Part shown: positions 1 to 64,000 of the stretch, piece after piece | How positions within the stretch are numbered: position 1 is the stretch's first letter | Layout of the letters: every line of letters begins with the position of its first letter | Source: Microbacterium rhizomatis | GTDB taxonomy: Bacteria; Actinomycetota; Actinomycetes; Actinomycetales; Microbacteriaceae | DNA: 64,000 bases | Assembly: GCF_008710745.1 (NCBI RefSeq) | Contig: NZ_VYSA01000001.1 | Coordinates: forward strand, 1,116,001 to 1,180,000 | Direction of reading: 5' to 3' | Program-made: the position numbers and the translations under genes | Notes under the pieces: generated by a model | Database searches by the model: none | Told to the model about the DNA's origin: nothing | Seen by the model: only the letters and a program-made list of their open reading frames with translations

Positions 1-1
1 C

Positions 2-361
2 TTCCCGGCTGCGTCGGTCTTCACTCCGCCCGCGGGGGTTTTCGTGGTGCTGGTCGACGGCGAGGGGCGTGACGTCGGCTGCGGCGGAATACGCCGTATC
101 GCGGACGACGGCGAAGACATCCGCTACGAGGTGAAGCACCTGTACCTGCGGCCCGAGACGCGCGGCCGCGGCTGGGGGCGCCTGCTGCTCGATGACCTGG
201 AGAGGCGGGCCAGGGACTGGGATGCCACGCAGCTCGTGCTCGACACCCATCACTCGCTCGAAGCTGCCGCGGGGCTGTACCGGTCGGCGGGTTTCGCCCT
301 GACCGAGCGGTTCAACGACAATCCGAACGCGACGCGGTGGTACGCCAAATCGCTCCGTTAG
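2..361 (+). CDS. GNAT family N-acetyltransferase, 5' partial
   Basis: Acetyl-CoA-dependent N-acetyltransferase of the GNAT superfamily; the substrate cannot be read from the sequence. The frame is open to the left edge, so the true start lies upstream; the GTG at 44 would cut into the core fold and is not preferred. Seen in order: strand HLYLRP, the acetyl-CoA pyrophosphate loop TRGRGWG (R-x-x-G-x-G type), the following helix GRLLLDDLERRA, and the C-terminal GLYRSAGFALTERF segment. About 120 residues are visible of a family that usually has about 150. It converges on the phosphatase gene with only 40 nt between them. Confidence 0.85.
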   Translation, partial: FPAASVFTPPAGVFVVLVDGEGRDVGCGGIRRIADDGEDIRYEVKHLYLRPETRGRGWGRLLLDDLERRARDWDATQLVLDTHHSLEAAAGLYRSAGFALTERFNDNPNATRWYAKSLR

Positions 362-401
362 CCGAGCGCATCGAAACGCGCTCCCCGCGGAGGAGGGCGA
401 C

Positions 402-1004
402 TCAGACCGGATAGATCTCGGGCAACCCTGTGCGCATCTCGACCGGCAGATGCGCGAGGTCGTTGTGGGACACGACAGTCCACGGGCCGCGATGCCGCTG
501 GGCGAGCACCGTCAATCCGCAGTGGGCCTGGTTCAGGGTCATCCAGCGCCAGTCCGGTGCCTGAAGCACCTCCCGCACGAACCAGGCGATCACGAAGTTG
601 TGCGTGATGAGAAGTTCATGCACGTCGCCCGGCTTGCGCACCAGGAACTCGCTGACCGCGTCGGCCATCTGGGCGCGCCCCGCCTCGATCTCCTCCTCGG
701 TGAACCCGCCGAAGAACGGTTCGAACACCGTGGGCGTCTCAGGCGTCATGCCCGTCGGCACGCAGTCGAACAGGAGCGCGGTCGGCTCGGGCGAGACCGA
801 CGGCAGGCGGTCGGCGACCGCGCGGGCGGTCTGGCTCGCCCGTTCCAGCGGCGAGTGCCACACGGCGTCCAGCGGAACACCGGAGAGCCGATCCGCCAGG
901 AGCGCTGCCTGGCGTCGGCCGCGCGGCGACAAGGGTCCGTCAGCCAGGCCGTACTCGGCGTCCTGGTGCTCGCCATGCCGCACGAGATACAGATAGTGCG
1001 TCAC
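402..1004 (-). CDS. Histidine phosphatase family protein (phosphoglycerate mutase-like)
   Basis: Branch-2 style histidine phosphatase of 200 residues, cytoplasmic; substrate unknown. The N-terminal phospho-acceptor motif LVRHGEH (His about residue 10) is present, followed by SPLERASQTARAVADRL with the phosphate-binding Arg, the FGGFTEEEIEAG acidic loop and the second catalytic His in LLITHNF. Length fits a compact SixA/CobC/GpmB-like enzyme. The start is GTG at 1004, with only a weak ribosome site; a TAGGCT box about 40 nt upstream could be the -10. The second-His motif (usually SHGG) reads THNF, a common variation among phosphatases of unassigned substrate. Confidence 0.85.
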   Translation of the reverse strand: MTHYLYLVRHGEHQDAEYGLADGPLSPRGRRQAALLADRLSGVPLDAVWHSPLERASQTARAVADRLPSVSPEPTALLFDCVPTGMTPETPTVFEPFFGGFTEEEIEAGRAQMADAVSEFLVRKPGDVHELLITHNFVIAWFVREVLQAPDWRWMTLNQAHCGLTVLAQRHRGPWTVVSHNDLAHLPVEMRTGLPEIYPV

Positions 1005-1103
1005 ACCAGCTCACTTCGTCGGGGGTTGCTCGCAGCATCCTCAGCCTACGACAGACCGATGAACACGCCATCGGGACTTGACGTCGGCCGCGCGAGCGGT
1101 ACG

Positions 1104-2153
1104 TTACTCGGCGGCGCGGGCGATGTCGGCCAGCTGCGCGCGGCTGAGGCGGACACCGATGCCCTGCACGAGCTCTTCGACATGCTGCGCCGCATAGGCG
1201 TTCACGATCGGAGCGGTCACGAGCTTCTGCGCGAGAAGCCATGCGACGGCCACCGCCGCGTCGGGCACACCCAGCTCAGTCCCGACCGCATCGAGCGCGC
1301 GCAACGTGCGACTCCCCCGCCTGTTCAGGCTCGCGGCGATCTGAGCACCGCGCACCGAGAGATTGACGCGGGTGCGAGCCCGGTGCCGACCGGAGAGGAA
1401 TCCGTGCTCCAAAGCGTGCGAGGGAGTGACGGCCATCGCCTGCGCGCCCGCGACCAGCCGCAGATCCGCGTCGAAGTCGTTGCGGCGCAGCACATTGAAG
1501 GGCACGTCCAGCACCATGATGCGCGGGAAGCCGGCTGATGCGAGGATGCGGGCCTCGACGAGCTGGGCCGCGGTATAGCCGACTGCTCCGAGTGCACGTA
1601 CCTTGCCCGCCTCGACGAGCCACTCGGCGGTGGCGAGCGTGTCTTCCAGCGCCGTCGTGCGGTCGGTTCCCGCGTCGAGGTAGAGCACGTCGATCCGGTC
1701 GGTGCGCAGGCGTGTGAGGGATGCCTCGACCGCGCGCACCAGGTTGACCGGCCCGAGTCCCGGGTTGTCGGGGTGTCCGCCGATGCGCACCGAGAGCACG
1801 ACGTCGTCGCGGAGTCCGCGCGAGTGCATCCATTGCCCGATGATGTGCTCGCTGCGACCGCCCGAGAAGCTGTCGGCGGTGTGCACGGCATTGCCGCCGA
1901 CCTCTGCGTACGTGTCCAGGATGTCGTGGCTCGACTCGAGATCCACGTTCCACCCGAACTCGGCGCCACCGATCATCAGGGGGAAGATCTCGAAGCCGGT
2001 CTCACCGAGCGCGACCCTGACGTTGTGCCCCACACCGGGACCTTGCACCGGAATCGGGGCCGAAGGGTGTGTCGCGGGGACGATGGGCGCGGTCTGGCTC
2101 GGCGGGATCGAATCCGACGATGATGCCGCCGGACCAACAGTGAAGAAAGCCAT
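1104..2153 (-). CDS. Aldo/keto reductase-like protein with degenerate active site
   Basis: Aldo/keto reductase fold, 349 residues. The start ATG at 2153 follows a G-rich ribosome site (GGGGGGTGGGAC); the frame is open a further 129 nt upstream but that part is not protein-like. Residues 1-45 are a Ser/Pro/Ala-rich extension, then the (beta/alpha)8 barrel follows with recognisable SLTRLRTDRIDVLYLD and AGKVRALGAVGYTAAQL segments. The family's catalytic tetrad Asp-Tyr-Lys-His is replaced: H91 (NAVHTADSF, for Asp), F96 (for Tyr), R123 (VVLSVRIGG, for Lys) and D160 (YLDAG, for His). Normal reductase chemistry is therefore unlikely; a binding or repurposed role is inferred. Confidence 0.75.
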   Translation of the reverse strand: MAFFTVGPAASSSDSIPPSQTAPIVPATHPSAPIPVQGPGVGHNVRVALGETGFEIFPLMIGGAEFGWNVDLESSHDILDTYAEVGGNAVHTADSFSGGRSEHIIGQWMHSRGLRDDVVLSVRIGGHPDNPGLGPVNLVRAVEASLTRLRTDRIDVLYLDAGTDRTTALEDTLATAEWLVEAGKVRALGAVGYTAAQLVEARILASAGFPRIMVLDVPFNVLRRNDFDADLRLVAGAQAMAVTPSHALEHGFLSGRHRARTRVNLSVRGAQIAASLNRRGSRTLRALDAVGTELGVPDAAVAVAWLLAQKLVTAPIVNAYAAQHVEELVQGIGVRLSRAQLADIARAAE

Positions 2154-2351
2154 GTCCCACCCCCCACGTCGATCCTTCGGAACGATCGTGTGTTCGTATA
2201 TTGCGCGCCCCCCGGCGCGTATTACGAGGGTAGGCCCGGACGGCTGGGGTTCCGGACATTGCGGCATCCAGTCGGTAAACATTGAATAACGCTTTCGTCA
2301 CGACGCGGTCGTTCCCGCGCGCGCGACGACGACGGCCAGGCCCGCAACGAC

Positions 2352-2388
2352 GGTTGCCCGCTCCCTCGTTACGAGGGAGCGGGCAACC
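2352..2388 (-). terminator. Terminator hairpin after pnp
   Basis: Perfect 18-bp inverted repeat (2352-2369 with 2371-2388) and a one-base centre, 26 nt beyond the pnp stop codon. No long T-run follows; the stem alone is very stable. Confidence 0.8.
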
Positions 2389-2414
2389 GGACAGGGCGGC
2401 GTGAGCCGCCGGGG

Positions 2415-4706
2415 TCAGCCTTCGGCGGGAGCCTCGGGACCCTGGCTGGCCGCGGCACGGCCCTCCTGATCCGCGGGCTCTTCGACCACGGGCTCGAGCG
2501 AGAGCTTGCCGCGGTCGTCGATCTTCGTGATCTTCACGAGGATCTTCTGTCCGACCGAGAGTACGTCTTCGACGTTCTCGACGCGCTTGCCGCCGGCGAG
2601 CTTGCGGACCTCGCTGACGTGCAGCAGTCCGTCCTTACCCGGCAGGAGCGACACGAACGCCCCGAAGGTCGCGATCTTGACGACCGTGCCGAGGAACTGC
2701 TCGCCGATCTCGGGGTTGGTCGGGTTGGCGATCGCGTTCACCTGCGCGCGGGCCGCCTCGGCCGAAGGGCCGTCGGTCGCGCCGATGTAGACGGTGCCGT
2801 CCTCTTCGATCGAGATCTGCGCGCCGGTCTCGTCCTGGATGGCGTTGATCGTCTTGCCCTTGGGGCCGATCAGCTCGCCGATCTTGTCGACCGGGATCTG
2901 GACGCTGATGACGCGAGGCGCCGTCGGAGCCATCTCGTCAGGGCCGTCGATCGCCGCGGTGAGCACACCGAGGATCGTGAGGCGAGCCTCGCGAGCCTGC
3001 TGCAGCGCGGCGGTCAGCACCGATGACGGGATGCCGTCGAGCTTCGTGTCGAGCTGGATCGCCGTGACGAATTCGCTCGTGCCGGCGACCTTGAAGTCCA
3101 TATCGCCCAGGGCGTCTTCCGCACCGAGGATGTCAGTGAGCGCCGCGTAGCGCGTCTGACCCTCGAACTGGTCGGAGACCAGGCCCATCGCGATACCGGC
3201 GACAGGCGCGCGCAACGGCACACCCGCGTTCAGCAGCGACAGGGTCGACGCGCAGACCGAGCCCATCGACGTCGACCCGTTGGAGCCGAGAGCCTCGGAC
3301 ACCTGGCGGATCGCGTACGGGAACTCCTCGCGGCTGGGCAGCACCGGAACGAGCGCGCGCTCGGCGAGGAAGCCGTGCCCGATCTCGCGACGCTTCGGGC
3401 TTCCCACTCGGCCGGTCTCACCGGTCGAGTACGGCGGGAAGTTGTAGTGGTGCATGTAGCGCTTGTGCGTCACCGGCGACAGCGAATCGATCTGCTGCTC
3501 CATCTTGAGCATGTTCAGCGTGGTGACACCCAGGATCTGGGTCTCTCCGCGCTGGAAGATCGCTGAGCCGTGCACGCGCGGGATGACCTGCACCTCTGCG
3601 TCCAGCGGACGGATGTCGGCCAGGCCGCGACCGTCCATGCGGACGCCCTCGGCGAGGATGCGTCCGCGGACGATCACCTTGGTGACCGACTTGTATGCGG
3701 CCGAGAACTCGAGCGTGGCGACGGCGGGCAGCTCCCCCGCCTCGACCGCGGCGACGAGCTCAGCCCTGACGGCATCCTTCAGTTCGTCATCGGCGTTCTG
3801 GCGCTGGATCTTGTCGGCGATCTGGTAGATCGGCACGAGCTTGTCGTATGCGCGACCGGCGACGAAGTCGTACGTCTGCTGGCTGTAGGGCAGGAAGACC
3901 GGGAATTCCTTGATCTCCTTGGCCGCGGTGTTGGCGACCACGTTCTGTGCGCCCACGAGCTGCTTGATGAAGGGCTTCGAGGCTTCGAGGCCTTCGGCCA
4001 CGACCTGCTCGTTGGGCTTGACGGCGCCCGCCTTGATGAGGTTCCAGCTGCCTTCGGTGGCTTCGGCCTCGACCATCATGATCGCGACGTCCTCGTTGCC
4101 ATCGGCATCCGTGATCACACGGCCCGCGACGATGAGGTCGAAGACGGCCTCTTCGAGCTGCGTGACGGTCGGGAACGCGATCCACTGATCGGCATGCTCG
4201 CCGTGACCGGGGATGAGCGCGAGGCGCACACCCGCGATCGGGCCGGAGAACGGCAGACCCGAGATCTGCGTCGACAGCGAGGCCGCGTTGATCGCAAGCG
4301 CGTCGTAGAACTCGCCGGGGGCGATCGACAGGACGGTGACGACGATCTGGACCTCGTTGCGGAGACCGTCGACGAACGACGGGCGGAGCGGGCGATCGAT
4401 CAGACGGCAGACCAGGATCGCCTCGGTCGAGGGGCGACCCTCACGGCGGAAGAACGAGCCGGGGATCTTGCCCGCCGCGTACGAGCGCTCTTCGACGTCG
4501 ACGGTCAGCGGGAAGAAGTCGAACCCTTCGCGAGGGTGCTTGCCGGCGCTGGTGGCCGACAGGAGCATCGTCTCCTCGTCGAGGTATGCAGCAACCGCTC
4601 CCTGAGCCTGCTGCGCGAGGCGGCCGGTTTCGAAGCGGATCGTGCGGGTGCCGAAGCGTCCATTGTCGAGGACGGCTTCGGCGGCGGTGATTTCAGGACC
4701 TTCCAA
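2415..4706 (-). CDS. pnp: Polyribonucleotide nucleotidyltransferase / guanosine pentaphosphate synthetase
   Basis: Phosphorolytic 3'-5' exoribonuclease, here of the actinobacterial type also called guanosine pentaphosphate synthetase (GpsI). 763 residues with two RNase PH-like cores (about 10-230 and 350-560), a KH domain ([21 protein letters not shown], with GPKGK) and a C-terminal S1 domain ([27 protein letters not shown]), then an acidic tail. The start is TTG at 4706: it gives the family N-terminus (L/M)EGPEIT and has AAGGAG seven bases upstream; the frame stays open to 4760 without protein-like sequence. Normally rpsO is immediately upstream; here it lies 17 kb away at 21.4 kb. Ends before a strong hairpin. 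Confidence 0.97.
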
Positions 4707-5081
4707 GAGGTCTCTCCTTCTTTTTTTTGACTCGCACGCCCGTGTGGCGAGCGAGTTCATGCGAAGGAGCAGGAACAGGCAGATATCGGCGCGCGCAAGG
4801 GTGCGCGAGGTGTGTGCCAGCGCTGGTCACCAGTAGAAATCCACCGCTCTCGCCGCGGTTCGCGCGAGATCGGGAGACCACCACAGGGGACCAGCTTCCT
4901 GCCGGCCTGCTCCGTGAGCTCATGTTCAATTGAGCGGATGCCCGAGGGCAACCCGACCAAGCCTATCAGCGGGAGTGATCGGCATCCCCGTGGGGCGTAT
5001 CGAGGTGATCGCGCCCCGCGCCAGGGGCCCGCCAGGGGCCCGCCCGTGCCGAAGCTCCGGCCTCCGCTTAAGCTGAGGGGT
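4707..5081. promoter_or_regulatory. Intergenic region between pnp and the DUF5302 gene
   Basis: 375 bases without a convincing gene. It must hold the divergent promoters of pnp (minus) and the DUF5302 gene (plus). The pnp side has an A-rich leader (eight consecutive A on the minus strand, 4721-4728) directly before its ribosome site. The plus side ends with TAAGCT at 5069-5074, seven bases before the ATG, a leaderless-type arrangement. An imperfect direct duplication CCAGGGGCCCG lies near 5022-5044. No known riboswitch or structured pnp autoregulation site was recognised. Confidence 0.5.
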
Positions 5082-5267
5082 ATGAGCACCGACGACAAGC
5101 CCACAGACGCCGCATCCGAAGAGATGAAGCGCAAGTTCAAAGAGGCGCTCGACAAGAAGAACGCCAAGCACCGCGAGGGCGAGGCTCACCTGGACGGCGA
5201 TTCGGTCGTCCACCAGTCGCACGGCCCCGCCGGCACGAAGCGGGAGTTCCGCCGCAAGAGCGGCTGA
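5082..5267 (+). CDS. DUF5302 family small protein
   Basis: 61-residue, highly charged cytoplasmic protein resembling the actinobacterial DUF5302 family, of unknown function. It begins MSTDDKPTDAASEEMKRKF and has a Lys/Glu-rich amphipathic helix (about 13-33), then a hydrophilic tail with HQSHGPAGTKREFRRKSG. No membrane segment or signal peptide. The ATG sits seven bases after a TAAGCT -10-like box without a clear ribosome site, suggesting leaderless translation. Confidence 0.8.
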   Translation: MSTDDKPTDAASEEMKRKFKEALDKKNAKHREGEAHLDGDSVVHQSHGPAGTKREFRRKSG

Positions 5268-5284
5268 TCCCCCTGGGACGACGG

Positions 5285-5315
5285 ATCGCCCGCCGCATCG
5301 GATGCGGCGGGCGAT
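5285..5315. terminator. Bidirectional terminator hairpin
   Basis: Perfect 15-bp stem (5285-5299 with 5301-5315) between the convergent DUF5302 and dctA genes; TCGTCTG follows on the plus strand. Probably serves both genes. Confidence 0.8.
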
Positions 5316-5329
5316 TCGTCTGTCTCGGA

Positions 5330-6796
5330 TCAGCGAGCGCTTCTCCCGGAGAGTTCCCGGTCGTTCGCCCGCTGCTCCTTCGCCTCGGCTTCGGAGATCG
5401 CGGCGTCTTCCAGGCCCTGCGTGCCGACAGCATCCTTCGCATCCGACATGCCGTCGTGGTCGTCGCCGGACAGTGTCGTCTCATCGAACGGCGACTGGCC
5501 CGACAGCACGGCCCGCGCCTGCGTCGCGTTGAACTGCTTCGTCCATGTTCCGATCAGCACGGTGGCCACGGCGTTGCCCGTGAAGTTCGTGATCGCACGA
5601 CCCTCGGACATGAAGCGATCGATGCCGACGATGACCCCGACCCCGTTGACCAGGTCGGGCCGGTACGCCTGGAGCCCGCCGGCCAGCGTCGCAAGACCCG
5701 CGCCGGTGACCCCCGCGGCGCCCTTCGACGCGATCACCATGAAGACCAGCAGGCCGATCTGCTCGGGAATCGACATCGGCACGCCCATCGCCGAGGCGAT
5801 GAAGAGGGATGCCATCGTCAGATAGATCGCCGTGCCGTCGAGGTTGAACGAGTAGCCGGTCGGAACGGTGATGCCGACGACGGGCTTGGCGACACCGAGG
5901 TGCTCCATCTTGGCGATGAGGCGGGGCAGCGCCGATTCGGACGAGGAGGTCCCGACGATCAGAAGGTACTCGCGGGCGAGGTACTTCATGAGGCTGAAGA
6001 TGTTGATCCGTGCCACCGCGAAGAGCAGCGTTCCGAGGATGCCGATGATGAACACTGCGCACGTGATGTAGAAGGCGATCATCAGCACGCCCAGGCTGAG
6101 GATCGCGGCGAAGCCGGTCTTGCCGACGACCGCGGCGATCGCTCCGAACGCCCCGAGCGGAGCCAGCCAGAGGATCATGCCGAGGATGCGGAAGACGAGC
6201 GATTGGAGGTTCTTGACGGCGGCCATGATCGGCTCGCCTTTCGAGCCCATCTGCTGCAGCGCGAAGCCGACGAGCAGGGCGATGAACAGCACCTGCAGCA
6301 CGCTCTCGCCGGTGAATGCTCCGAAGAAGGTCGCCGGGATGATCCCGAGAATGAATGCCTGCGTGGTCGTGGCTTCGCCCGTGCCGGCCCCCGAGTAGGT
6401 CACGCTCGTCATGTTCAGGCCCTCACCGGGGTGGATGAGGTTGCCCACGACCAGTCCGATCGCCAGGGCGAAGGTCGTCATGACCATGAAGTAGAGCAGT
6501 GCGAGGCCACCGATCTTGCCGACGGTGGCCGCTTTGGCGATCGACCCGACGCCGACGACGATGGTGCAGAAGATGATCGGAGCGATCATCATCTTGATCA
6601 GGGCGACGAAGCCCGTGCCGATGGGCTCGAGGGCCTTCCCCACATCCGGCCAGAGCAGGCCGACCGTCGCGCCCAGCACCACGGCGATGATCACCGCGAT
6701 GTACAGCCAGGTGTGCTTGTCCCAGGCCGTCTTGCCCCGGCGCCAGTTGTAGCCGGGGAGCTTGAAGCTCTGGGTGCGGGGAATCTGTAGAGCCAT
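5330..6796 (-). CDS. Dicarboxylate/cation (Na+ or H+) symporter, DctA/GltP type
   Basis: Secondary transporter of the DAACS family importing C4-dicarboxylates (succinate, fumarate, malate) or glutamate with cations; inner-membrane protein of 488 residues. About eight hydrophobic helices are visible, with family hallmarks: the serine-rich re-entrant hairpin GTSSSESALPRL, the NLDGTAIYLT helix and the C-terminal FTGNAVATVLIGTW. The start ATG at 6796 has GGAGG six bases upstream; the C-terminus is a charged tail. It is divergent from a CitA/DcuS-type sensor kinase and its response regulator, which likely control it in response to external dicarboxylates. Substrate choice rests on that context. 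Confidence 0.9.
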   Translation of the reverse strand: MALQIPRTQSFKLPGYNWRRGKTAWDKHTWLYIAVIIAVVLGATVGLLWPDVGKALEPIGTGFVALIKMMIAPIIFCTIVVGVGSIAKAATVGKIGGLALLYFMVMTTFALAIGLVVGNLIHPGEGLNMTSVTYSGAGTGEATTTQAFILGIIPATFFGAFTGESVLQVLFIALLVGFALQQMGSKGEPIMAAVKNLQSLVFRILGMILWLAPLGAFGAIAAVVGKTGFAAILSLGVLMIAFYITCAVFIIGILGTLLFAVARINIFSLMKYLAREYLLIVGTSSSESALPRLIAKMEHLGVAKPVVGITVPTGYSFNLDGTAIYLTMASLFIASAMGVPMSIPEQIGLLVFMVIASKGAAGVTGAGLATLAGGLQAYRPDLVNGVGVIVGIDRFMSEGRAITNFTGNAVATVLIGTWTKQFNATQARAVLSGQSPFDETTLSGDDHDGMSDAKDAVGTQGLEDAAISEAEAKEQRANDRELSGRSAR

Positions 6797-6933
6797 CGTT
6801 GCCTCCGAGTGAGTGGGACCTTCGTTGTCCACCGGGACGCGTCGCTCGCGTCTCGGCCTGCCTAGACTGTGAGGCACGACGGCCCCACCCACCGGGTTAC
6901 GGTCGTATTGGTCACGACAACGCGAGGACGCGG
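6797..6933. promoter_or_regulatory. Divergent promoter region, symporter / two-component system
   Basis: 137 bases separating the symporter start (minus) from the kinase start (plus). It must contain promoters for both and probably the response-regulator binding site. TAGACT at 6862-6867 is a plus-strand -10 candidate. No unambiguous operator palindrome was identified. Confidence 0.4.
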
Positions 6934-8208
6934 ATGGCGGTATCGGAGCGACGCGCGAGCGCAGCATCCCGCGTGTTCCTCGCCTTCCTCGGAGCCGTCG
7001 TGGTGATCACGGCCCTCCTGGTCGTCCTGCTCTCCTTCCAGGCGGAGGCCACCGAGCGCTCCCAGGCCGAAGCGCTGACGCTCGCGGTCGCGCGGACGAT
7101 CGCGGAGATGCCCGAGGTCGCCCAGGCCGTGCAGAGCGGGACGAATGCCACGGCGACCGCAGAGCTGCAGCCCATCGCCGAGCGGATCATGGCCGAGACA
7201 CCGATCGACTTCGTCACGATCATGACCACGGACGGCATCCGGCTGACGCATGCCGATCCCGCCGAGATCGGCAAGCGTTACATCGGCACGATCGAACCGG
7301 GCCTGGAGGGGCACGACCTGACCGAGGAGGCCAGCGGTACGCTCGGGCCCTCGCTTCGCTCACTGGTTCCGGTCATCTCGGAGGGCAGAGTGGTCGCGCT
7401 CGTGGCGGCGGGGATCACACTCGGGAGCGTCGGGAGCGCAATCCTGCGGCAGGTGCCGTTCGTGATCGCCGTCGCGGCCGCGCTGGCGGCAGTGGGGCTG
7501 CTGGCCGCATGGCTCGCCGGACGGTTCACCCGGCGCATCGCGGGCGACCTTCCGGCGAGCGCGGTGCGCGACGCCGTCTCGTCGTACGAATCCGTGCGCA
7601 CACTCGGGGAGGCGCTCCGCGCTCAGACCCACGAGCACGGGAACAGGATGCACACCGCCGTCGCGCTGATGGAACTCGGGCGGACCGAGGAAGCGATCGA
7701 ACTGCTGACCGAGACCGCGCGGTCCAGCCAGGAACTCGTCGATCGCGTGGTCGCCCGCGATGGCGATCCGACCGTCGCGGCACTGCTTCTCGGCAAAGCC
7801 GCTCAGGCGGCCGAGCGCGGCGTGGAGTGGATCGTGGAGATGCAGCCGGCGATCCCGCGCACCGCGCTCGGCGCCGTGGATGCGGTCTCGCTGGTGGGCA
7901 ACCTGGTCGACAACGCCATCGACGCCGCCGCCGCGGGCCCGGAGCCCCGGTGGGTGCGCGTGAGCATGGCCGAAGCGGGCGACGGCCGGATCGTCCTCGC
8001 CTTCAGCGACAGCGGCACGGGGGTCGCAGACGATATCCGCGACCGCATCTTCGAGCACGGTTTCAGTACCAAACCCGCGGGAGCCGATGGCCGCGGCGTC
8101 GGGCTCGCGCTCGTGCGCGCGATCACCGAGTCCGCCGGGGGCACACTCGAGCTCGCGGCCGATCCCACCACCTTCCGGGTGGAGCTTCCCGCCCAGGCGG
8201 CGCCATGA
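6934..8208 (+). CDS. Sensor histidine kinase, CitA/DcuS family
   Basis: Membrane sensor kinase of 424 residues for a small extracellular ligand, probably C4-dicarboxylate or citrate. Transmembrane helix 1 is near residues 15-38, an extracellular sensor of about 140 residues follows (including DFVTIMTTDGIRLTHADPAEIGK, typical of CitA-type PAS/Cache folds), then helix 2 (about 175-200). The phospho-acceptor region reads LRAQTHEHGNRMHTAV, as in CitA/DcuS kinases, and the ATPase domain has NLVDNAIDAA (N box), DSGTGV (G1) and GRGVGLALV (G2). The cytoplasmic PAS domain usual in this family appears to be missing: only about 35 residues separate helix 2 from the H box. Start ATG chosen so the protein begins directly before helix 1. 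Confidence 0.9.
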   Translation: MAVSERRASAASRVFLAFLGAVVVITALLVVLLSFQAEATERSQAEALTLAVARTIAEMPEVAQAVQSGTNATATAELQPIAERIMAETPIDFVTIMTTDGIRLTHADPAEIGKRYIGTIEPGLEGHDLTEEASGTLGPSLRSLVPVISEGRVVALVAAGITLGSVGSAILRQVPFVIAVAAALAAVGLLAAWLAGRFTRRIAGDLPASAVRDAVSSYESVRTLGEALRAQTHEHGNRMHTAVALMELGRTEEAIELLTETARSSQELVDRVVARDGDPTVAALLLGKAAQAAERGVEWIVEMQPAIPRTALGAVDAVSLVGNLVDNAIDAAAAGPEPRWVRVSMAEAGDGRIVLAFSDSGTGVADDIRDRIFEHGFSTKPAGADGRGVGLALVRAITESAGGTLELAADPTTFRVELPAQAAP

Positions 8209-8891
8209 TCAACGTCCTTGTCGTCGATGACGAGCATCTGACGCGTGAGCTGCACGGCGAGTACGTCGGCCGGCTTCCCGGCTTCCGGGTCGTCGCGGAA
8301 TGCGCCAACGCCCGCGCCGCCCTGATGGCCGTGCTCGAGACGCCGCCCGCCGAGGGGATCGACCTCGTGCTCCTGGACATGACGATGCCGGATGGGCACG
8401 GGCTCGATGTCGCCCGCCACATCCGTGCGCACGCCGCCGCCGTCGACATCATCGCCATCACCGGCGTGCGGGATGCCGAAGTGGTCCGGGCAGCGGTGGG
8501 CCTGGGCGTCGTGCAGTACCTCGTCAAGCCGTTCACCTTCGCCACGTTCCGCGAGCGCCTCGAGCAGTACGACGACTACCGCCGACGCATGACGGGCGCT
8601 GCCGGACCGGCGACGCAGGCCGAGATCGACGCGCTGCTCGGGTCGCTTCGTCCCGCGGCCGCTCCCGCACTGCCCAAAGGCGTCTCGGCCGCCACGCTCG
8701 AGCTCGTGGTGAGCGCTCTGAGCTCGGCGGCGTCGGCGCTCTCTGCCGCCGAGACCGCGGGACGGCTCGGGATGTCGCGGGTCGCGGCGCGCCGCTACCT
8801 CGAGTATCTCGCCGAAGCGGGGCGAGTGGATCGCACGCCCCGTTACGGGACGCCGGGGCGCCCCGAGACCGAGTACTCCTGGGTGCGCTGA
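8205..8891 (+). CDS. Response regulator, CitB/DcuR family
   Basis: DNA-binding response regulator, 228 residues, partner of the preceding kinase: its ATG overlaps the kinase stop (ATGA), so they are translationally coupled. The receiver domain (1-125) shows the acidic pocket VVDDE, the phospho-acceptor Asp in LVLLDMTMPDGHG, the Thr of IAITG and the Lys of YLVKPF. A linker leads to a C-terminal winged helix with SAAETAGRLGMSRVAARRYLEYLAEAGRV, characteristic of CitB-type regulators. It probably activates the divergent symporter gene. Confidence 0.92.
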   Translation: MINVLVVDDEHLTRELHGEYVGRLPGFRVVAECANARAALMAVLETPPAEGIDLVLLDMTMPDGHGLDVARHIRAHAAAVDIIAITGVRDAEVVRAAVGLGVVQYLVKPFTFATFRERLEQYDDYRRRMTGAAGPATQAEIDALLGSLRPAAAPALPKGVSAATLELVVSALSSAASALSAAETAGRLGMSRVAARRYLEYLAEAGRVDRTPRYGTPGRPETEYSWVR

Positions 8892-8919
8892 GCGCGGCGC
8901 CCCGCCTCCGCGCGGTCCG

Positions 8920-10911
8920 TCACGCGTCCGTGCGGCGCTTCGTCGCCTTGGGGCGCAGCTCGATGTACCCGTCGTGCTTCGCACTCAGGCCGTCGCCGGC
9001 CGTGCGTCCGGCGAGGCGGCGCATCATCCACGGCAACGCGTGGTGGCGCAGCCACGTCGCCGACGGGAGTCCGGCGACCGGCAGCTCGGCATCGGCGTGG
9101 AGCGCAGCATCCAGGCTCCCCAGTGCCTCCGCGTCCGGGACGCCCAGCATCTCTGCGGCGCGGTAGGCGAGGAAGCGGTGCCCGACTGTCTGCAGGTGCA
9201 CGCGGTCCTGCGCCCACATGTCGAGGCTCCCCAGGGCCGGCAGTGCCTCGATGTCGAGCAGGATCGAACCGGTGTCGGTCGCCACGCGACGCAGCTCCGA
9301 TGCGAAAGCCGAGAATTTTCGGGCGAGGATCACCCGCGCGGCCATCCGGCGCGGGAGGAACGGTGTGACCAGCAGCACGTCGCAGCCTGCGGCCCGGAGC
9401 GTGCGGACCCCGCCTTCCAGTTGGCGCGCGAGCGCGACGGGATCGGCTCCGATCCGCACGAGGTCGTTCGCCCCGATCAGCACTGAGACCAGATCGGGAC
9501 CGAGGGCGATCGCTGCGGGGATCTGCTCGCGCAGCACGTCGGCGATCTTGCGACTGCGCACCGCGAGGTTCGCGAATCGGAAGCGCTCCCCGCCCTGGCG
9601 TGCGTAGGCGAGGAGGAGCGCAAGCCGGTCGGCCCATCCGCGGTAGGCGCCCGTCGGCACGCGAGACGTGTCGCAGAGCCCTTCGGTGATCGAATCGCCG
9701 AGCGCGACGTACCGCGCCCAGCGCGGCGAGGGGAGGACGGATGCCTCGGCGGGCCGCGTCGGGATCACCGGGCGGGTGGCCGCCCGTGCGAGCAGAGCAT
9801 CGTCGAGGGGTCGCAGCATCCGCGCTTCTTCGTAGTGACCGACGAGCTGGCGCCCCAGTGCCTCCCACGTACGATCGCGAACAGAGGCGCGCGCCGCGAG
9901 CCGGAACGATCGGCGCTTGGCCTCGTCGCCGACCAGGTCCGCGACCCGCGCCCGCATGTCGGCGAGGTCTCCCGGGCGATAGAGCCACCCGTCGATGCTG
10001 CTGCGGACGAGATCGACAGGCCCGCCCCGCCCTGTCGCCACGACCGGCACACCACTGGAGAGCGCCTCCTGCACCGTCTGGCAGAAGGTCTCGCTCTCCC
10101 CTGGGTGCACGAACACGTCGAGACTGGCCAGGGTCACGGCGAGTTCGTCGCCGCTCAGGAATCCGGTGAAGATCGCGTGAGGCAGCAGCGTCTCGAGTCG
10201 GGGGCGCGACGGGCCGTCGCCGACGATCACGAGGCGTACACCCGGGATATCGGCCAGAGCGACGAGGTCCTCCACCTGCTTCTCCGGGGCGAGGCGCCCG
10301 ACGTACCCGACGAGGATCTCGTCGGGCGCGACCTGCCTGCGCCATTGCTCGCTCCGGCGTTCGGGGGCGAAGCGCTCCGAGTCCACCCCTCGACCCCAGC
10401 GTCGCACCCGGTCGATCCCGAGGGCCTCGAGTTGGGTCGTGGCCGGAGTGGACGGCGCGAGGGTGAGGGTCGCCCGACGATGCAGCCGGGCGACGTGACG
10501 CGAGACGAGCGGCGCCATACCGGGTAGGCCGTACCGCTCCGCGTATGCGGCGACGTCGGTCTGGTACACCGCGACCGACGGCACGGCGAGGGCATCGGCG
10601 ATCGCAACCCCCTGCCAGCCCAGCACGAAGGGCGACGCAAGGTGTATGACGTCGGGCCGGAACTCACGCACCACGCGGCTCAGGTAGGCCGTGCGTGCGA
10701 ACGCCACACGCACTTCGGGATACGAGGGAAGGGGCACCGATCGCAGGAGCGCGGTCCGCGCGCCGTGGACGGCCGCGCCGTCTCCGGCGCCCGGGGCGAT
10801 CACCATGGCCTCATGGCCCTCCCGCTCGAGATGCTTGAGCACCTGGAGTACCGAACCGGTGACACCGTTCATGTGGGGAAGGAAGGACTCGGCCATCAGC
10901 GCGACTCTCAC
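8920..10911 (-). CDS. Fusion: family 4 glycosyltransferase (N-terminal) + SGNH/GDSL esterase (C-terminal)
   Basis: 663 residues. The N-terminal ~385 residues are a GT-B glycosyltransferase of family GT4, like the mannosyltransferases of actinobacterial envelope lipids: VRVALMAESFLPHMNGV opens the fold, GYVGRLAPEKQV marks the donor domain and HPGESETFCQTVQEALSSGVPVVAT is the nucleotide-sugar site. After a short linker, residues ~395-640 are an SGNH hydrolase: GDS at 405-407, a GAND block and the catalytic Asp/His in DRVHL (569/572). No stop or ribosome site separates the parts. Start GTG at 10911 chosen because it begins the first beta-strand; the frame is open to 11046 but would overlap the divergent gene. 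Substrates unknown. Confidence 0.85.
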   Translation of the reverse strand: MRVALMAESFLPHMNGVTGSVLQVLKHLEREGHEAMVIAPGAGDGAAVHGARTALLRSVPLPSYPEVRVAFARTAYLSRVVREFRPDVIHLASPFVLGWQGVAIADALAVPSVAVYQTDVAAYAERYGLPGMAPLVSRHVARLHRRATLTLAPSTPATTQLEALGIDRVRRWGRGVDSERFAPERRSEQWRRQVAPDEILVGYVGRLAPEKQVEDLVALADIPGVRLVIVGDGPSRPRLETLLPHAIFTGFLSGDELAVTLASLDVFVHPGESETFCQTVQEALSSGVPVVATGRGGPVDLVRSSIDGWLYRPGDLADMRARVADLVGDEAKRRSFRLAARASVRDRTWEALGRQLVGHYEEARMLRPLDDALLARAATRPVIPTRPAEASVLPSPRWARYVALGDSITEGLCDTSRVPTGAYRGWADRLALLLAYARQGGERFRFANLAVRSRKIADVLREQIPAAIALGPDLVSVLIGANDLVRIGADPVALARQLEGGVRTLRAAGCDVLLVTPFLPRRMAARVILARKFSAFASELRRVATDTGSILLDIEALPALGSLDMWAQDRVHLQTVGHRFLAYRAAEMLGVPDAEALGSLDAALHADAELPVAGLPSATWLRHHALPWMMRRLAGRTAGDGLSAKHDGYIELRPKATKRRTDA

Positions 10912-11039
10912 ACGTCCAGGGTGAGGCCCGCTGCGCGCGGGGATGCGTCGAAACCACACGCCGAATCGAGTGTTCACCGAATGCACGTCGACAGGCCACC
11001 GTGCGTCTGCCTGAAGGTCGGGCAAGCGAAGGGATGCTC

Positions 11040-12407
11040 GTGTCAACGATGATCGATGACGCCCTGTCGGCTCTCGCCGCGAGCAGCGCCGCCCTCCCGC
11101 TCCTGTTCCTCCTGGTGCTCGGTGACGCCTTCCTCGTGGTGATCCCGGGTGAGACGGCCGTGACCGCGTATGCCGCTCTTGCGGTGTCGCAGGGGCGGCC
11201 GCCGCTCGTCTCGGTCATCCTCGTGGCGGCGTCCGCCGCGCTCCTCGGCGACATCATCTGCTACCTGATCGGGCGTCGCGTCGGGCTGGATCGATGGGGA
11301 TGGATGCGGCGACCCCGCGTCGTGGCAGCGTTCGCGTGGGCGCGTCGTCGGCTGGACCGCAGCACCGCAGCCGTGCTCTTCACGGCCCGCTTCATCCCAT
11401 TCGGGCGCCTCGCCGTCAACCTGACCGCGGGGGCGAGCCGCGTGCCCGCACCCCGATACGTGCTCTTCGCCTCGGGCGCTGCGCTCGTGTGGGCCCTCTA
11501 CCAGGCGTTCATCGGCGCCCTGGTCGCCCAGCTGATGCCCGGCTCGACTCTTCTCGCGGTGGTGATCTCGATCGTGGTGGCCCTGGTGTTCGGGCTCATC
11601 CTCGACGCGGTCCTCACACGTCGATGGCGACCGCGTTCGAGACCGGGTGTCGTCGGCGAGTGGGAGGCTGGACCCATGGATGCTCTCATCGAACTCGACG
11701 GCGTGCGCGCGTACCGCGCCGTTCCCCTCGGCACTCCGCGCGGCGGGATCGTGCTGATCCACGAGATCTGGGGGCTCGTCCCGCACATCCGCGACATCGC
11801 CGACCGCCTCGCTGCCGAAGGCTACGTCGTGATGGCCCCCGACCTGCTGAGCGACGTCGGCATCACTCCTGAGTTCGGCGAAGAGATCCAGGCGATGCTC
11901 GCCGATCCCGACGAGGAGCGCCGCACAGCCGCGCAGCCGCGCCTGCGGGCCGCGCTGGCCCCCACACGCGTTCCCGATTTCGGTCACACCGCCGTGCAGC
12001 GGCTGCGCGCCGTCGTGGACGCCCTCGACGTCGAGCCCGGGGTGGACGGGCGCATCGCGGTCATCGGCTTCTGCTTCGGTGGCAGTTACGCGTTCGCCCT
12101 CGCGGCGGACGATCACAGAGTGCGCGCAGCGATCCCGTTCTACGGTCAGGCACCCGAGGCCGACGACATCGCTCGCATCGGATGCCCGGTCCTCGCGCTC
12201 TACGGCCAGCACGATCCCGCCCTGATCGATGCCCTCCCCGAAGTGCGTGCGACGATGGCCGCTGCGGGAATCGATTTCACGCCGATCGTGTATCCCGACG
12301 CCGGGCATGCGTTCTTCAACGACTCGAACGCGCAGCGCTACCAGCCCGAAGCGGCATCCGACGCCTGGGACCGCACTCTGGTGTTCCTCACCGAGAAGCT
12401 CGGCTGA
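11040..12407 (+). CDS. Fusion: DedA-family membrane protein + dienelactone hydrolase
   Basis: About 455 residues in one frame. The first ~200 are a DedA/SNARE-associated membrane protein (undecaprenyl-phosphate or phospholipid scramblase family): several hydrophobic helices, the re-entrant GDAFLVVIPGE segment and TARFIPFGRLAVNLTAG. From the ATG at 11676 follows a complete dienelactone-hydrolase-type alpha/beta hydrolase with Cys nucleophile in GFCFGG (C133 of that part), Asp in GQHDP (D180) and His in DAGHAFF (H211). No stop lies between them, yet GGGAGG sits 8 bases before the internal ATG, so a free 243-residue hydrolase could also be made. GTG 11040 preferred (AAGGG upstream); ATG 11049 is possible. 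Confidence 0.8.
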   Translation: MSTMIDDALSALAASSAALPLLFLLVLGDAFLVVIPGETAVTAYAALAVSQGRPPLVSVILVAASAALLGDIICYLIGRRVGLDRWGWMRRPRVVAAFAWARRRLDRSTAAVLFTARFIPFGRLAVNLTAGASRVPAPRYVLFASGAALVWALYQAFIGALVAQLMPGSTLLAVVISIVVALVFGLILDAVLTRRWRPRSRPGVVGEWEAGPMDALIELDGVRAYRAVPLGTPRGGIVLIHEIWGLVPHIRDIADRLAAEGYVVMAPDLLSDVGITPEFGEEIQAMLADPDEERRTAAQPRLRAALAPTRVPDFGHTAVQRLRAVVDALDVEPGVDGRIAVIGFCFGGSYAFALAADDHRVRAAIPFYGQAPEADDIARIGCPVLALYGQHDPALIDALPEVRATMAAAGIDFTPIVYPDAGHAFFNDSNAQRYQPEAASDAWDRTLVFLTEKLG

Positions 12408-12420
12408 CGGGGGCGTCCCC

Positions 12421-13230
12421 ATGACCGATTACCCCGGCTACGACGAGGCGTTCCTCGGCATCCCGTTGCCGCTCCCCCGCCCGGCTGACGCGCGCCCGGC
12501 GCGAGAGCTCACGTATCCGCACTTCTCGGTGACGCTCGACCCCGCTCGCCGTCTCGCGGTCGTCACCGGGGTGAACATCGACGGACCCACCGTGCAAGAC
12601 CTCCCGCGCACCGGCACCTGGGACTACGACCCTCGCGTGCCCGAAGACGAGCAGACCGGGCCGGGCGTCTACGCCGACAACGACCTCGATCGCGGGCACC
12701 TGGTACGCCGTCGCGACCCCGGATGGGGCGACGCCGCGACGGCGAAGCGCGCGACCGACGCGACCTTCGTCTTCACGAACGCCGCGCCCCAGGCGGCCCG
12801 GTTCAATCAGTCCAAAGAACTGTGGCTGGGGCTCGAGGACCACGTGCTCGCGTACGCGCAGACGCAGGGTTCGCGCATCAGCGTCTTCACCGCCCCGGTG
12901 CTGGCGTGCGACGACCCGCCCTATCGCGGCATCCGCATCCCCCGGCGATTCTGGAAGGTGGCGGCCTGGGCCACGGGCGTGGCATCCGCTCCCCTGGCCG
13001 CGGCAGGCTTCGTGCTCGACCAGTCGCACCTCATCGACACCACCCTGGCGAAGGGCGTGACCGTCGTCCCGCTCGGGGGCTTCCGGACGTTCCAGGTGCC
13101 GGTGGGCGACATCGCCGTGCTGGCCGGCATCGACGTCGGCGCTCTCGCCGCCGCTGACGTGCTCACCGCCCCGACGGCCGCCGCTCGCGCGCCGCGCGAG
13201 CTGAACTCGCTGGCCGACGTCATCCTCTGA
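12421..13230 (+). CDS. DNA/RNA non-specific endonuclease
   Basis: Sugar-non-specific nuclease of the beta-beta-alpha-metal (NucA/EndoG) superfamily, 269 residues. The catalytic motif DRGH is seen as DNDLDRGHLVRRRDPGWG (His the general base) and the metal-binding Asn/Asp region as TNAAPQAARFNQSKELWLGLED. The central KVAAW and QSHLID segments also fit. No signal peptide is visible, so export or an intracellular role is undecided. It starts 13 nt after the hydrolase stop, suggesting one transcript with the DedA-hydrolase gene. No immunity gene was recognised beside it. Confidence 0.88.
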   Translation: MTDYPGYDEAFLGIPLPLPRPADARPARELTYPHFSVTLDPARRLAVVTGVNIDGPTVQDLPRTGTWDYDPRVPEDEQTGPGVYADNDLDRGHLVRRRDPGWGDAATAKRATDATFVFTNAAPQAARFNQSKELWLGLEDHVLAYAQTQGSRISVFTAPVLACDDPPYRGIRIPRRFWKVAAWATGVASAPLAAAGFVLDQSHLIDTTLAKGVTVVPLGGFRTFQVPVGDIAVLAGIDVGALAAADVLTAPTAAARAPRELNSLADVIL

Positions 13231-13319
13231 CCGCGCCCCCGGACCGCCCACCCCCACCCGTCACGACCCGCCCGCCGCCGCGATGAGCGACGGGCATGCT
13301 GCGACGGGTGAGCGGGGCT

Positions 13320-13970
13320 TCACTCCCCCGCGAGACCGCCGAGCAGGTGACCGAACGAGCGGCCCTCGCCGAGGTAGTGCGCGGGATCGAACGGGTCGAC
13401 GGATGCTGTCACCGGCCGCCGCGCGATCGCGTCGGCCAGTTCGCGGGCACCGCGGTCGATCCGGTTGCCGAGCGGAGCGACCCGATCGGCGCTCGTTCCC
13501 CAGTCGCTGGAGGCCGCGAACACCCCCGTCGGCACCGGCTCGGCGTGGAGGTAGGTGAACAGCGGGCGGATCGCGTAGTCGATCGCGAGCGAGTGCCGCG
13601 CTGTGCCCGCAGTGGCGCCGATCAGCACGGGAGTGCCGGTGAGGGCATCGGGGTCGACGATGTCGATGAAGGACTTGAACAGTCCGGAGTAGCTCGTCGA
13701 GAAGATCGGGGTCACCGCGATGATCGCGTCGGCCGACACGACCGCATTGATCATCGTCTCGAGCGCCGGTGGAGCAAAGCCCGTCAGCAGGTTGTTCGTG
13801 ATGTCGTGCGCGTAGTCGCGCAGCTCGAAGACGTCGACCTCGGCCGCGATCTCGCGCTCCGCGAGGTCGCGAACGGTGGCCGCGGCGAGGCGGTCGGCCA
13901 GCATCCTGGTCGAGGACGGGTTCGAGAGTCCCGCGGAGATGACGGCGATGCGTCGAGCAGTGGTGGTCAT
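13320..13970 (-). CDS. NADPH-dependent FMN reductase, CE1759 family
   Basis: Flavodoxin-fold flavin reductase (216 residues) supplying reduced FMN to the monooxygenase encoded just upstream. Visible: strand 1 and phosphate loop IAVISAGLSNPSSTRMLAD, the TPIFSTSYSGLFKSFIDIV flavin-binding block and the GATAGTARHS loop. It belongs to the actinobacterial 'LLM duo' subgroup (CE1759 type), known to occur paired with a CE1758-type luciferase-like enzyme; here the two genes are on the same strand 22 nt apart, which supports that assignment. The physiological substrate of the pair is not established. Confidence 0.88.
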   Translation of the reverse strand: MTTTARRIAVISAGLSNPSSTRMLADRLAAATVRDLAEREIAAEVDVFELRDYAHDITNNLLTGFAPPALETMINAVVSADAIIAVTPIFSTSYSGLFKSFIDIVDPDALTGTPVLIGATAGTARHSLAIDYAIRPLFTYLHAEPVPTGVFAASSDWGTSADRVAPLGNRIDRGARELADAIARRPVTASVDPFDPAHYLGEGRSFGHLLGGLAGE

Positions 13971-13992
13971 GGTTTCGTCTCTTCTCGCGTTC

Positions 13993-15210
13993 TCAGCGAC
14001 CGATGCCGAAGGACGCGCCCGCGGGTGCCGGGGTGTCCTGGTAGGGCGATCCGCCGGTCACGTTGTCGCCGCGGTTGGCATTCGGGCGCGGCTGACGAAC
14101 GTCGCCGTCACCGTACTTGGCGGCGACGAGCGCGGCGTGGGTCGGGGCATCCGGAACCTCGGCGGGACGGTTCTTCGCGAGCTCCTTGCGGAGCACGGGC
14201 ACCACCTCGCCCCCGAGGATGTCGAGCTGCTCGAGCACGGTCTTGAGGGGCAGACCAGCGTGGTCCATCAGGAAGAGCTGTCGCTGGTAGTCGCCGAAGA
14301 GGTCGCGCATGCCGGCGTACCGGTCGATGACCTGCTGCGGCGAGCCGACGGTGAGCGGTGTCATCTCGGTGAAGTCCTCCATCGACGGACCGTGCCCGTA
14401 AACGGGCGCGTTGTCGAAGTAGGGGCGGAAGGCACGGACGGCGTCCTGCGAGTTCTTCGCCATGAAGGCCTGCCCGCCGAGGCCGACGATCGCCTGCTCG
14501 GGAGTGCCGTGGCCGTAGTGGGCATAGCGCTGGCGGTACAGGGTGATGAGCCGCTGGTAGTGCTCGGACGGCCAGAAGATGTTGTTCGCGAAGAAGCCGT
14601 CACCGTAGTAGGCGGCCTGCTCGGCGATCTCGGGCGTGCGGATCGAGCCGTGCCACACGAACGGCGGCACGTCATCGAGCGGACGCGGAGTCGACGTGAA
14701 CCCCTGGAGCGGCGTGCGGAATTTGCCCTCCCAGTCGACGACGTCTTCACGCCAGAGCTTGTGCAGGAGCGCGTAGTTCTCGATCGCGAGCGGGAGGCCC
14801 TGACGGATGTCCTTGCCGAACCACGGGTACACCGGGCCGGTGTTGCCGCGACCGAGCATGAGGTCGGTGCGACCGCCCGACACGTGCTGCAGCATCGCGA
14901 AGTCCTCGGCGATCTTGACCGGGTCGTTCGTCGTGATGAGCGTGGTCGCGGTCGAGAGCACGAGGCGCTCGGTCTGGGCGGCGATGTAGGCGAGCGTCGT
15001 GGTGGGCGACGACGACCAGAACGGCGGGTTGTGGTGCTCGCCGAGGGCGAAGACGTCGAGCCCGACCTCTTCGGCGTGCTTGGCCATCGTGATCGTGTTG
15101 CGGATCTTCTCGGCTTCGCTGGGCGTCGTGCCGGTCGTGGGGTCTTCGGTGATGTCACTCACCGTGAAGATTCCGAACTGCATGGCCGGCCACTGTGTGG
15201 TGTCGTTCAC
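13993..15210 (-). CDS. LLM-class flavin-dependent oxidoreductase, CE1758 family
   Basis: Luciferase-like (bacterial bilin TIM-barrel) flavin monooxygenase of about 405 residues; it would use FMNH2 from the adjacent reductase to oxygenate an unknown small molecule. Typical blocks: MQFGIFTVSDITEDP at the start, ALGEHHNPPFWSSSPTT, TATTLITTNDPVKIAEDFAMLQ, LGRGNTGPVYPWFG and VWHGSIRTPEIAEQAAYYGDGFFANNIFWP. GTG at 15210 is taken as start (GGGAAGC upstream); ATG 15183, giving MQFGIF, is a reasonable alternative. The C-terminal ~40 residues are low-complexity Pro/Asn/Gly-rich. Confidence 0.87.
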   Translation of the reverse strand: MNDTTQWPAMQFGIFTVSDITEDPTTGTTPSEAEKIRNTITMAKHAEEVGLDVFALGEHHNPPFWSSSPTTTLAYIAAQTERLVLSTATTLITTNDPVKIAEDFAMLQHVSGGRTDLMLGRGNTGPVYPWFGKDIRQGLPLAIENYALLHKLWREDVVDWEGKFRTPLQGFTSTPRPLDDVPPFVWHGSIRTPEIAEQAAYYGDGFFANNIFWPSEHYQRLITLYRQRYAHYGHGTPEQAIVGLGGQAFMAKNSQDAVRAFRPYFDNAPVYGHGPSMEDFTEMTPLTVGSPQQVIDRYAGMRDLFGDYQRQLFLMDHAGLPLKTVLEQLDILGGEVVPVLRKELAKNRPAEVPDAPTHAALVAAKYGDGDVRQPRPNANRGDNVTGGSPYQDTPAPAGASFGIGR

Positions 15211-15358
15211 GATCGCTTCCCGCTTCCCGGATGCTGTGGCATCCGATCTATGCATTTGAATGTATCTCGTGTAACACGTGTCCGTTCAGATTATTCCCGG
15301 TCCAGCCCGGCGCCACCCCCACCGGCGCCCGGATCGAACGCTCTCCGACGTATCGATA

Positions 15359-15370
15359 TAGTGATATATT
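15359..15370 (+). promoter_or_regulatory. Extended -10 promoter of a secreted protein gene
   Basis: TAGTGATATATT: TGn + TATATT extended -10, ending 6 nt before the ATG at 15377, so the transcript would be leaderless. The same motif at the same distance precedes the gene ending at 60146, and a third copy precedes the 50.3 kb paralogue. Confidence 0.65.
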
Positions 15371-15376
15371 TTTCCG

Positions 15377-15802
15377 ATGCCAGAGTCGACTCTCGCACTC
15401 ATCGCAATCGCCACATGCGCGGCCCTGATCGGGACGGCAGCCCCGGCCGACGCCGAGGCCATGCCGACAGATTCGGTCGCCACGGAAACCACCGTCACCA
15501 AGAGTTTTCGCTTGGGAGGGTTCTGGGTCGAAGCACCGTGGACGGTAGATGTGACCCCGATCTCATGTCCCCCGGACATGTATCTGAACACCACCAGGTA
15601 CAACACCGAGACCGCCTGGCGGATCCCCCCGGGGGTGGAGCTCACTCAGTCCGGCCAGCAACTGGACGCGTTTCTCGTGAGCACGACTCCGGGGAGCGTC
15701 GGCAACGTCGACCCCGTGCCCTTCTTTCAGAGCTCCATGACCAATCTCTCGTCTGCCGAGAACGACGTCGAGATCATCCTGCACTGCACGAGCGCGCCAT
15801 AA
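15377..15802 (+). CDS. Small secreted protein, two-cysteine family (copy A)
   Basis: 141-residue exported protein of unknown function. Signal peptide: hydrophobic helix STLALIAIATCAALIGTAAPADAEA with cleavage expected near ADA-EA. The mature part has two cysteines (C64 in ISCPPDMYL, C137 in the terminal HCTSAP), likely a disulfide. It is a paralogue of the protein at 49845-50291: both share CP..(P)YL, R.(I/V)P.GV..T.SG, F.SS.....S..N and C-T-S near the end, in the same order. Translation appears leaderless from an AT-rich promoter. A terminator hairpin follows. Confidence 0.75.
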   Translation: MPESTLALIAIATCAALIGTAAPADAEAMPTDSVATETTVTKSFRLGGFWVEAPWTVDVTPISCPPDMYLNTTRYNTETAWRIPPGVELTQSGQQLDAFLVSTTPGSVGNVDPVPFFQSSMTNLSSAENDVEIILHCTSAP

Positions 15803-15840
15803 CCTGGGCGGCCGCGTGCCAGGGACGTATGAAACACCGA

Positions 15841-15881
15841 GAGAGGGGCGGATGCCGCCGGCCGCAGCATCCGCCCCTCTC
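15841..15881 (+). terminator. Intrinsic terminator between convergent genes
   Basis: Perfect 15-bp stem (15841-15855 with 15867-15881), 11-nt loop, followed by CGGGTTTTCC on the plus strand. Lies between the secreted protein gene and the convergent surface protein gene. Confidence 0.85.
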
Positions 15882-15893
15882 GGGTTTTCCGTC

Positions 15894-17426
15894 TCAGCGC
15901 TCCGCGCGAACCGCGCGACGGCGCAGCACCACCAGTGCGGCACCGGCAATGATCCCCGTCACGGCCGCGAGCGACCACCACGGGAGTGCTGCGGTCGTCG
16001 CCGGGTCGGAACCGGTCGCCGCCAGCGCCGGGGCCGATGCGACCTCAGCGACGATCGGCGCGGCCGGCTGCACGTCGACGACCGGCTGCACCTCCGCGGG
16101 GGCCGGCGGCTCGGGTGCCGCGAAGATGGCAGAACCGCCCACCTTGCCGAACGCGAAGATGAACGTGTTGGGCGTTCCTCCTGCGGGGTCGGTCGAGGTC
16201 TGGCCGAACGAGTACGCCTCGGCACCGACGGCGGCGAGAGCCGCCTGTGCATCGGTTTCGGCGGCCGCTCCGCCGTAGTAGATCACGAACGAGAGCTTGC
16301 CGCCGACATCGAGACCGCCGAACGAGAAGTCGAAGAGGGCGCCGTGGTCGGCCGGCCCCGAATCGACCGCATTGCCGGTGAACAGGATCTGGCTCGGTCC
16401 GGAGAGCGGGTTCGATGAGGCGAATCCATCGTCACTGGTGAACTTCAGGGCCGTGGCGGTGCCGCCGTCGATCGTCACGAACTCATTGAAGGCCGTGGGC
16501 TCGATGTCCCAGTCCATGACGCGACGGTACTGGACCGTCGCGATCGGCGCGCCCGACATGTTCTCGATCGTCACGTTCACCTGGTACAGGTTCGGGGTGG
16601 CCTCGGAAGGCACGTACTCGTGGGTCACCCGGAAGTACGGAGCACCCTCGGCATCGTTGACGAGAACCACCGAGGTCGCCGTGGAACCCGTCCACGTGAA
16701 CGACTCGACCGAGAGGTTGATCCCGTTCGGCGAGTCATCCTGATTCGCGCCGCCCCACACGCCGGTGGCCGGATCGGCGACGCCCCAGCCCTCGCACAGG
16801 CAGCCGGGGGACGTGGAGTCGTTGCCGGTGGGCAGGAACTCCAGCCCCGCGTCGCCGGGGCCGGCCTTCGAACCGGTGCCGTCGCTCGTGTTGAGCTCGC
16901 CTGTCGGATTGACCGCGAGGAGGATGGTGCCGTTGTCGATGCACACCGCCGGGTAGCACGGGTCGCCCGGAGCGGGCGCCGCCGCGGCAGCAGGGTCTGC
17001 GGGCTCTGCGAAGAGCGTGACGGTCGGGGCATCGGGCGCGTCGGCGAGGACGTCCGCGGGAGTGGTGACAGCGGGGTCGACCACGACGACGTCGGTCGGA
17101 GTCGCGGCTTCTCCGGCGGGAGCAGCATCGGTCACCGGAATGGCGTCGGCCGGTGCGGCAGGATCGGCCGCAACGGGCTCGGGTGCGGTCGCGGCGTCGG
17201 GCGCCGGATCTGTGGCTGACGCCGGGTCCGCCGCGGGAGCAGGTTCGGCGCCGGAACCAGGGTCCGTCGCGGGTACCGGATCGGCCGGAGCAGAAGCGGA
17301 TGCCGGGTCGGGCGCGGCGATCTCGTCGGCTTGGGCGGTCGCCGGGAGCAGGACGAGCCCCGCGATGACGGCGGAAGCGGCGCACGCAAGGAGCAGCGAT
17401 GCGCGCCGGGTGGATGGTGCGGACAT
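15894..17426 (-). CDS. Sortase-anchored surface protein with Ala/Pro/Asp-rich stalk
   Basis: 510-residue exported protein. An N-terminal signal peptide (RRASLLLACAASAVIAGLVLL..ATAQA) is followed by ~120 residues of low-complexity Ala/Pro/Asp/Thr sequence (stalk-like), then a ~280-residue globular region of unknown function beginning near DPCYPAVCIDNG and containing VMDWDIEPTAF and ALFDFSFGG. The C-terminus is a cell-wall sorting signal: LAATG, a hydrophobic helix (WWSLAAVTGIIAGAALVVL) and RRRAVRAER, as used by class E sortases of actinobacteria. Start ATG 17426 has GGAGG six bases upstream. No sortase gene lies in the window. Ligand or role cannot be inferred. Confidence 0.8.
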   Translation of the reverse strand: MSAPSTRRASLLLACAASAVIAGLVLLPATAQADEIAAPDPASASAPADPVPATDPGSGAEPAPAADPASATDPAPDAATAPEPVAADPAAPADAIPVTDAAPAGEAATPTDVVVVDPAVTTPADVLADAPDAPTVTLFAEPADPAAAAAPAPGDPCYPAVCIDNGTILLAVNPTGELNTSDGTGSKAGPGDAGLEFLPTGNDSTSPGCLCEGWGVADPATGVWGGANQDDSPNGINLSVESFTWTGSTATSVVLVNDAEGAPYFRVTHEYVPSEATPNLYQVNVTIENMSGAPIATVQYRRVMDWDIEPTAFNEFVTIDGGTATALKFTSDDGFASSNPLSGPSQILFTGNAVDSGPADHGALFDFSFGGLDVGGKLSFVIYYGGAAAETDAQAALAAVGAEAYSFGQTSTDPAGGTPNTFIFAFGKVGGSAIFAAPEPPAPAEVQPVVDVQPAAPIVAEVASAPALAATGSDPATTAALPWWSLAAVTGIIAGAALVVLRRRAVRAER

Positions 17427-17551
17427 GATGGGCCTCCAGTCGGGTGAGCGAGCGAGGTGCTCACCGGAGAGAGGCAGGTGCGATGCCATCCGATACATGC
17501 GGCCGCGCAACGCCGCCCCTCACGGAGGCGGTTGCGGAGCATCCGCAAGAT

Positions 17552-18433
17552 TCAGCCGCCCTCGAACAGCCGGAGCATGTCACGGACGAGCTGGTGCGGG
17601 GCGGTCTCGCACGGCGCATGCCCGGTGGCGTACAACGCCAGACGCGCTCCGATACGCTCCGCGTACGCGGCATGCTGCGCCGTCGGCCAGAGGTCTTCTT
17701 CGCCGACGGCGATCAGTTTGGGGATGGCGACGGCAGCGACCTCGTCGGCGACGTCGGGCATCGCCATCATCTCGCCGACGATGTCGTCGATCGCGGCGCG
17801 CCGGGTGATCGCCATCCGTTCGCGCACGAACGCGATGCGGAGGGGTGGGGTGCGATTGAGGTTGTAGCGGATGCCCCACAGGATCAGTCCGGCGGCGCGG
17901 TGCGGCGGCATGTCGGAGATCGGGCCGATGTGCTTGACGCCGCGGAACACCTGCCCGGTGGCCGGAGGAGCCGCCATCAGCGTCAAGCTGGCGAAGAGGT
18001 CGGGGCGCTCGATGAGTGCGAGCTCCGCCACCAGTCCGGCGAAACTGAACCCCAGCACGTGGGCGGGAACCCCGCCGTCCTCGAGGATGGCGATCAGGTC
18101 GTCGATGTAGAGGCGGTAGTCGTAGTGCTCGCGCGGCGGCACGAGGTTCTGCGGCCCGGCGTCGACGGAGTCGTAGTGCCCCGCGATGTCGTAAGACTCC
18201 ACGCGGTAGCCCGCCCCGGCGAAGAGGGGGAACAGCCGGATGAAGTCCTCCTTCGAGCCTGCGACTCCCGACACGAGCACGACGCGGGGCCCGTCGACCG
18301 GCCCGAGGCGCACGCGCGCCAGGTCGCCGCTCGGCGCAGCGAAGCGGTCGCGCACCGTTCCCTCGGGGAAGACGTGCCAGTCGACGTCCTCGATCGCCCT
18401 GTCACGCTCGCGTGCGTCGTCGACCGTCGTCAT
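17552..18433 (-). CDS. Alpha/beta hydrolase
   Basis: Alpha/beta-hydrolase fold protein, 293 residues, cytoplasmic, substrate unknown. VVLVSGVAGSKEDF is the oxyanion loop, HVLGFSFAGLVAELAL the nucleophile elbow (Ser in GFSFAG; the usual G-x-S-x-G ends in Ala here), LIAVGEEDLW carries the acidic residue and YATGHAPCETAP the catalytic His. The start ATG at 18433 has GAGG eight bases upstream; upstream frame extension to 18586 overlaps the DyP gene and is not protein-like. It follows the DyP peroxidase gene on the same strand with 76 nt between, so co-transcription is possible. Confidence 0.85.
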   Translation of the reverse strand: MTTVDDARERDRAIEDVDWHVFPEGTVRDRFAAPSGDLARVRLGPVDGPRVVLVSGVAGSKEDFIRLFPLFAGAGYRVESYDIAGHYDSVDAGPQNLVPPREHYDYRLYIDDLIAILEDGGVPAHVLGFSFAGLVAELALIERPDLFASLTLMAAPPATGQVFRGVKHIGPISDMPPHRAAGLILWGIRYNLNRTPPLRIAFVRERMAITRRAAIDDIVGEMMAMPDVADEVAAVAIPKLIAVGEEDLWPTAQHAAYAERIGARLALYATGHAPCETAPHQLVRDMLRLFEGG

Positions 18434-18509
18434 GATCTGCGCCTCATCACGCTGCACGACATTACCCGTCCTCCGTGCGGCGGACGCACGACGTCGCGGA
18501 GAGCGCCGA

Positions 18510-19826
18510 TCAGGCGAAGAGGGCTGCGCCGACGTATGAACCGGTGGTCGCCCCGGCCGGCACGAGCCAGATGCCCGATCCGACATGCCGGATGTACTCG
18601 TTCATGGCATCGGTCGACAGTGCGCGCTGCAGTGTGACGAACTGCGCGGGTGATCGCTGGAAGGACACGAAGAACAGGCCCGCGGACAGGCGGCCGAGGT
18701 CATTGTTCCCGTCGACGAAGTTGTACCCCCGGCGCAGGATCCGCACACCGTCGTTGAGGTCGGGGTGCGCGAGCCGCACGTGGCTGCGCTGATCGATGAG
18801 CGGCTTGCCGTTGGCGCCGGTCGCCTCGAAGTCTGGCGCGGTGAACTCGTCGCCGCCGGAGAGCGGAGCGCCCTCGGCCTTGTCTCGACCGATGATGCGC
18901 TGCTGCTCGGACAGGCGTACGCGGTCCCACGATTCGATGATCATCGCGATCTTGCGGGCCACGAGGTATGACCCGCCGGCCATCCATCCCGGTTGATCCT
19001 GCGCAATCCACACGTCGGCGGCGAGCGCCGCGGAATCGTCGGCGAGGATGTTGGCCGTTCCGTCCTTGAACCCGAACAGGTTGCGCGGGGTCGTCTGCGC
19101 CGCCGTCGTCTTGGACGTGCGTCCGAACCCGAGCTGAGACCAGCGGATCTTCGCCCGCCCGAACGCGATGCGGCTGAGATTGCGAATCGCGTGGACGGCG
19201 ACCTGCGGGTCGTCGGCGCATGCCTGGATGCAGAGGTCGCCGCCGCTCTGGGCCGGGTCGAGAGCATCCCCGAGGAACGCCGGAAGGGGCTCCAGCTCTG
19301 GGGGACGCTGCCCGGCGAGTCCGAATCGGTCCTGGCCGGCGTTGTCGAAGAGCGTCGGGCCGAATCCGAACGTGATCGTCAGACCCGAGGCCGCGAGGCC
19401 GACCGCTTCACCCGTGTCGTCGGGCGGTGACTCCATCGGACCGCCGACAGCCCCCGTCGCGCTCACGTCCAGGCCCTGGGTCATGCGCGACGCGGCGTAC
19501 GACCAGTCCTGCAGGAGCGAGATGAGGTCCTCACGGGTCGTGCGCGACATCATGTCGTACGAAGCGAAATGCAGATGCTCCTGCACGGGTGTCGTGATGC
19601 CCGCCTGGTGCTCGCCGAAGAACGGGTAGGTCGTGCTCGAGGTGCCCGATGGCGTCGTCGAGGCCTGCGCGGCCACGGCGATTCCCGCCCCTGCCGCCCC
19701 GCCCACGGCCAGTCCGGCGGCGCCCGCGCCGACGAGGCCCAGCAGTCCGCGACGCGACACACCCGTGGGGGCGACCGGTTCGGATTGGGGAAGCTCGGCA
19801 GGAGGCGCATCGATCTCGTCGGACAT
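18510..19826 (-). CDS. efeB: DyP-type heme peroxidase, Tat-exported (EfeB-like)
   Basis: Dye-decolourising peroxidase/deferrochelatase of 438 residues. A twin-arginine signal VSRRGLLGLVGAGAAGLAVGG (about 24-45) indicates export of the folded, heme-loaded enzyme. Family hallmarks: the distal-heme motif FGFKDGTANI (GxxDG Asp), proximal-His region DQRSHVRLAHPDLNDG, and RRGYNF and LFFVSFQRSPAQFV near the end. Two tandem ferredoxin-like domains fill 70-430. Members of this class transfer into the iron-uptake EfeUOB system, but no efeU or efeO lies nearby, so function as a stand-alone peroxidase or heme-iron scavenger is undecided. Confidence 0.88.
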   Translation of the reverse strand: MSDEIDAPPAELPQSEPVAPTGVSRRGLLGLVGAGAAGLAVGGAAGAGIAVAAQASTTPSGTSSTTYPFFGEHQAGITTPVQEHLHFASYDMMSRTTREDLISLLQDWSYAASRMTQGLDVSATGAVGGPMESPPDDTGEAVGLAASGLTITFGFGPTLFDNAGQDRFGLAGQRPPELEPLPAFLGDALDPAQSGGDLCIQACADDPQVAVHAIRNLSRIAFGRAKIRWSQLGFGRTSKTTAAQTTPRNLFGFKDGTANILADDSAALAADVWIAQDQPGWMAGGSYLVARKIAMIIESWDRVRLSEQQRIIGRDKAEGAPLSGGDEFTAPDFEATGANGKPLIDQRSHVRLAHPDLNDGVRILRRGYNFVDGNNDLGRLSAGLFFVSFQRSPAQFVTLQRALSTDAMNEYIRHVGSGIWLVPAGATTGSYVGAALFA

Positions 19827-19932
19827 ATCGCGATAGACGCTACTGCAGGTTGGTGCCCCTCGCCTGAGAGGCACCTCTGTCACGGAGGGCAACAAACGAG
19901 CGGATGCCGGAGGCTCTGCCTACCCTCGGACC

Positions 19933-20955
19933 ATGGCAGAGTCGACCCTTCCCCTCCTTGATCTCTCCCTCCTGGACGACGGGCCGGAGGCGGCGTCGCG
20001 CTTCCGTGACGAGCTGCGCGCAGCGACGCACGACGTCGGCTTCTTCTACCTCACCGGCACCGGGATCCCTGCAGAGCTCGAGGATCGACTGCACCGCGCG
20101 GCGCGCGCGTTCTTCGAGCTGCCCGAGGAAGACAAACTCGCCATCGAGAACGTCAAGAGCCCGCACTTCCGCGGGTATACGCGCGTCGGCGGCGAGCGCA
20201 CGCAGGGCCGGGTCGACTGGCGTGAGCAGATCGATATCGGGCCGGAACGCGAACCCCTGTCCGACACCTCGGCGGCCGACTACCTGCGGCTCATCGGACC
20301 CAATCTCTGGCCGGACGCGCAGCCCGAGCTACGCGACGTCGTCGCCGAATGGCACGACCACCTGTCGGGTGTCTCGCGGAAGCTGCTGCGGGCCTGGGCG
20401 CTGTCGCTCGGCGCCTCTGAGTCGTACTTCGACGAGCATTTCGGCGAACCGTCCACCCTGATCAAGATCGTGCGCTACCCCGGCACCACCGACCCCGAAC
20501 CGCAGCAGGGTGTCGGCGCCCACAAGGATTCCGGCGTAGTCACCCTGCTTTGGGTGGAGCCCGGCAAGGGCGGCCTGCAGGTGCAGCGCGGCGATGAATG
20601 GGTGGATGCCCCTTCGGTGCCTGGTGCGTTCGTCGTCAACATCGGCGAGCTCCTCGAGTACGCGACGCAGGGCTACTTGACCGCTACGAACCATCGCGTG
20701 GTGTCGCCGCGGTACCCGGACGACCGCATCTCGGTGCCGTTCTTCTTCAACCCGGCCCTCGATCAGCGGCTGCCGCTCCTGGAGCTGCCGCCGGAGCTCG
20801 CCGCGCAAGCTCGTGGCGTCGCGCAGGATCCGACCAATCCCATCCATGCCCTCTACGGCGAGAACGCGCTGAAATCGCGACTGCGTGCGCACCCCGACGT
20901 GGCGGCTCTGCACCACGCAGACCTGGTCGCAGCGCGAGCCGCAGCATCCGCGTGA
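19933..20955 (+). CDS. 2-oxoglutarate/Fe(II) oxygenase, isopenicillin N synthase family
   Basis: Non-heme iron oxygenase of 340 residues, cytoplasmic; substrate not predictable. N-terminal DIOX_N region (about 5-125) with PLLDLSLLDD and DVGFFYLTGTGIP; catalytic double-stranded beta-helix about 170-285 with the iron ligands H-x-D in GAHKDSGVVTLLW and the distal His in ATNHRVV, and R-x-S in DDRISVPFFFNP for the 2-oxoglutarate carboxylate. Similar stand-alone genes are common in Actinobacteria and Proteobacteria and need not mean beta-lactam synthesis. TACCCT ends 6 nt before the ATG with no ribosome site, so a leaderless start is likely. Confidence 0.88.
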   Translation: MAESTLPLLDLSLLDDGPEAASRFRDELRAATHDVGFFYLTGTGIPAELEDRLHRAARAFFELPEEDKLAIENVKSPHFRGYTRVGGERTQGRVDWREQIDIGPEREPLSDTSAADYLRLIGPNLWPDAQPELRDVVAEWHDHLSGVSRKLLRAWALSLGASESYFDEHFGEPSTLIKIVRYPGTTDPEPQQGVGAHKDSGVVTLLWVEPGKGGLQVQRGDEWVDAPSVPGAFVVNIGELLEYATQGYLTATNHRVVSPRYPDDRISVPFFFNPALDQRLPLLELPPELAAQARGVAQDPTNPIHALYGENALKSRLRAHPDVAALHHADLVAARAAASA

Positions 20956-21028
20956 CGAGCCTTTAGACGGATCGCGCGCACGCTGTCAAGCGGTCGCGCG
21001 CGGCGTGGGCGTCCGCGAGGCTTGTCGC

Positions 21029-21187
21029 ATGCCCGCTCTCGCTATCGTCCTGCTCATCATCGGAATCGTCCTGCTCGCGTTCGGACTCTTCGTCGAAGCC
21101 GTGAAGTTCCTGCTCTGGCTCGGCATCGTCATCATCGTCATCGCGATCATCGCGTGGCTGATGCGCTACATCCGCCGCTCGAGCTGA
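21029..21187 (+). CDS. Small hydrophobic membrane protein
   Basis: 52-residue protein that is nearly all membrane: two hydrophobic helices (about 3-25 and 28-46) joined by FVEAVKF, ending in the basic RYIRRSS. No named family was recognised; similar two-helix peptides are frequent in Actinobacteria. Strong coding-type third-position GC. It lies 73 nt downstream of the oxygenase gene and before a palindromic repeat. Confidence 0.6.
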   Translation: MPALAIVLLIIGIVLLAFGLFVEAVKFLLWLGIVIIVIAIIAWLMRYIRRSS

Positions 21188-21213
21188 CGCCTGCGCCCGG
21201 GGCGACCCCCGCA

Positions 21214-21278
21214 CAGGAGAACTTCCCGAATCAGGATGAATAGGGAGGGGATGCTCCTGTCTCGGCGCCTTTTTCCTG
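21214..21278. repeat. Palindromic intergenic repeat, family 1 (degenerate copy)
   Basis: Left arm has CAGGAG at 21214 and CAGGATG at 21232 (18-bp step); right arm has inverted TCCTG words ending at 21259 and 21278. Same layout as the three copies near 36.6-37.8 kb but with more mismatches. Lies between convergent genes. Confidence 0.65.
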
Positions 21279-21322
21279 CTCCCGTGCGCTCGCGCCCGGG
21301 GCCGCCCCCGCACCGCGAACGT

Positions 21323-21355
21323 CGAAGGCCGCCCCACACCGTGGGACGGCCTTCG
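21323..21355 (-). terminator. Terminator hairpin after rpsO
   Basis: Near-perfect inverted repeat CGAAGGCCG...CGGCCTTCG with a CCCAC/GTGGG inner stem, 30 nt beyond the rpsO stop codon. Confidence 0.8.
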
Positions 21356-21384
21356 GAAGAAGTGCGATATACGCCGGGTCGCGC

Positions 21385-21654
21385 CTAGCGGCGGAGTCCG
21401 AGACGCTCGATCAGCGAGCGATAACGCGCGATGTCGATGTCCTGGAGGTAGCCGAGCAGACGACGGCGCTGACCGACCATCAGGAACAGACCACGACGCG
21501 AGTGGTGGTCGTGCTTGTGCTCCTTCAGGTGCTCTGTGAGGTCCTTGATGCGCTGCGTCAGCATCGCGACCTGCACCTCGGGGGATCCGGTGTCACCGGG
21601 GTGCGTCGCGTACTCTTCGATGATCGCCTTCTTAGCATCGGATTCGAGTGGCAT
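21385..21654 (-). CDS. rpsO: 30S ribosomal protein S15
   Basis: Primary 16S-rRNA-binding protein of the small subunit platform, 89 residues, full length. Conserved blocks: [38 protein letters not shown], and [12 protein letters not shown]. Start ATG 21654 has AAAGGGGAT upstream. In most actinobacteria pnp follows directly; here the next minus-strand housekeeping gene (pnp) is 17 kb away. A terminator follows, so it seems to be transcribed alone. Confidence 0.98.
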
Positions 21655-21812
21655 AGATGGGATCCCCTTTCTCGTCATTGCGCGGCGCCCATCGCCTGAT
21701 GCGTGGGCTCTCTTTATCCGCGGCCGATCAAACGGCAACCTCCAGAGTCTACCAGTCGCCAGCCCGCGGCACGAACGACGACCGTCCTCCTGAACCGGGA
21801 TAGCCTCGAAGC

Positions 21813-21842
21813 ATGCCGCTGTCCCGCTCGATCGCCCCATGA
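21813..21842 (+). CDS. Nine-residue leaderless upstream peptide coupled to MFS gene
   Basis: ATG at 21813 encodes MPLSRSIAP and stops at TGA 21840-21842, overlapping the MFS start in ATGA. TAGCCT at 21801-21806 ends 6 nt before this ATG, the leaderless spacing seen throughout the window. The MFS gene itself has no ribosome site, so it is probably translated by re-initiation after this peptide. Inferred from geometry only. Confidence 0.45.
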
Positions 21843-23149
21843 TGGCGGGCCTGAGCCGCAGCAGCTTCATCGATCTGCGCCCCCTGAGGGTGAGCCCGCC
21901 GTTCGCGCGGCTCTGGATCGGCTCGACTCTTTCCGGTCTCGGTGGCCAGCTGACGATCGTCGCGGTGATGCTGCAGGTCTACGACATCACCCAGGACACG
22001 TTCGCGGTGGCGATGATCGCCGTCGCGGGCCTGCTTCCGATGATCGTGGCCGGACTCTACGGAGGGATGCTCGCCGATGCGTTCGATCGTCGGATCGTCG
22101 CGCTTCTGGCGGCGTCCGTCACGTGGATCTCGACGGCGCTGCTCGCACTCCTGGCATGGACCCACGTCGAGACGGTGTGGTGGCTGTATGTGCTGAGCGT
22201 CGTCAACTCGGCCGCCAACTCGATCGTGATGGCGACCAAGTCCGCCATCACCCCCCGGCTCCTGCCTCGAGAGCTGTTGCCGGCGGCCGCCGCCCTGAAC
22301 GGCATCACCGTGGGCGTGATGGTCATGGCGGGACCGGCGCTGGCGGGGATCCTCGTCGCCGTCGCCGGCTACCAGTGGACCTACACGATCGACGTCGTGT
22401 TGATGTTCTCGCTCTTCCTGGGCTTGTGGACCCTGCCGAGCATCAAGCCGGAGGGAACGATCGTCCGCCCTGGGCTCGAGTCACTCAAAGACGGCTGGGC
22501 GTTCCTGCGGCGTGCGCCGAACATCCGCCTCCAGTACCTCCTCGACATCATCGCGATGACGTTCGGCCAGCCGCTCGCGCTGTTCCCCGCGGTGGGCGCC
22601 GTCCTCCTCGGGGGCGGCCCCATCACGACAGGGGTCATGACCGCGGCCTTCGCCGTCGGAGCGTTCTTCTCGAGCCTCTTCTCCGGCCCCATCGGGCGGG
22701 TGCGGCACCACGGTCTGGGCATCGAGCGGGCGATCCAGGTCTACGGCGCGGCCATCCTCGCGTTCGGCGCCGTGCTCCTCGCCGGGCAGCTCGGCCTGTT
22801 CGCCCCGGCCGTGGTCGACGCGTCATCCCCGAACCTCGTCCTCATCGCGATCGCGGTCGTGTTCCTCGCGATCGCGGGTGCCGCCGACAACGTCAGTGCG
22901 ATCTATCGGTCGACGATGATGCAGTCCGCCGTCCCCGACGCGATCCGCGGCCGGCTGCAGGGCGTCTTCATCGTCGTGGTCGCCGGCGGACCCCGCATCG
23001 GAGCGCTCTACGCGGGCACGCTCGCCACCTTGACAGCGCTGTGGTTCCCTCCCCTGCTGGGTGGTTTCGTCATCATCGGGCTCGTCGGGCTCCTCGTACG
23101 ACGCCATCCCAGGTTCCGCGCCTACGACGCCGAGAACCCGGTTCCCTGA
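21839..23149 (+). CDS. MFS transporter, EntS-like
   Basis: Major facilitator efflux permease of 436 residues with 10-12 hydrophobic helices; closest in character to the EntS/MFS_3 group of siderophore and drug exporters. Visible: [14 protein letters not shown] between helices 2 and 3 (MFS loop motif), [17 protein letters not shown] and [17 protein letters not shown] in the second half. The C-terminus is short and charged. ATG 21839 overlaps the stop of the nine-codon upstream ORF; ATG 21842 is also possible. The exported compound is unknown; no biosynthetic genes are nearby. Confidence 0.85.
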
Positions 23150-23243
23150 CCTCTCGCGCGCGCGACTGCCACTCATCAGCGGGTTTCGGACGAGGCACCC
23201 GGAGGCCGGTCCGTCGGCACCAGCGCCGGTCTAGAGTCACAGG

Positions 23244-24182
23244 GTGAACCAGCCCCTCCGCACCCCGAGCAGCGCGACCGTGACGGCGCCGTGGGTGACC
23301 GTGCAGTTCGTGCTCCTGGGGCTCATCTGGGGCTCGAGCTTCCTCTTCATGAAGGTCGCCCTCGACGGGCTCAGCCCGGCGCAGGTGGCCTGGTCGCGAC
23401 TGGTCCTGGGTGCGATCACGCTGGGGATCTTCGTGCTTGCGCGCCGCGAGGCGCTGCCCCGCAGCATCCGGATCTGGGGCCACATGCTCGTCCTGGGCGT
23501 ATCGTTCTGCGCCGTGCCGTTCCTGCTCTTCGCCTGGGCCGAGCAGCACGTCACCTCGGGGCTCGGCAGCATCTACAACGCCACCACACCGATCATGACG
23601 GCGGTGATGGCCGGACTCGTCTTCCGCGTGGAGAAGCTCCAGCCGGTGCAGCTCGTGGGGATCCTCGTGGGAATCCTCGGGGTGATGGTCATCATCGCGC
23701 CCTGGCAGGGCATCGACCTCGCCGAGAGCGTGCCCGCCCAGCTCGCGATGCTCGGCGCCACCGCCTGCTACGGCTTCAGCCTCGCGTACATGCGACGGTT
23801 CGTGTCGAACACGGGCATGAGCGCGCTGGTGTTCTCGTTCCTCAACATCGGGCTCGGCGCCGCCGTCATGGTCGCGCTCACCCCGGTGCTCGTCGTCGAG
23901 CCCGTGACGCTGTCGCCGTCGATCGTCGCCGCGGTCGTGGCACTCGGATGCCTCGGCACGGGCGTCGCGTACATCTGGAACCAGAACACGCTGCGCGCGT
24001 GGGGCCCGACCCGCGCCTCGACCGTCACCTACATCACGCCGATCGTGGGCGTGGCGCTCGGGATGATCGTGCTGGGCGAACCGCTCAGCTGGAACGAGCC
24101 GGTGGGCGTGCTCGTCGTCTTCGCCGGCATCCTGCTCGCTCAGAACCGGCTGCGCCGGGCGCGCTCCCGCGTCACCGCGTGA
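23244..24182 (+). CDS. EamA/DMT-superfamily transporter
   Basis: Ten-helix drug/metabolite exporter of 312 residues made of two EamA repeats (about 15-145 and 165-300). Typical markers: LIWGSSFLFMKVAL in helix 1, RLVLGAITLG in helix 2 and VTYITPIVGVALGMIVLGEPLSWNEPVGVLVVFAGILL in the last three helices. The start GTG at 23244 lies 6 nt after TAGAGT with no ribosome site, so a leaderless start is likely. Substrate unknown (amino-acid or metabolite export is typical for the family). Confidence 0.88.
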   Translation: MNQPLRTPSSATVTAPWVTVQFVLLGLIWGSSFLFMKVALDGLSPAQVAWSRLVLGAITLGIFVLARREALPRSIRIWGHMLVLGVSFCAVPFLLFAWAEQHVTSGLGSIYNATTPIMTAVMAGLVFRVEKLQPVQLVGILVGILGVMVIIAPWQGIDLAESVPAQLAMLGATACYGFSLAYMRRFVSNTGMSALVFSFLNIGLGAAVMVALTPVLVVEPVTLSPSIVAAVVALGCLGTGVAYIWNQNTLRAWGPTRASTVTYITPIVGVALGMIVLGEPLSWNEPVGVLVVFAGILLAQNRLRRARSRVTA

Positions 24183-24216
24183 AGGGGATGTCGGATCCCC
24201 TCGCCATGATGCCTTC

Positions 24217-25110
24217 ATGACCACTCGCGAGCCGCTCGAGATCATCGTGCCGCTGCGCGGACCGTACGATCTGCGCGAGGTCGCGCTGATGGGTTTCGGT
24301 CACCGCGACGAGAAGTCGTGGGACGGAGTGATGCGACTCGCCTTCTGCACCGACGACCTCGAGCGTCAGGTGGGAGTCGAAGTGCGCCAGGTCGACGACC
24401 GACTCGATCTGCGGGTCCATCTCGCTCCGGGCGACGTCGACGTCGATGTCGCGGTGGTGGCGCGCCAGGTCGCCCGCATCGTGTCCGCCGATCACGACGG
24501 TGTTGCCTGGGCTGCGGTGTGCCAAGCCGACCCCGTGCTGCGCCGACTCCACGACCTCGCACCCGGCTTCCGGCCGGCCAACTTCCACTCCCCCTATGAA
24601 GCGGCCGTGTGGTCGGTCATCTCGGCCCGCCGCGCCCGCGCCCAGGGCATCGGCCTGCGCCGGCGGCTCTCCGAGGCGCACGGCGCGACGTTCGAGATCG
24701 CGGGTCGCGCTGAATCCGCGCTGCCGACACCCGCCCAGCTCATCGGGATCGACGCGTTCCCAGGTCTCCCGGCGGACCGCGTGCCCCGCCTGCACGCGAT
24801 CGCGGAGGCGGCGATCGATGGGTTCCTCGACATCGACCGCCTCGTCGCGCTCGATCCTGAGGAAGCCATGGCAGAGCTCCAGACGCTTCCTGGGATCGGC
24901 CCGTTCTACAGCGCGCTCATCGTCATCCGCGCGTGCGGGCTCACCGACGTGCTCTCCACGCAGGAGACGCATTCGCGCGAGGCCATCCGCGATCTGTACG
25001 GCCTGGACCACCTGCCCAGCGACGCTGAACTCGTCGCTCGCGCCGAGACGTGGCGACCCTTCCGCACGTGGGCGTCGGTGACGCTCCGGGCGGTGGGTGC
25101 GCGCCTCTGA
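24217..25110 (+). CDS. DNA-3-methyladenine glycosylase-like protein (HhH-GPD), catalytic Asp replaced by Glu
   Basis: AlkA-type helix-hairpin-helix glycosylase fold, 297 residues. An N-terminal AlkA_N-like beta domain (1-105) is followed by the HhH-GPD domain (about 118-290): YEAAVWSVISAR, the HhH LQTLPGIGPFYSALIVIRACG (221-241) and WRPFRTWASVTLRAVG at the end. The catalytic Asp that follows the HhH in AlkA (Asp238) aligns with E250 in STQETHSREA. Whether Glu supports base excision is uncertain; the protein may be a damage sensor or a glycosylase of altered specificity. A strong terminator follows. Confidence 0.8.
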   Translation: MTTREPLEIIVPLRGPYDLREVALMGFGHRDEKSWDGVMRLAFCTDDLERQVGVEVRQVDDRLDLRVHLAPGDVDVDVAVVARQVARIVSADHDGVAWAAVCQADPVLRRLHDLAPGFRPANFHSPYEAAVWSVISARRARAQGIGLRRRLSEAHGATFEIAGRAESALPTPAQLIGIDAFPGLPADRVPRLHAIAEAAIDGFLDIDRLVALDPEEAMAELQTLPGIGPFYSALIVIRACGLTDVLSTQETHSREAIRDLYGLDHLPSDAELVARAETWRPFRTWASVTLRAVGARL

Positions 25111-25128
25111 CCGCACTGCGTGAAACGA

Positions 25129-25162
25129 CAGAGGGACGGATGCCGCAGCATCCGTCCCTCTG
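25129..25162. terminator. Bidirectional terminator hairpin
   Basis: Perfect 15-bp stem (25129-25143 with 25148-25162) and CGCA loop, between the convergent glycosylase-like and yceI genes. Confidence 0.88.
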
Positions 25163-25180
25163 TGAAGAAACGCTCCCGGA

Positions 25181-25738
25181 TCAGGCCTGGTGCGCGCCCT
25201 GCAGGTCGAGCTCGATCGTGACGTCCTTGCCCACGAGCACGCCACCGGCCTCGAGCGCGGCGTTCCAGGTCAGACCGAAGTCCTCGCGGTTGATGACCGT
25301 CTTGGCCGTGGCCCCCGCCTTGTAGTTGCCCCACGGGTCCTGGCCGAAGCCGCCGAAGTCGACGTCGAACGTGACCGGCTTGGTCGTGCCGCGGATCGTC
25401 AGGTCGCCGTCGACGAGGAACTCGCCCTTCTCGATGCGCACGCCGGTCGAGACGAAGTCGATCGTCGGGTAGGTCTCGACGTCGAAGAAGTCGGCCGAAC
25501 GCAGGTGCTGGTCGCGCCCCTCGTCCTTGGTCGAGAGCGAGGTCGCGTCCACGTGCGCCGTCAGGGTGGCCTCGAGGGGGTTCTCCGGAGCGACGAGCGT
25601 CGCCTCCTTGACGTTGAAGGTGCCGCGGACCTTCGAGATCATCATGTGGCGAACGACGAAGCTGACATCGCTGTGCGACGGGTCGAGGACCCAGGTGCCG
25701 CTCTTGTAACCGGGGATGTCGAGGGTGGTCTCAGTCAT
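25181..25738 (-). CDS. YceI family protein
   Basis: 185-residue lipocalin-like beta-barrel of the YceI family, which binds isoprenoid-type lipids (polyprenyl chains). Typical sequence: GTWVLDPSHSDVSFVVRHMMISKVRGTFN at the N-terminus, DQHLRSADFFDVETYPTIDFVS in the middle and the DLTIRGTTKPVTFDVDF strand. There is no signal peptide, so this is the cytoplasmic actinobacterial form. It overlaps no neighbour; a hairpin terminator lies 18 nt beyond the stop. Confidence 0.92.
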   Translation of the reverse strand: MTETTLDIPGYKSGTWVLDPSHSDVSFVVRHMMISKVRGTFNVKEATLVAPENPLEATLTAHVDATSLSTKDEGRDQHLRSADFFDVETYPTIDFVSTGVRIEKGEFLVDGDLTIRGTTKPVTFDVDFGGFGQDPWGNYKAGATAKTVINREDFGLTWNAALEAGGVLVGKDVTIELDLQGAHQA

Positions 25739-25851
25739 TTTTCTTCTCTCGTGAGTCGGAGGCCGGCGTTCCGGCAGCTTGGTGGGTGCAACCCTGCCGG
25801 TGCTCGGTTCTATTCCCATGAATGTAAAGGAAACTCCTGCCGCACGAAAAA

Positions 25852-25883
25852 GGAGGACGGGCGCCCCGCGGCGCCCGTCCTCC
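25852..25883 (-). terminator. Intrinsic terminator after FKBP gene
   Basis: Perfect 14-bp stem (25852-25865 with 25870-25883), CCGC loop, followed on the minus strand by a run of T (complement of 25846-25851). Confidence 0.92.
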
Positions 25884-25900
25884 CCGGGTATGGATGCGGC

Positions 25901-26269
25901 TCAGCCGACCGAGATCAGGTCGATGATGAAGATCAGGGTCTTCCCTCCGAGGAAGTGCCCTCCGGCCGGTCCGTAGGCCAGCGCCGGCGGAATGACGAGC
26001 TCGCGGCGCCCGCCGACCTTCATGCCGGGGATGCCGTCCTGCCAGCCCTGGATCAGGCCGCGCAGGGGGAACTGGATGCTCTCGCCGCGGCCCCACGACG
26101 AGTCGAACTCCTCGCCCGACTCGTACTCGACACCGGCGTAGTGGACGGTGACGGTGTCTCCGGGCTTGGCTTCGGGGCCATCGCCGACGATCAGGTCGCG
26201 GATGACCAGTTCGGTGGGGGCCGGGCCCTGTGGGGCGTCGAATTCGGGCTTCGTACGGTCATCTGTCAT
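25901..26269 (-). CDS. FKBP-type peptidyl-prolyl cis-trans isomerase
   Basis: Single-domain FKBP of 122 residues catalysing prolyl isomerisation; cytoplasmic, no signal peptide. Active-site features: DTVTVHYAGVEYESGEEFDSSWGRGESIQFPL (Tyr, Asp-Ser and Phe of the proline pocket), LIQGWQDGIPGMKVGGRREL and IPPALAYGPAG, with the final strand LIFIIDLISV. ATG 26269 is preferred over 26281; TTGGAT precedes it closely, so a leaderless start is possible. Confidence 0.94.
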   Translation of the reverse strand: MTDDRTKPEFDAPQGPAPTELVIRDLIVGDGPEAKPGDTVTVHYAGVEYESGEEFDSSWGRGESIQFPLRGLIQGWQDGIPGMKVGGRRELVIPPALAYGPAGGHFLGGKTLIFIIDLISVG

Positions 26270-26358
26270 GAGTCCATCCAACCGCGGGTCGCGATGCGGG
26301 TCAACGTGAGGGGTCTTGACAGCGCATGAGCGTCGTCGGCATGCTGAGGTCAGGCCAA

Positions 26359-26407
26359 CTCAGCGCCCGGTCGTTACGCAGGCATCGCCGCGACACCGGG
26401 CGCTGAG
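26359..26407. repeat. Inverted repeat, 13-bp stem
   Basis: Perfect 13-bp arms CTCAGCGCCCGGT (26359-26371) and ACCGGGCGCTGAG (26395-26407) with a 23-nt centre, in the gap between the FKBP and FAH genes. Could be a terminator for rightward read-through or a regulatory site; no T-run follows. Confidence 0.5.
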
Positions 26408-26508
26408 TCTTGGGTCAGCCGAGGCGGGCCGGCGCCGCATCGAGACCCTCCCGCGCCGTACCCTCCGTCGCCCTGTCGCGACTCCGTAAGATATACTGTT
26501 GTACAACT

Positions 26509-26718
26509 ATGCATACTTCTGATCCGATCGCGCGCCCGCTGATCGTGCTGCTGCACGTCATCGCGACCGCAGTGCGGCACAGCCGATCCGGGTACCCGGT
26601 GGCGTCGATCGAACGAGCATCCCCTCTCGCCGCGTGGGATGCTGTCGCCCCGTTCGCCTGCGTCATCGCCGACCGCCGGGCCCAGCTCGCGTCCGCGCCT
26701 GGCGCCCTGCCCGGGTAG
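26509..26718 (+). CDS. Possible small protein, 69 residues
   Basis: Short frame beginning MHTSDPIARPLIVLLHVIATA. Apart from the first five codons, third positions are strongly G/C, as in true genes here. TATACT (26492-26497) lies 11 nt upstream and a TTGTACAA palindrome overlaps the gap, an AT-rich start region unlike the surroundings. It stops 9 nt before the FAH gene. No family recognised; a chance frame remains possible. Confidence 0.35.
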   Translation: MHTSDPIARPLIVLLHVIATAVRHSRSGYPVASIERASPLAAWDAVAPFACVIADRRAQLASAPGALPG

Positions 26719-26727
26719 CGTGGGAGC

Positions 26728-27594
26728 ATGCGCTTCGCCCATGTCACCCGTCCGGGCGCCGACGATCCGCGGCTCGCCGTCATCCGCGACGAAAGTGCGA
26801 TCCTCGTCGACACCCTCTTCGCCGGTGCTCCCGCCCGCCTGGAGCAGCTGATCGCCGGCGGCGACGCTCTGCGGGAACGGGTACGCATCGCGGCCGACGC
26901 GGCCGACGCGGGGCTGCCGCTCGACGACCTCGGGTTCGCCTCCGCGGTGCTCGCTCCCCCGGTGATCCTGGCGATCGGCCTGAACTATGCGGCGCACTCG
27001 TCCGAGCTGGGGCTGAAGACCGACTCGACGCCCACGGTCTTCGTGCTCTGGCCGAACTCTCTCAGCAGCCACGACGCGACCACGAGCTGGCCGCGAGCGC
27101 TGAGCGAATCCGTCGACTACGAAGCAGAACTGGGCGTCATCATCGGCACTCCGGCGAAGGATGTCTCTGCCGCCGATGCGCTCGACCACGTCTGGGGGTA
27201 CACGGTGGTCAATGACATCACCGCGCGCGACATCCAGTACTCCGAGGCGCAGTGGTCGCGCTGCAAGTCGTTCGACGGATTCACCCCGACAGGACCGTTC
27301 GTCGTAACGGCCGACGAGATCCCCGATCCTCAAGACCTCCACATCTGGACGGTCGTGGACGGTCAGACGGTGCAGGATGCCTCAACCGGCCAGATGGTAC
27401 GCCCGGTCGCGAAACTGATCTCGCATCTGTCCCGCTCGGCGACGCTGCTGCCGGGCACGCTGATCTCGACGGGCAGCCCGGGCGGGGCCGGCTATTCTCG
27501 CGACCCGCAGATCTTCCTGCGCGACCGTTCCACGGTCACGGTCGGCATCGACGGCATCGGGGCACTCACGACACACTGCCGCATCCTCGACTGA
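26728..27594 (+). CDS. Fumarylacetoacetate hydrolase family protein
   Basis: FAH-fold enzyme of 288 residues, hydrolysing or decarboxylating a beta-diketone or 2-oxo acid in catabolism; exact substrate unknown. Features: IGLNYAAHSSELG (start of the core), metal ligands E-x-E in DYEAELGVIIG and Asp in VNDITARD, GFTPTGPFVVTADEI, and PGTLISTGSPGG. N-terminal ~70 residues form the usual small domain. TAGCGT ends 6 nt before the ATG, a leaderless-type start. A strong bidirectional hairpin follows. Confidence 0.9.
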   Translation: MRFAHVTRPGADDPRLAVIRDESAILVDTLFAGAPARLEQLIAGGDALRERVRIAADAADAGLPLDDLGFASAVLAPPVILAIGLNYAAHSSELGLKTDSTPTVFVLWPNSLSSHDATTSWPRALSESVDYEAELGVIIGTPAKDVSAADALDHVWGYTVVNDITARDIQYSEAQWSRCKSFDGFTPTGPFVVTADEIPDPQDLHIWTVVDGQTVQDASTGQMVRPVAKLISHLSRSATLLPGTLISTGSPGGAGYSRDPQIFLRDRSTVTVGIDGIGALTTHCRILD

Positions 27595-27609
27595 ACGACG
27601 CGGCACGCG

Positions 27610-27647
27610 ACAACGGCGCCGATCCCCCCGGGGATCGGCGCCGTTGT
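27610..27647. terminator. Bidirectional terminator hairpin
   Basis: Perfect 18-bp stem (27610-27627 with 27630-27647) and a two-base centre between convergent genes. Confidence 0.9.
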
Positions 27648-27661
27648 CTTGGCAGCGCGCT

Positions 27662-28129
27662 CTAGCCGCAGTTCAGCGTGACGGCGACTCCGTTGACCTC
27701 GTGCACACCGGAGCCGTACTCGGCACACAGCCGCGCGATTTCGCTCGCACCGGCAGCGATCGCGGCGAACGCCACGATCGCGATGATCACGCCGATGACG
27801 AACAGCACGGCACCGACGATGATCGCGGCGACGGCGGGACCGTTCTTCACCCCGGCCTTGCGGCTCTGGACGAGCGCGACGATGCCGAGGATCAGGCCGA
27901 TGATGTTGAAGAAGATCGCGACGACGAGCGCCACGATTCCGAGCGTCTTCCCCGGAACCGGCGCAGCCGTCGCAGGTCCGGCGTACGCCGGCGCGGCAGG
28001 TGCCGCGTACGCAGGTGCGGCGGGTGCCGCATATGCGGGCGGCGCGGGCTCAGCGGGCGGCGTCGCGGCAGCCGGTGGGGGCTGGTACGCGGGCGGCTGC
28101 GGCACTTCGGGGCCAGGTGGGTTGGTCAT
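27662..28129 (-). CDS. DUF4190-type membrane protein with Pro/Ala-rich N-terminus
   Basis: 155-residue membrane protein of unknown function. Residues 1-58 are Pro/Ala/Tyr-rich and cytoplasmic, including three near-copies of APAAPAYA; two helices follow (about 60-85 and 97-125), the layout of DUF4190-containing proteins (TLGIVALVVAIFFNIIGLILG...GPAVAAIIVGAVLF). The last ~25 residues are outside or at the surface and contain two cysteines (RLCAEY, TLNCG) that could pair. Start ATG 28129 has GGAGGAG upstream. Transcribed alone. Confidence 0.75.
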   Translation of the reverse strand: MTNPPGPEVPQPPAYQPPPAAATPPAEPAPPAYAAPAAPAYAAPAAPAYAGPATAAPVPGKTLGIVALVVAIFFNIIGLILGIVALVQSRKAGVKNGPAVAAIIVGAVLFVIGVIIAIVAFAAIAAGASEIARLCAEYGSGVHEVNGVAVTLNCG

Positions 28130-28227
28130 GTGAGCTCCTCCAGTAGCTGGGCATGTGACTCGACCGTAGCGGTTCCGAGCGCCCGAGCGATATACGTCAG
28201 GCCGATTGCGTTGCGGTGTCGCCCTGG

Positions 28228-29727
28228 TCAGCTACCGGTGCGGTCGATCTCGGCGACCACGTTCTCGGCCGGCTGCACGACCGGAATCGCCGTCGTGATG
28301 GCCTCGAGCCCCGAGAGACGGGCGGGTGACAGCTGCTTCATGACCTCGTCGCGCGACATCAGGCCGGCTTCGACGACGAGGTCCGCCACGTTCCGGCCGG
28401 TGAGGAGCGCCGTCTTGGCGAGAGCGGCAGACGCCGCGTAACCGATGAAGGGAGTGAGAGCGGTGACCACGCCGACCGATGCTCCGACCATCGCGCTGAG
28501 CCGCTCGCGGTTGGCGGTGATCCCGTCGACGCAGTTGACGCGGAGAGTGCGCATTCCGCGCCGCATCCAGGTGATCGATTGGAAGAGCGAGTGCGCGATG
28601 ATCGGCTCGAACGCGTTCAGCTGCAGCTGACCGCCCTCCGCGGCCATCGTCACGGTGAGGTCGGCGCCCGCCACCGCGAACGCGACCTGATTGACGACCT
28701 CCGGGATCACCGGATTGACCTTGCCCGGCATGATGCTCGAGCCCGCCTGACGGGGAGGGAGGTTGATCTCGCCGAAGCCGGCCTGCGGTCCGCTGGAGAG
28801 CAGGCGCAGGTCGTTCGCGATCTTGGAGAGCTTGATCGCGTTGCGCTTGAGCGACGCGGAGAACGACATGAACGAGCCGGTGTCGCTGGTCGACTCCACC
28901 AGATCGTCGGCCGTGGCGAGGTCGAGTCCGGTGATCTCGCGCAGGTGATGCAGCACCGCGGCTCCGTAGCCGGCATGGGCGGTGATCCCGGTGCCGATGG
29001 CCGTCGCCCCCATGTTGATCTCGAAGAGGAGCGTGGCATTCTCGGTCAGGCGCTGGTGATCGTAGCCGAGCGTGGTCGCGAAGCCGTGGAATTCCTGCCC
29101 GAGCGTCATGGGCACCGCATCCTGGAGCTGGGTGCGGCCCACCTTGAGGACGTCGTGGAACTCGACAGCCTTGGCGAGGAACGACGAACGGAGCAGGTCG
29201 AGCTCTTCGAGGAGGGTCTTCAGGTCGAGGCTCAGACCGACCTTGATGGCGGTCGGGTAGACGTCGTTCGTCGACTGGCTGCGGTTGGTGTGGTCGATGG
29301 GCGAGAGGAACGCGTAGTCGCCCTTGGATCGACCTGACATCTCGAGCGCGATGTTGGTGATGACTTCGTTCGCGTTCATGTTCGTCGAGGTGCCGGCGCC
29401 GCCCTGTACGACGCCCACCACGAACTGATCGTGGAATTCACCGTCGATGACCCGCTGCGAGGCTCGATCGATGAGGTCGGCTCGCTCGGCATCGAGGACG
29501 CCGATCTCGAGGTTGGCGCGAGCCGATGCCTGCTTGACCATCGCGAGGCCGCATACGAGGTCTCGGTAGACCGAGATCGGCCGCTGCGAAACAGGGAAAT
29601 TCTCGAGCGCGCGTGCGGTGTGGATGCCCCAGTAGGCGTCCGCGGGGATCTCGAGCGAGCCGAGCGAGTCGCGTTCGGTACGCGTTGCGGTGCGGGTGAT
29701 CGTTTCGGATTCGAGGTCGAAAGCCAT
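28228..29727 (-). CDS. aspA: Aspartate ammonia-lyase
   Basis: Aspartase of the fumarase/aspartase superfamily, about 499 residues: L-aspartate to fumarate plus ammonia. Family signature GSSIMPGKVNP is intact (flexible SS-loop with the catalytic Ser), as are NMNANEVI and VGRTQLQDAVPMTLGQEF (the substrate-binding T-x-L-Q-D-A block). The N-terminal strand ETITRTATRTERDSLG and ADAYWGIHTARALENFPVS are typical of aspartase rather than fumarase. ATG 29727 is preferred (AAGGA six bases upstream) over 29748. A palindrome upstream (29818-29846) may be its operator. Supplies fumarate to the TCA cycle. Confidence 0.94.
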   Translation of the reverse strand: MAFDLESETITRTATRTERDSLGSLEIPADAYWGIHTARALENFPVSQRPISVYRDLVCGLAMVKQASARANLEIGVLDAERADLIDRASQRVIDGEFHDQFVVGVVQGGAGTSTNMNANEVITNIALEMSGRSKGDYAFLSPIDHTNRSQSTNDVYPTAIKVGLSLDLKTLLEELDLLRSSFLAKAVEFHDVLKVGRTQLQDAVPMTLGQEFHGFATTLGYDHQRLTENATLLFEINMGATAIGTGITAHAGYGAAVLHHLREITGLDLATADDLVESTSDTGSFMSFSASLKRNAIKLSKIANDLRLLSSGPQAGFGEINLPPRQAGSSIMPGKVNPVIPEVVNQVAFAVAGADLTVTMAAEGGQLQLNAFEPIIAHSLFQSITWMRRGMRTLRVNCVDGITANRERLSAMVGASVGVVTALTPFIGYAASAALAKTALLTGRNVADLVVEAGLMSRDEVMKQLSPARLSGLEAITTAIPVVQPAENVVAEIDRTGS

Positions 29728-29817
29728 GAGAGCGTCCTTTTGGGTCACATCATCGTGAGTGGAGAAGGGGATCCTCCGACCCTACTCGCGGCACAGGCCA
29801 ACGGAACTGTACACCGC

Positions 29818-29846
29818 GGACACACCAATGACCGCTGGTGTACACC
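29818..29846. promoter_or_regulatory. Candidate operator upstream of aspA
   Basis: TGTACACC (29818-29825) and the perfect 10-bp palindrome GGTGTACACC (29837-29846) share the same core, in the gap between aspA start and the phosphodiesterase stop. The spacing suggests two sites for a dimeric repressor. Binding protein unknown. Confidence 0.5.
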
Positions 29847-29854
29847 GGGGCAGG

Positions 29855-30784
29855 TCAGTCTCGGTCGAGCCTCGGAGGCTTGCGAGAGAACGCCTCGAGT
29901 CGCGCTTCGGCGGTGAGCGAGGCCATGTGCGCGACCCACTCCTCGGAGAAGAAGTCGCCGGTCGGCGCCTCGACCACCGGAACCACCGAGTGCGTGATCG
30001 TGTCGTCGTAGACGTGCACGAGATGGAACGACTGCCCGGCGTCCATACCGTTCACCTGCGAGGGGGGCCGCTGGAGGTTCATCGTGTAGCACGTGGCTGC
30101 GGCCACGCTCACCGGGATGCCGGCGAACATGCCGCTCGTGGAGTAGTGCAGGTGACCGGCCAGGATGCCGCGCACGTCGGTGCCGGCGATCGCATCGGCC
30201 AGCCGCCCCTGATCCCGGAGCTCGAGGATGTCGAACAGCGGAACGTGGCTGGGCAGAGGCGGGTGGTGCAGGGCGATGAGGGTGCCCAGGGGTGCCGGGG
30301 TCGCGAGGGTCTCTCGCAGCCACGCGAGCTGACCGGCATCCAGATCACCGTGGTGCCAGCCGGGCACGCTCGAATCCAGCGCGATCACGCGCAGGCCGCC
30401 GAGATCCCAGACACCGATGACCGGCTCCTCCGTCGGCTCGAGGTCCAGGAGATCCCGACGCAGGGACGTGCGCTCGTCGTGGTTGCCCGCCACCCAGACG
30501 ATCGGCGCGCCCAGACGCTTGGCAACCGGTTCGACCGCGGCGCGAAGTCTGCGGTAGGCATCGGGTTCGCCGAGATCGGTGAGATCGCCCGTGAAGAGGA
30601 TGGCGTCGGGGCGCACCCCCAGGCGCTCCACCGCCTCCAGCGTGCGTAGCAGGTTCGCCTCGGTGTCGTATCGGCCGCCGAGTGGAGTGTTGCCATCGAG
30701 GAGGTGCGTGTCGCTCAGGTGCACGATCGTTCGCCGGGCGGGCCTGTGCTGCCCGAACTGAACGGGTTCCGATGCTGCGCTCAT
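29855..30784 (-). CDS. Metallophosphoesterase, CpdA-like (3',5'-cyclic nucleotide phosphodiesterase)
   Basis: Calcineurin-like dinuclear metallophosphoesterase of 309 residues. The metal-ligand motifs are complete and in order: DTH (LSDTHLLDG), GD (LFTGDLTDLGEP), GNHDE, H (LIALHHPPLP) and GHLH (ILAGHLHYS). This set and the spacing match class III cyclic nucleotide phosphodiesterases (CpdA, Rv0805), but phospholipid or other phosphodiesters are also possible substrates. TAGGCT ends 6 nt before the ATG, so leaderless translation is likely. Confidence 0.87.
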   Translation of the reverse strand: MSAASEPVQFGQHRPARRTIVHLSDTHLLDGNTPLGGRYDTEANLLRTLEAVERLGVRPDAILFTGDLTDLGEPDAYRRLRAAVEPVAKRLGAPIVWVAGNHDERTSLRRDLLDLEPTEEPVIGVWDLGGLRVIALDSSVPGWHHGDLDAGQLAWLRETLATPAPLGTLIALHHPPLPSHVPLFDILELRDQGRLADAIAGTDVRGILAGHLHYSTSGMFAGIPVSVAAATCYTMNLQRPPSQVNGMDAGQSFHLVHVYDDTITHSVVPVVEAPTGDFFSEEWVAHMASLTAEARLEAFSRKPPRLDRD

Positions 30785-30857
30785 GGCTCCAGCCTAGGGA
30801 CCCCCTCCCCCGCGCCCGCGTCACGGATGAGCCGAACGAACCCGGTCATCCGTGTCC

Positions 30858-31190
30858 TCAGCGGTACACGATGAGGAGGATCCCGCCCAGCACGGCCAGG
30901 GCGCACACCGTGAAGCAGGCGTAGGCGCCCGCCAGCGCAAGCCGCTTCGCGCCCTCGGTGAGCGGGCTCTTGCGCGCCGCCTTGGCGGCGGCCTTCGCGG
31001 CGCGGCGGACATCCTTCTCGGAGACCACCGTGATCGCGTCGGTGAATTCCGCCGGCGCCACCACCGGCGCTCGGCCGCCGCGCACGAGCAACCGGAGGCC
31101 GAGTGCGTAGAAGCCGACGACGACGAGCGAACCGACCATGGCCGCGACGAAGACCTGGACGAAGGCCAGCCAATCGATGAAGGGGGTCAT
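30858..31190 (-). CDS. Small membrane protein coupled to PiT transporter
   Basis: 110-residue protein with a hydrophobic helix at each end (about 8-32 and 84-108) and a basic Lys/Ala-rich cytoplasmic middle (RRAAKAAAKAARKSP). Its ATG overlaps the stop of the phosphate transporter gene (ATGA), so the two are translationally coupled and it probably acts with that transporter. No named family recognised. Confidence 0.7.
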   Translation of the reverse strand: MTPFIDWLAFVQVFVAAMVGSLVVVGFYALGLRLLVRGGRAPVVAPAEFTDAITVVSEKDVRRAAKAAAKAARKSPLTEGAKRLALAGAYACFTVCALAVLGGILLIVYR

Positions 31191-32407
31191 TGCTCGTCCT
31201 TCCCCTGCCCGCTCCTGGCCTCGGCGCGCTGACGGCGCGTCGGCGGCGGATTGCGCGTGACCTTCACGGCCGCGCCCGAATCGGCGACCTCGCTCATGGC
31301 GTTGGACGCCGTGACGCGATTGATTCGAGACCGACGGAAGATGAGGAGGATGATCGCGAGCGCCAGCACCGCGTCGGCGAGGACTCCCCACGTGCCCCAC
31401 CACACGACGAACAGTGCGGCGAAGGCGCCGACGGCGCCGGATGCCGGCAGGGTCAGCAGCCATCCGATCCCGATGCGGCCCGCCGTCCCCCATCGCACGG
31501 TGGACCCGCGCCTGCCGAGCCCCGATCCGATGACGGATCCCGATGCGACCTGAGTGGTCGACAGCGCGAAACCGAACGCGGTGGATGCCAGGATCGTCGC
31601 GGCGGTCGAGGTCTCGGCCGAGAACCCCTGTGCCGGCTTGATGTCGGTGAGACCCTTGCCGAGGGTCCGGATGATGCGCCAGCCGCCCATGTAGGTGCCG
31701 AGCGCAATCGTGAGAGCGCACGCGAAGATCACCCACGTCTGCGGCTCGGCATCATCGGCGTTCTGCCATCCCGCCGTGATGAGGGCGAGCGTGATGATGC
31801 CCATCGTCTTCTGCGCGTCGTTCGTGCCGTGCGCGAGGGCGACGAGCGACGACGAGAAGATCTGACCCCAGCGGAACCCGTCGCGGCCGTCCGGCTTCGA
31901 GTCGTACCTGCGGGTGACCGCGTAGGCGAGCCGGGTGACGGCGAACGCGATGAGACCGGCCGTGAACGGCGCGATGACAGCCGGCAGCACGACCTTGCTG
32001 AGAACGACGGAGAAGTCGATCGCCGCCACGCCCACTCCGACGATCGTGGCGCCGATCAGACCGCCGAACAGCGCGTGGGACGAGCTGGACGGGAGCCCCA
32101 GGAGCCACGTGAGCATGTTCCAGGTGATCGCCCCGATCAGGCCGGCGAAGATCAGCTCCGGGAACAGCGTCGACGAGATCTGGTCTTCCTGGATGATCCC
32201 GTGCGAGATCGTCTGCGACACCTCGGTCGAGAGGAAAGCGCCCACGAGATTCAGGCTCGCCGCAAGCAGCACGGCGACGCGCGGCTTGAGAGCCCCCGTC
32301 GCGATGGGGGTGGCCATCGCGTTGGCGGTGTCGTGGAAACCGTTCGTGAAATCGAAGAAGAGTGCCAGAACGATGACGAGGACGATGATGAGTGCTGCCG
32401 TGTCCAC
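31187..32407 (-). CDS. pit: Inorganic phosphate transporter, PiT family
   Basis: Low-affinity metal-phosphate/H+ (or Na+) symporter, about 406 residues, roughly ten helices. Both inverted PiT signature repeats are present: FDFTNGFHDTANAMATPIATGAL near the N-terminus and ALAHGTNDAQKTMGIITLAL in the second half; LPSSSSHALFGGLIGA carries the serine-rich re-entrant loop. GTG 32407 matches the usual start just ahead of helix 1 (AGGA nine bases upstream); ATG 32476, also with a purine-rich site, would add 23 residues. The C-terminal tail is basic. Coupled to a small membrane protein downstream. Confidence 0.9.
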   Translation of the reverse strand: MDTAALIIVLVIVLALFFDFTNGFHDTANAMATPIATGALKPRVAVLLAASLNLVGAFLSTEVSQTISHGIIQEDQISSTLFPELIFAGLIGAITWNMLTWLLGLPSSSSHALFGGLIGATIVGVGVAAIDFSVVLSKVVLPAVIAPFTAGLIAFAVTRLAYAVTRRYDSKPDGRDGFRWGQIFSSSLVALAHGTNDAQKTMGIITLALITAGWQNADDAEPQTWVIFACALTIALGTYMGGWRIIRTLGKGLTDIKPAQGFSAETSTAATILASTAFGFALSTTQVASGSVIGSGLGRRGSTVRWGTAGRIGIGWLLTLPASGAVGAFAALFVVWWGTWGVLADAVLALAIILLIFRRSRINRVTASNAMSEVADSGAAVKVTRNPPPTRRQRAEARSGQGKDEQ

Positions 32408-32633
32408 CGTGCGCTTTCCTGCGAGATCGGAAGAGGATGCCGAGCGCTTCGGCGCGATGAACCAATTGTTCATCATGGCGTCAGCCCCTGTTCACCGGGG
32501 CACGAGAATCCTCGCATATCCGGCCCTGCGGCGCTCGCCGGGGCGGACGGTGTCACGAATCGGCAATCCGAAACGGTCGCCGTGGCGAATCATCTGCGGA
32601 CGGCACAGCATTCCGGCCAGGAGGAGACCCCAG

Positions 32634-34286
32634 ATGTCGACCCACAACCGCCGCCGGACTCTCGGCTTCCTGACCCTGAGCGCCGCAGCCGGCGTGATCA
32701 GCGGCCTCGTGTTCCTCGCCGCGGCCGAACTGACCGCACTGCTGATCGCACGGGAAAGCAGTCCGCTCGTGGCCGTCGGCTCGTTCGTGATCGACATCGT
32801 GCCCAGACCGCTGAAGGAATTCGCGATCACCACCTTCGGCGCGTACGACAAGATCGTGCTTCTGGGAAGCCTGGGCCTGGCCGTCGTGATCGCTGCTGCG
32901 CTCGCCGGGGTCGTGCAGTACCTTCGCCCGCCGCTCGGCGTCATCGCGATGGGGATCGCGGGCGCTCTGGCCCTGGCCGCCATCGTCACTCGCGCGGGTG
33001 CCACTCCCCTCGCCTTCATCGTTCCGGTCGTGGGCGCCGTCGCCGGGGCTGTCATGCTGCATCTCATCGTCCGGCGGCTTCGCGCCTGGCGTGACGCCGT
33101 CAGCGCGGGCGGTGCCGAGCCCGACCGCCGTGCCGTATCGGATCGCGAGCCGCACGAGGATCAGGGAGCGGAGGGCGCCGCCGTCGCGACCCCCGCCACC
33201 GTCGCGACCCCCGCCACCGTCGGAAGGCGCCGCTTCCTCGCCCTCGCCGGCATCACCGGGGCCGCAGCACTCGTCGTCGGAGTCGGCGCCCGCGTGGTCA
33301 GCGCGGCCACCTCCTCGATCGACGCGGCGCGAAAGGCCCTGCGGCTGCCCGCACCCCGAACGACGGTGGCGATTCCGCCGGATGCCGAGCTCAGCATCCC
33401 CGGCCTGTCTCCCCTCGTGACTCCGAACGCCGACTTCTACCGCGTCGACACGGCCCTCACGGTGCCGTCGGTCGATCCAGGAACCTGGCGCCTCACTGTC
33501 ACCGGCATGGTCGATTCGCCGGTGCAGCTCTCTTTCGACGACCTCGTCGGGATGGGCGTCGACGAGTACGCCATCACGATGACGTGCGTCTCGAACGAAG
33601 TCGGAGGACCGCTGCTGGGCAACGCGATCTGGCTGGGCGTGCCGGTGCGCGACGTCCTCGCCAAGGCCGGCGTGCAGTCCGGCGCCGACATGGTGCTCTC
33701 GCGCAGCGTCGACGGCTTCACCGCGAGCACTCCGCTGGAATCCCTCACCGATCAGGGTCTCGATGCGATCCTCGCCGTCGGGATGAACGGAGAGGCACTG
33801 CCCGTCGAGCACGGCTTCCCCGTACGCATGGTCGTGCCCGGGCTGTACGGCTACGTATCGGCGACCAAATGGCTCACCGAGCTCAAAGTCACCACATTCG
33901 CCGCCGATCAGGCCTACTGGACGCCGCGGGGCTACAGCGACCGGGCTCCGATCAAGCTCTCTTCCCGCGTCGACACACCGCGGTCGGGCGTTCCCGTACC
34001 GGCCGGAACCGTGCCGATCGCCGGCATGGCGTGGGCGCAGACGGTCGGGATCGACCGCGTGGAGGTCTCGATCGACGATGCTCCGTGGCAGCCCGCGACG
34101 CTCTCGACCCCGCTCAACGCCGACACCTGGGTGCAATGGCACATGGACTGGGACGCGACGCCCGGAGTGCACTACGTGGCGGTGCGCGCCACTGATAAGA
34201 ACGGCATGCTGCAGATCGAGGATCGCGCACCGATCGCCCCGAACGGCTCGAGCGGCTGGCAGCGCCAGCTGATCACCGTCTCGTGA
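32634..34286 (+). CDS. Membrane-anchored molybdopterin oxidoreductase (sulfite oxidase family)
   Basis: 550-residue fusion of a membrane domain and a molybdenum enzyme. Residues 10-145 hold four hydrophobic helices; a Pro/Ala linker leads to an internal twin-arginine-like segment GRRRFLALAGITGAAALVVG (198-215) that would be a fifth helix; then the sulfite-oxidase Mo domain (about 270-440) with the Mo-ligating Cys in MTCVSNEVGG and the cofactor-binding HGFPVRMVVPGLYGY, and a dimerisation Ig-like domain (450-550). The catalytic part should face outside. Electron donor and acceptor unknown. GGAGG precedes the ATG. Confidence 0.88.
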   Translation: MSTHNRRRTLGFLTLSAAAGVISGLVFLAAAELTALLIARESSPLVAVGSFVIDIVPRPLKEFAITTFGAYDKIVLLGSLGLAVVIAAALAGVVQYLRPPLGVIAMGIAGALALAAIVTRAGATPLAFIVPVVGAVAGAVMLHLIVRRLRAWRDAVSAGGAEPDRRAVSDREPHEDQGAEGAAVATPATVATPATVGRRRFLALAGITGAAALVVGVGARVVSAATSSIDAARKALRLPAPRTTVAIPPDAELSIPGLSPLVTPNADFYRVDTALTVPSVDPGTWRLTVTGMVDSPVQLSFDDLVGMGVDEYAITMTCVSNEVGGPLLGNAIWLGVPVRDVLAKAGVQSGADMVLSRSVDGFTASTPLESLTDQGLDAILAVGMNGEALPVEHGFPVRMVVPGLYGYVSATKWLTELKVTTFAADQAYWTPRGYSDRAPIKLSSRVDTPRSGVPVPAGTVPIAGMAWAQTVGIDRVEVSIDDAPWQPATLSTPLNADTWVQWHMDWDATPGVHYVAVRATDKNGMLQIEDRAPIAPNGSSGWQRQLITVS

Positions 34287-34320
34287 GCCGCGGCTGAGGG
34301 GGCTCGACTAGCGTTGGTGC

Positions 34321-36528
34321 GTGAGCATCGACGACACTGAGACCTCCCGCACCTTGGCATCCCACAATTCGGCCGACGACACAGGCCTCAGGGCCGCGGA
34401 GCAGGACGGCACCGCTCAGCCGGCTGCTGCGTCGGGCTCGATGCCCGTCGCCGCTCGCGCCTCGTTCGTCCGCACTCACCACGGCGACGTGTTCGACGAT
34501 CCGTACGAGTGGCTCCGCGACAAGGACGACAGAGCGGTCATCACCCATCTCGCCGCCGAGAACGACTACACCGAGGCGCGCACCGCGCACCTCCAGCCGC
34601 TCCGCCAGAGCATCTTCGAAGAGATCAAGGGCCGTACCCTCGAGACCGATCTGTCCGTGCCCTCGCGGCGCGGGAACTGGTGGTACTACGGCCGCACCGT
34701 CGAAGGGCAGCAGTACGGCATCCATTGCCGGGCACCGATCGCCGGACCGGAGGACTGGACGCCGCCGGAGCTCTCGCCCGAGGTCGCCGTACCCGGCGAG
34801 CAGGTGCTCCTCGACGGCAACATCGAAGCGGACGGGTTCGAGTTCTTCTCGCTGGGAGCTTTCGACGTCTCCGACGACGGCCGGCGGATGCTGTTCGCCG
34901 TGGACACCACCGGCGACGAGCGTTACACGGTGCGCGTTCGCGACCTCGAGACCGGCGAGACACTCCCGGACGTGATCGCCGACGTGTTCGCCGGCGCGCA
35001 GTTCTCTCCCGACGGCGCGACGATCATCTACTCCACCGTCGACGACAAGTGGCGGCCGGACACCGTCTGGCGGCACACGGTGGGAACGGATGCGGCGTCC
35101 GATGTGACGCTCTTCCACGAGCCCGACGAACGGTTCTGGCTGGGCGCGGGGTTCACCCGGAGCGACCGCTATCTGGTGATCGGGATGGGATCTTCGATCA
35201 CCTCCGAGGAGTGGCTCGTTCCGGCTTCCGACCTGTCGGCCGAGCCGCAGGTCGTCTGGCCCCGACAGGAAGGCGTGGAGTACTCGGTCGATCACGCGAT
35301 CGTCGACGGCGAAGACGTGCTGCTCATCCTGCACAACGACGAGGCGCTGGACTTCGAGCTGGTGCGGGTCGCGGCATCCGATCCGCAGGGTGAACGCACG
35401 GTGCTGCTGCCGCACACCCCCGGCACTCGACTGCTGGATGTCGACTGCTTCCGGGACTTCGCGACGATCGAGTACCGCCGCGGCGGACTCGCTCGGATCG
35501 GCCTTCTCGACTACCGCACGGGGGCCGTGGATGAGCTCGAGTTCGACGAGCCCCTCTATACAGCAGGCTTCGGCGGCAACCGCGAGTGGGCGCCGAAGCT
35601 TCTGAGACTCGGGTACGACTCGTTCGTCACTCCGAACACCGTGTACGACTACGACCTCGCCACGCGTCACCTGCTGCTGCGCAAGCGCCAACCCGTGCTG
35701 GGTGGCTACCGGCCCGGCGACTACTCGCAGGCGCGCGTATGGGCCACGGCGAAGGACGGCACGCAGGTGCCGATCTCGCTCGTCTGGAAGCGCTCGTTCG
35801 GCGATGTCGGCGCCGCGCCGCGCCCCGTGCACCTGTACGGCTACGGCTCGTACGAGACCTCGATCGACCCGCGATTCTCCGTCGCCCGGCTCTCCGAGCT
35901 CGACCGCGGCGTCGTGTTCGCGGTCGCGCACGTGCGCGGGGGCGGTGAGATGGGCCGGCAGTGGTACGAAGACGGCAAGCTTCTGCACAAGCGCAACACG
36001 TTCACCGACTTCGTGGATGCTGCATCCCACCTCGTCGCCGAGGGCTACACGTCTCCCGACCGGCTCGTGGCCGAGGGCGGGTCAGCCGGCGGTCTGCTGA
36101 TGGGCGCCGTCGCGAACCTCGCACCCGACCTCTTCGCCGGAATCCTCGCGGAGGTGCCTTTCGTCGATGCGCTCACCTCGATCCTCGACGAGGATCTTCC
36201 GCTCACCGTCATCGAGTGGGACGAGTGGGGCGACCCCCTGCACGATCCGGAGGTGTACGCGTACATGAAGTCGTACTCGCCGTACGAGAACGTGCGAGAG
36301 GTCGCCTACCCGAAGATCCTGGCGGTGACGTCGCTGAACGACACGCGCGTCCTGTACGTGGAACCCGCGAAGTGGGTCGCGCGCCTGCGCGAGGTCGGCG
36401 CCGACGCGCTGCTGAAGTGCGAGATGGTGGCCGGGCACGGCGGCGTCTCGGGCCGCTACAACGCGTGGAAGGAACGCGCTTTGGAGCTGGCCTGGCTGCT
36501 CGACGTCCTGGGCCTCTCGGAGGCCTGA
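34321..36528 (+). CDS. ptrB: Oligopeptidase B (S9A prolyl oligopeptidase family)
   Basis: Serine peptidase of 735 residues cleaving short peptides, usually after Arg/Lys; cytoplasmic. An N-terminal seven-bladed propeller (about 60-430) caps the alpha/beta-hydrolase domain. Catalytic triad: Ser in EGGSAGGLLMG, Asp in SLNDTRV, His in AGHGGVSGR. THHGDVFDDPYEWLRDKDD is the family start region, so ~40 residues before it are an extension; GTG 34321 is supported by TAGCGT ending 6 nt upstream (leaderless), while ATG 34441 is an alternative. SHVRGGGEMGRQWYEDGK-like sequence supports oligopeptidase B. Confidence 0.92.
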   Translation: MSIDDTETSRTLASHNSADDTGLRAAEQDGTAQPAAASGSMPVAARASFVRTHHGDVFDDPYEWLRDKDDRAVITHLAAENDYTEARTAHLQPLRQSIFEEIKGRTLETDLSVPSRRGNWWYYGRTVEGQQYGIHCRAPIAGPEDWTPPELSPEVAVPGEQVLLDGNIEADGFEFFSLGAFDVSDDGRRMLFAVDTTGDERYTVRVRDLETGETLPDVIADVFAGAQFSPDGATIIYSTVDDKWRPDTVWRHTVGTDAASDVTLFHEPDERFWLGAGFTRSDRYLVIGMGSSITSEEWLVPASDLSAEPQVVWPRQEGVEYSVDHAIVDGEDVLLILHNDEALDFELVRVAASDPQGERTVLLPHTPGTRLLDVDCFRDFATIEYRRGGLARIGLLDYRTGAVDELEFDEPLYTAGFGGNREWAPKLLRLGYDSFVTPNTVYDYDLATRHLLLRKRQPVLGGYRPGDYSQARVWATAKDGTQVPISLVWKRSFGDVGAAPRPVHLYGYGSYETSIDPRFSVARLSELDRGVVFAVAHVRGGGEMGRQWYEDGKLLHKRNTFTDFVDAASHLVAEGYTSPDRLVAEGGSAGGLLMGAVANLAPDLFAGILAEVPFVDALTSILDEDLPLTVIEWDEWGDPLHDPEVYAYMKSYSPYENVREVAYPKILAVTSLNDTRVLYVEPAKWVARLREVGADALLKCEMVAGHGGVSGRYNAWKERALELAWLLDVLGLSEA

Positions 36529-36561
36529 GCCCCAGCATCCACTGTTTTCGCCCCACGGCAA

Positions 36562-36625
36562 CAGGAGAAATCACCACCGCAGGATGCTGGGCGCCTCATC
36601 CGTGCTGCACCGGCGCGTTCTCCTG
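36562..36625. repeat. Palindromic intergenic repeat, family 1, copy 1
   Basis: Left arm: CAGGAGAA at 36562 and CAGGATG at 36580, 18 bp apart. Right arm: inverted TTCTCCTG at 36618-36625 and a weaker inner word. Between the convergent peptidase and DUF559 genes. Confidence 0.75.
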
Positions 36626-36660
36626 TGCCCGCGCGGTCATCGTCGACTATCGCACGAATA

Positions 36661-36723
36661 CAGGAGAACACACGGCCACAGGATGTCCTAGGCGGATCGG
36701 TCCTGTCCTCATGCGTTCTCCTG
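36661..36723. repeat. Palindromic intergenic repeat, family 1, copy 2
   Basis: Best-preserved copy. CAGGAGAACA at 36661, CAGGATG at 36679 (18-bp step), then inverted TCCTG ending at 36705 and TTCTCCTG ending at 36723 (again 18). The arms pair over about 25 bases with few mismatches. 40 bp from the DUF559 stop codon. Confidence 0.8.
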
Positions 36724-36762
36724 CGCCCGGGCGGCGCTGGGGCGGTCGCACGTTCGCGGAGA

Positions 36763-37599
36763 TCAGCGGTGCAGCCCCTGCGCGAGAGCCGCCGACATGA
36801 TCTCAACGACGTAGTCGGGTTGGAAGAGCACCTGGTGGTAATCGAATCGGAGCACGGTATAGCCGCGAAGGCGGAGGCGTGCGTCCGCACGGAGATCTCG
36901 GCGCCGGTCGCCCGCCTGATGATGCGCGAATCCATCGAGCTGTACCGCCAGATGTGCACCGACGAGCGCGTCCACCGGGTGCCCGTCGATCCACACCTGC
37001 TGTCGGACGATGACGTCGATGCCTCGCATGAGCACGAGGAATCGGGTCTCGATGCCGGAGTCCGACAGGTCGGACGCCTCGCGGGCGATTCGGCGCGCGA
37101 CATCGCCACGCCATTCGACCCGAGCAAGCACGTCGGGCGCGACATGCTTCTTGCGGATCGCCGACTCCCATACGGCGAGGGCGTCTGCCGGCGGGGCGCA
37201 ATGAGCGACGTGATGGAGCACGTTGACCAGCGGATCGCGCATGCCGGTCGCGGCGAGGGGCGACGGGCCGCGGGACCAGTGGAGTCGCGCTCCATCCGCA
37301 TCCAACCGCGAGGCGGTCGGCGGGACCGCGAAGTGCGGAGTCGTGTGATCGGGCGTCCACAACCCGATCAGCTGCGCCTCGGTCAGGCAGGTTGTTCGAC
37401 CTCCGAGCTCGGCGGCTCGCCGGAGCAGCGGGTCGCAGCCGGGACGCGCGAGCCACGAGCGGCGAATACGGTACAGGGCGCCGCGATGAACAGCGGTCCG
37501 GATCGCGTGGACGGTGAAACCCTCAGCCTTCACGGCGTGGGAGTGAACCACGCCGCCCTTCGCCGCCACCCACTCGACGAGCTCTTCGATCGAACGCAT
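36763..37599 (-). CDS. AbiEi-type winged-helix + DUF559 (Vsr-like nuclease fold) protein
   Basis: 278 residues. The N-terminal ~60 (VEWVAAKGGVVHSHAVKAEGFTVHAIRTAVHRGALYRIRR) form a winged helix like the AbiEi antitoxin N-domain; the C-terminal ~90 match DUF559, a very-short-patch-repair-like endonuclease fold: VDALVGAHLAVQLDGFAHHQ...RRRDLRADARLRLRGYTVLRFDYHQV, with candidate catalytic Asp in VDALV, QLDG and the adjacent basic patch. Such proteins are frequent and multicopy in Actinobacteria; function is unknown. No AbiEii toxin partner is adjacent. It is surrounded by three copies of a palindromic repeat (two behind its 3' end, one ahead of its start). Confidence 0.8.
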   Translation of the reverse strand: MRSIEELVEWVAAKGGVVHSHAVKAEGFTVHAIRTAVHRGALYRIRRSWLARPGCDPLLRRAAELGGRTTCLTEAQLIGLWTPDHTTPHFAVPPTASRLDADGARLHWSRGPSPLAATGMRDPLVNVLHHVAHCAPPADALAVWESAIRKKHVAPDVLARVEWRGDVARRIAREASDLSDSGIETRFLVLMRGIDVIVRQQVWIDGHPVDALVGAHLAVQLDGFAHHQAGDRRRDLRADARLRLRGYTVLRFDYHQVLFQPDYVVEIMSAALAQGLHR

Positions 37600-37716
37600 G
37601 AGAGAGAGCCTGGTGGGACTGGGGCACCTTCGCCGACCGCCGCAGGCGATCGGTGGAGAGTCCGATCTCGGGCCGCCCTGGGAAGGAGCGGATGCAGCTC
37701 GCGGCCCGCACCAAGA

Positions 37717-37780
37717 CAGGAGGAGTCACCAGCGCAGGATGATACCGGCCGGGATCGACCTGCCTGGGTGATTCGTCCTG
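37717..37780. repeat. Palindromic intergenic repeat, family 1, copy 3
   Basis: CAGGAG at 37717 and CAGGAT at 37735 (18-bp step), inverted CCTG words ending at 37762 and 37780 (again 18). Upstream of the DUF559 gene and downstream of pfkA. Confidence 0.75.
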
Positions 37781-37817
37781 TGCGCGCGGAGCCGACCGTG
37801 GGGCCGGCCGTCCCGGG

Positions 37818-38846
37818 TCAGCCGAAGAGCGCGGCGGCCTCTTCGTAGCGGTACAGGGGCACCGTGTTGAGTTCGCCGAGTGCTTCGGCGAACGGCACGC
37901 GGACGATGTCGGTGCCGCGCATCGCGACCATCTGGCCCCACGCGCCATCGACCACCGCGTCGGCCGCGTGCAGCCCTAGGCGCGTCGCGAGCACCCGGTC
38001 GAAGCCTGAGGGCGACCCTCCGCGCTGGATGTGACCCAGTACGGTGGCTCGCGTCTCGATGCCGGTCCGGCGCTCGATCTCGGGGGCCAGCACCTCGCTG
38101 ATCCCGCCCAGCCGCGGGCGGTTGAAAGCATCGAGCCCCTTGTCGCTGTACGCCTCTTCCATGCCCGTGAGCGTGAAGCCCTCGGACACGACGACCAGCG
38201 GAGCCCGGCCGCGGTCATGCGCCTTCGTGACGAGGTCCACGATCTCGTCGATCGACTGGGGCACCTCCGGGATCAGGATGGCGTGAGCGCCCGCGGCGAT
38301 GCCGGCGTGCAGGGCGATCCAGCCCACGTGGCGACCCATGACCTCGGCGACCATGCACCGCTGGTGCGAATCCCCCGTCGTGCGCAGGCGGTCCATCGCG
38401 TCGGTCGCGATGTTGACCGCCGTGTCGAACCCGAACGAGTAGTCGGTGGCGCGCAGGTCGTTGTCGATCGTCTTGGGGACGCCCAGCACGTTGATGCCGT
38501 CCTTGGAGAGGCGGTCGGCCGCCGCGAGGGTCCCCTCGCCGCCGATCGCGATGATGCCGTCGATGTGGTGGCCGTAGAGCGTCTTCGAGATGTTCTCCGC
38601 ACCACCCCGCGGACCCTCATAGGGGTTGGTGCGGCTCGTGCCCAGAATCGTGCCGCCGACCTTCGACAGTCCCTTCACCTCGTGACGCGTGAGCGGGAAG
38701 AAGTCGCCGTCCACCACACCGCGCCAGCCGTCGCGGATGCCGACGAACTCGATGTCGTAGTTGGTGATCCCCTTGAGAACCACACCGCGGATGACGGCGT
38801 TCAGCCCGGGGCAGTCGCCGCCGCTGGTGAGGATTCCGATCTTCAT
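37818..38846 (-). CDS. pfkA: 6-phosphofructokinase
   Basis: Glycolytic kinase (fructose 6-phosphate to fructose 1,6-bisphosphate), 342 residues, full length. LTSGGDCPGLNA opens the phosphoryl-donor site, IGGEGTLAAADRL keeps Gly at the position that favours ATP over pyrophosphate, VPKTIDND carries the catalytic Asp, and MGRHVGWIALHAG and HIQRGGSPSGFDRVLATRLG form the sugar-phosphate site. The Lys of PKTIDND is shared with PPi-type enzymes, but the Gly plus Lys combination is usual for actinobacterial ATP-dependent enzymes. ATG 38846 has AAGGA upstream. Confidence 0.95.
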   Translation of the reverse strand: MKIGILTSGGDCPGLNAVIRGVVLKGITNYDIEFVGIRDGWRGVVDGDFFPLTRHEVKGLSKVGGTILGTSRTNPYEGPRGGAENISKTLYGHHIDGIIAIGGEGTLAAADRLSKDGINVLGVPKTIDNDLRATDYSFGFDTAVNIATDAMDRLRTTGDSHQRCMVAEVMGRHVGWIALHAGIAAGAHAILIPEVPQSIDEIVDLVTKAHDRGRAPLVVVSEGFTLTGMEEAYSDKGLDAFNRPRLGGISEVLAPEIERRTGIETRATVLGHIQRGGSPSGFDRVLATRLGLHAADAVVDGAWGQMVAMRGTDIVRVPFAEALGELNTVPLYRYEEAAALFG

Positions 38847-38946
38847 GCTGTGGTCCTTGCTGTCGGGTGAACAGGCCGGCGCCGTTGCCTGCTCCGACAC
38901 TATCGCCGGATGCCGCTCCCCCGCGACGCCGCAGGCTATCGGCCGA

Positions 38947-41106
38947 CTACGCCGCCCCGAGCGCCTGGCGCAGCAGGTGCATGAGCGCCGACAGCTGCAC
39001 GGAGTCGCTCGATTGCGGGTCGACGGCGTCGCCGTCCAGAGCGCGCGCCGCGAGCCCCTGCTTGGAGTCGATGAGCTCGGCGATCTTCGTGTCGATCGTG
39101 TGCGCGGCGATGATGCGCCACGCCGTCACAGGCTCGTCCTGGCCGATGCGATGCACCCGGTCGATCGCCTGGGTCTGCTCGGCAGCAGTCCACGACAGCT
39201 CGGCGAGCACGACGTTGGAAGCCGCCTGCATGTTCACGCCGACACCGGCCGCGGTCAGCGAACACACCGCCACCCCGACACCCGGATCGTTGTTGAACGC
39301 GTCGATCGCCTGCTGGCGCGCGGCCGTGGTCTGATCGCCTCGCAGCGACACCGTGCGCACACCCGCGGCGGCGAAATGCGCCTCTGCGGCGTCCATCACG
39401 TCGATGTGCTTCGCGAAGAACACGACCTTGCCGACGGAGCGCTGCAGCTGCACCGTGTAGTCCGCTGCGAGCAGCGACTTGGCCTGACCGATCTTGCGGA
39501 CCATCGTGAACACGTTGTCACCACCGGTACCGGCGGCCTTGGCCTCTTCGAGCTCGCCGTGGGCGACGAGTCGCACGATGTCTTCGTCGGGGCCGTCGAA
39601 CACCTGCACGCGGTCGCCGCGCGCTTCGATGATTCGGCGGTACTTCGCGGCCAGACGCTCTCCGAGCTCGCGCTCGGCCTGGCGGATCGATTTGCCGAAC
39701 TCGTCGTCCAGCTCCACCGGAAGATCGGCGATGAGCTTGTCGGGGAGGTCTGCGGCGACATCCTTCTTCTTGCGCCGCACGATTCCCATCGAGATGACGG
39801 CCTCGCGCGCCTCGGGGTAGAAGGCCTTGTCCGCCGGGGTGAGGCCGGTCTGGTCGAGGCGCTCCATGAGCTCGGGGCCGGGCTTTTCACCGTTGGTCCA
39901 CCCGAGGAAGCGCCAGATCGCATCGAAATCCTCGACGTCGTTGATCAGCGGGGTCCCGGTGAGGGCGAGCATGAGCGGATCGCGCACCTGCTCGCGGATG
40001 CGGGCGCCGAGCGCCAGCACATTGCGGGAACGCTGGGAGGTGAGGTTCTTGATGAAGTGGGCTTCGTCGACGACCATGCCTTTGAGCCCGATCGAGCTCA
40101 GCCACGCGAGGTGACGGTCGAGGATCTCGTAGTTGACGATGAACACGTCGGCGAACGCGTCGATGTCTTCACCGTCGCCCTGGATCACGGTGGCGCGTCG
40201 CTGCGGGGTCCAGCGTTCGACCTCGCGCGCCCAGTTCATCTTCACGACGTTGGGCACGACGGCCAGCAGCGGGTAGGCATTCGCGACGGATGCCGCGATC
40301 ACCGACTCCGCCGTCTTGCCGAGCCCGGGTTCGTCGGCGAGGAGGAAGGTCCGGTGACCCTCGCGCACGGCTTCGAGGAAGCGCGACTGGTGGGGCATGA
40401 TCTCCAGTCCGCGCGGCGAGAGCCGATCGAACTCGGGAACGGCAGGAAGATCCATGGATGCCGCAGACCCGCCTGCACCGGTTTCGAAGGCCTTGTACAG
40501 CGGTCCCATGAGCTCCCAGCCGTCCAGGCGGCGGCGGGGGGTCTCCTTGGGTGCGCGCACCGTGAGATCGGGGGCGAGGAACGGATTCGCGGTCTGGCGG
40601 GCCTCGATCGCCACAGGGACGACCTGACGCTCTGCGAGGGCCGGAGGAACGACGGTGGCCGGAGCTGGCGCGACGTCCGTGATGATCAACTCATCGTCGG
40701 CGAGGTCCGCACCGGACTCGAGCAGCCAGTCCCTGCGCATGCGCCGCGCGACGGGGGACGCCGCCTGATCGACCTCGAGCAGCTGGATCAGGGACGTGTC
40801 GCGTGCAGCGGTCTTCGCAAGGATGGTCGCGACACCGTCGAGTCGCTTGAGCAGCTCGGCGCGTGCGCCGTCGGCGATCTCGGTATCGGCCTTGACCCGC
40901 GCACGCTCTTCGCGCACGAGGAAGGCGATGACCTGGAACTTGACGCGGTTGGTCGGGCCGAGCTTCCCGCGCTGCGCCTTGGCTTCGACCTCGCGCACCT
41001 TGCGGGCGAGGATCGGGATGATCGGGGCCTCGTCGTCACGACGAGATGTCTGCGGCTTCCTGCGCCGCTGCGCGGCCCTCTGGGCTGCGGGTGCCGTGGT
41101 CGGCAT
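38947..41106 (-). CDS. SNF2-family DEAD/DEAH-box ATPase (helicase-like)
   Basis: 719-residue superfamily 2 translocase of the SNF2 group. The N-terminal ~220 residues are Lys/Arg-rich and not assigned. RecA-like domain 1 has motif I (LADEPGLGKTAES), motif II DEAH (VVDEAHFIKN) and motif III (LALTGTPLIND); domain 2 has KVVFFAKHIDVMD, motif V (VCSLTAAGVGVNMQAASNVV) and motif VI (QAIDRVHRIGQDEPV), with the QxxxRxxRxGQ signature diagnostic of SNF2. Resembles the SMARCAL1-like branch. No methylase, nuclease or other defence partner is adjacent, so a defence role is not supported. Confidence 0.9.
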   Translation of the reverse strand: MPTTAPAAQRAAQRRRKPQTSRRDDEAPIIPILARKVREVEAKAQRGKLGPTNRVKFQVIAFLVREERARVKADTEIADGARAELLKRLDGVATILAKTAARDTSLIQLLEVDQAASPVARRMRRDWLLESGADLADDELIITDVAPAPATVVPPALAERQVVPVAIEARQTANPFLAPDLTVRAPKETPRRRLDGWELMGPLYKAFETGAGGSAASMDLPAVPEFDRLSPRGLEIMPHQSRFLEAVREGHRTFLLADEPGLGKTAESVIAASVANAYPLLAVVPNVVKMNWAREVERWTPQRRATVIQGDGEDIDAFADVFIVNYEILDRHLAWLSSIGLKGMVVDEAHFIKNLTSQRSRNVLALGARIREQVRDPLMLALTGTPLINDVEDFDAIWRFLGWTNGEKPGPELMERLDQTGLTPADKAFYPEAREAVISMGIVRRKKKDVAADLPDKLIADLPVELDDEFGKSIRQAERELGERLAAKYRRIIEARGDRVQVFDGPDEDIVRLVAHGELEEAKAAGTGGDNVFTMVRKIGQAKSLLAADYTVQLQRSVGKVVFFAKHIDVMDAAEAHFAAAGVRTVSLRGDQTTAARQQAIDAFNNDPGVGVAVCSLTAAGVGVNMQAASNVVLAELSWTAAEQTQAIDRVHRIGQDEPVTAWRIIAAHTIDTKIAELIDSKQGLAARALDGDAVDPQSSDSVQLSALMHLLRQALGAA

Positions 41107-41398
41107 GCTCCTCCTGAGCTGTGTGTGCCGGATGCTCCGGCGATCGCCGGTCGGGCCGGAAAGATCTGAGTGACCCGTGGGCGACGAGTGCCGGGCGCGG
41201 GGCGGGGCTTTATCGACGTGATGTGCATGAACTCGCTTCAGCGAGGTGCACCTTCACCCGACCGGGCCCCGGCATACAGTCTAGAGCATGTGGGCCGATC
41301 AGCCCCAGAGCACGCCGACGATGTCGTCCGTGCAGCCGGGCGGATCGATCGCACGACATCGCCCTGCCTCCCCGCGCGCGGGGAGTAGGTTGGCGACG

Positions 41399-42823
41399 AT
41401 GAGCAACGTGAACCTCAAGACGGAGAGCGGCCGACCTGCGCCGATGAATCGCGAGCAGCGCCTGGTGCTGATCATCGCCATCCTGGCATCGTTCGTGTCG
41501 TTCCTGGACGGCACCGTCGTGACGGTGGCGCTTCCGGCGATCCAGCGAGACCTCGGCGGCGGTCTGACGACCCAGCAGTGGATCGTCGATGCCTACCTCA
41601 TCACCCTGGGCGCGCTGATCCTCGTTGCCGGCTCGCTGAGTGATGTGTACGGTCGCATCCTGATCATCCGGATCGGCCTGATCCTCTTCGGGATCACGTC
41701 GATCGCGATCGCCGTCGCGCCGACCGCCGAGTTCCTGATCATCGCGCGCGCGTTCCAGGGCGTCGCCGGCGCGTTGCTCGTGCCCAGCTCGCTGGCGCTC
41801 ATCACCTCGAACTTCCGGGGACCCGCCCAGGCCAGAGCCATCGGGATCTGGACGGCCGCGACCACGAGCGCCATGATCGCAGGGCCCCTGCTCGGCGGCA
41901 TCTTCGTCGACGTGCTGTCCTGGCGGTACGTGTTCGTCATCAATGTGATCCCGATCGCGATCGCGATGTGGCTGCTCGCCGTGCTGGGACACAGCGACAC
42001 CCACCGTTCGAAAGTGGCGATCGACTGGCTCGGAGCCGCACTGTGCACCCTGGGCCTCGGCGGCGCCGTGTACGCCCTGATCGAGCAGCCGACACTCGGG
42101 TGGGGCTCGCCCCAGATCTGGATTCCGCTCACGGTCGGCGTCCTGTCGTTCGCGGGCTTTCTCGTTCGCCAGGCGCTGGCCCGCGCACCCATGATGCCGC
42201 TGGGCCTGTTCCGGATCCGCAACTTCTGGTCGGGCAACGTCGCGACGGCGTTCATCTACGGCGCGCTGTCGCTGAACGGCTTCGTCGTCGGGGTCTATCT
42301 GCAGCAGGGCGCCGGCCTTCCCGCGACACTGGCCGGCCTCGCCATGCTGCCGAGCACTCTCCTGATGATCGCGCTCAGCTCTCGAGTCGGAACCCTCGCG
42401 GGTCGATGGGGACCGCGGCTCTTCATGACGATCGGTCCGGCGATCATGGCGGTCGGAGCGTTGCTCCTGCTGACGGTGTCGAGCGAGTTCTCGTACTGGA
42501 CGCAAGTGCTGCCGAGCGTCATCGTCTTCGGGCTCGGCCTGGTCCTGACGGTCTCGCCGCTCACCTCGGCGATCCTCGGGTCGATGGATCCGTCGCGATC
42601 CGGGATCGCCTCAGCCGTCAACAATGCCGTTTCGCGGGTGGCCGGGCTCCTGGTGATCGCCATGCTCGGCGCGATCGTCGGCGGTGCGCTGGATCTGACC
42701 GGGCTGCACCGCGCGGCGATCGTCACGGCGATCTTCATGGTGATCGGCGCCGTCGTCTCGTTCGCGGGCATCCGCAACCCGCCCCGATCCGCTTCGGGCG
42801 CATCGCAGTCCGAGCCCTCTTAG
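41399..42823 (+). CDS. MFS multidrug transporter, DHA2 (EmrB/QacA) family
   Basis: Proton-coupled drug exporter of 474 residues with about 14 hydrophobic helices. Motifs: VSFLDGTVVTVALPAIQRDLG in helix 1, GSLSDVYGRILIIRIGLI (motif A) and RAFQGVAGALLVPSSLALI (motif B) and IAGPLLGGIFVDVLSWRYVFVINVP-type motif C region. TAGGTT ends 7 nt before the ATG (leaderless type); the frame upstream to 41288 is discounted. Its stop codon overlaps tail-to-tail with the stop of the short aldehyde dehydrogenase-like gene. Confidence 0.9.
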   Translation: MSNVNLKTESGRPAPMNREQRLVLIIAILASFVSFLDGTVVTVALPAIQRDLGGGLTTQQWIVDAYLITLGALILVAGSLSDVYGRILIIRIGLILFGITSIAIAVAPTAEFLIIARAFQGVAGALLVPSSLALITSNFRGPAQARAIGIWTAATTSAMIAGPLLGGIFVDVLSWRYVFVINVIPIAIAMWLLAVLGHSDTHRSKVAIDWLGAALCTLGLGGAVYALIEQPTLGWGSPQIWIPLTVGVLSFAGFLVRQALARAPMMPLGLFRIRNFWSGNVATAFIYGALSLNGFVVGVYLQQGAGLPATLAGLAMLPSTLLMIALSSRVGTLAGRWGPRLFMTIGPAIMAVGALLLLTVSSEFSYWTQVLPSVIVFGLGLVLTVSPLTSAILGSMDPSRSGIASAVNNAVSRVAGLLVIAMLGAIVGGALDLTGLHRAAIVTAIFMVIGAVVSFAGIRNPPRSASGASQSEPS

Positions 42824-43680
42824 AGCATGCTCTTGGTGTGCCAGACGGTCTTGGTCTCGGTGAACGCGGTGATCCGCTCCAGGCTCGGGGCCGCAGCATC
42901 CGCACCCTCTTCCGGGGGCAGCACCCGCTTGAGGGTGTCCGCGGCGGCGATCTGAAGGTCGACCCAGTCCAGCGCCGAGGCCCCGACCAGATCGAGAGCG
43001 TTCACATCTGCGTGCGCCGCGAGCCACGGTGCGATCTCCGCCGGCGATCCGGTGAGGACGTTCACGACTCCCCCGGGCACATCCGATGTCGCCAGCACCT
43101 CGGCGAGCGAGATCGCCGAGAGCGGGAAGCGTTCGCTGGCGACCACGACGACCGTGTTGCCGGTCACGAGCGGCGGCGCGATCGCCGAGACGAGCCCGAG
43201 GAGCGACGAGTCCTGCGGGGCGATCACGGCGACGACACCCGTCGGCTCGGGCACCGAGATGTTGAAGTAAGGCCCCGCGACCGGGTTCGCGTTGCCCGCG
43301 ACCTGGGCGTGCTTGTCGGTCCATCCGGCGTACCAGACCCACCGGTCGATCGCTTCGTCGACCTGAGCGGCGGCCTTCGCCGCCGACACCCCCTCGACCT
43401 GGACGATCTCGTCGATGAACTGCGCGCGACGACCCTCGAGGAGCTCGGCGATGCGGTACAGCACCTGGCCGCGGTTGTACGCGGTCGCCCCGCTCCAGCC
43501 CTTCACCGCGGAGCGTGCCGCGACGATCGCGTCCCGCGCATCCTTGCGGGAGGCCTGCGCGGCATTCGCGACGAACTCGCCCTTGGAGGTCGCGACCTCG
43601 AACGTGCGCCCCGACTCACTGCGGGGGAACGCTCCCCCGATGTAGAGCTTGTAGGTCTTGGGTACGGCCAGACGGGTCAC
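42820..43680 (-). CDS. Short aldehyde dehydrogenase-like protein lacking the catalytic half
   Basis: 286-residue protein covering the NAD-binding half of an aldehyde dehydrogenase: TYKLYIGGAFPRSESGRTFEV, GWTDKHAQVAGNANPV and TGVVAVIAPQDSSLLGLVSAIAPPLVTGNTVVVVASE. It ends before the region that carries the catalytic Cys, and no Glu-x-Gly-Gly-Lys motif is present, so it cannot be an active dehydrogenase alone. It overlaps the stop of the full-length enzyme gene by 4 nt (translational coupling), suggesting a structural partner, as in the two-domain ALDH16 enzymes. It starts at GTG 43680. Confidence 0.85.
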   Translation of the reverse strand: MTRLAVPKTYKLYIGGAFPRSESGRTFEVATSKGEFVANAAQASRKDARDAIVAARSAVKGWSGATAYNRGQVLYRIAELLEGRRAQFIDEIVQVEGVSAAKAAAQVDEAIDRWVWYAGWTDKHAQVAGNANPVAGPYFNISVPEPTGVVAVIAPQDSSLLGLVSAIAPPLVTGNTVVVVASERFPLSAISLAEVLATSDVPGGVVNVLTGSPAEIAPWLAAHADVNALDLVGASALDWVDLQIAAADTLKRVLPPEEGADAAAPSLERITAFTETKTVWHTKSML

Positions 43681-45170
43681 TTGGCCACCTCCTTCTTCGC
43701 GGGGCGGGCGGGTCGCGCCGTCAGCGCGGGAGCGGATGCTGCGGGGGCGAGGTAGCCGGCCAGTCCGTGGCGTCCTCCCTCGCGTCCGTACCCGGACTCC
43801 TTGTAGCCGCCGAACGGCGACGCGGGGTCGAACCGATTGAAGGTATTCGCCCAGACCACGCCGGCGCGAAGCTTGTCGGCGACGGCGAGGATGCGGCTGC
43901 CCTTGTCGCTCCAGATGCCCGCCGAGAGCCCATACGGGGTGTTGTTGGCCTTGGCGACCGCTTCGGCCGGAGTGCGGAACGAGAGGACCGAGAGCACCGG
44001 CCCGAAGATCTCCTCACGCGCGATGCGATGGCTCGCCTGGACATTCGTGAAGATCGTGGGCGCGAACCAGAAGCCGTCGTCGGGGATGACGCACGGCGCA
44101 CTCCAGCGCTCGGCACCCTCAGCCTCTCCGACGTTCGACAGTTCACGGATCCGATCGAGCTGCTCGCGGGAGTTGATCGCGCCGATGTCGGTGTTCTTGT
44201 CGAGGGGATCCCCCATGCGCAGCGTCGAAAGGCGCTCCTTGAGACGGTCGACCACCTCGTCGTGGATCGATTCCTGCACCAGCAGCCGGCTCCCGGCGCA
44301 GCAGACGTGGCCCTGGTTGAAGAAGATGCCGTTCACGATGCCTTCGACGGCCTGATCGATCGGCGCGTCGTCGAACACGATGTTGGCGGCCTTGCCCCCG
44401 AGCTCGAGCGTCACCTTCTTTCCCGTGCCGGCGATCTGCTTGGCGATCGCCCTGCCGACCCCCGTCGATCCGGTGAACGCGATCTTGTCTACGCCGGACC
44501 CGACGAGGGCTGCGCCCGTTTCGCCCGCGCCCGTGATGATGTTGACGACCCCCGGCGGCAGATCGGCCTGCTGGAGGATCTCGGCGAAGATGAGCGCCGA
44601 CAGCGGGGTGGTCTCGGCCGGCTTCAGCACGACGGTGTTGCCCGCGGCGAGGGCCGGGGCGATCTTCCACGCCAGCATGAGCAGCGGGAAGTTCCACGGG
44701 ATGATCTGCCCGGCCACGCCGAGCGCACGGGGATTGGCCCCCAAGCCGGCGTAGTCGAGCTTGTCCGCCCAGCCCGCGTAGTAGAAGAACCACGCGGCCA
44801 CCAACGGCACATCGACGTCGCGCGACTCCTTGATCGGCTTGCCGTTGTCGAGGCTCTCGGCGACGGCGAGCTCGCGCGCGCGCTCCTGGACCAGCCGCGC
44901 GATCCGGAAGAGGTACTTGCCGCGGTCGCGCCCGCTCAGCTTCGACCAGGTCTTGTCGTACGCGCGCCGCGCCGCAGCCACGGCGAGTGCGACATCCGCG
45001 TCATCCGCCGACGCGATCGTCGCGATGTGCGACTCATCGGCGGGCGAGATCGTGGCGAAGGGCGTGCCGTGTCCCTCCACGAACTCTCCGTCGATGAACA
45101 GGCCGTATGCGTCGCGCAGCCGCAGGATCGATCGAGACTCGGGGGCGGGCGCGTATTCCAGAAAGCTCAT
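43677..45170 (-). CDS. Aldehyde dehydrogenase
   Basis: NAD(P)-dependent aldehyde dehydrogenase of 497 residues. Catalytic Cys in FNQGHVCCAGSRLLV, general-base Glu in VTLELGGKAAN, Rossmann FTGSTGVGRAI and the oxyanion Asn in IIPWNFPLLMLAWKIAPALAAGN. Sits between deoC and a short ALDH-like gene on the same strand; in deoxyribose catabolism it would oxidise the acetaldehyde released by the aldolase. ATG 45170 has GAGG six bases upstream. The C-terminal ~25 residues are Ala/Pro/Lys-rich. Confidence 0.92.
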   Translation of the reverse strand: MSFLEYAPAPESRSILRLRDAYGLFIDGEFVEGHGTPFATISPADESHIATIASADDADVALAVAAARRAYDKTWSKLSGRDRGKYLFRIARLVQERARELAVAESLDNGKPIKESRDVDVPLVAAWFFYYAGWADKLDYAGLGANPRALGVAGQIIPWNFPLLMLAWKIAPALAAGNTVVLKPAETTPLSALIFAEILQQADLPPGVVNIITGAGETGAALVGSGVDKIAFTGSTGVGRAIAKQIAGTGKKVTLELGGKAANIVFDDAPIDQAVEGIVNGIFFNQGHVCCAGSRLLVQESIHDEVVDRLKERLSTLRMGDPLDKNTDIGAINSREQLDRIRELSNVGEAEGAERWSAPCVIPDDGFWFAPTIFTNVQASHRIAREEIFGPVLSVLSFRTPAEAVAKANNTPYGLSAGIWSDKGSRILAVADKLRAGVVWANTFNRFDPASPFGGYKESGYGREGGRHGLAGYLAPAASAPALTARPARPAKKEVAK

Positions 45171-45209
45171 GTGTGTCCTCAGTCGCAGGTTGTTCTTCGT
45201 CGCCGGCTC

Positions 45210-46217
45210 TTAGTCGATCGTGACGTAGTCGGCACCGGAGTAGTGCCCTGAGCGCATCTTCTGGCGCTGCAGCAGCACATCGTTGAGAAGGCTCGACGCT
45301 CCGAACCGGAAGAGGTGCGGCTGCAGCCACTCCTCTCCTACGGTCTCGGCGACGGTCACCAGGTACTTGATCGCATCCTTGGAGGTGCGGATGCCGCCGG
45401 CGGGCTTCACGCCGATCTTCTCGCCGGTCATCCGATGCCAGTCCCGAACGACCTCCAGCATGAGGAGCGTGACCGGCAGCGTCGCTGCGGGCTGCACCTT
45501 GCCGGTGGAGGTCTTGATGAAATCGCCGCCGGCGAGGATCGCGAGCCACGAGGCGCGCTTGACGTTGTCGTAGGTGTTCAGCTCGCCGGTCTCGAGGATC
45601 ACCTTGAGCGAGGCGGACGTCCCGTCCGGGCGCCGGCAGGCCTCTTTCACGCGCGCGATCTGGTCGAAGACAAGCCCGTACCGGCCCGCGAGGAAGGCAC
45701 CGCGATCGATGACCATATCGATCTCGTCGGCGCCGGCGGCCACGGCGTCCGCGGTGTCCTGCAGCTTGATCGCCAGCGACGATCGACCGCTCGGAAACGC
45801 TGTCGCGACGGCCGCGACGCTCACCAGGCCGTCATCGGGGTCACCGTGCGCAGCGCCCAGTGCGGCCACAGCGTCGGGCACCATGTCGCCGTACACGCAG
45901 ACGGCCGCGACGCGCGGGCAGGTGGGATCGGCAGCATCCGGCCGCAGCGCCTTCGCGACGAGCGAGCGCACCTTGCCCGGAGTGTCGGCGCCCTCGAGCG
46001 TGGTGAGGTCGATCAGCTCGATGATCTTGTCGATCGCCCATCGTTTGGAGGTGGTCTTGATCGAGCGCGTGCCGAGCGCCGCCGCGCGCTGTTCGAGTCC
46101 GACGGCGTCCACGCCCGGAAGGCCGTGCAGGTAGCGGCTCAGTGTCGCGTCATCCGGCTGTCCGCCGAGCAACTCGACCGCGCGCTCGGGGAGCGTCTGC
46201 AATTCGGTGCGGCTCAT
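45210..46217 (-). CDS. deoC: Deoxyribose-phosphate aldolase
   Basis: Class I aldolase cleaving 2-deoxyribose 5-phosphate to acetaldehyde and glyceraldehyde 3-phosphate; 335 residues, the longer form typical of actinobacteria. Schiff-base Lys in DFIKTSTGK and the second Lys in GVKPAGGIRT are present, as is the Asp of EIDMVID. ATG 46217 (AGGAG upstream) is preferred; the open frame continues to 46985 only as antisense of ribF. First gene of a deoC-ALDH-short ALDH operon for using DNA-derived deoxyribose. Confidence 0.94.
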   Translation of the reverse strand: MSRTELQTLPERAVELLGGQPDDATLSRYLHGLPGVDAVGLEQRAAALGTRSIKTTSKRWAIDKIIELIDLTTLEGADTPGKVRSLVAKALRPDAADPTCPRVAAVCVYGDMVPDAVAALGAAHGDPDDGLVSVAAVATAFPSGRSSLAIKLQDTADAVAAGADEIDMVIDRGAFLAGRYGLVFDQIARVKEACRRPDGTSASLKVILETGELNTYDNVKRASWLAILAGGDFIKTSTGKVQPAATLPVTLLMLEVVRDWHRMTGEKIGVKPAGGIRTSKDAIKYLVTVAETVGEEWLQPHLFRFGASSLLNDVLLQRQKMRSGHYSGADYVTID

Positions 46218-46371
46218 CGGGGCTCCTGTGTCTGTTTCTGTGTCATCTGTCTGCTGTGCCGTCCTGGACCGCTGCCCGGGGTGAGTGATCCAGGATTCGC
46301 TCCCGGGATGAGAACGATCGTACGGTGGCACCCGCGCGGGATCTAGCGGACCCCTCGCGGGCGCTGGATGT

Positions 46372-47331
46372 TCAGGTGAGCGCGCTGCGCGCCTTCGCGA
46401 CGTCGTCCGCGATCTGAGCGACCAGCGCCTCGATCCCCTCGAAGGCGACCATGCCCCGGATCCGCGAGACGAATTGCACCTCGACGAGGTGACCGTAGAG
46501 ATCGAGCCCCACCTCATCGAGCACATACGCCTCGACCTGACGCACCTCGACGTCGTCGAACGTGGGGTTGCGGCCGACGCTGATGGCCGCCGGATACCGG
46601 ATGCCGGAGCGCAGGGCCCCCTCCGGGCCCTCGTCGACGAGCCACCCCGCGTATACGCCGTCGGCGGGAATGAATCCCTCCAGCTGCGGGGAGAGGTTCG
46701 CGGTCGGATAGCCCAGTTCACGCCCGCGCTTGGCTCCGTGAACGACCTCGCCCCACACCGACGGGGTGCGACCGAGCAGTTTGGCGGCCGCCTCCACATC
46801 GCCCTCGGCGAGAAGCTCTCTGATCCACGTCGACGAGACGCGGCGATCGTCGTCGATCGCGCGGACGTCGTCGACGACATCGACGCGGTAGCCGTACTCG
46901 GCGCCGAGTTCACGGAGGAGCTCCGGGGTGCCCGCTCCCCCGCGCCCGAATCGGAAGTCGGCCCCGACGAGGATGGTACGAACACCGAGCGCCCCGACGA
47001 GGACGTGCCGCACGAACTCCGTGGCGGTGAGGTCGGCCAGCGCGCGGTCGAAGGTCAGCATGAGGGTCGCGTCGACTCCCGTCTCGGCGAGCATCTGCAG
47101 CTTCTGCGTGACGCCGATCAGGTTCTCGGGGCACACATCGGGGCGGAGCACACTGAGCGGATTGCGGTCGAACGTGACAGCCACGACGCGTGCGCCGCTG
47201 GCCGCAGCATCCACTTTCGCGCGATCGATCACCGCACGATGTCCGGCGTGGACGCCGTCGAACTTGCCGATCGCCACGACGGACGGACCGAACCCTGCCG
47301 GCACCTCTGCCGGGTCGCGGAAGACGATCAT
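46372..47331 (-). CDS. ribF: Bifunctional riboflavin kinase / FAD synthetase
   Basis: Makes FMN and FAD from riboflavin, about 319 residues. The FAD synthetase domain (1-180) has the nucleotidyl-transfer loop VVAIGKFDGVHAGHRAVI and VSSTWIRELL; the riboflavin kinase domain (190-310) has GAKRGRELGYPTANLSPQ (the PTAN Mg/ATP motif) and the Glu of RQVEAYVLDE. ATG 47331 overlaps the stop of the upstream membrane protein gene (ATGA) and has AGGTGAGG before it. No FMN riboswitch was found. In most actinobacteria truB-ribF-rpsO are contiguous; here extra genes separate them. Confidence 0.96.
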   Translation of the reverse strand: MIVFRDPAEVPAGFGPSVVAIGKFDGVHAGHRAVIDRAKVDAAASGARVVAVTFDRNPLSVLRPDVCPENLIGVTQKLQMLAETGVDATLMLTFDRALADLTATEFVRHVLVGALGVRTILVGADFRFGRGGAGTPELLRELGAEYGYRVDVVDDVRAIDDDRRVSSTWIRELLAEGDVEAAAKLLGRTPSVWGEVVHGAKRGRELGYPTANLSPQLEGFIPADGVYAGWLVDEGPEGALRSGIRYPAAISVGRNPTFDDVEVRQVEAYVLDEVGLDLYGHLVEVQFVSRIRGMVAFEGIEALVAQIADDVAKARSALT

Positions 47332-47798
47332 GACCTCACCTGAACGGCGGCATCCTCCGTCGTGGCGCCGTCGGGCGGCGGGTCCTGCGGCACAGGCGGA
47401 TGCGTGATGAGCCACCAGATGCCCAGGAAGGGCAACACGAGCGGAATGAACAGGTAGCCCATGCCGTAGAAGGACCAGACCGTCGCCTCAGGAAACAGGT
47501 CGGGCCGGATCAGGCTCAGGGTGCCGATCGCGAGGACGCCGACGAGCTCGAACGAGATCGTGATCCAGGCGATGCGGTACCAGACGCGCGAACCGGCGAA
47601 GACGAGCGCGAGGGTCGCGACGATGTAGACCGTGGCGGATACGGCCGAGAGGGTGAACGCGAGGGGCGCATGGTCGAATCGCTCGATGATCTGCACGAGC
47701 GAACGGCCGAAGGCGCCCAGGGCCAGGATGCCGTAGACGACGACGAGCACACGTCCGATGCCGGACATGCGGCGGCGGGGGCGAGAAGCGGAGGACAT
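47328..47798 (-). CDS. Integral membrane protein, four helices
   Basis: 156-residue membrane protein of unknown function. Four hydrophobic helices (about 14-35, 47-68, 75-97 and 107-130) are visible, with a Pro-rich acidic cytoplasmic tail. Its stop overlaps the ribF start (ATGA), so it is co-translated with ribF; a riboflavin-related role would be guesswork. ATG 47798 has GGGAGGTC upstream. Confidence 0.7.
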   Translation of the reverse strand: MSSASRPRRRMSGIGRVLVVVYGILALGAFGRSLVQIIERFDHAPLAFTLSAVSATVYIVATLALVFAGSRVWYRIAWITISFELVGVLAIGTLSLIRPDLFPEATVWSFYGMGYLFIPLVLPFLGIWWLITHPPVPQDPPPDGATTEDAAVQVRS

Positions 47799-47850
47799 GA
47801 CCTCCCAATCCTACGTGCGCCGAGAGCCCGGGCTTCGGGGTTCGGGCCGC

Positions 47851-48219
47851 TCAGGCCACCTGCACGGTCCAGATGACCTGCATCCGCCACAGCATGATCG
47901 CGACCGAGAGGGCCGCGATCCCGAGGATCACGGTGCTCCACCTGCTGCGTTCGAGCAGCGCCCACGCGACGCCCGCGAGCGGCAGCAGAGCGGCTGAGAC
48001 GAGGTACACCCAGAACTCCAGCAGGCTTCCCGTCGGCGGATTGCCCGCCAGCGGCGCCACGATGGCGATGACGATCTGCGCGATCAGGAGCAGTTCGAGC
48101 AGCGCCATCGCTCCCACCGACAGGTCGCTCGGGCGCCGACCGGCAAGCCCCAGGACGATGCAGAGCAGCCCGCCCGCGGTCGCCACGCCGATCTGGACGA
48201 ACGTGAACCAGAGGATCAT
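47851..48219 (-). CDS. Integral membrane protein, four helices
   Basis: 122-residue membrane protein of unknown function: hydrophobic segments about 2-27, 37-60, 68-90 and 95-115 with short loops. Its ATG overlaps the truB stop (ATGA), so it is translated together with truB. Possibly a distant duplicate of the next membrane protein, but the similarity seen by eye is limited to hydrophobic character. Confidence 0.7.
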   Translation of the reverse strand: MILWFTFVQIGVATAGGLLCIVLGLAGRRPSDLSVGAMALLELLLIAQIVIAIVAPLAGNPPTGSLLEFWVYLVSAALLPLAGVAWALLERSRWSTVILGIAALSVAIMLWRMQVIWTVQVA

Positions 48220-49118
48220 GCCGCCGGCTCCTCAGGGAGGTTGATCGCGCTCTTGACGTCGTCGCCGCGCCGCTCGACGACGCCGACGAGGCCGCCCAGT
48301 GGATCGATCGCCGCCGCCCGTTCTGCTCGCCCGATCCGGCCCGCAGCGCCGGGCAGCCGCTTGCCGTGGCGGAGGTCGCGCGCCTCATCGGCGCTCACGT
48401 CGAAGCGACCGAGCACGAGGGCGGCGATCTCGGCGGCCGAACGCAGCGCGTCGGGGCCGAGCGCATCGACATGTGCCGCGCCCTCCACCGGCAGCGGACC
48501 GATGCGAGTGCGTCGCAGCGACGTGAGGTGGCCGCCGACGCCGAGGGCGACCCCGAGGTCGCGGGCGAGCGCGCGGATGTAGGTTCCGCTCGTGCAGTCC
48601 ACCACCACATCCAGGTCGATCGCGCCGGCGGTGCGACGTTCGGCACGCACGTCCAAGCGCGACACCGTCACCGTACGAGGGCGCAGCTGCACTTCTTCGC
48701 CGGCCCTGGCGAGGTCGTATGCGCGCCGCCCGCCGACCTTGATCGCCGACACGGTGCTCGGCACCTGCGAGATGGTGCCGGTCAGCGCGTCGACGCCGGC
48801 GCGGATCTGCTCTGACGTGACCGCGGCGACGGTCGCCGCATCCGCTCTCGCCGTCTCTGTTCCGTCGGCGTCGTCGGTGTCGGTCGACGAGCCGAGCCGG
48901 ATGGTCGCTTCGTAGGTCTTGTCGAGCCCGACGATGAACGTGAGCAGGCGGGTGGCGGGGCCCACTCCGAGCACGAGCAGCCCTGTCGCCATCGGGTCGA
49001 GCGTGCCCGCGTGGCCGATCTTTCGGGTATCCAACGACTTTCGTGCCCGCGCGACGGCGTCATGACTTGTGATGCCACCGGGTTTGTCGACGAGCAGGAT
49101 GCCGGACGGTGCCGCCAT
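48216..49118 (-). CDS. truB: tRNA pseudouridine(55) synthase
   Basis: Converts U55 of elongator tRNAs to pseudouridine; 300 residues. GILLVDKPGGITSHDAVARARKSL at the N-terminus, the catalytic Asp in KIGHAGTLDPMATGLLVLG, the Tyr in KTYEATIRLG and DCTSGTYIRALARDLG are the family motifs. A C-terminal PUA-like tail of ~70 residues is present as in actinobacterial TruB. The start overlaps the stop of the upstream P-loop kinase by one base (TGATG). Distance to rbfA (51.3 kb) is filled by kinase, secreted protein and mutY genes. Confidence 0.96.
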   Translation of the reverse strand: MAAPSGILLVDKPGGITSHDAVARARKSLDTRKIGHAGTLDPMATGLLVLGVGPATRLLTFIVGLDKTYEATIRLGSSTDTDDADGTETARADAATVAAVTSEQIRAGVDALTGTISQVPSTVSAIKVGGRRAYDLARAGEEVQLRPRTVTVSRLDVRAERRTAGAIDLDVVVDCTSGTYIRALARDLGVALGVGGHLTSLRRTRIGPLPVEGAAHVDALGPDALRSAAEIAALVLGRFDVSADEARDLRHGKRLPGAAGRIGRAERAAAIDPLGGLVGVVERRGDDVKSAINLPEEPAA

Positions 49119-49804
49119 CAGCAGTAGTCCCCGAAGATGCGAATCGGATGCTCCAGATCGCTGTTCTCCACGATCGCGGATGCGGCTTCGCGCGGCTTCG
49201 CCTCACGGAGGTAGAGCTCCTGACCCTGCCGATAGCGCGCATTCGAGGGCGCGTCCGGGTCGGGCGAGCACCCGTCGCGCAGCGCCATCCGGGCGTACGC
49301 GACCGTGAACGGCACCTCGAGCCAGAGCGACCAGTGCCAGATCCCCCGCAGCTCGGGGCGATTCAGGAACACCCCGTCGACGATCAGCACGGCGTCGGCA
49401 GGCGCGGTGACCCACTGCGAGAGGGTTGCCGTGTCGCGACCGAGATCGAACGACGTCAGCTGGAAGCCGGTCGTGGCGCCCGTGCGGGCTCCGTCGCGGA
49501 AAGGGTCGATCAGCACGCGCCGGAACGTGGAGTAGTCGTACGAATCGGCGTAGAACCCCTCAGGCGAGTTGCGGCCGCGCGCGTAGCGCTCCGCGCGGGG
49601 CCGATGGAAATCATCGATCGACGCGCGGAACACCGCGTCGCCCTCTTCTGCGAAGGCCTCGGCGAGCCCGTCCGCGAAGACCGTCTTGCCCGATCCGTCG
49701 ATCCCATCGACGGCGAGGATCACCCGGCCGCCGCGGTGGTTCAGCCGCACTTCATCGCGCAGCGACCGCCACAGGGTGGTGACGGGGTTCGTGGGAAGAC
49801 GCAT
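49118..49804 (-). CDS. Uridine kinase-like P-loop protein
   Basis: 228-residue nucleoside-kinase-like NTPase. Walker A is seen in VILAVDGIDGSGKTVFADGLAEAF, then FRASIDDFHRPRAERYARGRNSPEGFYADSYD (phosphoryl-acceptor site with SIDDFH), and the Walker-B-like VLIVDGVFLNRPEL. This is the uridine-kinase/phosphoribulokinase group; the true acceptor is not clear. TACGCT ends 6 nt before the ATG, a leaderless-type start, and the stop is fused to the truB start. Confidence 0.82.
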   Translation of the reverse strand: MRLPTNPVTTLWRSLRDEVRLNHRGGRVILAVDGIDGSGKTVFADGLAEAFAEEGDAVFRASIDDFHRPRAERYARGRNSPEGFYADSYDYSTFRRVLIDPFRDGARTGATTGFQLTSFDLGRDTATLSQWVTAPADAVLIVDGVFLNRPELRGIWHWSLWLEVPFTVAYARMALRDGCSPDPDAPSNARYRQGQELYLREAKPREAASAIVENSDLEHPIRIFGDYC

Positions 49805-49844
49805 GTCACCAGCGTAAAGCCGCGGGGCGCTCGGTCGCCTCGGA

Positions 49845-50291
49845 TCAGTAGGGCGCACCCCTGGATGCATCACTCGTGCACGTCGCCTCGACGGTCAGGG
49901 TGGCGCCATCAGGGTTCCAATTGGTCGCCGACGCGAAGGTGAACGGACTCGAATCGAAGATCCAACCGGTCTTCAACAGTCGCCGCGGCTCATCCGCCCA
50001 AGTGCGCGTATAGGTGGGCGCGATATTCACCGCGACGCGGCCGCTCTCGGTCACACGGACTCCGGCGGGCACAGACCGGCCCTCGGACAGGTTCTGGTCG
50101 AGTAGATACGGGTGCGTGCCCGGGCACTGAAAGTCCGGCATGGGCTCGGTCTGCCACAGGGTCGTGAAGCTACCCGCGTATATCGTGCGCGTAACCTCCG
50201 TCGGAACCTCCGCGGTCGTCGCATGCAGACTCGCCGTCGGCTGGCTCGCGACAACCGCTGCGAAAAGCAGAGTGGTAAGAAAAGCGCTCAT
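49845..50291 (-). CDS. Small secreted protein, two-cysteine family (copy B)
   Basis: 148-residue exported protein of unknown function with a signal peptide (SAFLTTLLFAAVVASQPTASLHA). Two cysteines at C56 (FQCPGTHPYLL) and C138 (EATCTSDA) mirror those of the protein at 15377-15802; the shared order CP..YL, R.VP.GV.VTESG, F.SS...SATN and CTS marks the two as paralogues. ATG 50291 has GGAGAGG upstream and the promoter lies inside a large palindrome. Tail-to-tail with the P-loop kinase promoter side; transcribed alone. Confidence 0.72.
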   Translation of the reverse strand: MSAFLTTLLFAAVVASQPTASLHATTAEVPTEVTRTIYAGSFTTLWQTEPMPDFQCPGTHPYLLDQNLSEGRSVPAGVRVTESGRVAVNIAPTYTRTWADEPRRLLKTGWIFDSSPFTFASATNWNPDGATLTVEATCTSDASRGAPY

Positions 50292-50297
50292 GGAATC

Positions 50298-50343
50298 CTC
50301 TCCGTGCTCCTCAATATAGCAGTATATTAAGGAGCACGGAGAG
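50298..50343. promoter_or_regulatory. Large palindromic promoter/operator
   Basis: Arms of 14 bp (50298-50311 with 50330-50343) flank an AT-rich centre that itself contains AATATA...TATATT. On the minus strand the centre gives TACTGCTATATT, the extended -10 seen before the paralogue at 15.36 kb. Lies between the secreted protein gene and mutY. Confidence 0.65.
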
Positions 50344-50416
50344 AATACGCGGGAGTGGACGTGCTGAGGGCGGCTCCAGCCCGTGAACCACTGGATCAAC
50401 GCTTAGGCTGGCACCT

Positions 50417-51283
50417 ATGCCCGACCTGGCGACGCCGCTGATCGCCTGGTATCGCACCCACGCTCGCGACCTGCCGTGGCGCCACCCGGGTTTCGGTGCA
50501 TGGGGCGTGCTGGTGAGCGAGTTCATGCTCCAGCAGACGCCCGTGAACCGCGTCATCCCCCACCTTCAGGCGTGGCTCGCACGATGGCCGACCCCGGCGG
50601 CACTGGCTGCCGACGCACCGGCCGAGGCCGTGCACCAGTGGGCGAACCTCGGGTACCCGCGTCGTGCCCTGTGGCTGCACCGGGCGGCGGTCGAGATCGT
50701 CGCGCGGCACGACGGCGATGTCCCGGCCGACGTCGACGCGCTGCTCGCGCTCACCGGTATCGGCGACTATACGGCGCGCGCCGTCGCGGTCTTCGCCTAC
50801 GGTCAGCGCCACCCCGTGGTCGACACGAACACCCGGCGCGTGCTGGCGCGCGCGATCGACGGTCGTGCACAGCCCGATCCGCCGTCTCGTCGCGATCTGA
50901 TCGCGATGACCGCGATCCTCCCCGACGAGGTGACCGCATCCACGATCGTGAACGCCGCGACGATGGAGCTCGGCGCGACCGTCTGCACGGCACGCGCTCC
51001 GCGCTGCGACGCATGCCCCCTCGCGGCCGCGTGCGCATGGCGGGCGGCCGGCTACCCCGACACCGGTGACAACCGACGTCGGCAGGCCCGATACGAGGGC
51101 AGCGACCGGCAGGCGCGGGGTGCGGTACTCAGAATGCTCAGGGATGCTGCGCCCACCCCGATCCCACTCGCCGAGGTCATCGCGGACTGGCCGGATGCGC
51201 GTCAGCGTGACCGCGCGGTCGATTCCCTCATCGCGGACGGGCTGGCCGAAGCATCCGAAGGACTGCTCCGGCTGCCGACCTGA
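50417..51283 (+). CDS. mutY: A/G-specific adenine glycosylase
   Basis: Removes adenine mispaired with 8-oxoguanine; 288 residues. Catalytic Glu in LVSEFMLQQTPVNRV, HhH in LLALTGIGDYTARAVAVFAYG, catalytic Asp in PVVDTNTRRVLAR, and an intact [4Fe-4S] site C-x6-C-x2-C-x5-C in VCTARAPRCDACPLAAAC. The C-terminal NUDIX-like 8-oxoG-recognition domain of larger MutY proteins is absent; a short winged-helix-like tail replaces it, as in many actinobacteria. TAGGCT ends 7 nt before the ATG (leaderless type). Confidence 0.94.
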   Translation: MPDLATPLIAWYRTHARDLPWRHPGFGAWGVLVSEFMLQQTPVNRVIPHLQAWLARWPTPAALAADAPAEAVHQWANLGYPRRALWLHRAAVEIVARHDGDVPADVDALLALTGIGDYTARAVAVFAYGQRHPVVDTNTRRVLARAIDGRAQPDPPSRRDLIAMTAILPDEVTASTIVNAATMELGATVCTARAPRCDACPLAAACAWRAAGYPDTGDNRRRQARYEGSDRQARGAVLRMLRDAAPTPIPLAEVIADWPDARQRDRAVDSLIADGLAEASEGLLRLPT

Positions 51284-51287
51284 CGCC

Positions 51288-51815
51288 CTACTTGGTGTCG
51301 ACGCTCTCGTCGATACCGTCGTCCTCGTCGTCCTCGAGATCGTCGTCCTCGAGATCGTCGTCCTCGAGATCGTCGTCCTCGAGATCGTCGTCCTCCAGCT
51401 CGCGCGGCTTGACGTAAGGGTCGGCGTCGCCGGCGTAGTTGCCGGCGGCCGCGAGCGCCGCCACTGCCTCGTCGCGCTGGCGCGCCTCCTGAAGGAGCGC
51501 CGCGATGTGGTCGGCGTTCTCGGGGATCGCGTCGAGGAAGAACTCCAGCGACGGGGTCAGTCGCGTGTTGAGGTGCTTGCCCACTTCGGTGCGGAGGAGA
51601 CCCGTCGCCGACTTGAGCGCGGCAGCGGTGTCGGCGCGAAGCGCCTCGTCGCCCATCACCGTGTAGAACACGGAGGCGTGCTGCAGGTCTCCGGTCACCT
51701 TCACGTCGGTGATCGTCACGAAGCCGAGGCGCGGATCACGCAGCCCCTTCTCGAGTCGCTCCGCCAGGACGACGCGGATGCGGTCGGCCACTCGGGCCTG
51801 TCGTTCGCCTGCCAT
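51288..51815 (-). CDS. rbfA: 30S ribosome-binding factor A with acidic repeat tail
   Basis: Late 30S assembly factor with a KH-like fold. The core (1-~115) shows RQARVADRIRVVLAERLEKGLRDPRLGFVTITDVKVTGDLQHASVFYTVMG and LEFFLDAIPENADHI. The C-terminal ~60 residues are an extension, unusually rich in Asp/Glu, made mostly of LEDDD units encoded by a 15-bp tandem repeat. Length 175 residues, longer than the usual 120-140. Stop lies 4 nt after the convergent mutY stop. Last gene of nusA-ylxR-infB-rbfA. Confidence 0.95.
   Translation of the reverse strand: MAGERQARVADRIRVVLAERLEKGLRDPRLGFVTITDVKVTGDLQHASVFYTVMGDEALRADTAAALKSATGLLRTEVGKHLNTRLTPSLEFFLDAIPENADHIAALLQEARQRDEAVAALAAAGNYAGDADPYVKPRELEDDDLEDDDLEDDDLEDDDLEDDEDDGIDESVDTK
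51331..51390. repeat. Tandem repeat, 4 x 15 bp, in rbfA
   Basis: Four perfect units TCCTCGAGATCGTCG (plus strand) encoding repeated LEDDD in the RbfA tail. Prone to copy-number change in steps of five residues. Confidence 0.92.
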
Positions 51816-51908
51816 GTCTTCTCTCCCTGTTCGTGCACGCTCGATGAGCAGTGAATGGCAGGATGCCCCGCCCCGGTGAGGGCGGGGCATCCTGTACCGC
51901 GTCGGCTT

Positions 51909-54734
51909 CTAGCCGCGGGGCTTCTCGACCATCTCGGTCGTTTCGATCTCGTCGCCGATCTGGATGTCGTTGAACTTGCCGAGGCCGATACCGGCTTCGA
52001 AGTCCGTGCGCACCTCGGTGACGTCGTCCTTGAAGCGTCGCAGCGACTCGATGGCCAGGCCATCGGCCACCACCACGCCGTCGCGGATGACGCGAGCCTT
52101 CGCGTTTCGCGTGATCGTTCCCGACCGCACGATGACACCGGCGATGTTGCCGAACTTCGAGGAGCGGAACACCTCGCGGATCTCGGCGACACCCGACTGC
52201 ACCTCTTCGAACTCCGGCTTGAGCATGCCCTTGAGGGACTGCTCGACGTCGTCGATCGCGTTGTAGATGACCGAGTAGAACCGGATGTCGACGCCTTCGC
52301 GCGACGCCCGCTCGCGGGCCTTCGCATCCGGACGGACGTTGAAGCCGATGATGATCGCGTTGTCGATCGTCGCCAGGTTCACGTCGGACTCGGTCACCGC
52401 ACCGACACCGCGGTGGATGATGCGCAGCTGCACCGACTCGTCGACCTCGATCTTGAGGAGCGACTCCTCCAGCGCCTCGACGGCACCGGACACGTCGCCC
52501 TTGATGATGAGGTTGAGCGACTCGACCTTGCCCTCTTGCAGGGCACGGGTGAAGTCCTCGAGCGAGATGCGCTTGCGGGCCTTGGCCAGCTGAGCGTTGC
52601 GCTCGGCCGCTTCGCGCTTCTCGGCGATCTGACGGGCCAGACGGTCTTCCTCGGTGACGATGAACGTATCGCCCGCGCGCGGGACCGAGTTGAGGCCCTG
52701 CACCTGCACAGGACGCGAAGGAGCCGCCTCGAGCACGGCGTCGCCGTTCTCGTCCGCCATCGCCCGCACACGGCCGTAGGCCGTTCCTGCGACGATCGCA
52801 TCGCCGACCCGGAGCGTGCCCGACTGGATGAGCACCGTGGCGACCGAGCCGCGACCCTTGTCGAGCTTGGCCTCGATCGCGACGCCTCGCGCCGCCTTGT
52901 TCGGGTTGGCCGTGAGGTCCAGGCCCGCGTCGGCCGTCAGCAGCACCGCGTCCAGGAGGTCCTGGATGCCGATGTTGTTGCGGGCCGACACGTCGATGAA
53001 CATGACGTCTCCGCCGTACTCCTCGGCGACCAGACCGTACTCGGTGAGCTGCTGGCGCACCTTCGCCGGGTTGGCGTCGGGCTTGTCGATCTTGTTGACC
53101 GCGACCACGATCGGCACGTTCGCCGCCTGGGCGTGGTTGAGCGCCTCCACCGTCTGCGGCATGATCCCGTCGTCGGCGGCGACCACCAGGATCGCGAGGT
53201 CGGTGACCTGCGCACCACGGGCGCGCATGGCGGTGAACGCCTCGTGACCCGGAGTGTCGATGAAGGTGATCGCGCGATCGATGCCCTCGTGCTCGGTCCA
53301 GACCTGGTACGCACCGATGTGCTGCGTGATGCCGCCGGCCTCGCCCGCGACCACGTTGGTCTGGCGGATGGCGTCGAGCAGTCGCGTCTTACCGTGGTCG
53401 ACGTGACCCATGACGGTCACCACCGGCGGACGGATCTCGAGGTCGTCCTCGTTCTCGTCCTCCAGCTCGCGATCGAGGTCGAGGCCGAAGCTCTCCAGGA
53501 GCTCCTTGTCTTCGTCCTCGGGCGAGACCATCTGGATCTTGTAGCCGAGCTCGGCGCCGAGAACCTCGAACGTCGCCTCGTCCAGCGACTCGGTGGCCGT
53601 GGCCATCTCGCCGAGGTTGAAGAGGATCGTCACGAGGGTGCCGGGCTGCACCGTGTAGCCGGTGATCGTCTCGATCTTGTCGGCGAAGTCCGAGATCGAC
53701 GCGCCGCGGCGCATCCGGATGATCTCGCCGTTGCCGCGCGAGACGTTGACGCCGCCAACCGTCGGCGCATCCCTCATCTCGAATTCCTGGCGCTTCGCCC
53801 TGCGCGACTTGCGCTGCTTGGACTTGCCGCCGCCCTTGCCGAATGCACCGGCCGTGCCGCCGCCGGGTCCGCGACCGCGACCGCCGCCGCCACCGGGGCG
53901 ACCTGCGAAACCGCCGGCCGGAGCCGCACCCGGAGCACCCGGACGCTGGAAACCGCCACCCGCACCACCGGGGCGACCGGGACCACCCGGACGCTGCTGG
54001 AACGGGGCACCCGGACGACCTGCGCCACCGGGGCGACCCGGGCGCGCGCCGGGAGCACCCGGACGCGGCGCGCCGGGGCGAGGCGCCTGCGGGCGCGGGA
54101 TGTTGCCGGGGCTCGGAGCGGGACGCTGGCCCATGCCCTGGGCGCTCGCGAAGGGGTTGTTGCCCGGGCGCGGCCCCGCGGGGCGCTGACCCATGCCCTG
54201 GGCGCTCGCGAACGGGTTGTTACCCGGACGCGGTGCACCACCGGGGCGGGGAGCACCGGGAGTGGGCGCTCCTGCCGCTGCGTCCGCCGCGGGGGCGGAA
54301 GGCGCGGAAGCAGCAGGAGCAGCGGGGGCCGGCGCGGCGGGTGCAGCGGGCGCGGGAGCGGATGCGGCGGCTCGGGCCGGCTCGGGAGCGGACGGAGCAG
54401 GAGCCGACGGAGCGGGAGCCGCGGGTGCCGGAGCGCTCGTCGCCGGGGCGGCGGGCGCTGCCGGAGCCGGGGCGGCCGGAGCCGACGGGCGCACGGGGCC
54501 GGGGCGACCCGCCGGGCGCGCGGGAGCAGCGGACGCGGCCGGGGCGCTGGCGGCGGGCTTGGCCGCGCCATCCGCCTCGAGGGCGGCCCGAAGCTTGCGA
54601 GCCACGGGGGGCTCGATGGTCGATGAAGGACTCTTCACGAACTCGCCGAGCTCTTTCAGCTTGGCGAGGGCGATCTTGCTGTCGACTCCGAGCTCGGAGG
54701 CGATCTCATGAACGCGGGGTTTGGCGTTTGCCAC
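51909..54734 (-). CDS. infB: Translation initiation factor IF-2
   Basis: GTPase bringing fMet-tRNA to the 30S subunit; 941 residues. The N-terminal domain (1-60) is followed by ~270 residues of Ala/Pro- then Gly/Arg/Pro-rich linker, including a duplicated block [17 protein letters not shown]. The G domain has G1 [15 protein letters not shown]3 DTPGHEAF, G4 NKIDKPD and G5 SARNNIG; domains II-IV follow with [15 protein letters not shown] and the C-terminal fMet-binding domain. Start GTG 54734 has AGGAG five bases upstream. Co-transcribed with ylxR upstream and rbfA downstream. Confidence 0.97.
54121..54233. repeat. Direct repeat, 53 bp at 60-bp period, in infB
   Basis: 54121-54173 and 54181-54233 differ at only a few bases and encode the duplicated [14 protein letters not shown] block of the IF-2 linker. 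Confidence 0.8.
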
Positions 54735-54787
54735 AATTCTCCTGTCTGGGGTCTACCCAGGCAGGGCAGACCGTTAGTTGAAGGGAC

Positions 54788-55060
54788 TCATTTCGAGCCG
54801 TTCACTTTGTTTCCATAGCCGTTCAGCCTGTTCTCTAACGTCTGCGAATCGAGAGGACCCGACACGCGCATTGCTCGCACGAAGGCGCGGCGCCGAAGGG
54901 CGGCATCCACGCACTCACGCGTCGGATGCACCCACGCGCCTCTTCCGGGCATCGTCGCCTTCTCATCGGGGATGAGGTGGGAATCGATGGCCACCACCCT
55001 GAGCAGGGCGGAGCGGGAAGCACGGGCGCGACAACCGACGCACGTTCGTACAGGTTCCAT
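54788..55060 (-). CDS. ylxR: YlxR (DUF448) RNA-binding protein
   Basis: 90-residue member of the YlxR/DUF448 family, a nucleoid- or RNA-associated protein always found between nusA and infB. Family signature EPVRTCVGCRARASRSALLRVV, then MPGRGAWVHPTRECVDAALRRRAFVRAMR. ATG 55060 preceded by GGAGGAGGGG. The gap to the nusA stop (51 nt) and to infB (53 nt) fits one operon. Confidence 0.94.
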   Translation of the reverse strand: MEPVRTCVGCRARASRSALLRVVAIDSHLIPDEKATMPGRGAWVHPTRECVDAALRRRAFVRAMRVSGPLDSQTLENRLNGYGNKVNGSK

Positions 55061-55111
55061 GTTACACCCCTCCTCCGTGCCGACTCCGCGAGGAGGTGGC
55101 ATGTGGAGCGC

Positions 55112-56101
55112 TCAGCCCTCTTCGAGAATGGAGTCCGGCTGGATGTCGATCTTCGCACCGGTGAGCTTGGCGGCGAGGCGGGCGTTCTGCCCCTCCTTGC
55201 CGATCGCCAGCGACAACTGGTAGTCGGGCACGAGCGCGCGAACGGCCTTCGACGAGGCATCCAGGATGAAGCTCGAAGTGACCTTCGCCGGGGAGAGGGC
55301 GTTCGCGACGAACTTCGCCAGCTCGGGGTTGTAGTCGACGATGTCGATCTTCTCGCCGCCGAGCTCTTCCGTCACGGCGCGCACGCGACGGCCGAGCTCG
55401 CCGATGCAGGCGCCCTTGGCGTTGATCGACGGGTCGGTGGCGCGAACGGCGACTTTACTGCGGTGGCCGGCCTCGCGGGCGAGCGAGACGATCTCGACGA
55501 GGCCCGATGCGATCTCGGGCACTTCCAGCGCGAAGAGCTTGCGGACGAGACCGGGGTGCGTGCGCGAGACGGTGATCTGCGGACCCTTCGTGCCCTTCGA
55601 CACCGACGTGACATACACCCTCAGCCGTGAGCCGTGCGGGTAGTCTTCACCCGCGACCTGCTCCTCGGGGGGAAGGATCGCCTCGACCGTGCCGAGGTCG
55701 ACGTGCACCATGCGAGGGTTCGGACCCTGCTGCACGATGCCTGCGACGATGTCGCCCTCTTTGCCGCGGAATTCTCCGAGCACGGCGTCATCGGCGATGT
55801 CGCGCAGCCTCTGGCTGATGACCTGCTTCGCGGCGAAGGCCGCAATGCGGCCGAAGTCGTCGGGAGTGGTCTCCTCCTCGCCGATGATCGCGCCCTCGTC
55901 ATCGAGGAGGGGCACGAAGACGGCGACATGGCCGGTCTTCTGGTCGATCTTCGCGCGAGCGCCCTCCGGGAGTTCACCGGTGGCGGAGGTGTGCCGGCCG
56001 TAGGCGGTCAGAATCGCCTGTTCGATGATGCGGACGAGTTCGTCGAAGGGTATCTCCTTCTCACGCTCGACCGTCCTCAGCAATCCGAGATCGATGTCCA
56101 C
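55112..56101 (-). CDS. nusA: Transcription termination/antitermination factor NusA
   Basis: RNA-polymerase-binding elongation factor of 329 residues: N-terminal domain with MDIDLGLLRTVEREKEIPFDELVRIIEQAILTAY-type sequence (1-120), S1 domain (about 130-195, VAGIVQQGPNPRMVHVDLG), then two KH domains (KGACIGELGRRVRAV and LSLAIGKEGQNARLAA). The acidic C-terminal repeats of proteobacterial NusA are absent, as usual in Actinobacteria. First gene of the operon here: no rimP precedes it, and the next gene upstream is divergent. ATG 56101 kept although the ribosome site is modest. Confidence 0.95.
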   Translation of the reverse strand: MDIDLGLLRTVEREKEIPFDELVRIIEQAILTAYGRHTSATGELPEGARAKIDQKTGHVAVFVPLLDDEGAIIGEEETTPDDFGRIAAFAAKQVISQRLRDIADDAVLGEFRGKEGDIVAGIVQQGPNPRMVHVDLGTVEAILPPEEQVAGEDYPHGSRLRVYVTSVSKGTKGPQITVSRTHPGLVRKLFALEVPEIASGLVEIVSLAREAGHRSKVAVRATDPSINAKGACIGELGRRVRAVTEELGGEKIDIVDYNPELAKFVANALSPAKVTSSFILDASSKAVRALVPDYQLSLAIGKEGQNARLAAKLTGAKIDIQPDSILEEG

Positions 56102-56244
56102 AGTGGCCCTCCATATTCAGCTCTCGCCGGCGCGTCCTACCCGCCGGCATCCCCCCTACGTTACCGGATGTGCGCCGGGTCGAGCCCGGATCGAATCCAC
56201 GTCAAGCCCCCGCCCAGGACGGCGCGTCGGTCTAGGGTGACGTC

Positions 56245-57105
56245 GTGGCCCCTCTGGACTCTGTGAAGAACACCGCCAAGAATGCCGCGCGGACGGCGGA
56301 GTCGAGCAAGGCCTTCGAGGTGACCGCGCGCGCGGGGTATGCCGCGAACGGCGTTGTGCACATCCTCATCGGGGTCATCGTGATCGCCCTCGCACTCGGC
56401 GGTGAGGGCCAGAGCGACCAATCCGGAGCGTTGAAGGCGATCGCCGGCGCCCCCTTCGGCTTCGTCGCGCTGTGGGTGCTCGCTGTCGCGCTCGGCGCGC
56501 TCGGGCTGTGGCACGCGCTGGAAGGCTTCCTCGTGCGTGCGGCGCCCGGCGCGGGTGGTGGGGCGTCCGAGACGGCGAAGAAGCAGGGTTCGAAGTGGGG
56601 TCGTCGACTGTCGGAATGGGGCCAGGGCCTGGTGTTCATCGCGCTCGGCGTCATCGCGGCATCGGTCGCCCTCGGAGCGAAGGTGAATAGCAGTGACCAG
56701 TCCGCCCAGGATGCGAGCCGCAGTCTGCTCTCGGTTCCCGGGGGCCCCTTCGTGCTGGGGCTGATCGGTCTCGGGATCGGGATCGGCGGGATCGCGTTCA
56801 TCGTGATGGGCGTCATGCGCAGTTTCGAGAAGAAGATGAGCATCCCCTCGGGTGGAATCGGCCCGGCGGTGAAAGGACTGGGGATCGTCGGGTACATCGC
56901 AAAGGGGATCGCTTTGGCCATCGTCGGGATCCTGCTGCTCGTGGCCGCCGTGAAGGTCGACCCGAACGCGGCGGGCGGGCTGGATGCCGCGTTCGATGCA
57001 CTGCTCGCTCTCCCCTACGGCCCATGGCTCGCGGGCACTGTGGGCGTCGGGCTCATCGCCTACGGGGTGTTCTGCTTCTTCCGGGCCCGGTTCGCCCGGC
57101 TCTGA
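56245..57105 (+). CDS. DUF1206 membrane protein
   Basis: 286-residue membrane protein with three DUF1206 repeats (about 28-100, 118-190 and 210-283), each with two hydrophobic helices and starting AGYAANGVVHILIG-like, WGQGLVFIALGV and GYIAKGIALAIVG. Function unknown. Start GTG 56245 lies 6 nt after TAGGGT without a ribosome site (leaderless type). It sits where rimP is expected in other actinobacterial genomes but on the opposite strand. Confidence 0.88.
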   Translation: MAPLDSVKNTAKNAARTAESSKAFEVTARAGYAANGVVHILIGVIVIALALGGEGQSDQSGALKAIAGAPFGFVALWVLAVALGALGLWHALEGFLVRAAPGAGGGASETAKKQGSKWGRRLSEWGQGLVFIALGVIAASVALGAKVNSSDQSAQDASRSLLSVPGGPFVLGLIGLGIGIGGIAFIVMGVMRSFEKKMSIPSGGIGPAVKGLGIVGYIAKGIALAIVGILLLVAAVKVDPNAAGGLDAAFDALLALPYGPWLAGTVGVGLIAYGVFCFFRARFARL

Positions 57106-57199
57106 CTCTGTCCGCCCTCCCGGCGCTCGCCATCTATGGCGTGACATCCGCACTGTCAATCCCCTGCCGTTCCGAGCCTCGCGGGGCGAACGTGGTGTC

Positions 57200-57703
57200 A
57201 TGACTGAACTGACCGGAACAGACGCGCTCGCCCGCGTGAAAGAGCTCGTCGAAGACATCGACTTCACGATGCTCACCACCCAGGACGACGACGGCAACCT
57301 CGTCAGCCGCCCGATGAGCACACGCCAGATGGACGCGAGCGGCGACATCTGGTTCTTCACTGCCGAGGACTCGGAGAAGGTCGAAGAGGCCACGTCCCAC
57401 CGCGACGTCGGGCTGTCGTACTGCGATGCCAAGGGCATGCGATACGTCTCGGTGGCCGGACGCGCGAGCGTCGTGCACGACACCGCGAAGATGCAAGAGC
57501 TCTACACGCCCTCGCTCGACATCTGGTTCGAGGAGGGGCTCGAGACCCCGGGTATCGCCCTGCTCAAGGTCACACCGGTCGAGACCGAGTTCTGGGAGCC
57601 GTCCAAGGGCAAGGTGGCCATGGCCGCCGGCATGCTGAAGGCCTTCGTGACCAAGGACACGCCCGACGACGACATCATGAACCACGGCAAGATCAGCTGC
57701 TGA
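57200..57703 (+). CDS. Pyridoxamine 5'-phosphate oxidase family protein (general stress protein 26-like)
   Basis: 167-residue split-barrel flavin-binding protein: DIDFTMLTTQDDDGNLVSRPMSTRQMDASGDIWFFT contains the FMN phosphate-binding Arg region, followed by DVGLSYCDAKGMRYVSVAGRASVV. This matches the general-stress-protein-26 subgroup rather than true PdxH. Cofactor could be FMN or F420. Its 3' end is followed by a long palindromic repeat, converging on proS. Confidence 0.88.
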   Translation: MTELTGTDALARVKELVEDIDFTMLTTQDDDGNLVSRPMSTRQMDASGDIWFFTAEDSEKVEEATSHRDVGLSYCDAKGMRYVSVAGRASVVHDTAKMQELYTPSLDIWFEEGLETPGIALLKVTPVETEFWEPSKGKVAMAAGMLKAFVTKDTPDDDIMNHGKISC

Positions 57704-57720
57704 GGCGCCGGCGTCCGGTC

Positions 57721-57796
57721 GTACGTCGGAGGATCACGGCAATGTCGGAGGATTTCCCTGGAAACCCTCCGACATGCGGCTGATTCTCCGACGTAC
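57721..57796. repeat. Palindromic intergenic repeat, family 2, copy 1
   Basis: TCGGAGGAT at 57726 and again at 57745 (19-bp step), then inverted ACCCTCCGA (57764-57772) and ATTCTCCGA (57783-57791), also 19 apart. Outer ends GTACGTCGGAG/CTCCGACGTAC pair perfectly. Between convergent genes. Confidence 0.82.
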
Positions 57797-57813
57797 GGAT
57801 GCTGCACAGTGGG

Positions 57814-59583
57814 TCAGCGCGCCCTCAGGCGCTGCGCGACCTCGGCCACAGGGACGACCTCGCGGTCGCCGGTGCGGCGGTCCCAGAGCTCGACCTGGCC
57901 TTCGGCCGCTGCGCGGCCGACGATGACGATCTTCGGCACGCCTACGATCTCGGCGTCGCCGAACTTCACGCCGGGCGAGACCTTCGGCCGATCGTCGTAG
58001 AGGACGTCGAGCCCGGCTGCCTCGAGTTCGGCCGACAACGCCTCGGCGACGTCGAACACGACGGCATCCCTCCCCGCCGCCACGATGTGCACGTCGAACG
58101 GCGCGACCGAGGCGGGCCAGATGAGGCCCTTCTCGTCGTTGTTGAGCTCGGCGATGATTGCGAGGATGCGGGTCACGCCGATGCCGTACGAGCCCATCGT
58201 CACGGTGACGAGCTTGCCGTTCTCGTCGAGCACCTTCAGTCCCAGCGCCTCGGCGTACTTGCGGCCGAGCTGGAACACATGCCCGATCTCCATGCCGCGC
58301 GCGAGTTCGACGGGCCCGGACCCATCGGGCGCCGGGTCACCGGCGCGCACGGTGGAGACTTCGACGTACCCGTCTGCCGTGAAGTCGCGCCCGGCGACGA
58401 GCGAGTGCACGTGCATCTGGTCGATGTTGGCACCCGTGATCCACGAGGTGCCGTCGACGACCCGCGGATCCAGCAGATACCGGATGCCGGTGGCCGACTC
58501 TTCGCCGAGGATCGCACCCGTCTCGGACCAGGGCCCGATGTACCCCTTCACGAGGAGAGGGTTGCGCTCGAAGTCCTCGGGAGTCGCCTGCTCGACCTCT
58601 GCCGGGGCGAACGCGACCTCGACCCGCTTGTCGTCGACGTCGCGGTCACCGGGAAGACCCACGATGACGAGCTCACGGGTTCCATCGAGGTGGGTGAGGG
58701 CGAGGACCACGTTCTTGAGCGTGTCGGCAGCGGTGAAATCGCCGCCCTCCGGAGCGCTGAGGACCGCGTTGGCGTGGTCGACCAGCGTCTGGATCGTCGG
58801 AGTGTTCGGCGAGTCGAAGATCACGGTTTCCGCAAGCCCGTCGAACGGAATGGGCTCCGGCACGACGGTCGTGAACGCCTCGACGTTGGCGGCGTAGCCG
58901 CCGGCCGAACGGACGAAGGTGTCTTCGCCGATCGGGGTGGGGTGCAGGAACTCCTCGGACCGCGATCCGCCCATGGCCCCGGCATCCGCCTGCACGATCA
59001 CGTACTCGAGCCCGAGGCGCTGGAAGATGCGCTCGTACGCGTCTCGCTGACTCATGTACGAGGCATCCAGGCCCGCGTCCGTGTAGTCGAACGAGTAGGC
59101 GTCCTTCATCGTGAACTCGCGGCCACGCAGGAGACCGGCGCGCGGACGCGCCTCATCGCGATACTTGTCTTGGATCTGATAGATCGACAGGGGCAGGTCT
59201 TTGTACGAGTTGTACAGGTCTTTCACGAGCAGCGTGAAGACCTCTTCGTGCGTCGGCGCGAGGAGGTAGTCGGCGTCCTTGCGGTCCTTGAGGCGGAAGA
59301 TGCCGTCGCCGTACTCCTCCCACCGGCCGGTGACCTCGTAGGGCTCGCGCGGGAGCAGCGCGGGGAAGTGCACTTCGTACGCCCCCGCGTTCGTCATCTC
59401 TTCGCGGATGATCGTCTCGATCTTGGCCTTCACCCGCAGGCCGAGCGGCAGCCACGCGAAGATCCCCGGCGCCTGGCGACGGATGTAGCCGGCGCGGACG
59501 AGCCACCGGTGCGAGGCGACCTCGGCGTCGGAGGGGTCCTCACGGAGCGTGCGGAGGAAGAAGTGCGAGAGACGGGTAACCAC
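57814..59583 (-). CDS. proS: Proline--tRNA ligase (bacterial type, with editing domain)
   Basis: Class II aminoacyl-tRNA synthetase, about 589 residues. Motif 1 around [26 protein letters not shown], motif 2 in [26 protein letters not shown], the INS editing domain (about 225-385, with [19 protein letters not shown]), motif 3 in [12 protein letters not shown] and the anticodon-binding domain (about 490-580). Start GTG 59583 gives the family N-terminus V(M)[21 protein letters not shown] lies 8 nt upstream, so leaderless translation is possible. Stands apart from nusA by two plus-strand genes. Confidence 0.95.
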
Positions 59584-59688
59584 AAGAGCCAAGTCTACGG
59601 ATGCGGCGAGTGCGCGCTGCGACTCGATCGAGGGCCTCGCCCACACCCCAGACGGCGCAGTACTCAGAAGATGACGGCGGCAGGACGA

Positions 59689-59723
59689 GTCCGACCGCGG
59701 GGATCACGCCCCCGCGGTCGGAC
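59689..59723 (-). terminator. Terminator hairpin after secreted protein gene
   Basis: Perfect 14-bp stem (59689-59702 with 59710-59723), 7-nt loop, 33 nt beyond the stop of the gene at 59757. Confidence 0.8.
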
Positions 59724-59756
59724 CGGCGCCCACCGCGGGAGCGTGATCGTGGAGCC

Positions 59757-60146
59757 TTAGTTCGGGGTGGGCGCCGCGGACGTGGGAGTGACCCCCGTCG
59801 ACGGAGTCACCTCATCGGAGCCTGCCGGGTCCTGGAGATACCCCTGATTCAGGTCGGAGGTCCACACGAGATTCACGTTGCCCTCGAGGCTCTGCGGCAG
59901 GAAGTCGAACGATACCCCGCCCGAGTCGTCCGTGCCGACCGAGACCCCGAGCGGCTGGCCCGCACGGCGCTCGAGATCGGCGATCGAGATGAGCCCCTCG
60001 GACTCGCTGGTCGTTCCTTCGGCAGTGCTGCTGGTCGGGGCGGGGGCCGCCGTAGCCGCGGATGCGGGCACGGCGCATGCCACCGCAGCGGCTGCACTGA
60101 GGGAGAGACCAAGCCCGAGGGCGATAACCTTCTTTGTCGCGTTCAT
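59757..60146 (-). CDS. Small secreted protein
   Basis: 129-residue exported protein of unknown function. Signal peptide ATKKVIALGLGLSLSAAAAVACAVPASA, then a Thr/Ser/Ala-rich stretch, a short folded region (LISIADLERRAGQPLGVSVG...SFDFLPQSLEGNVNLVWTSD) and a Thr/Pro-rich tail. A single Cys lies inside the signal peptide, so it is not a lipoprotein of the usual lipobox kind. It is not clearly related to the two-cysteine proteins, but shares their promoter motif exactly at the same distance from the ATG. Confidence 0.7.
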   Translation of the reverse strand: MNATKKVIALGLGLSLSAAAAVACAVPASAATAAPAPTSSTAEGTTSESEGLISIADLERRAGQPLGVSVGTDDSGGVSFDFLPQSLEGNVNLVWTSDLNQGYLQDPAGSDEVTPSTGVTPTSAAPTPN

Positions 60147-60152
60147 GTCAGT

Positions 60153-60164
60153 AGTATATCAGTA
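60153..60164 (-). promoter_or_regulatory. Extended -10 promoter of a secreted protein gene
   Basis: Minus strand TACTGATATACT: TGn + TATACT, ending 6 nt before the ATG at 60146. Matches the 15.36 kb promoter in 10 of 12 positions and in spacing. Confidence 0.65.
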
Positions 60165-60217
60165 CACAACAGATGACACAAACGCTCGCCAACGTCGCGG
60201 AGTCACGCTCCTTCGGC

Positions 60218-60772
60218 TCAGCCGCCATCCGGGACCAGAGCGGGCAGCCCGTCGATCGACCGCGCGTTCTTCTGTGCCTGGTAGCGCTCGAGGCCATCCG
60301 GGCCCTTCTTCTCTGCCCACGGTCGCATGATGTCGCGGTCGGCGACGAAGTCCATCTGCGGCACGCCCCAGCCGCACGAGTCCGAGATGCGGTCCAGGTC
60401 GACGACGACGACCGCTCGAGCGCCGAGATGATCGGGATGCTCAGCCTGGACCAGCTCGAAAAGCGGGTCACCCGGAAGGGCGAGCCGGCCCGTCCCATGC
60501 AGACGCACGATGCGCGGCCGGGCGTCGAAAGAGCAGAACATGAGGCAGATCCGCCCGTTCTCGCGCACGTGCGCGATCGTCTCGGCGCCGCTGCCGGTGA
60601 GGTCGAGCCATGCCACCGAGTGTGGATCGAGGATGCTGAGCGAGTCCAGGCCGCGTGGCGAGATGTTGACGTGTCCCTCGGCCGCCAGGGGCGCCGTGCC
60701 CACGAAGAACATGTGCTGCGCCGTGATCCAGCCGGCGAGTGTGTCATCGATCCCGTCGAAGGTCTTTCCCAT
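60218..60772 (-). CDS. Pyridoxamine 5'-phosphate oxidase family protein
   Basis: 184-residue split-barrel flavoprotein: MFFVGTAPLAAEGHVNISPRGLDSLSIL contains the flavin phosphate site (N-x-S-P-R/K-G), then VRENGRICLMFCSFDARPRIVRLHGTGRL. The NISPRG motif is typical of a subgroup of unknown substrate. TAGGCT ends 6 nt before the ATG (leaderless type). Confidence 0.86.
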   Translation of the reverse strand: MGKTFDGIDDTLAGWITAQHMFFVGTAPLAAEGHVNISPRGLDSLSILDPHSVAWLDLTGSGAETIAHVRENGRICLMFCSFDARPRIVRLHGTGRLALPGDPLFELVQAEHPDHLGARAVVVVDLDRISDSCGWGVPQMDFVADRDIMRPWAEKKGPDGLERYQAQKNARSIDGLPALVPDGG

Positions 60773-60825
60773 GGGCCGAGCCTACGCACTCCACGCCGAC
60801 CGATCGACGCAGGCGATGCGTGCGG

Positions 60826-61833
60826 CTACCGGAACAGGCCGCTGTAGGCGTTGAGGGCGAGCTGGCCGCCCAGGTGGGCGTAGAGCACGTTGCTCGCCGC
60901 CGGGATCTCGCGCGAGCGCACCAGGTCGATCAGGCCGGCCAGCGACTTGCCCTCGTAGACGGGGTCGGTGATCATCGCCTCCAGCGAGCCGCCGAGGCGG
61001 ATCGCGTCGAGGGTGCTTTCGACCGGAATGCCGTACAGATCACCCGCCCACCCCTCGAGGATCGTGATCTCGTCGTCACGCAGGTCGCGCCCGAGGCCGA
61101 TCAGCTCGGCGGTGTGCCGGGCGATGCGCTCCACCTGGGCGCGGGTCTTGTCGATCGTGGCGGACGCGTCGATGCCGATCACGCGACGCGAGCGATCCTG
61201 GCCGGCGAAGCCGGCGATCATGCCGGCGTGCGTCGACCCCGTCACGGTGCAGACGATGATCGTGTCGAAGAAGACGCCCAGCTCGCGCTCCTGCTGCTCC
61301 ACCTCGTAGGCCCAGTTGGCGAAGCCGAGGCCACCGAGGGGGTGTTCGGATGCTCCGGCGGGGATCGCGTAGGGCTTTCCGCCCTCGGCGATGACCTCGT
61401 CGATCGCCTGCTGCCAGCTCGAGCGGATGCCGATGTCGAAACCGGCGGAGTCGAGTGTGACCTTGGCGCCCATGATCCGCGACAGCTGGATGTTTCCCAC
61501 CCGATCACTCAGGGGGTCGGGCCAGTCGACCCAGTTCTCCTGCACGAGGCGCGCCTTCAGCCCGAGCTTGGCGGCGACCGCGGCGACCTGACGCGTGTGA
61601 TTGGACTGGTAGCCGCCGATCGACACGAGCGTGTCGGCGCCCTGGGCCAGAGCATCCGGCACCAGGTACTCGAGCTTGCGCACCTTGTTGCCGCCGAACG
61701 CGAGGCCGCTGTTGACGTCTTCGCGCTTGGCCCACACCTGGGCGCCGCCGAGGTGCTGCGTCAGCCGAGGCAGGTGCTGGATCGGGCTCGGCCCAAAGGT
61801 GAGGGGGTAGCGCTCGAAGTCGGTGATGGCCAT
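60826..61833 (-). CDS. acdS: 1-Aminocyclopropane-1-carboxylate deaminase
   Basis: PLP enzyme (335 residues) cleaving ACC, the plant ethylene precursor, to 2-oxobutyrate and ammonia. PLP-binding Lys in [33 protein letters not shown] and the phosphate loop [10 protein letters not shown] are intact. The two residues that separate true ACC deaminase from D-cysteine desulfhydrase, Glu in DPVYEGKS and Leu in VLYAHLGG, are both present. ATG 61833 has AAAGGA upstream. Divergent from a GntR regulator with a palindrome between them. Confidence 0.93.
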
Positions 61834-61887
61834 GGTCGTCCTTTTCGCTGGGCGAGATCGTGTGCGCCACGCTATCGCAACATGTTG

Positions 61888-61900
61888 GATATTGCATATC
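61888..61900. promoter_or_regulatory. Candidate GntR operator between acdS and its regulator
   Basis: Perfect 13-bp palindrome GATATTGCATATC in the divergent gap, 48 nt before the regulator ATG and 55 nt before the acdS ATG. The form matches operators of FCD-type GntR proteins. Confidence 0.6.
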
Positions 61901-61947
61901 TCATCGCGCACCTCGGATAGTCTGGGCGCAGAACCTCGAGGAGCCAG

Positions 61948-62598
61948 ATGCCGATCCCGTCCGCCGTGCGCGTGCAGCCGCGAGAGCTCCTGCGCGACAA
62001 CGTCTACATGTCGCTGCGCGACGCGATCGTCGACGGCACGCTCGCGCCAGGAGAGCGCCTCCGCGACACCGAGATCGAGTCATGGCTCGGGGTCAGTCGC
62101 ACCCCGATCCGTGAGGCACTCCTGCGACTGGAGCGCGCGGGCCTCGTCGTCTCGCGACCTGGTCGTTCGACCACCGTCGCGCCGTTCGATGCCGCCTCGA
62201 CCGTCAGTGCACAGCAGGTCGCCGCATCCATGCACGAGCTCGCCGCGCGATTGGCCGTCCCCCTGCTCACCGAGAGCGAACTCTCCGAGCTCGAGCACGC
62301 CAACTCGGCACTCGAGCGGGCGCTCGCAGACGGAGACACCGAGGCGGCGCTCCACGAGGACGACCGATTCCACGAGGTGCTCGTGCGCGTCGGCCGCAAC
62401 ACCATGGTCGCCGAGGTCCTCGAGATCGCCACTCCCCTGTTGCGCCGTGTCGAGCGCCTGAGGTTCGCGTCGTTCGGTGCGCGCGACTCGGTCGCGCAAC
62501 ACGCGGCGATCATCGCCGCCGCGCGTGCAGGCGACGCGGATGCTGCCGCAACCCTGAGCCGGGAGAACTGGCTCTCGCTCAGCTACGTCGCGGACTGA
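61948..62598 (+). CDS. GntR family transcriptional regulator, FCD-type
   Basis: 216-residue regulator. N-terminal winged helix: [63 protein letters not shown], the GntR/FadR-type DNA reader. C-terminal all-helical FCD ligand domain (about 85-210) with the metal/ligand Asp-His pattern in [10 protein letters not shown] and [16 protein letters not shown]. Most likely controls the divergent acdS; the usual acdS regulator is an Lrp-type AcdR, so this is a different arrangement. GAGGAG precedes the ATG. Confidence 0.9.
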
Positions 62599-62625
62599 CC
62601 GGCCGGCTCCACCGGGTCAATCGGA

Positions 62626-62696
62626 ACGTCGGAGGATGTGCCCGATGTCGGACGATCCGGGCGTAATCCTCCGACCCGAGCCCGATCCTCCGACGT
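62626..62696. repeat. Palindromic intergenic repeat, family 2, copy 2
   Basis: TCGGAGGAT at 62629 and TCGGACGAT at 62648 (19-bp step), then inverted ATCCTCCGA at 62666-62674 and 62685-62693 (also 19). Same layout as the copy at 57721. Between the convergent gntR and ispG genes. Confidence 0.82.
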
Positions 62697-62710
62697 GCGA
62701 AGGGACGACT

Positions 62711-63862
62711 TCAGGCCGTGACGACCTGGGCCGTGCCGAGCGCGGCGTCCGGGCCCATCTCGTCGGCGATGCGGCGGGCCTCTTCGATCAGCGTCGCGAC
62801 GATCTCGGACTCGGGCACGGTCTTGACGACCTGGCCCTTGACGAAGATCTGGCCCTTGCCGTTACCGGAGGCCACACCGAGGTCGGCCTCGCGGGCCTCG
62901 CCGGGGCCGTTCACGACGCAGCCCATGACCGCGACGCGCAGGGGCACGGTGACGTCCTTGAGGCCCTCGGTGACGCTGTCGGCGAGCGAGTAGACATCGA
63001 CCTGCGCGCGACCGCACGAGGGGCACGAGACGATCTCGAGCTTGCGCTCCCTGAGGTTCAGCGACTGCAGGATCTGCAGGCCCACCTTGACCTCTTCGGC
63101 CGGGGGCGCCGACAGCGAGACCCGGATGGTGTCGCCGATGCCCTCGGAAAGGAGGATGCCGAAGGCGGTCGCGCTCTTGATCGTGCCCTGGAACGCGGGA
63201 CCGGCCTCGGTGACCCCCAGGTGAAGCGGCCAGTCGCCCATCTCGGCGAGGAGGCGGTAGGCCTGCACCATGATCACCGGATCGTTGTGCTTGACCGAGA
63301 TCTTGAAATCGTGGAAATCGTGCTCCTCGAAGAGGCTCGCCTCCCAGCGCGCGCTCTCGGCCAGCGCCTCGGGTGTGGCCTTGCCGTACTTCTCGAGCAG
63401 CCGCGGGTCGAGCGAGCCGGCGTTCACGCCGATGCGGAGCGACACACCGGCGTCTTTCGCGGCCTTCGCGATCGCGCCGACCTGGTCGTCGAACTTGCGG
63501 ATGTTGCCCGGATTCACTCGCACAGCGGCGCAGCCGGCATCGATCGCCTGGAAGACGTACTTCGGCTGGAAGTGGATGTCGGCGATCACCGGGATCTGGC
63601 TCTTCTTCGCGATGATGTGCAGCACGTCGGCGTCGTCCTGCGACGGCACGGCGACGCGGACGATCTCGCACCCGGATGCGGTCAGCTCGGCGATCTGCTG
63701 CAGCGTCGCATTGATGTTCGTCGTCGGCGTGGTGCACATCGACTGCACGCTCACCGGCGCGTCACCGCCGACCAGCACCTTGCCGACGCGGATCTGCCGG
63801 GACTTGCGTCGGGGGGCGAGGACTTGGGCGACCTTGGGCATCCCGAGATTCACTGCTGGCAC
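62711..63862 (-). CDS. ispG: 4-Hydroxy-3-methylbut-2-enyl diphosphate synthase
   Basis: Iron-sulfur enzyme of the MEP isoprenoid pathway (383 residues). Barrel domain with [38 protein letters not shown] and [11 protein letters not shown]; [4Fe-4S] ligands in CPSCGR and [12 protein letters not shown] 63862 gives the family start [17 protein letters not shown] lies 7 nt upstream, so translation may be leaderless. Divergent from the tryptophan leader peptide, 73 nt away. Confidence 0.95.
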
Positions 63863-63922
63863 AGCATCCAGCCTACGCCGCCGGACGCCGGACGAGGCGG
63901 ACGAAGCCCTCGGAGCGTGTGG

Positions 63923-63928
63923 TAGGTT
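63923..63928 (+). promoter_or_regulatory. -10 box of the tryptophan leader
   Basis: TAGGTT, 7 nt before the leader ATG. Spacing fits a leaderless transcript starting at or near the first codon. Confidence 0.5.
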
Positions 63929-63935
63929 CGGCCCC

Positions 63936-63971
63936 ATGTCCGCGAACCGCACCTGGTGGCACTGCGCATAA
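63936..63971 (+). CDS. trpL: Tryptophan leader peptide (attenuator)
   Basis: Eleven codons, [11 protein letters not shown], with tandem Trp codons, ending at TAA 63969-63971. Too short for ordinary gene finding, but the pattern (very short ORF, paired rare Trp codons, own promoter, non-coding sequence after it) is that of a ribosome-mediated attenuation leader. The controlled gene lies to the right of the window; in Actinobacteria such leaders precede trpE or an aromatic-pathway DAHP synthase gene. The terminator/antiterminator stem-loops would begin at the edge and cannot be seen. Confidence 0.7.
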
Positions 63972-64000
63972 CGCGGTGTGTGTTCGTACGCAACAGACCG

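Follow-up and report, generated by a model that had tools for sequence, protein, structure and literature searches.

We found that a gene for an AbiEi-like, DUF559 nuclease-type protein in Microbacterium rhizomatis lies between copies of a long palindrome, and that its orthologues in the genus are almost always bracketed in the same way. Copies of the palindrome are dispersed through the genome, and many other DUF559 genes are flanked by repeats worded differently from gene to gene. On balance we favour the reading that gene and palindromes form a two-part module, whose nuclease recognises its own palindromes and probably copies or converts them. The window is the whole stretch analysed, 64,000 nucleotides of contig NZ_VYSA01000001.1, and its genome is referred to as G000. 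Its relevant features are listed below, with bit scores from model R1, whose training set included all four scored copies.

34321 to 36528, plus strand: prolyl oligopeptidase gene (Pfam PF02897/PF00326), a neighbour marking the conserved locus
36554 to 36633: palindrome copy 1, core words at 36562-36625, with the 3' ends of the prolyl oligopeptidase and DUF559 genes on either side; 60.4 bits
36653 to 36731: palindrome copy 2, core 36661-36723, with the DUF559 gene 3' end 32 bp away; 62.7 bits
36763 to 37599, minus strand: AbiEi-like plus DUF559 (EDxHD/Vsr-type nuclease) gene, 278 amino acids, encoding the putative cognate protein of the palindromes
37709 to 37788: palindrome copy 3, core 37717-37780, on the upstream side of the DUF559 gene at a distance of 110 bp, with the phosphofructokinase gene 3' end 30 bp away; 65.1 bits
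37818 to 38900, minus strand: 6-phosphofructokinase gene (Pfam PF00365), the other neighbour marking the conserved locus
21206 to 21286: palindrome copy 4, solitary and of the same family, between two convergent ORFs (simple GC-based calls); 50.1 bits
57725 to 57792: palindrome of a second family with GTCGGAGGAT words; the DUF559 gene presumed to be its cognate is found outside the window (G000:C5, about 199376-200212)
62628 to 62694: the other copy of the GTCGGAGGAT family in the window

The original prediction described three palindromes around the gene, each arm with two CAGGA-type words 18 bp apart, and all three were located as claimed. Within each of copies 1-3, successive words are 18, 40-41 and 18 bp apart, and no copy deviates in more than one letter of its words. 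Copy 4 had not been listed in that prediction. An alignment with 18 other copies from the genome, to which tandem arrays contributed a few members each, showed outer CAC...GTG conserved beyond the core, giving a full unit of about 80 bp. This unit is composed of four 13-bp half-sites CAC-N5-CAGGA, two direct and two inverted. CAGGA-N13-CAGGA is found five times in the window, where shuffles give an expectation of 0.12. The palindromes had also been described as long hairpins. Their arms are indeed inverted; a need for each copy to pair with itself was not borne out, as arm pairing within G000 (72.9%) was the same as after column shuffling (72.7%), that is, without covariation. The long hairpins exist because the words are conserved, not because each copy must pair with itself. 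A role as RNA hairpin or terminator was rejected on the lack of within-genome arm covariation and of any Rfam match (covariance models against 36300-38100, none at E up to 1).

The gene had been said to encode an AbiEi-like winged helix and a DUF559 domain, and this description held. Pfam detected DUF559 (PF04480) at 1.8e-8 and otherwise solely MTES_1575, below cut-off; the AbiEi-like N-terminal part was weak by sequence (PADLOC E 0.0018) and clearer by fold. In an AlphaFold2 model built from a 56-row alignment (mean pLDDT 93.9), residues 181-278 matched the catalytic domain of I-Bth0305I (Z 14.4, 2.1 Å over 95 residues), followed by NGO0050 (Z 12.9) and Vsr (Z 11.7); TnsA of Tn7 (Z 7.1) was among the weaker fold matches. 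Residues 1-176 matched AbiEi 6y8q (Foldseek E 2e-4; VIA Z 8.2, 4.8 Å over 174 residues). Residues E184, D210, D222, H227 and D235 are invariant across 14 orthologues; among 56 relatives four of them never vary, and H227 is kept in at least 90%. Their spacing fits E73, D102, D115, H119 and D124 of VsrA (PMC12907096), the residues being matched by spacing and not by superposition. From the model we confidently predict a fusion of an EDxHD (Vsr/I-Bth0305I-type) nuclease to a DNA-binding antitoxin fold of the AbiEi type. No HUH/Y1 transposase appeared among the Pfam matches or best fold matches of the protein, and neither a DUF1814 (AbiEii) toxin gene nor a cytosine methyltransferase gene was found among its two immediate neighbours. 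A phage origin was rejected, with no protein match in 50,697 phage records, as was a plasmid origin, the 72,556 plasmid records having given two Tsukamurella matches of less than 30% identity.

Palindromes of this family are spread over the whole genome. The one-arm pattern, with up to two mismatches, gave 50 matches against 2 for a reversed-pattern control, and a covariance model gave 64 matches among the 150 candidates scored, or about 32 palindromes each counted on both strands. Under stricter filters, model R1, trained on G000 only, was positive in 28 of 58 related genomes, all of them Microbacterium (28 of 35, against none of the 23 others). Where the flanking genes could be classed, the gaps holding palindromes were convergent in 35 cases, tandem in 40 and divergent in 4 (n=79), where the share of intergenic bases in 18 arbitrarily chosen genus regions predicts 16/47/16 (chi-square p 6e-8, with clustered and gene-flanking elements not independent). 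Gene calls here were simple ORFs by codon-position GC, and 20 of 99 elements were dropped for lying inside a predicted ORF or missing a neighbour. The palindromes sit at gene 3' ends.

Some copies are arranged in tandem. Two arrays of five CAGGA palindromes each were seen in G000, at the end of C1 (L031 9332-10000) and at the start of C6 (L032 99-751), between the ends of decarboxylase/aminotransferase-like and polyphosphate-kinase-2-like genes, named by reading the sequence; the two are possibly one long array broken in assembly. On C2 (L034 3887-4183), three near-identical CAGGA palindromes follow one another downstream of a single gene, about 109 bp apart.

We then turn to the orthologues. 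A profile of the clade, run against 198 genomes of the genus, separated orthologues (at least 347 bits) from the rest (at most 314 bits) and was positive in 61 genomes. In 13 of 35 genus genomes the orthologue adjoins phosphofructokinase, in most cases with prolyl oligopeptidase on its other side; it points in the same direction as phosphofructokinase in 4 genomes and in the opposite one in 9. R1 palindromes were found on both sides in 12 of these 13 loci, a tally that includes the window's own locus, itself in the R1 training set; the remaining locus (G012) had them on one side. With model R2, 17 further loci were bracketed without exception (17/17), one of them, from G033, having been in the protein-profile training set while two other G033 elements were in R2. 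Pooled, the two sets have 29 of 30 loci bracketed. Both neighbour motifs were present in 21 of the 30, one in 5 and neither in 4, and all four of the last (L259, L266, L274, L275) were bracketed. A separate, partly overlapping named collection, counted by hand, gave both sides in 52 of 57 loci, one side in 3 and none in 2. These 57 are the near-full-length loci from Microbacterium or close relatives among the 67 of 68 loci searched, and several of their genomes repeat the 30-locus set; five partial loci and five from other genera were left out. Of the latter, Agromyces terreus had palindromes on both sides and Mycetocola manganoxydans on one, while the Okibacterium, Mycetocola zhadangensis and Gryllotalpicola loci had them on neither.

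Since most orthologues occupy one locus, the bracketing is in part a single inherited association. Simple synteny as the whole story was rejected, as many paralogues elsewhere, in other genera too, carry differently worded repeats on either side, and the four loci lacking neighbour motifs were likewise bracketed. Within G000, one of five DUF559 genes lies near a CAGGA palindrome, and the pairing is therefore specific to the clade and not common to DUF559 genes at large. Lack of enrichment near DUF559 genes, named in advance as a refutation, was not what we saw: the palindrome brackets this clade, and many other DUF559 genes have palindromes of their own.

Among 22 genus genomes without the gene at the usual junction, two hold a palindrome there. 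In G021 there is exactly one (L166 1960-2039); in G019 the model found one (L138 2552-2631), and further degenerate ones were visible by eye. G020, likewise without a gene at the junction, has a palindrome on the other side of phosphofructokinase, and G016 and G023 yielded no clean orthologous junction. The gene-less palindromes at the usual locus are possibly remnants after gene loss or states preceding insertion. Truncated matches to the clade were also noted (L396, L397, L401 and G073:C1:533797-534432). In L396 and L397 palindromes persist on both sides of the truncated gene, suggesting that the gene decayed while its palindromes were kept.

Other DUF559 genes were examined by comparing the 500 bp to the left of each gene with the 500 bp to the right, for 65 genes, 60 of them belonging to the genus and 5 to organisms outside the family. 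A strong left/right repeat, defined as at least 35 bits by a cut-off set after the scores were seen, was present for 42 of 65 DUF559 genes and for 3 of 121 control genes (Fisher 2e-21); a rank test of the scores, in which no cut-off is used, gave p 2e-18. Non-orthologous DUF559 genes passed in 31 of 50 cases, against the same 3 of 121 controls (Fisher p 1e-17), and the orthologous clade in 11 of 15, the G001 orthologue having been entered twice (L160, L171). No strong common repeat was found for 23 of the 65, among them all five genes from outside the family (L186, L189, L202, L208, L219). The control ORFs, 600-1600 bp long, came from 20 regions, of which L244 and L245 lie outside the genus; the rows dropped were L136 (the window's locus), L143 (short flank) and L182, L185, L210 and L211 (no profile match). 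In other genera of Microbacteriaceae, taking the best DUF559 match per genome, 18 of 29 passed (p 4e-13); their repeats mostly differ in sequence, L276 and L280 being alike, as are L285 and L295. One control, a TetR-family regulator gene of G014 (L231 8529-9467), also lies between a pair of palindromic repeats, for which a nearby unrecognised nuclease or another family may account.

The common flank repeats are typically 50-90 bp long and often palindromic, and their words are mostly gene-specific. An ungapped symmetry test, covering the repeats of at least 45 bp apart from the 18 of other genera, was passed by 23 of 37 at p <= 0.02, the remainder being gapped, partial or non-palindromic. Two other words, both picked for their strong flank repeats, were searched genome-wide. 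The GTCGGAGGAT word of the C5 paralogue, with 19-bp spacing, gave 61 arm matches in G000 against none for its reversed control, or about 30 copies, of which two bracket the C5 DUF559 gene and two lie in the window. The TGCACGA...GGGAAC word gave 17 matches in G034 against none for the reversed control, and two palindromes bracket its gene. Together with the CAGGA family, three word families are dispersed genome-wide.

Copy number had been expected to follow the presence of the gene, and the two were found to be associated; this second proposed test did not refute the idea either. Counting strand-wise matches among the 23 candidates scored per genome, the 61 genomes with an orthologue had a median of at least 23 palindrome matches and a minimum of 4, so that none had zero, whereas the 137 without an orthologue had a median of 4, with zero in 41 and at least 10 in 47 (Mann-Whitney p 2e-18, treating genomes as independent and ignoring kinship). 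Eight genomes with no clade-profile match at 1e-20 gave 2, 12, 2, 0, 0, 0, 0 and 2 matches; two of the eight, G023 and G024, have one DUF559 domain match each. The number of DUF559 genes was 1-6 in seven R1-negative genus genomes and 1-7 in 28 R1-positive ones, with a lower mean in the negatives, and on its own it fails to separate the two groups.

The palindromes also have dialects. Dispersed copies most often resembled the gene-flanking copies of their own genome, which ranked first of 13 for 42 of 68 copies (11 genomes); the mean score was 29.7, compared with 15.8 in permutations, none of 10,000 of which reached the observed value. The test covered genomes with flanking copies, the array loci L031 and L032 being omitted. 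Across genomes, unlike within G000, arm covariation is strong (0.323 against 0.157, with pairing of 78.3% against 67.6%), which fits half-sites worded by genome-specific dialects. This suggests that the half-sites follow a common recogniser; burst and decay of a perfect palindrome would look similar, and the covariation is therefore no proof of recognition.

Word divergence among 26 orthologues was correlated with divergence of the winged helix (partial r 0.34, p 0.002) and of the middle domain (partial r 0.33, p 0.0005), and not with that of the nuclease (partial r -0.10, p 0.81). By this sequence comparison, the wording of the palindromes tracks the AbiEi-like part and not the nuclease. No recognition helix was indicated when 192 single protein columns were compared with the words: the distribution of the 60 top columns was about the same as that of all columns tested, 36 falling in the middle domain (of 95), 13 in the nuclease (of 58) and 11 in the winged helix (of 39).

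From these observations we infer how such a module might work. The AbiEi-like part, a winged helix plus a second domain, would bind the 13-bp half-sites, with a dimer or tetramer probably occupying the double palindrome of about 63-80 bp. The EDxHD/Vsr-type nuclease would nick or cut DNA at or near the bound palindrome, and repair off another copy would convert or duplicate palindromes. They could in this way spread to tolerated sites, the gene 3' ends, with wording kept uniform within a genome, and each paralogue, having a different binding specificity, would maintain its own palindrome family around its gene. By analogy, a fusion of AbiEi with an EDxHD nuclease would be a natural fit to so long a site, as the sites of AbiEi proteins are paired inverted repeats of 23 bp (PMC7319586) and a review describes I-Bth0305I as dimerising on a target nearly 60 bp long (PMC3943268). 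We regard cognate recognition of the palindromes by their nuclease as very likely; copying or conversion driven by the nuclease seems to us evenly balanced between true and false. No palindrome movement was observed, and neither a target duplication nor an isogenic empty site was found. Also weighing against the module are the 47 orthologue-free genomes with at least 10 matches, the 23 DUF559 genes without a strong flank repeat, the concentration of orthologues at one locus, the lack of arm covariation within G000 and the failure of single columns to indicate a recognition helix. A more tentative proposal, towards which we are slightly sceptical, is that AbiEi-EDxHD proteins constitute a nuclease class of a new kind that propagates repeats, seeding private long-site words by cut and repair.

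Three other explanations were weighed. The palindromes could be the ends of an autonomous transposable unit, and the solitary ones its internally deleted (MITE-like) copies. Such an element would be bracketed at both gene ends, could turn up at loci with neither usual neighbour motif (4 of 30 orthologues) and in either orientation at the usual locus (4 versus 9), and might leave behind a gene-less palindrome, like that of G021 or the one found by the model in G019; TnsA of Tn7 is moreover among the weaker fold matches. We nevertheless think it unlikely, as the usual locus is conserved across many species, the CAGGA word pairs with a single one of the five DUF559 genes of G000, no target duplications were seen, and the phage and plasmid searches gave, respectively, nothing and two distant matches.

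Somewhat less probable still is an operator role, the palindromes serving as binding sites for autorepression by the AbiEi-like domain, or for its action as a global regulator or architectural protein, with the nuclease incidental. AbiEi autoregulates through inverted repeats (PMC7319586), one palindrome does lie upstream of the DUF559 gene, 110 bp away, and the wording tracks the AbiEi-like part. An operator sits poorly with palindromes behind the gene as well, with five-copy arrays, with invariant nuclease residues and with the preference for gene 3' ends (35/40/4) over promoter-only gaps. We give equally little credence to the notion of palindromes that act as bidirectional terminators, or that some other enzyme has spread as REP-like repeats, with DUF559 genes tending to land among them. 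Their position at gene 3' ends, their retention in many genomes without an orthologue and the random TetR control gene between similar repeats would all agree with a bystander role; it does not account for differently worded repeats on both sides of many paralogues, nor for dispersed copies that follow the gene-flanking wording of their own genome. The two-part module of nuclease and palindromes remains the reading we prefer.

The closest parallel is the REPtron, a TnpA-REP/RAYT transposase with its REPs (PMC8266576, PMC3733652, PMC2817692). The original prediction had pointed to this resemblance with a non-transposase protein, and for the architecture it holds. As in a REPtron, there is usually one gene copy per repeat family, the gene lies beside its repeats, cognate repeats occur between genes, repeat copy number is linked to the gene, and protein and repeat co-evolve. 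The parts are different: AbiEi plus an EDxHD nuclease in place of an HUH (Y1) transposase, and a palindrome of about 80 bp with four half-sites in place of one of 20-40 bp with a GTAG/CGTC tag at one end. That tag was absent from the 80-bp consensus in alignments read by eye.

I-Bth0305I, an EDxHD homing endonuclease, provides the best nuclease fold match (Z 14.4) and is reported in a review to have a long, dimer-bound target (PMC3943268). Unlike in a homing system, no intron or intein was apparent around the present gene, nor does the gene appear to break up its own site: complete palindromes flank it and occur elsewhere, and a solo palindrome stands at the gene-less junction of G021. With the AbiEi antitoxin of the type IV toxin-antitoxin system AbiE, which binds paired inverted repeats (PMC7319586), the protein shares an alignable fold (residues 1-176); it differs in its nuclease fusion, in having no adjoining DUF1814 toxin gene and in sites dispersed at gene 3' ends. 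Vsr and VsrA, a DUF559 protein of Caulobacter (PMC12907096), share the nuclease fold, with active-site residues at comparable intervals, but here no cytosine methyltransferase adjoins the gene, and the sites are long palindromes and not short methylated motifs. In our searches of open PMC papers we found no description of a pairing of AbiEi-DUF559 genes with palindromes. It looks like an enzyme-plus-repeat partnership of a new kind.

If this is correct, a function would be given to an uncharacterised group of AbiEi-like plus DUF559 proteins that is common in Microbacteriaceae, and a share of the intergenic palindromes in these genomes would be explained. The REP/RAYT way of life would have arisen again out of unrelated parts, and the repeats would offer a case, open to test at the bench, of a nuclease that might multiply its own sites with no transposase involved. 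Microbacteriaceae, with dozens of independent nuclease/palindrome pairs, would amount to a library of long-site DNA recognition provided by nature. Many paralogues come with a target word that can be read from the sequence, and this would open the code from protein to DNA word to direct study.

Finally, we looked at one dispersed site, the 3' end of glyS. An R2 palindrome was present there in 3 of 30 loci (G000, G028, G033), a set in which the 3' end was unreadable at two loci and a contig boundary interrupts L309. Insertion edges or target duplications could not be defined at this site, the DNA around the empty loci being too diverged. Other, differently worded palindromes were seen by eye after glyS in several species (G034, G025 and G018, among loci L305-L334), suggesting that several palindrome families use common 3'-end sites.
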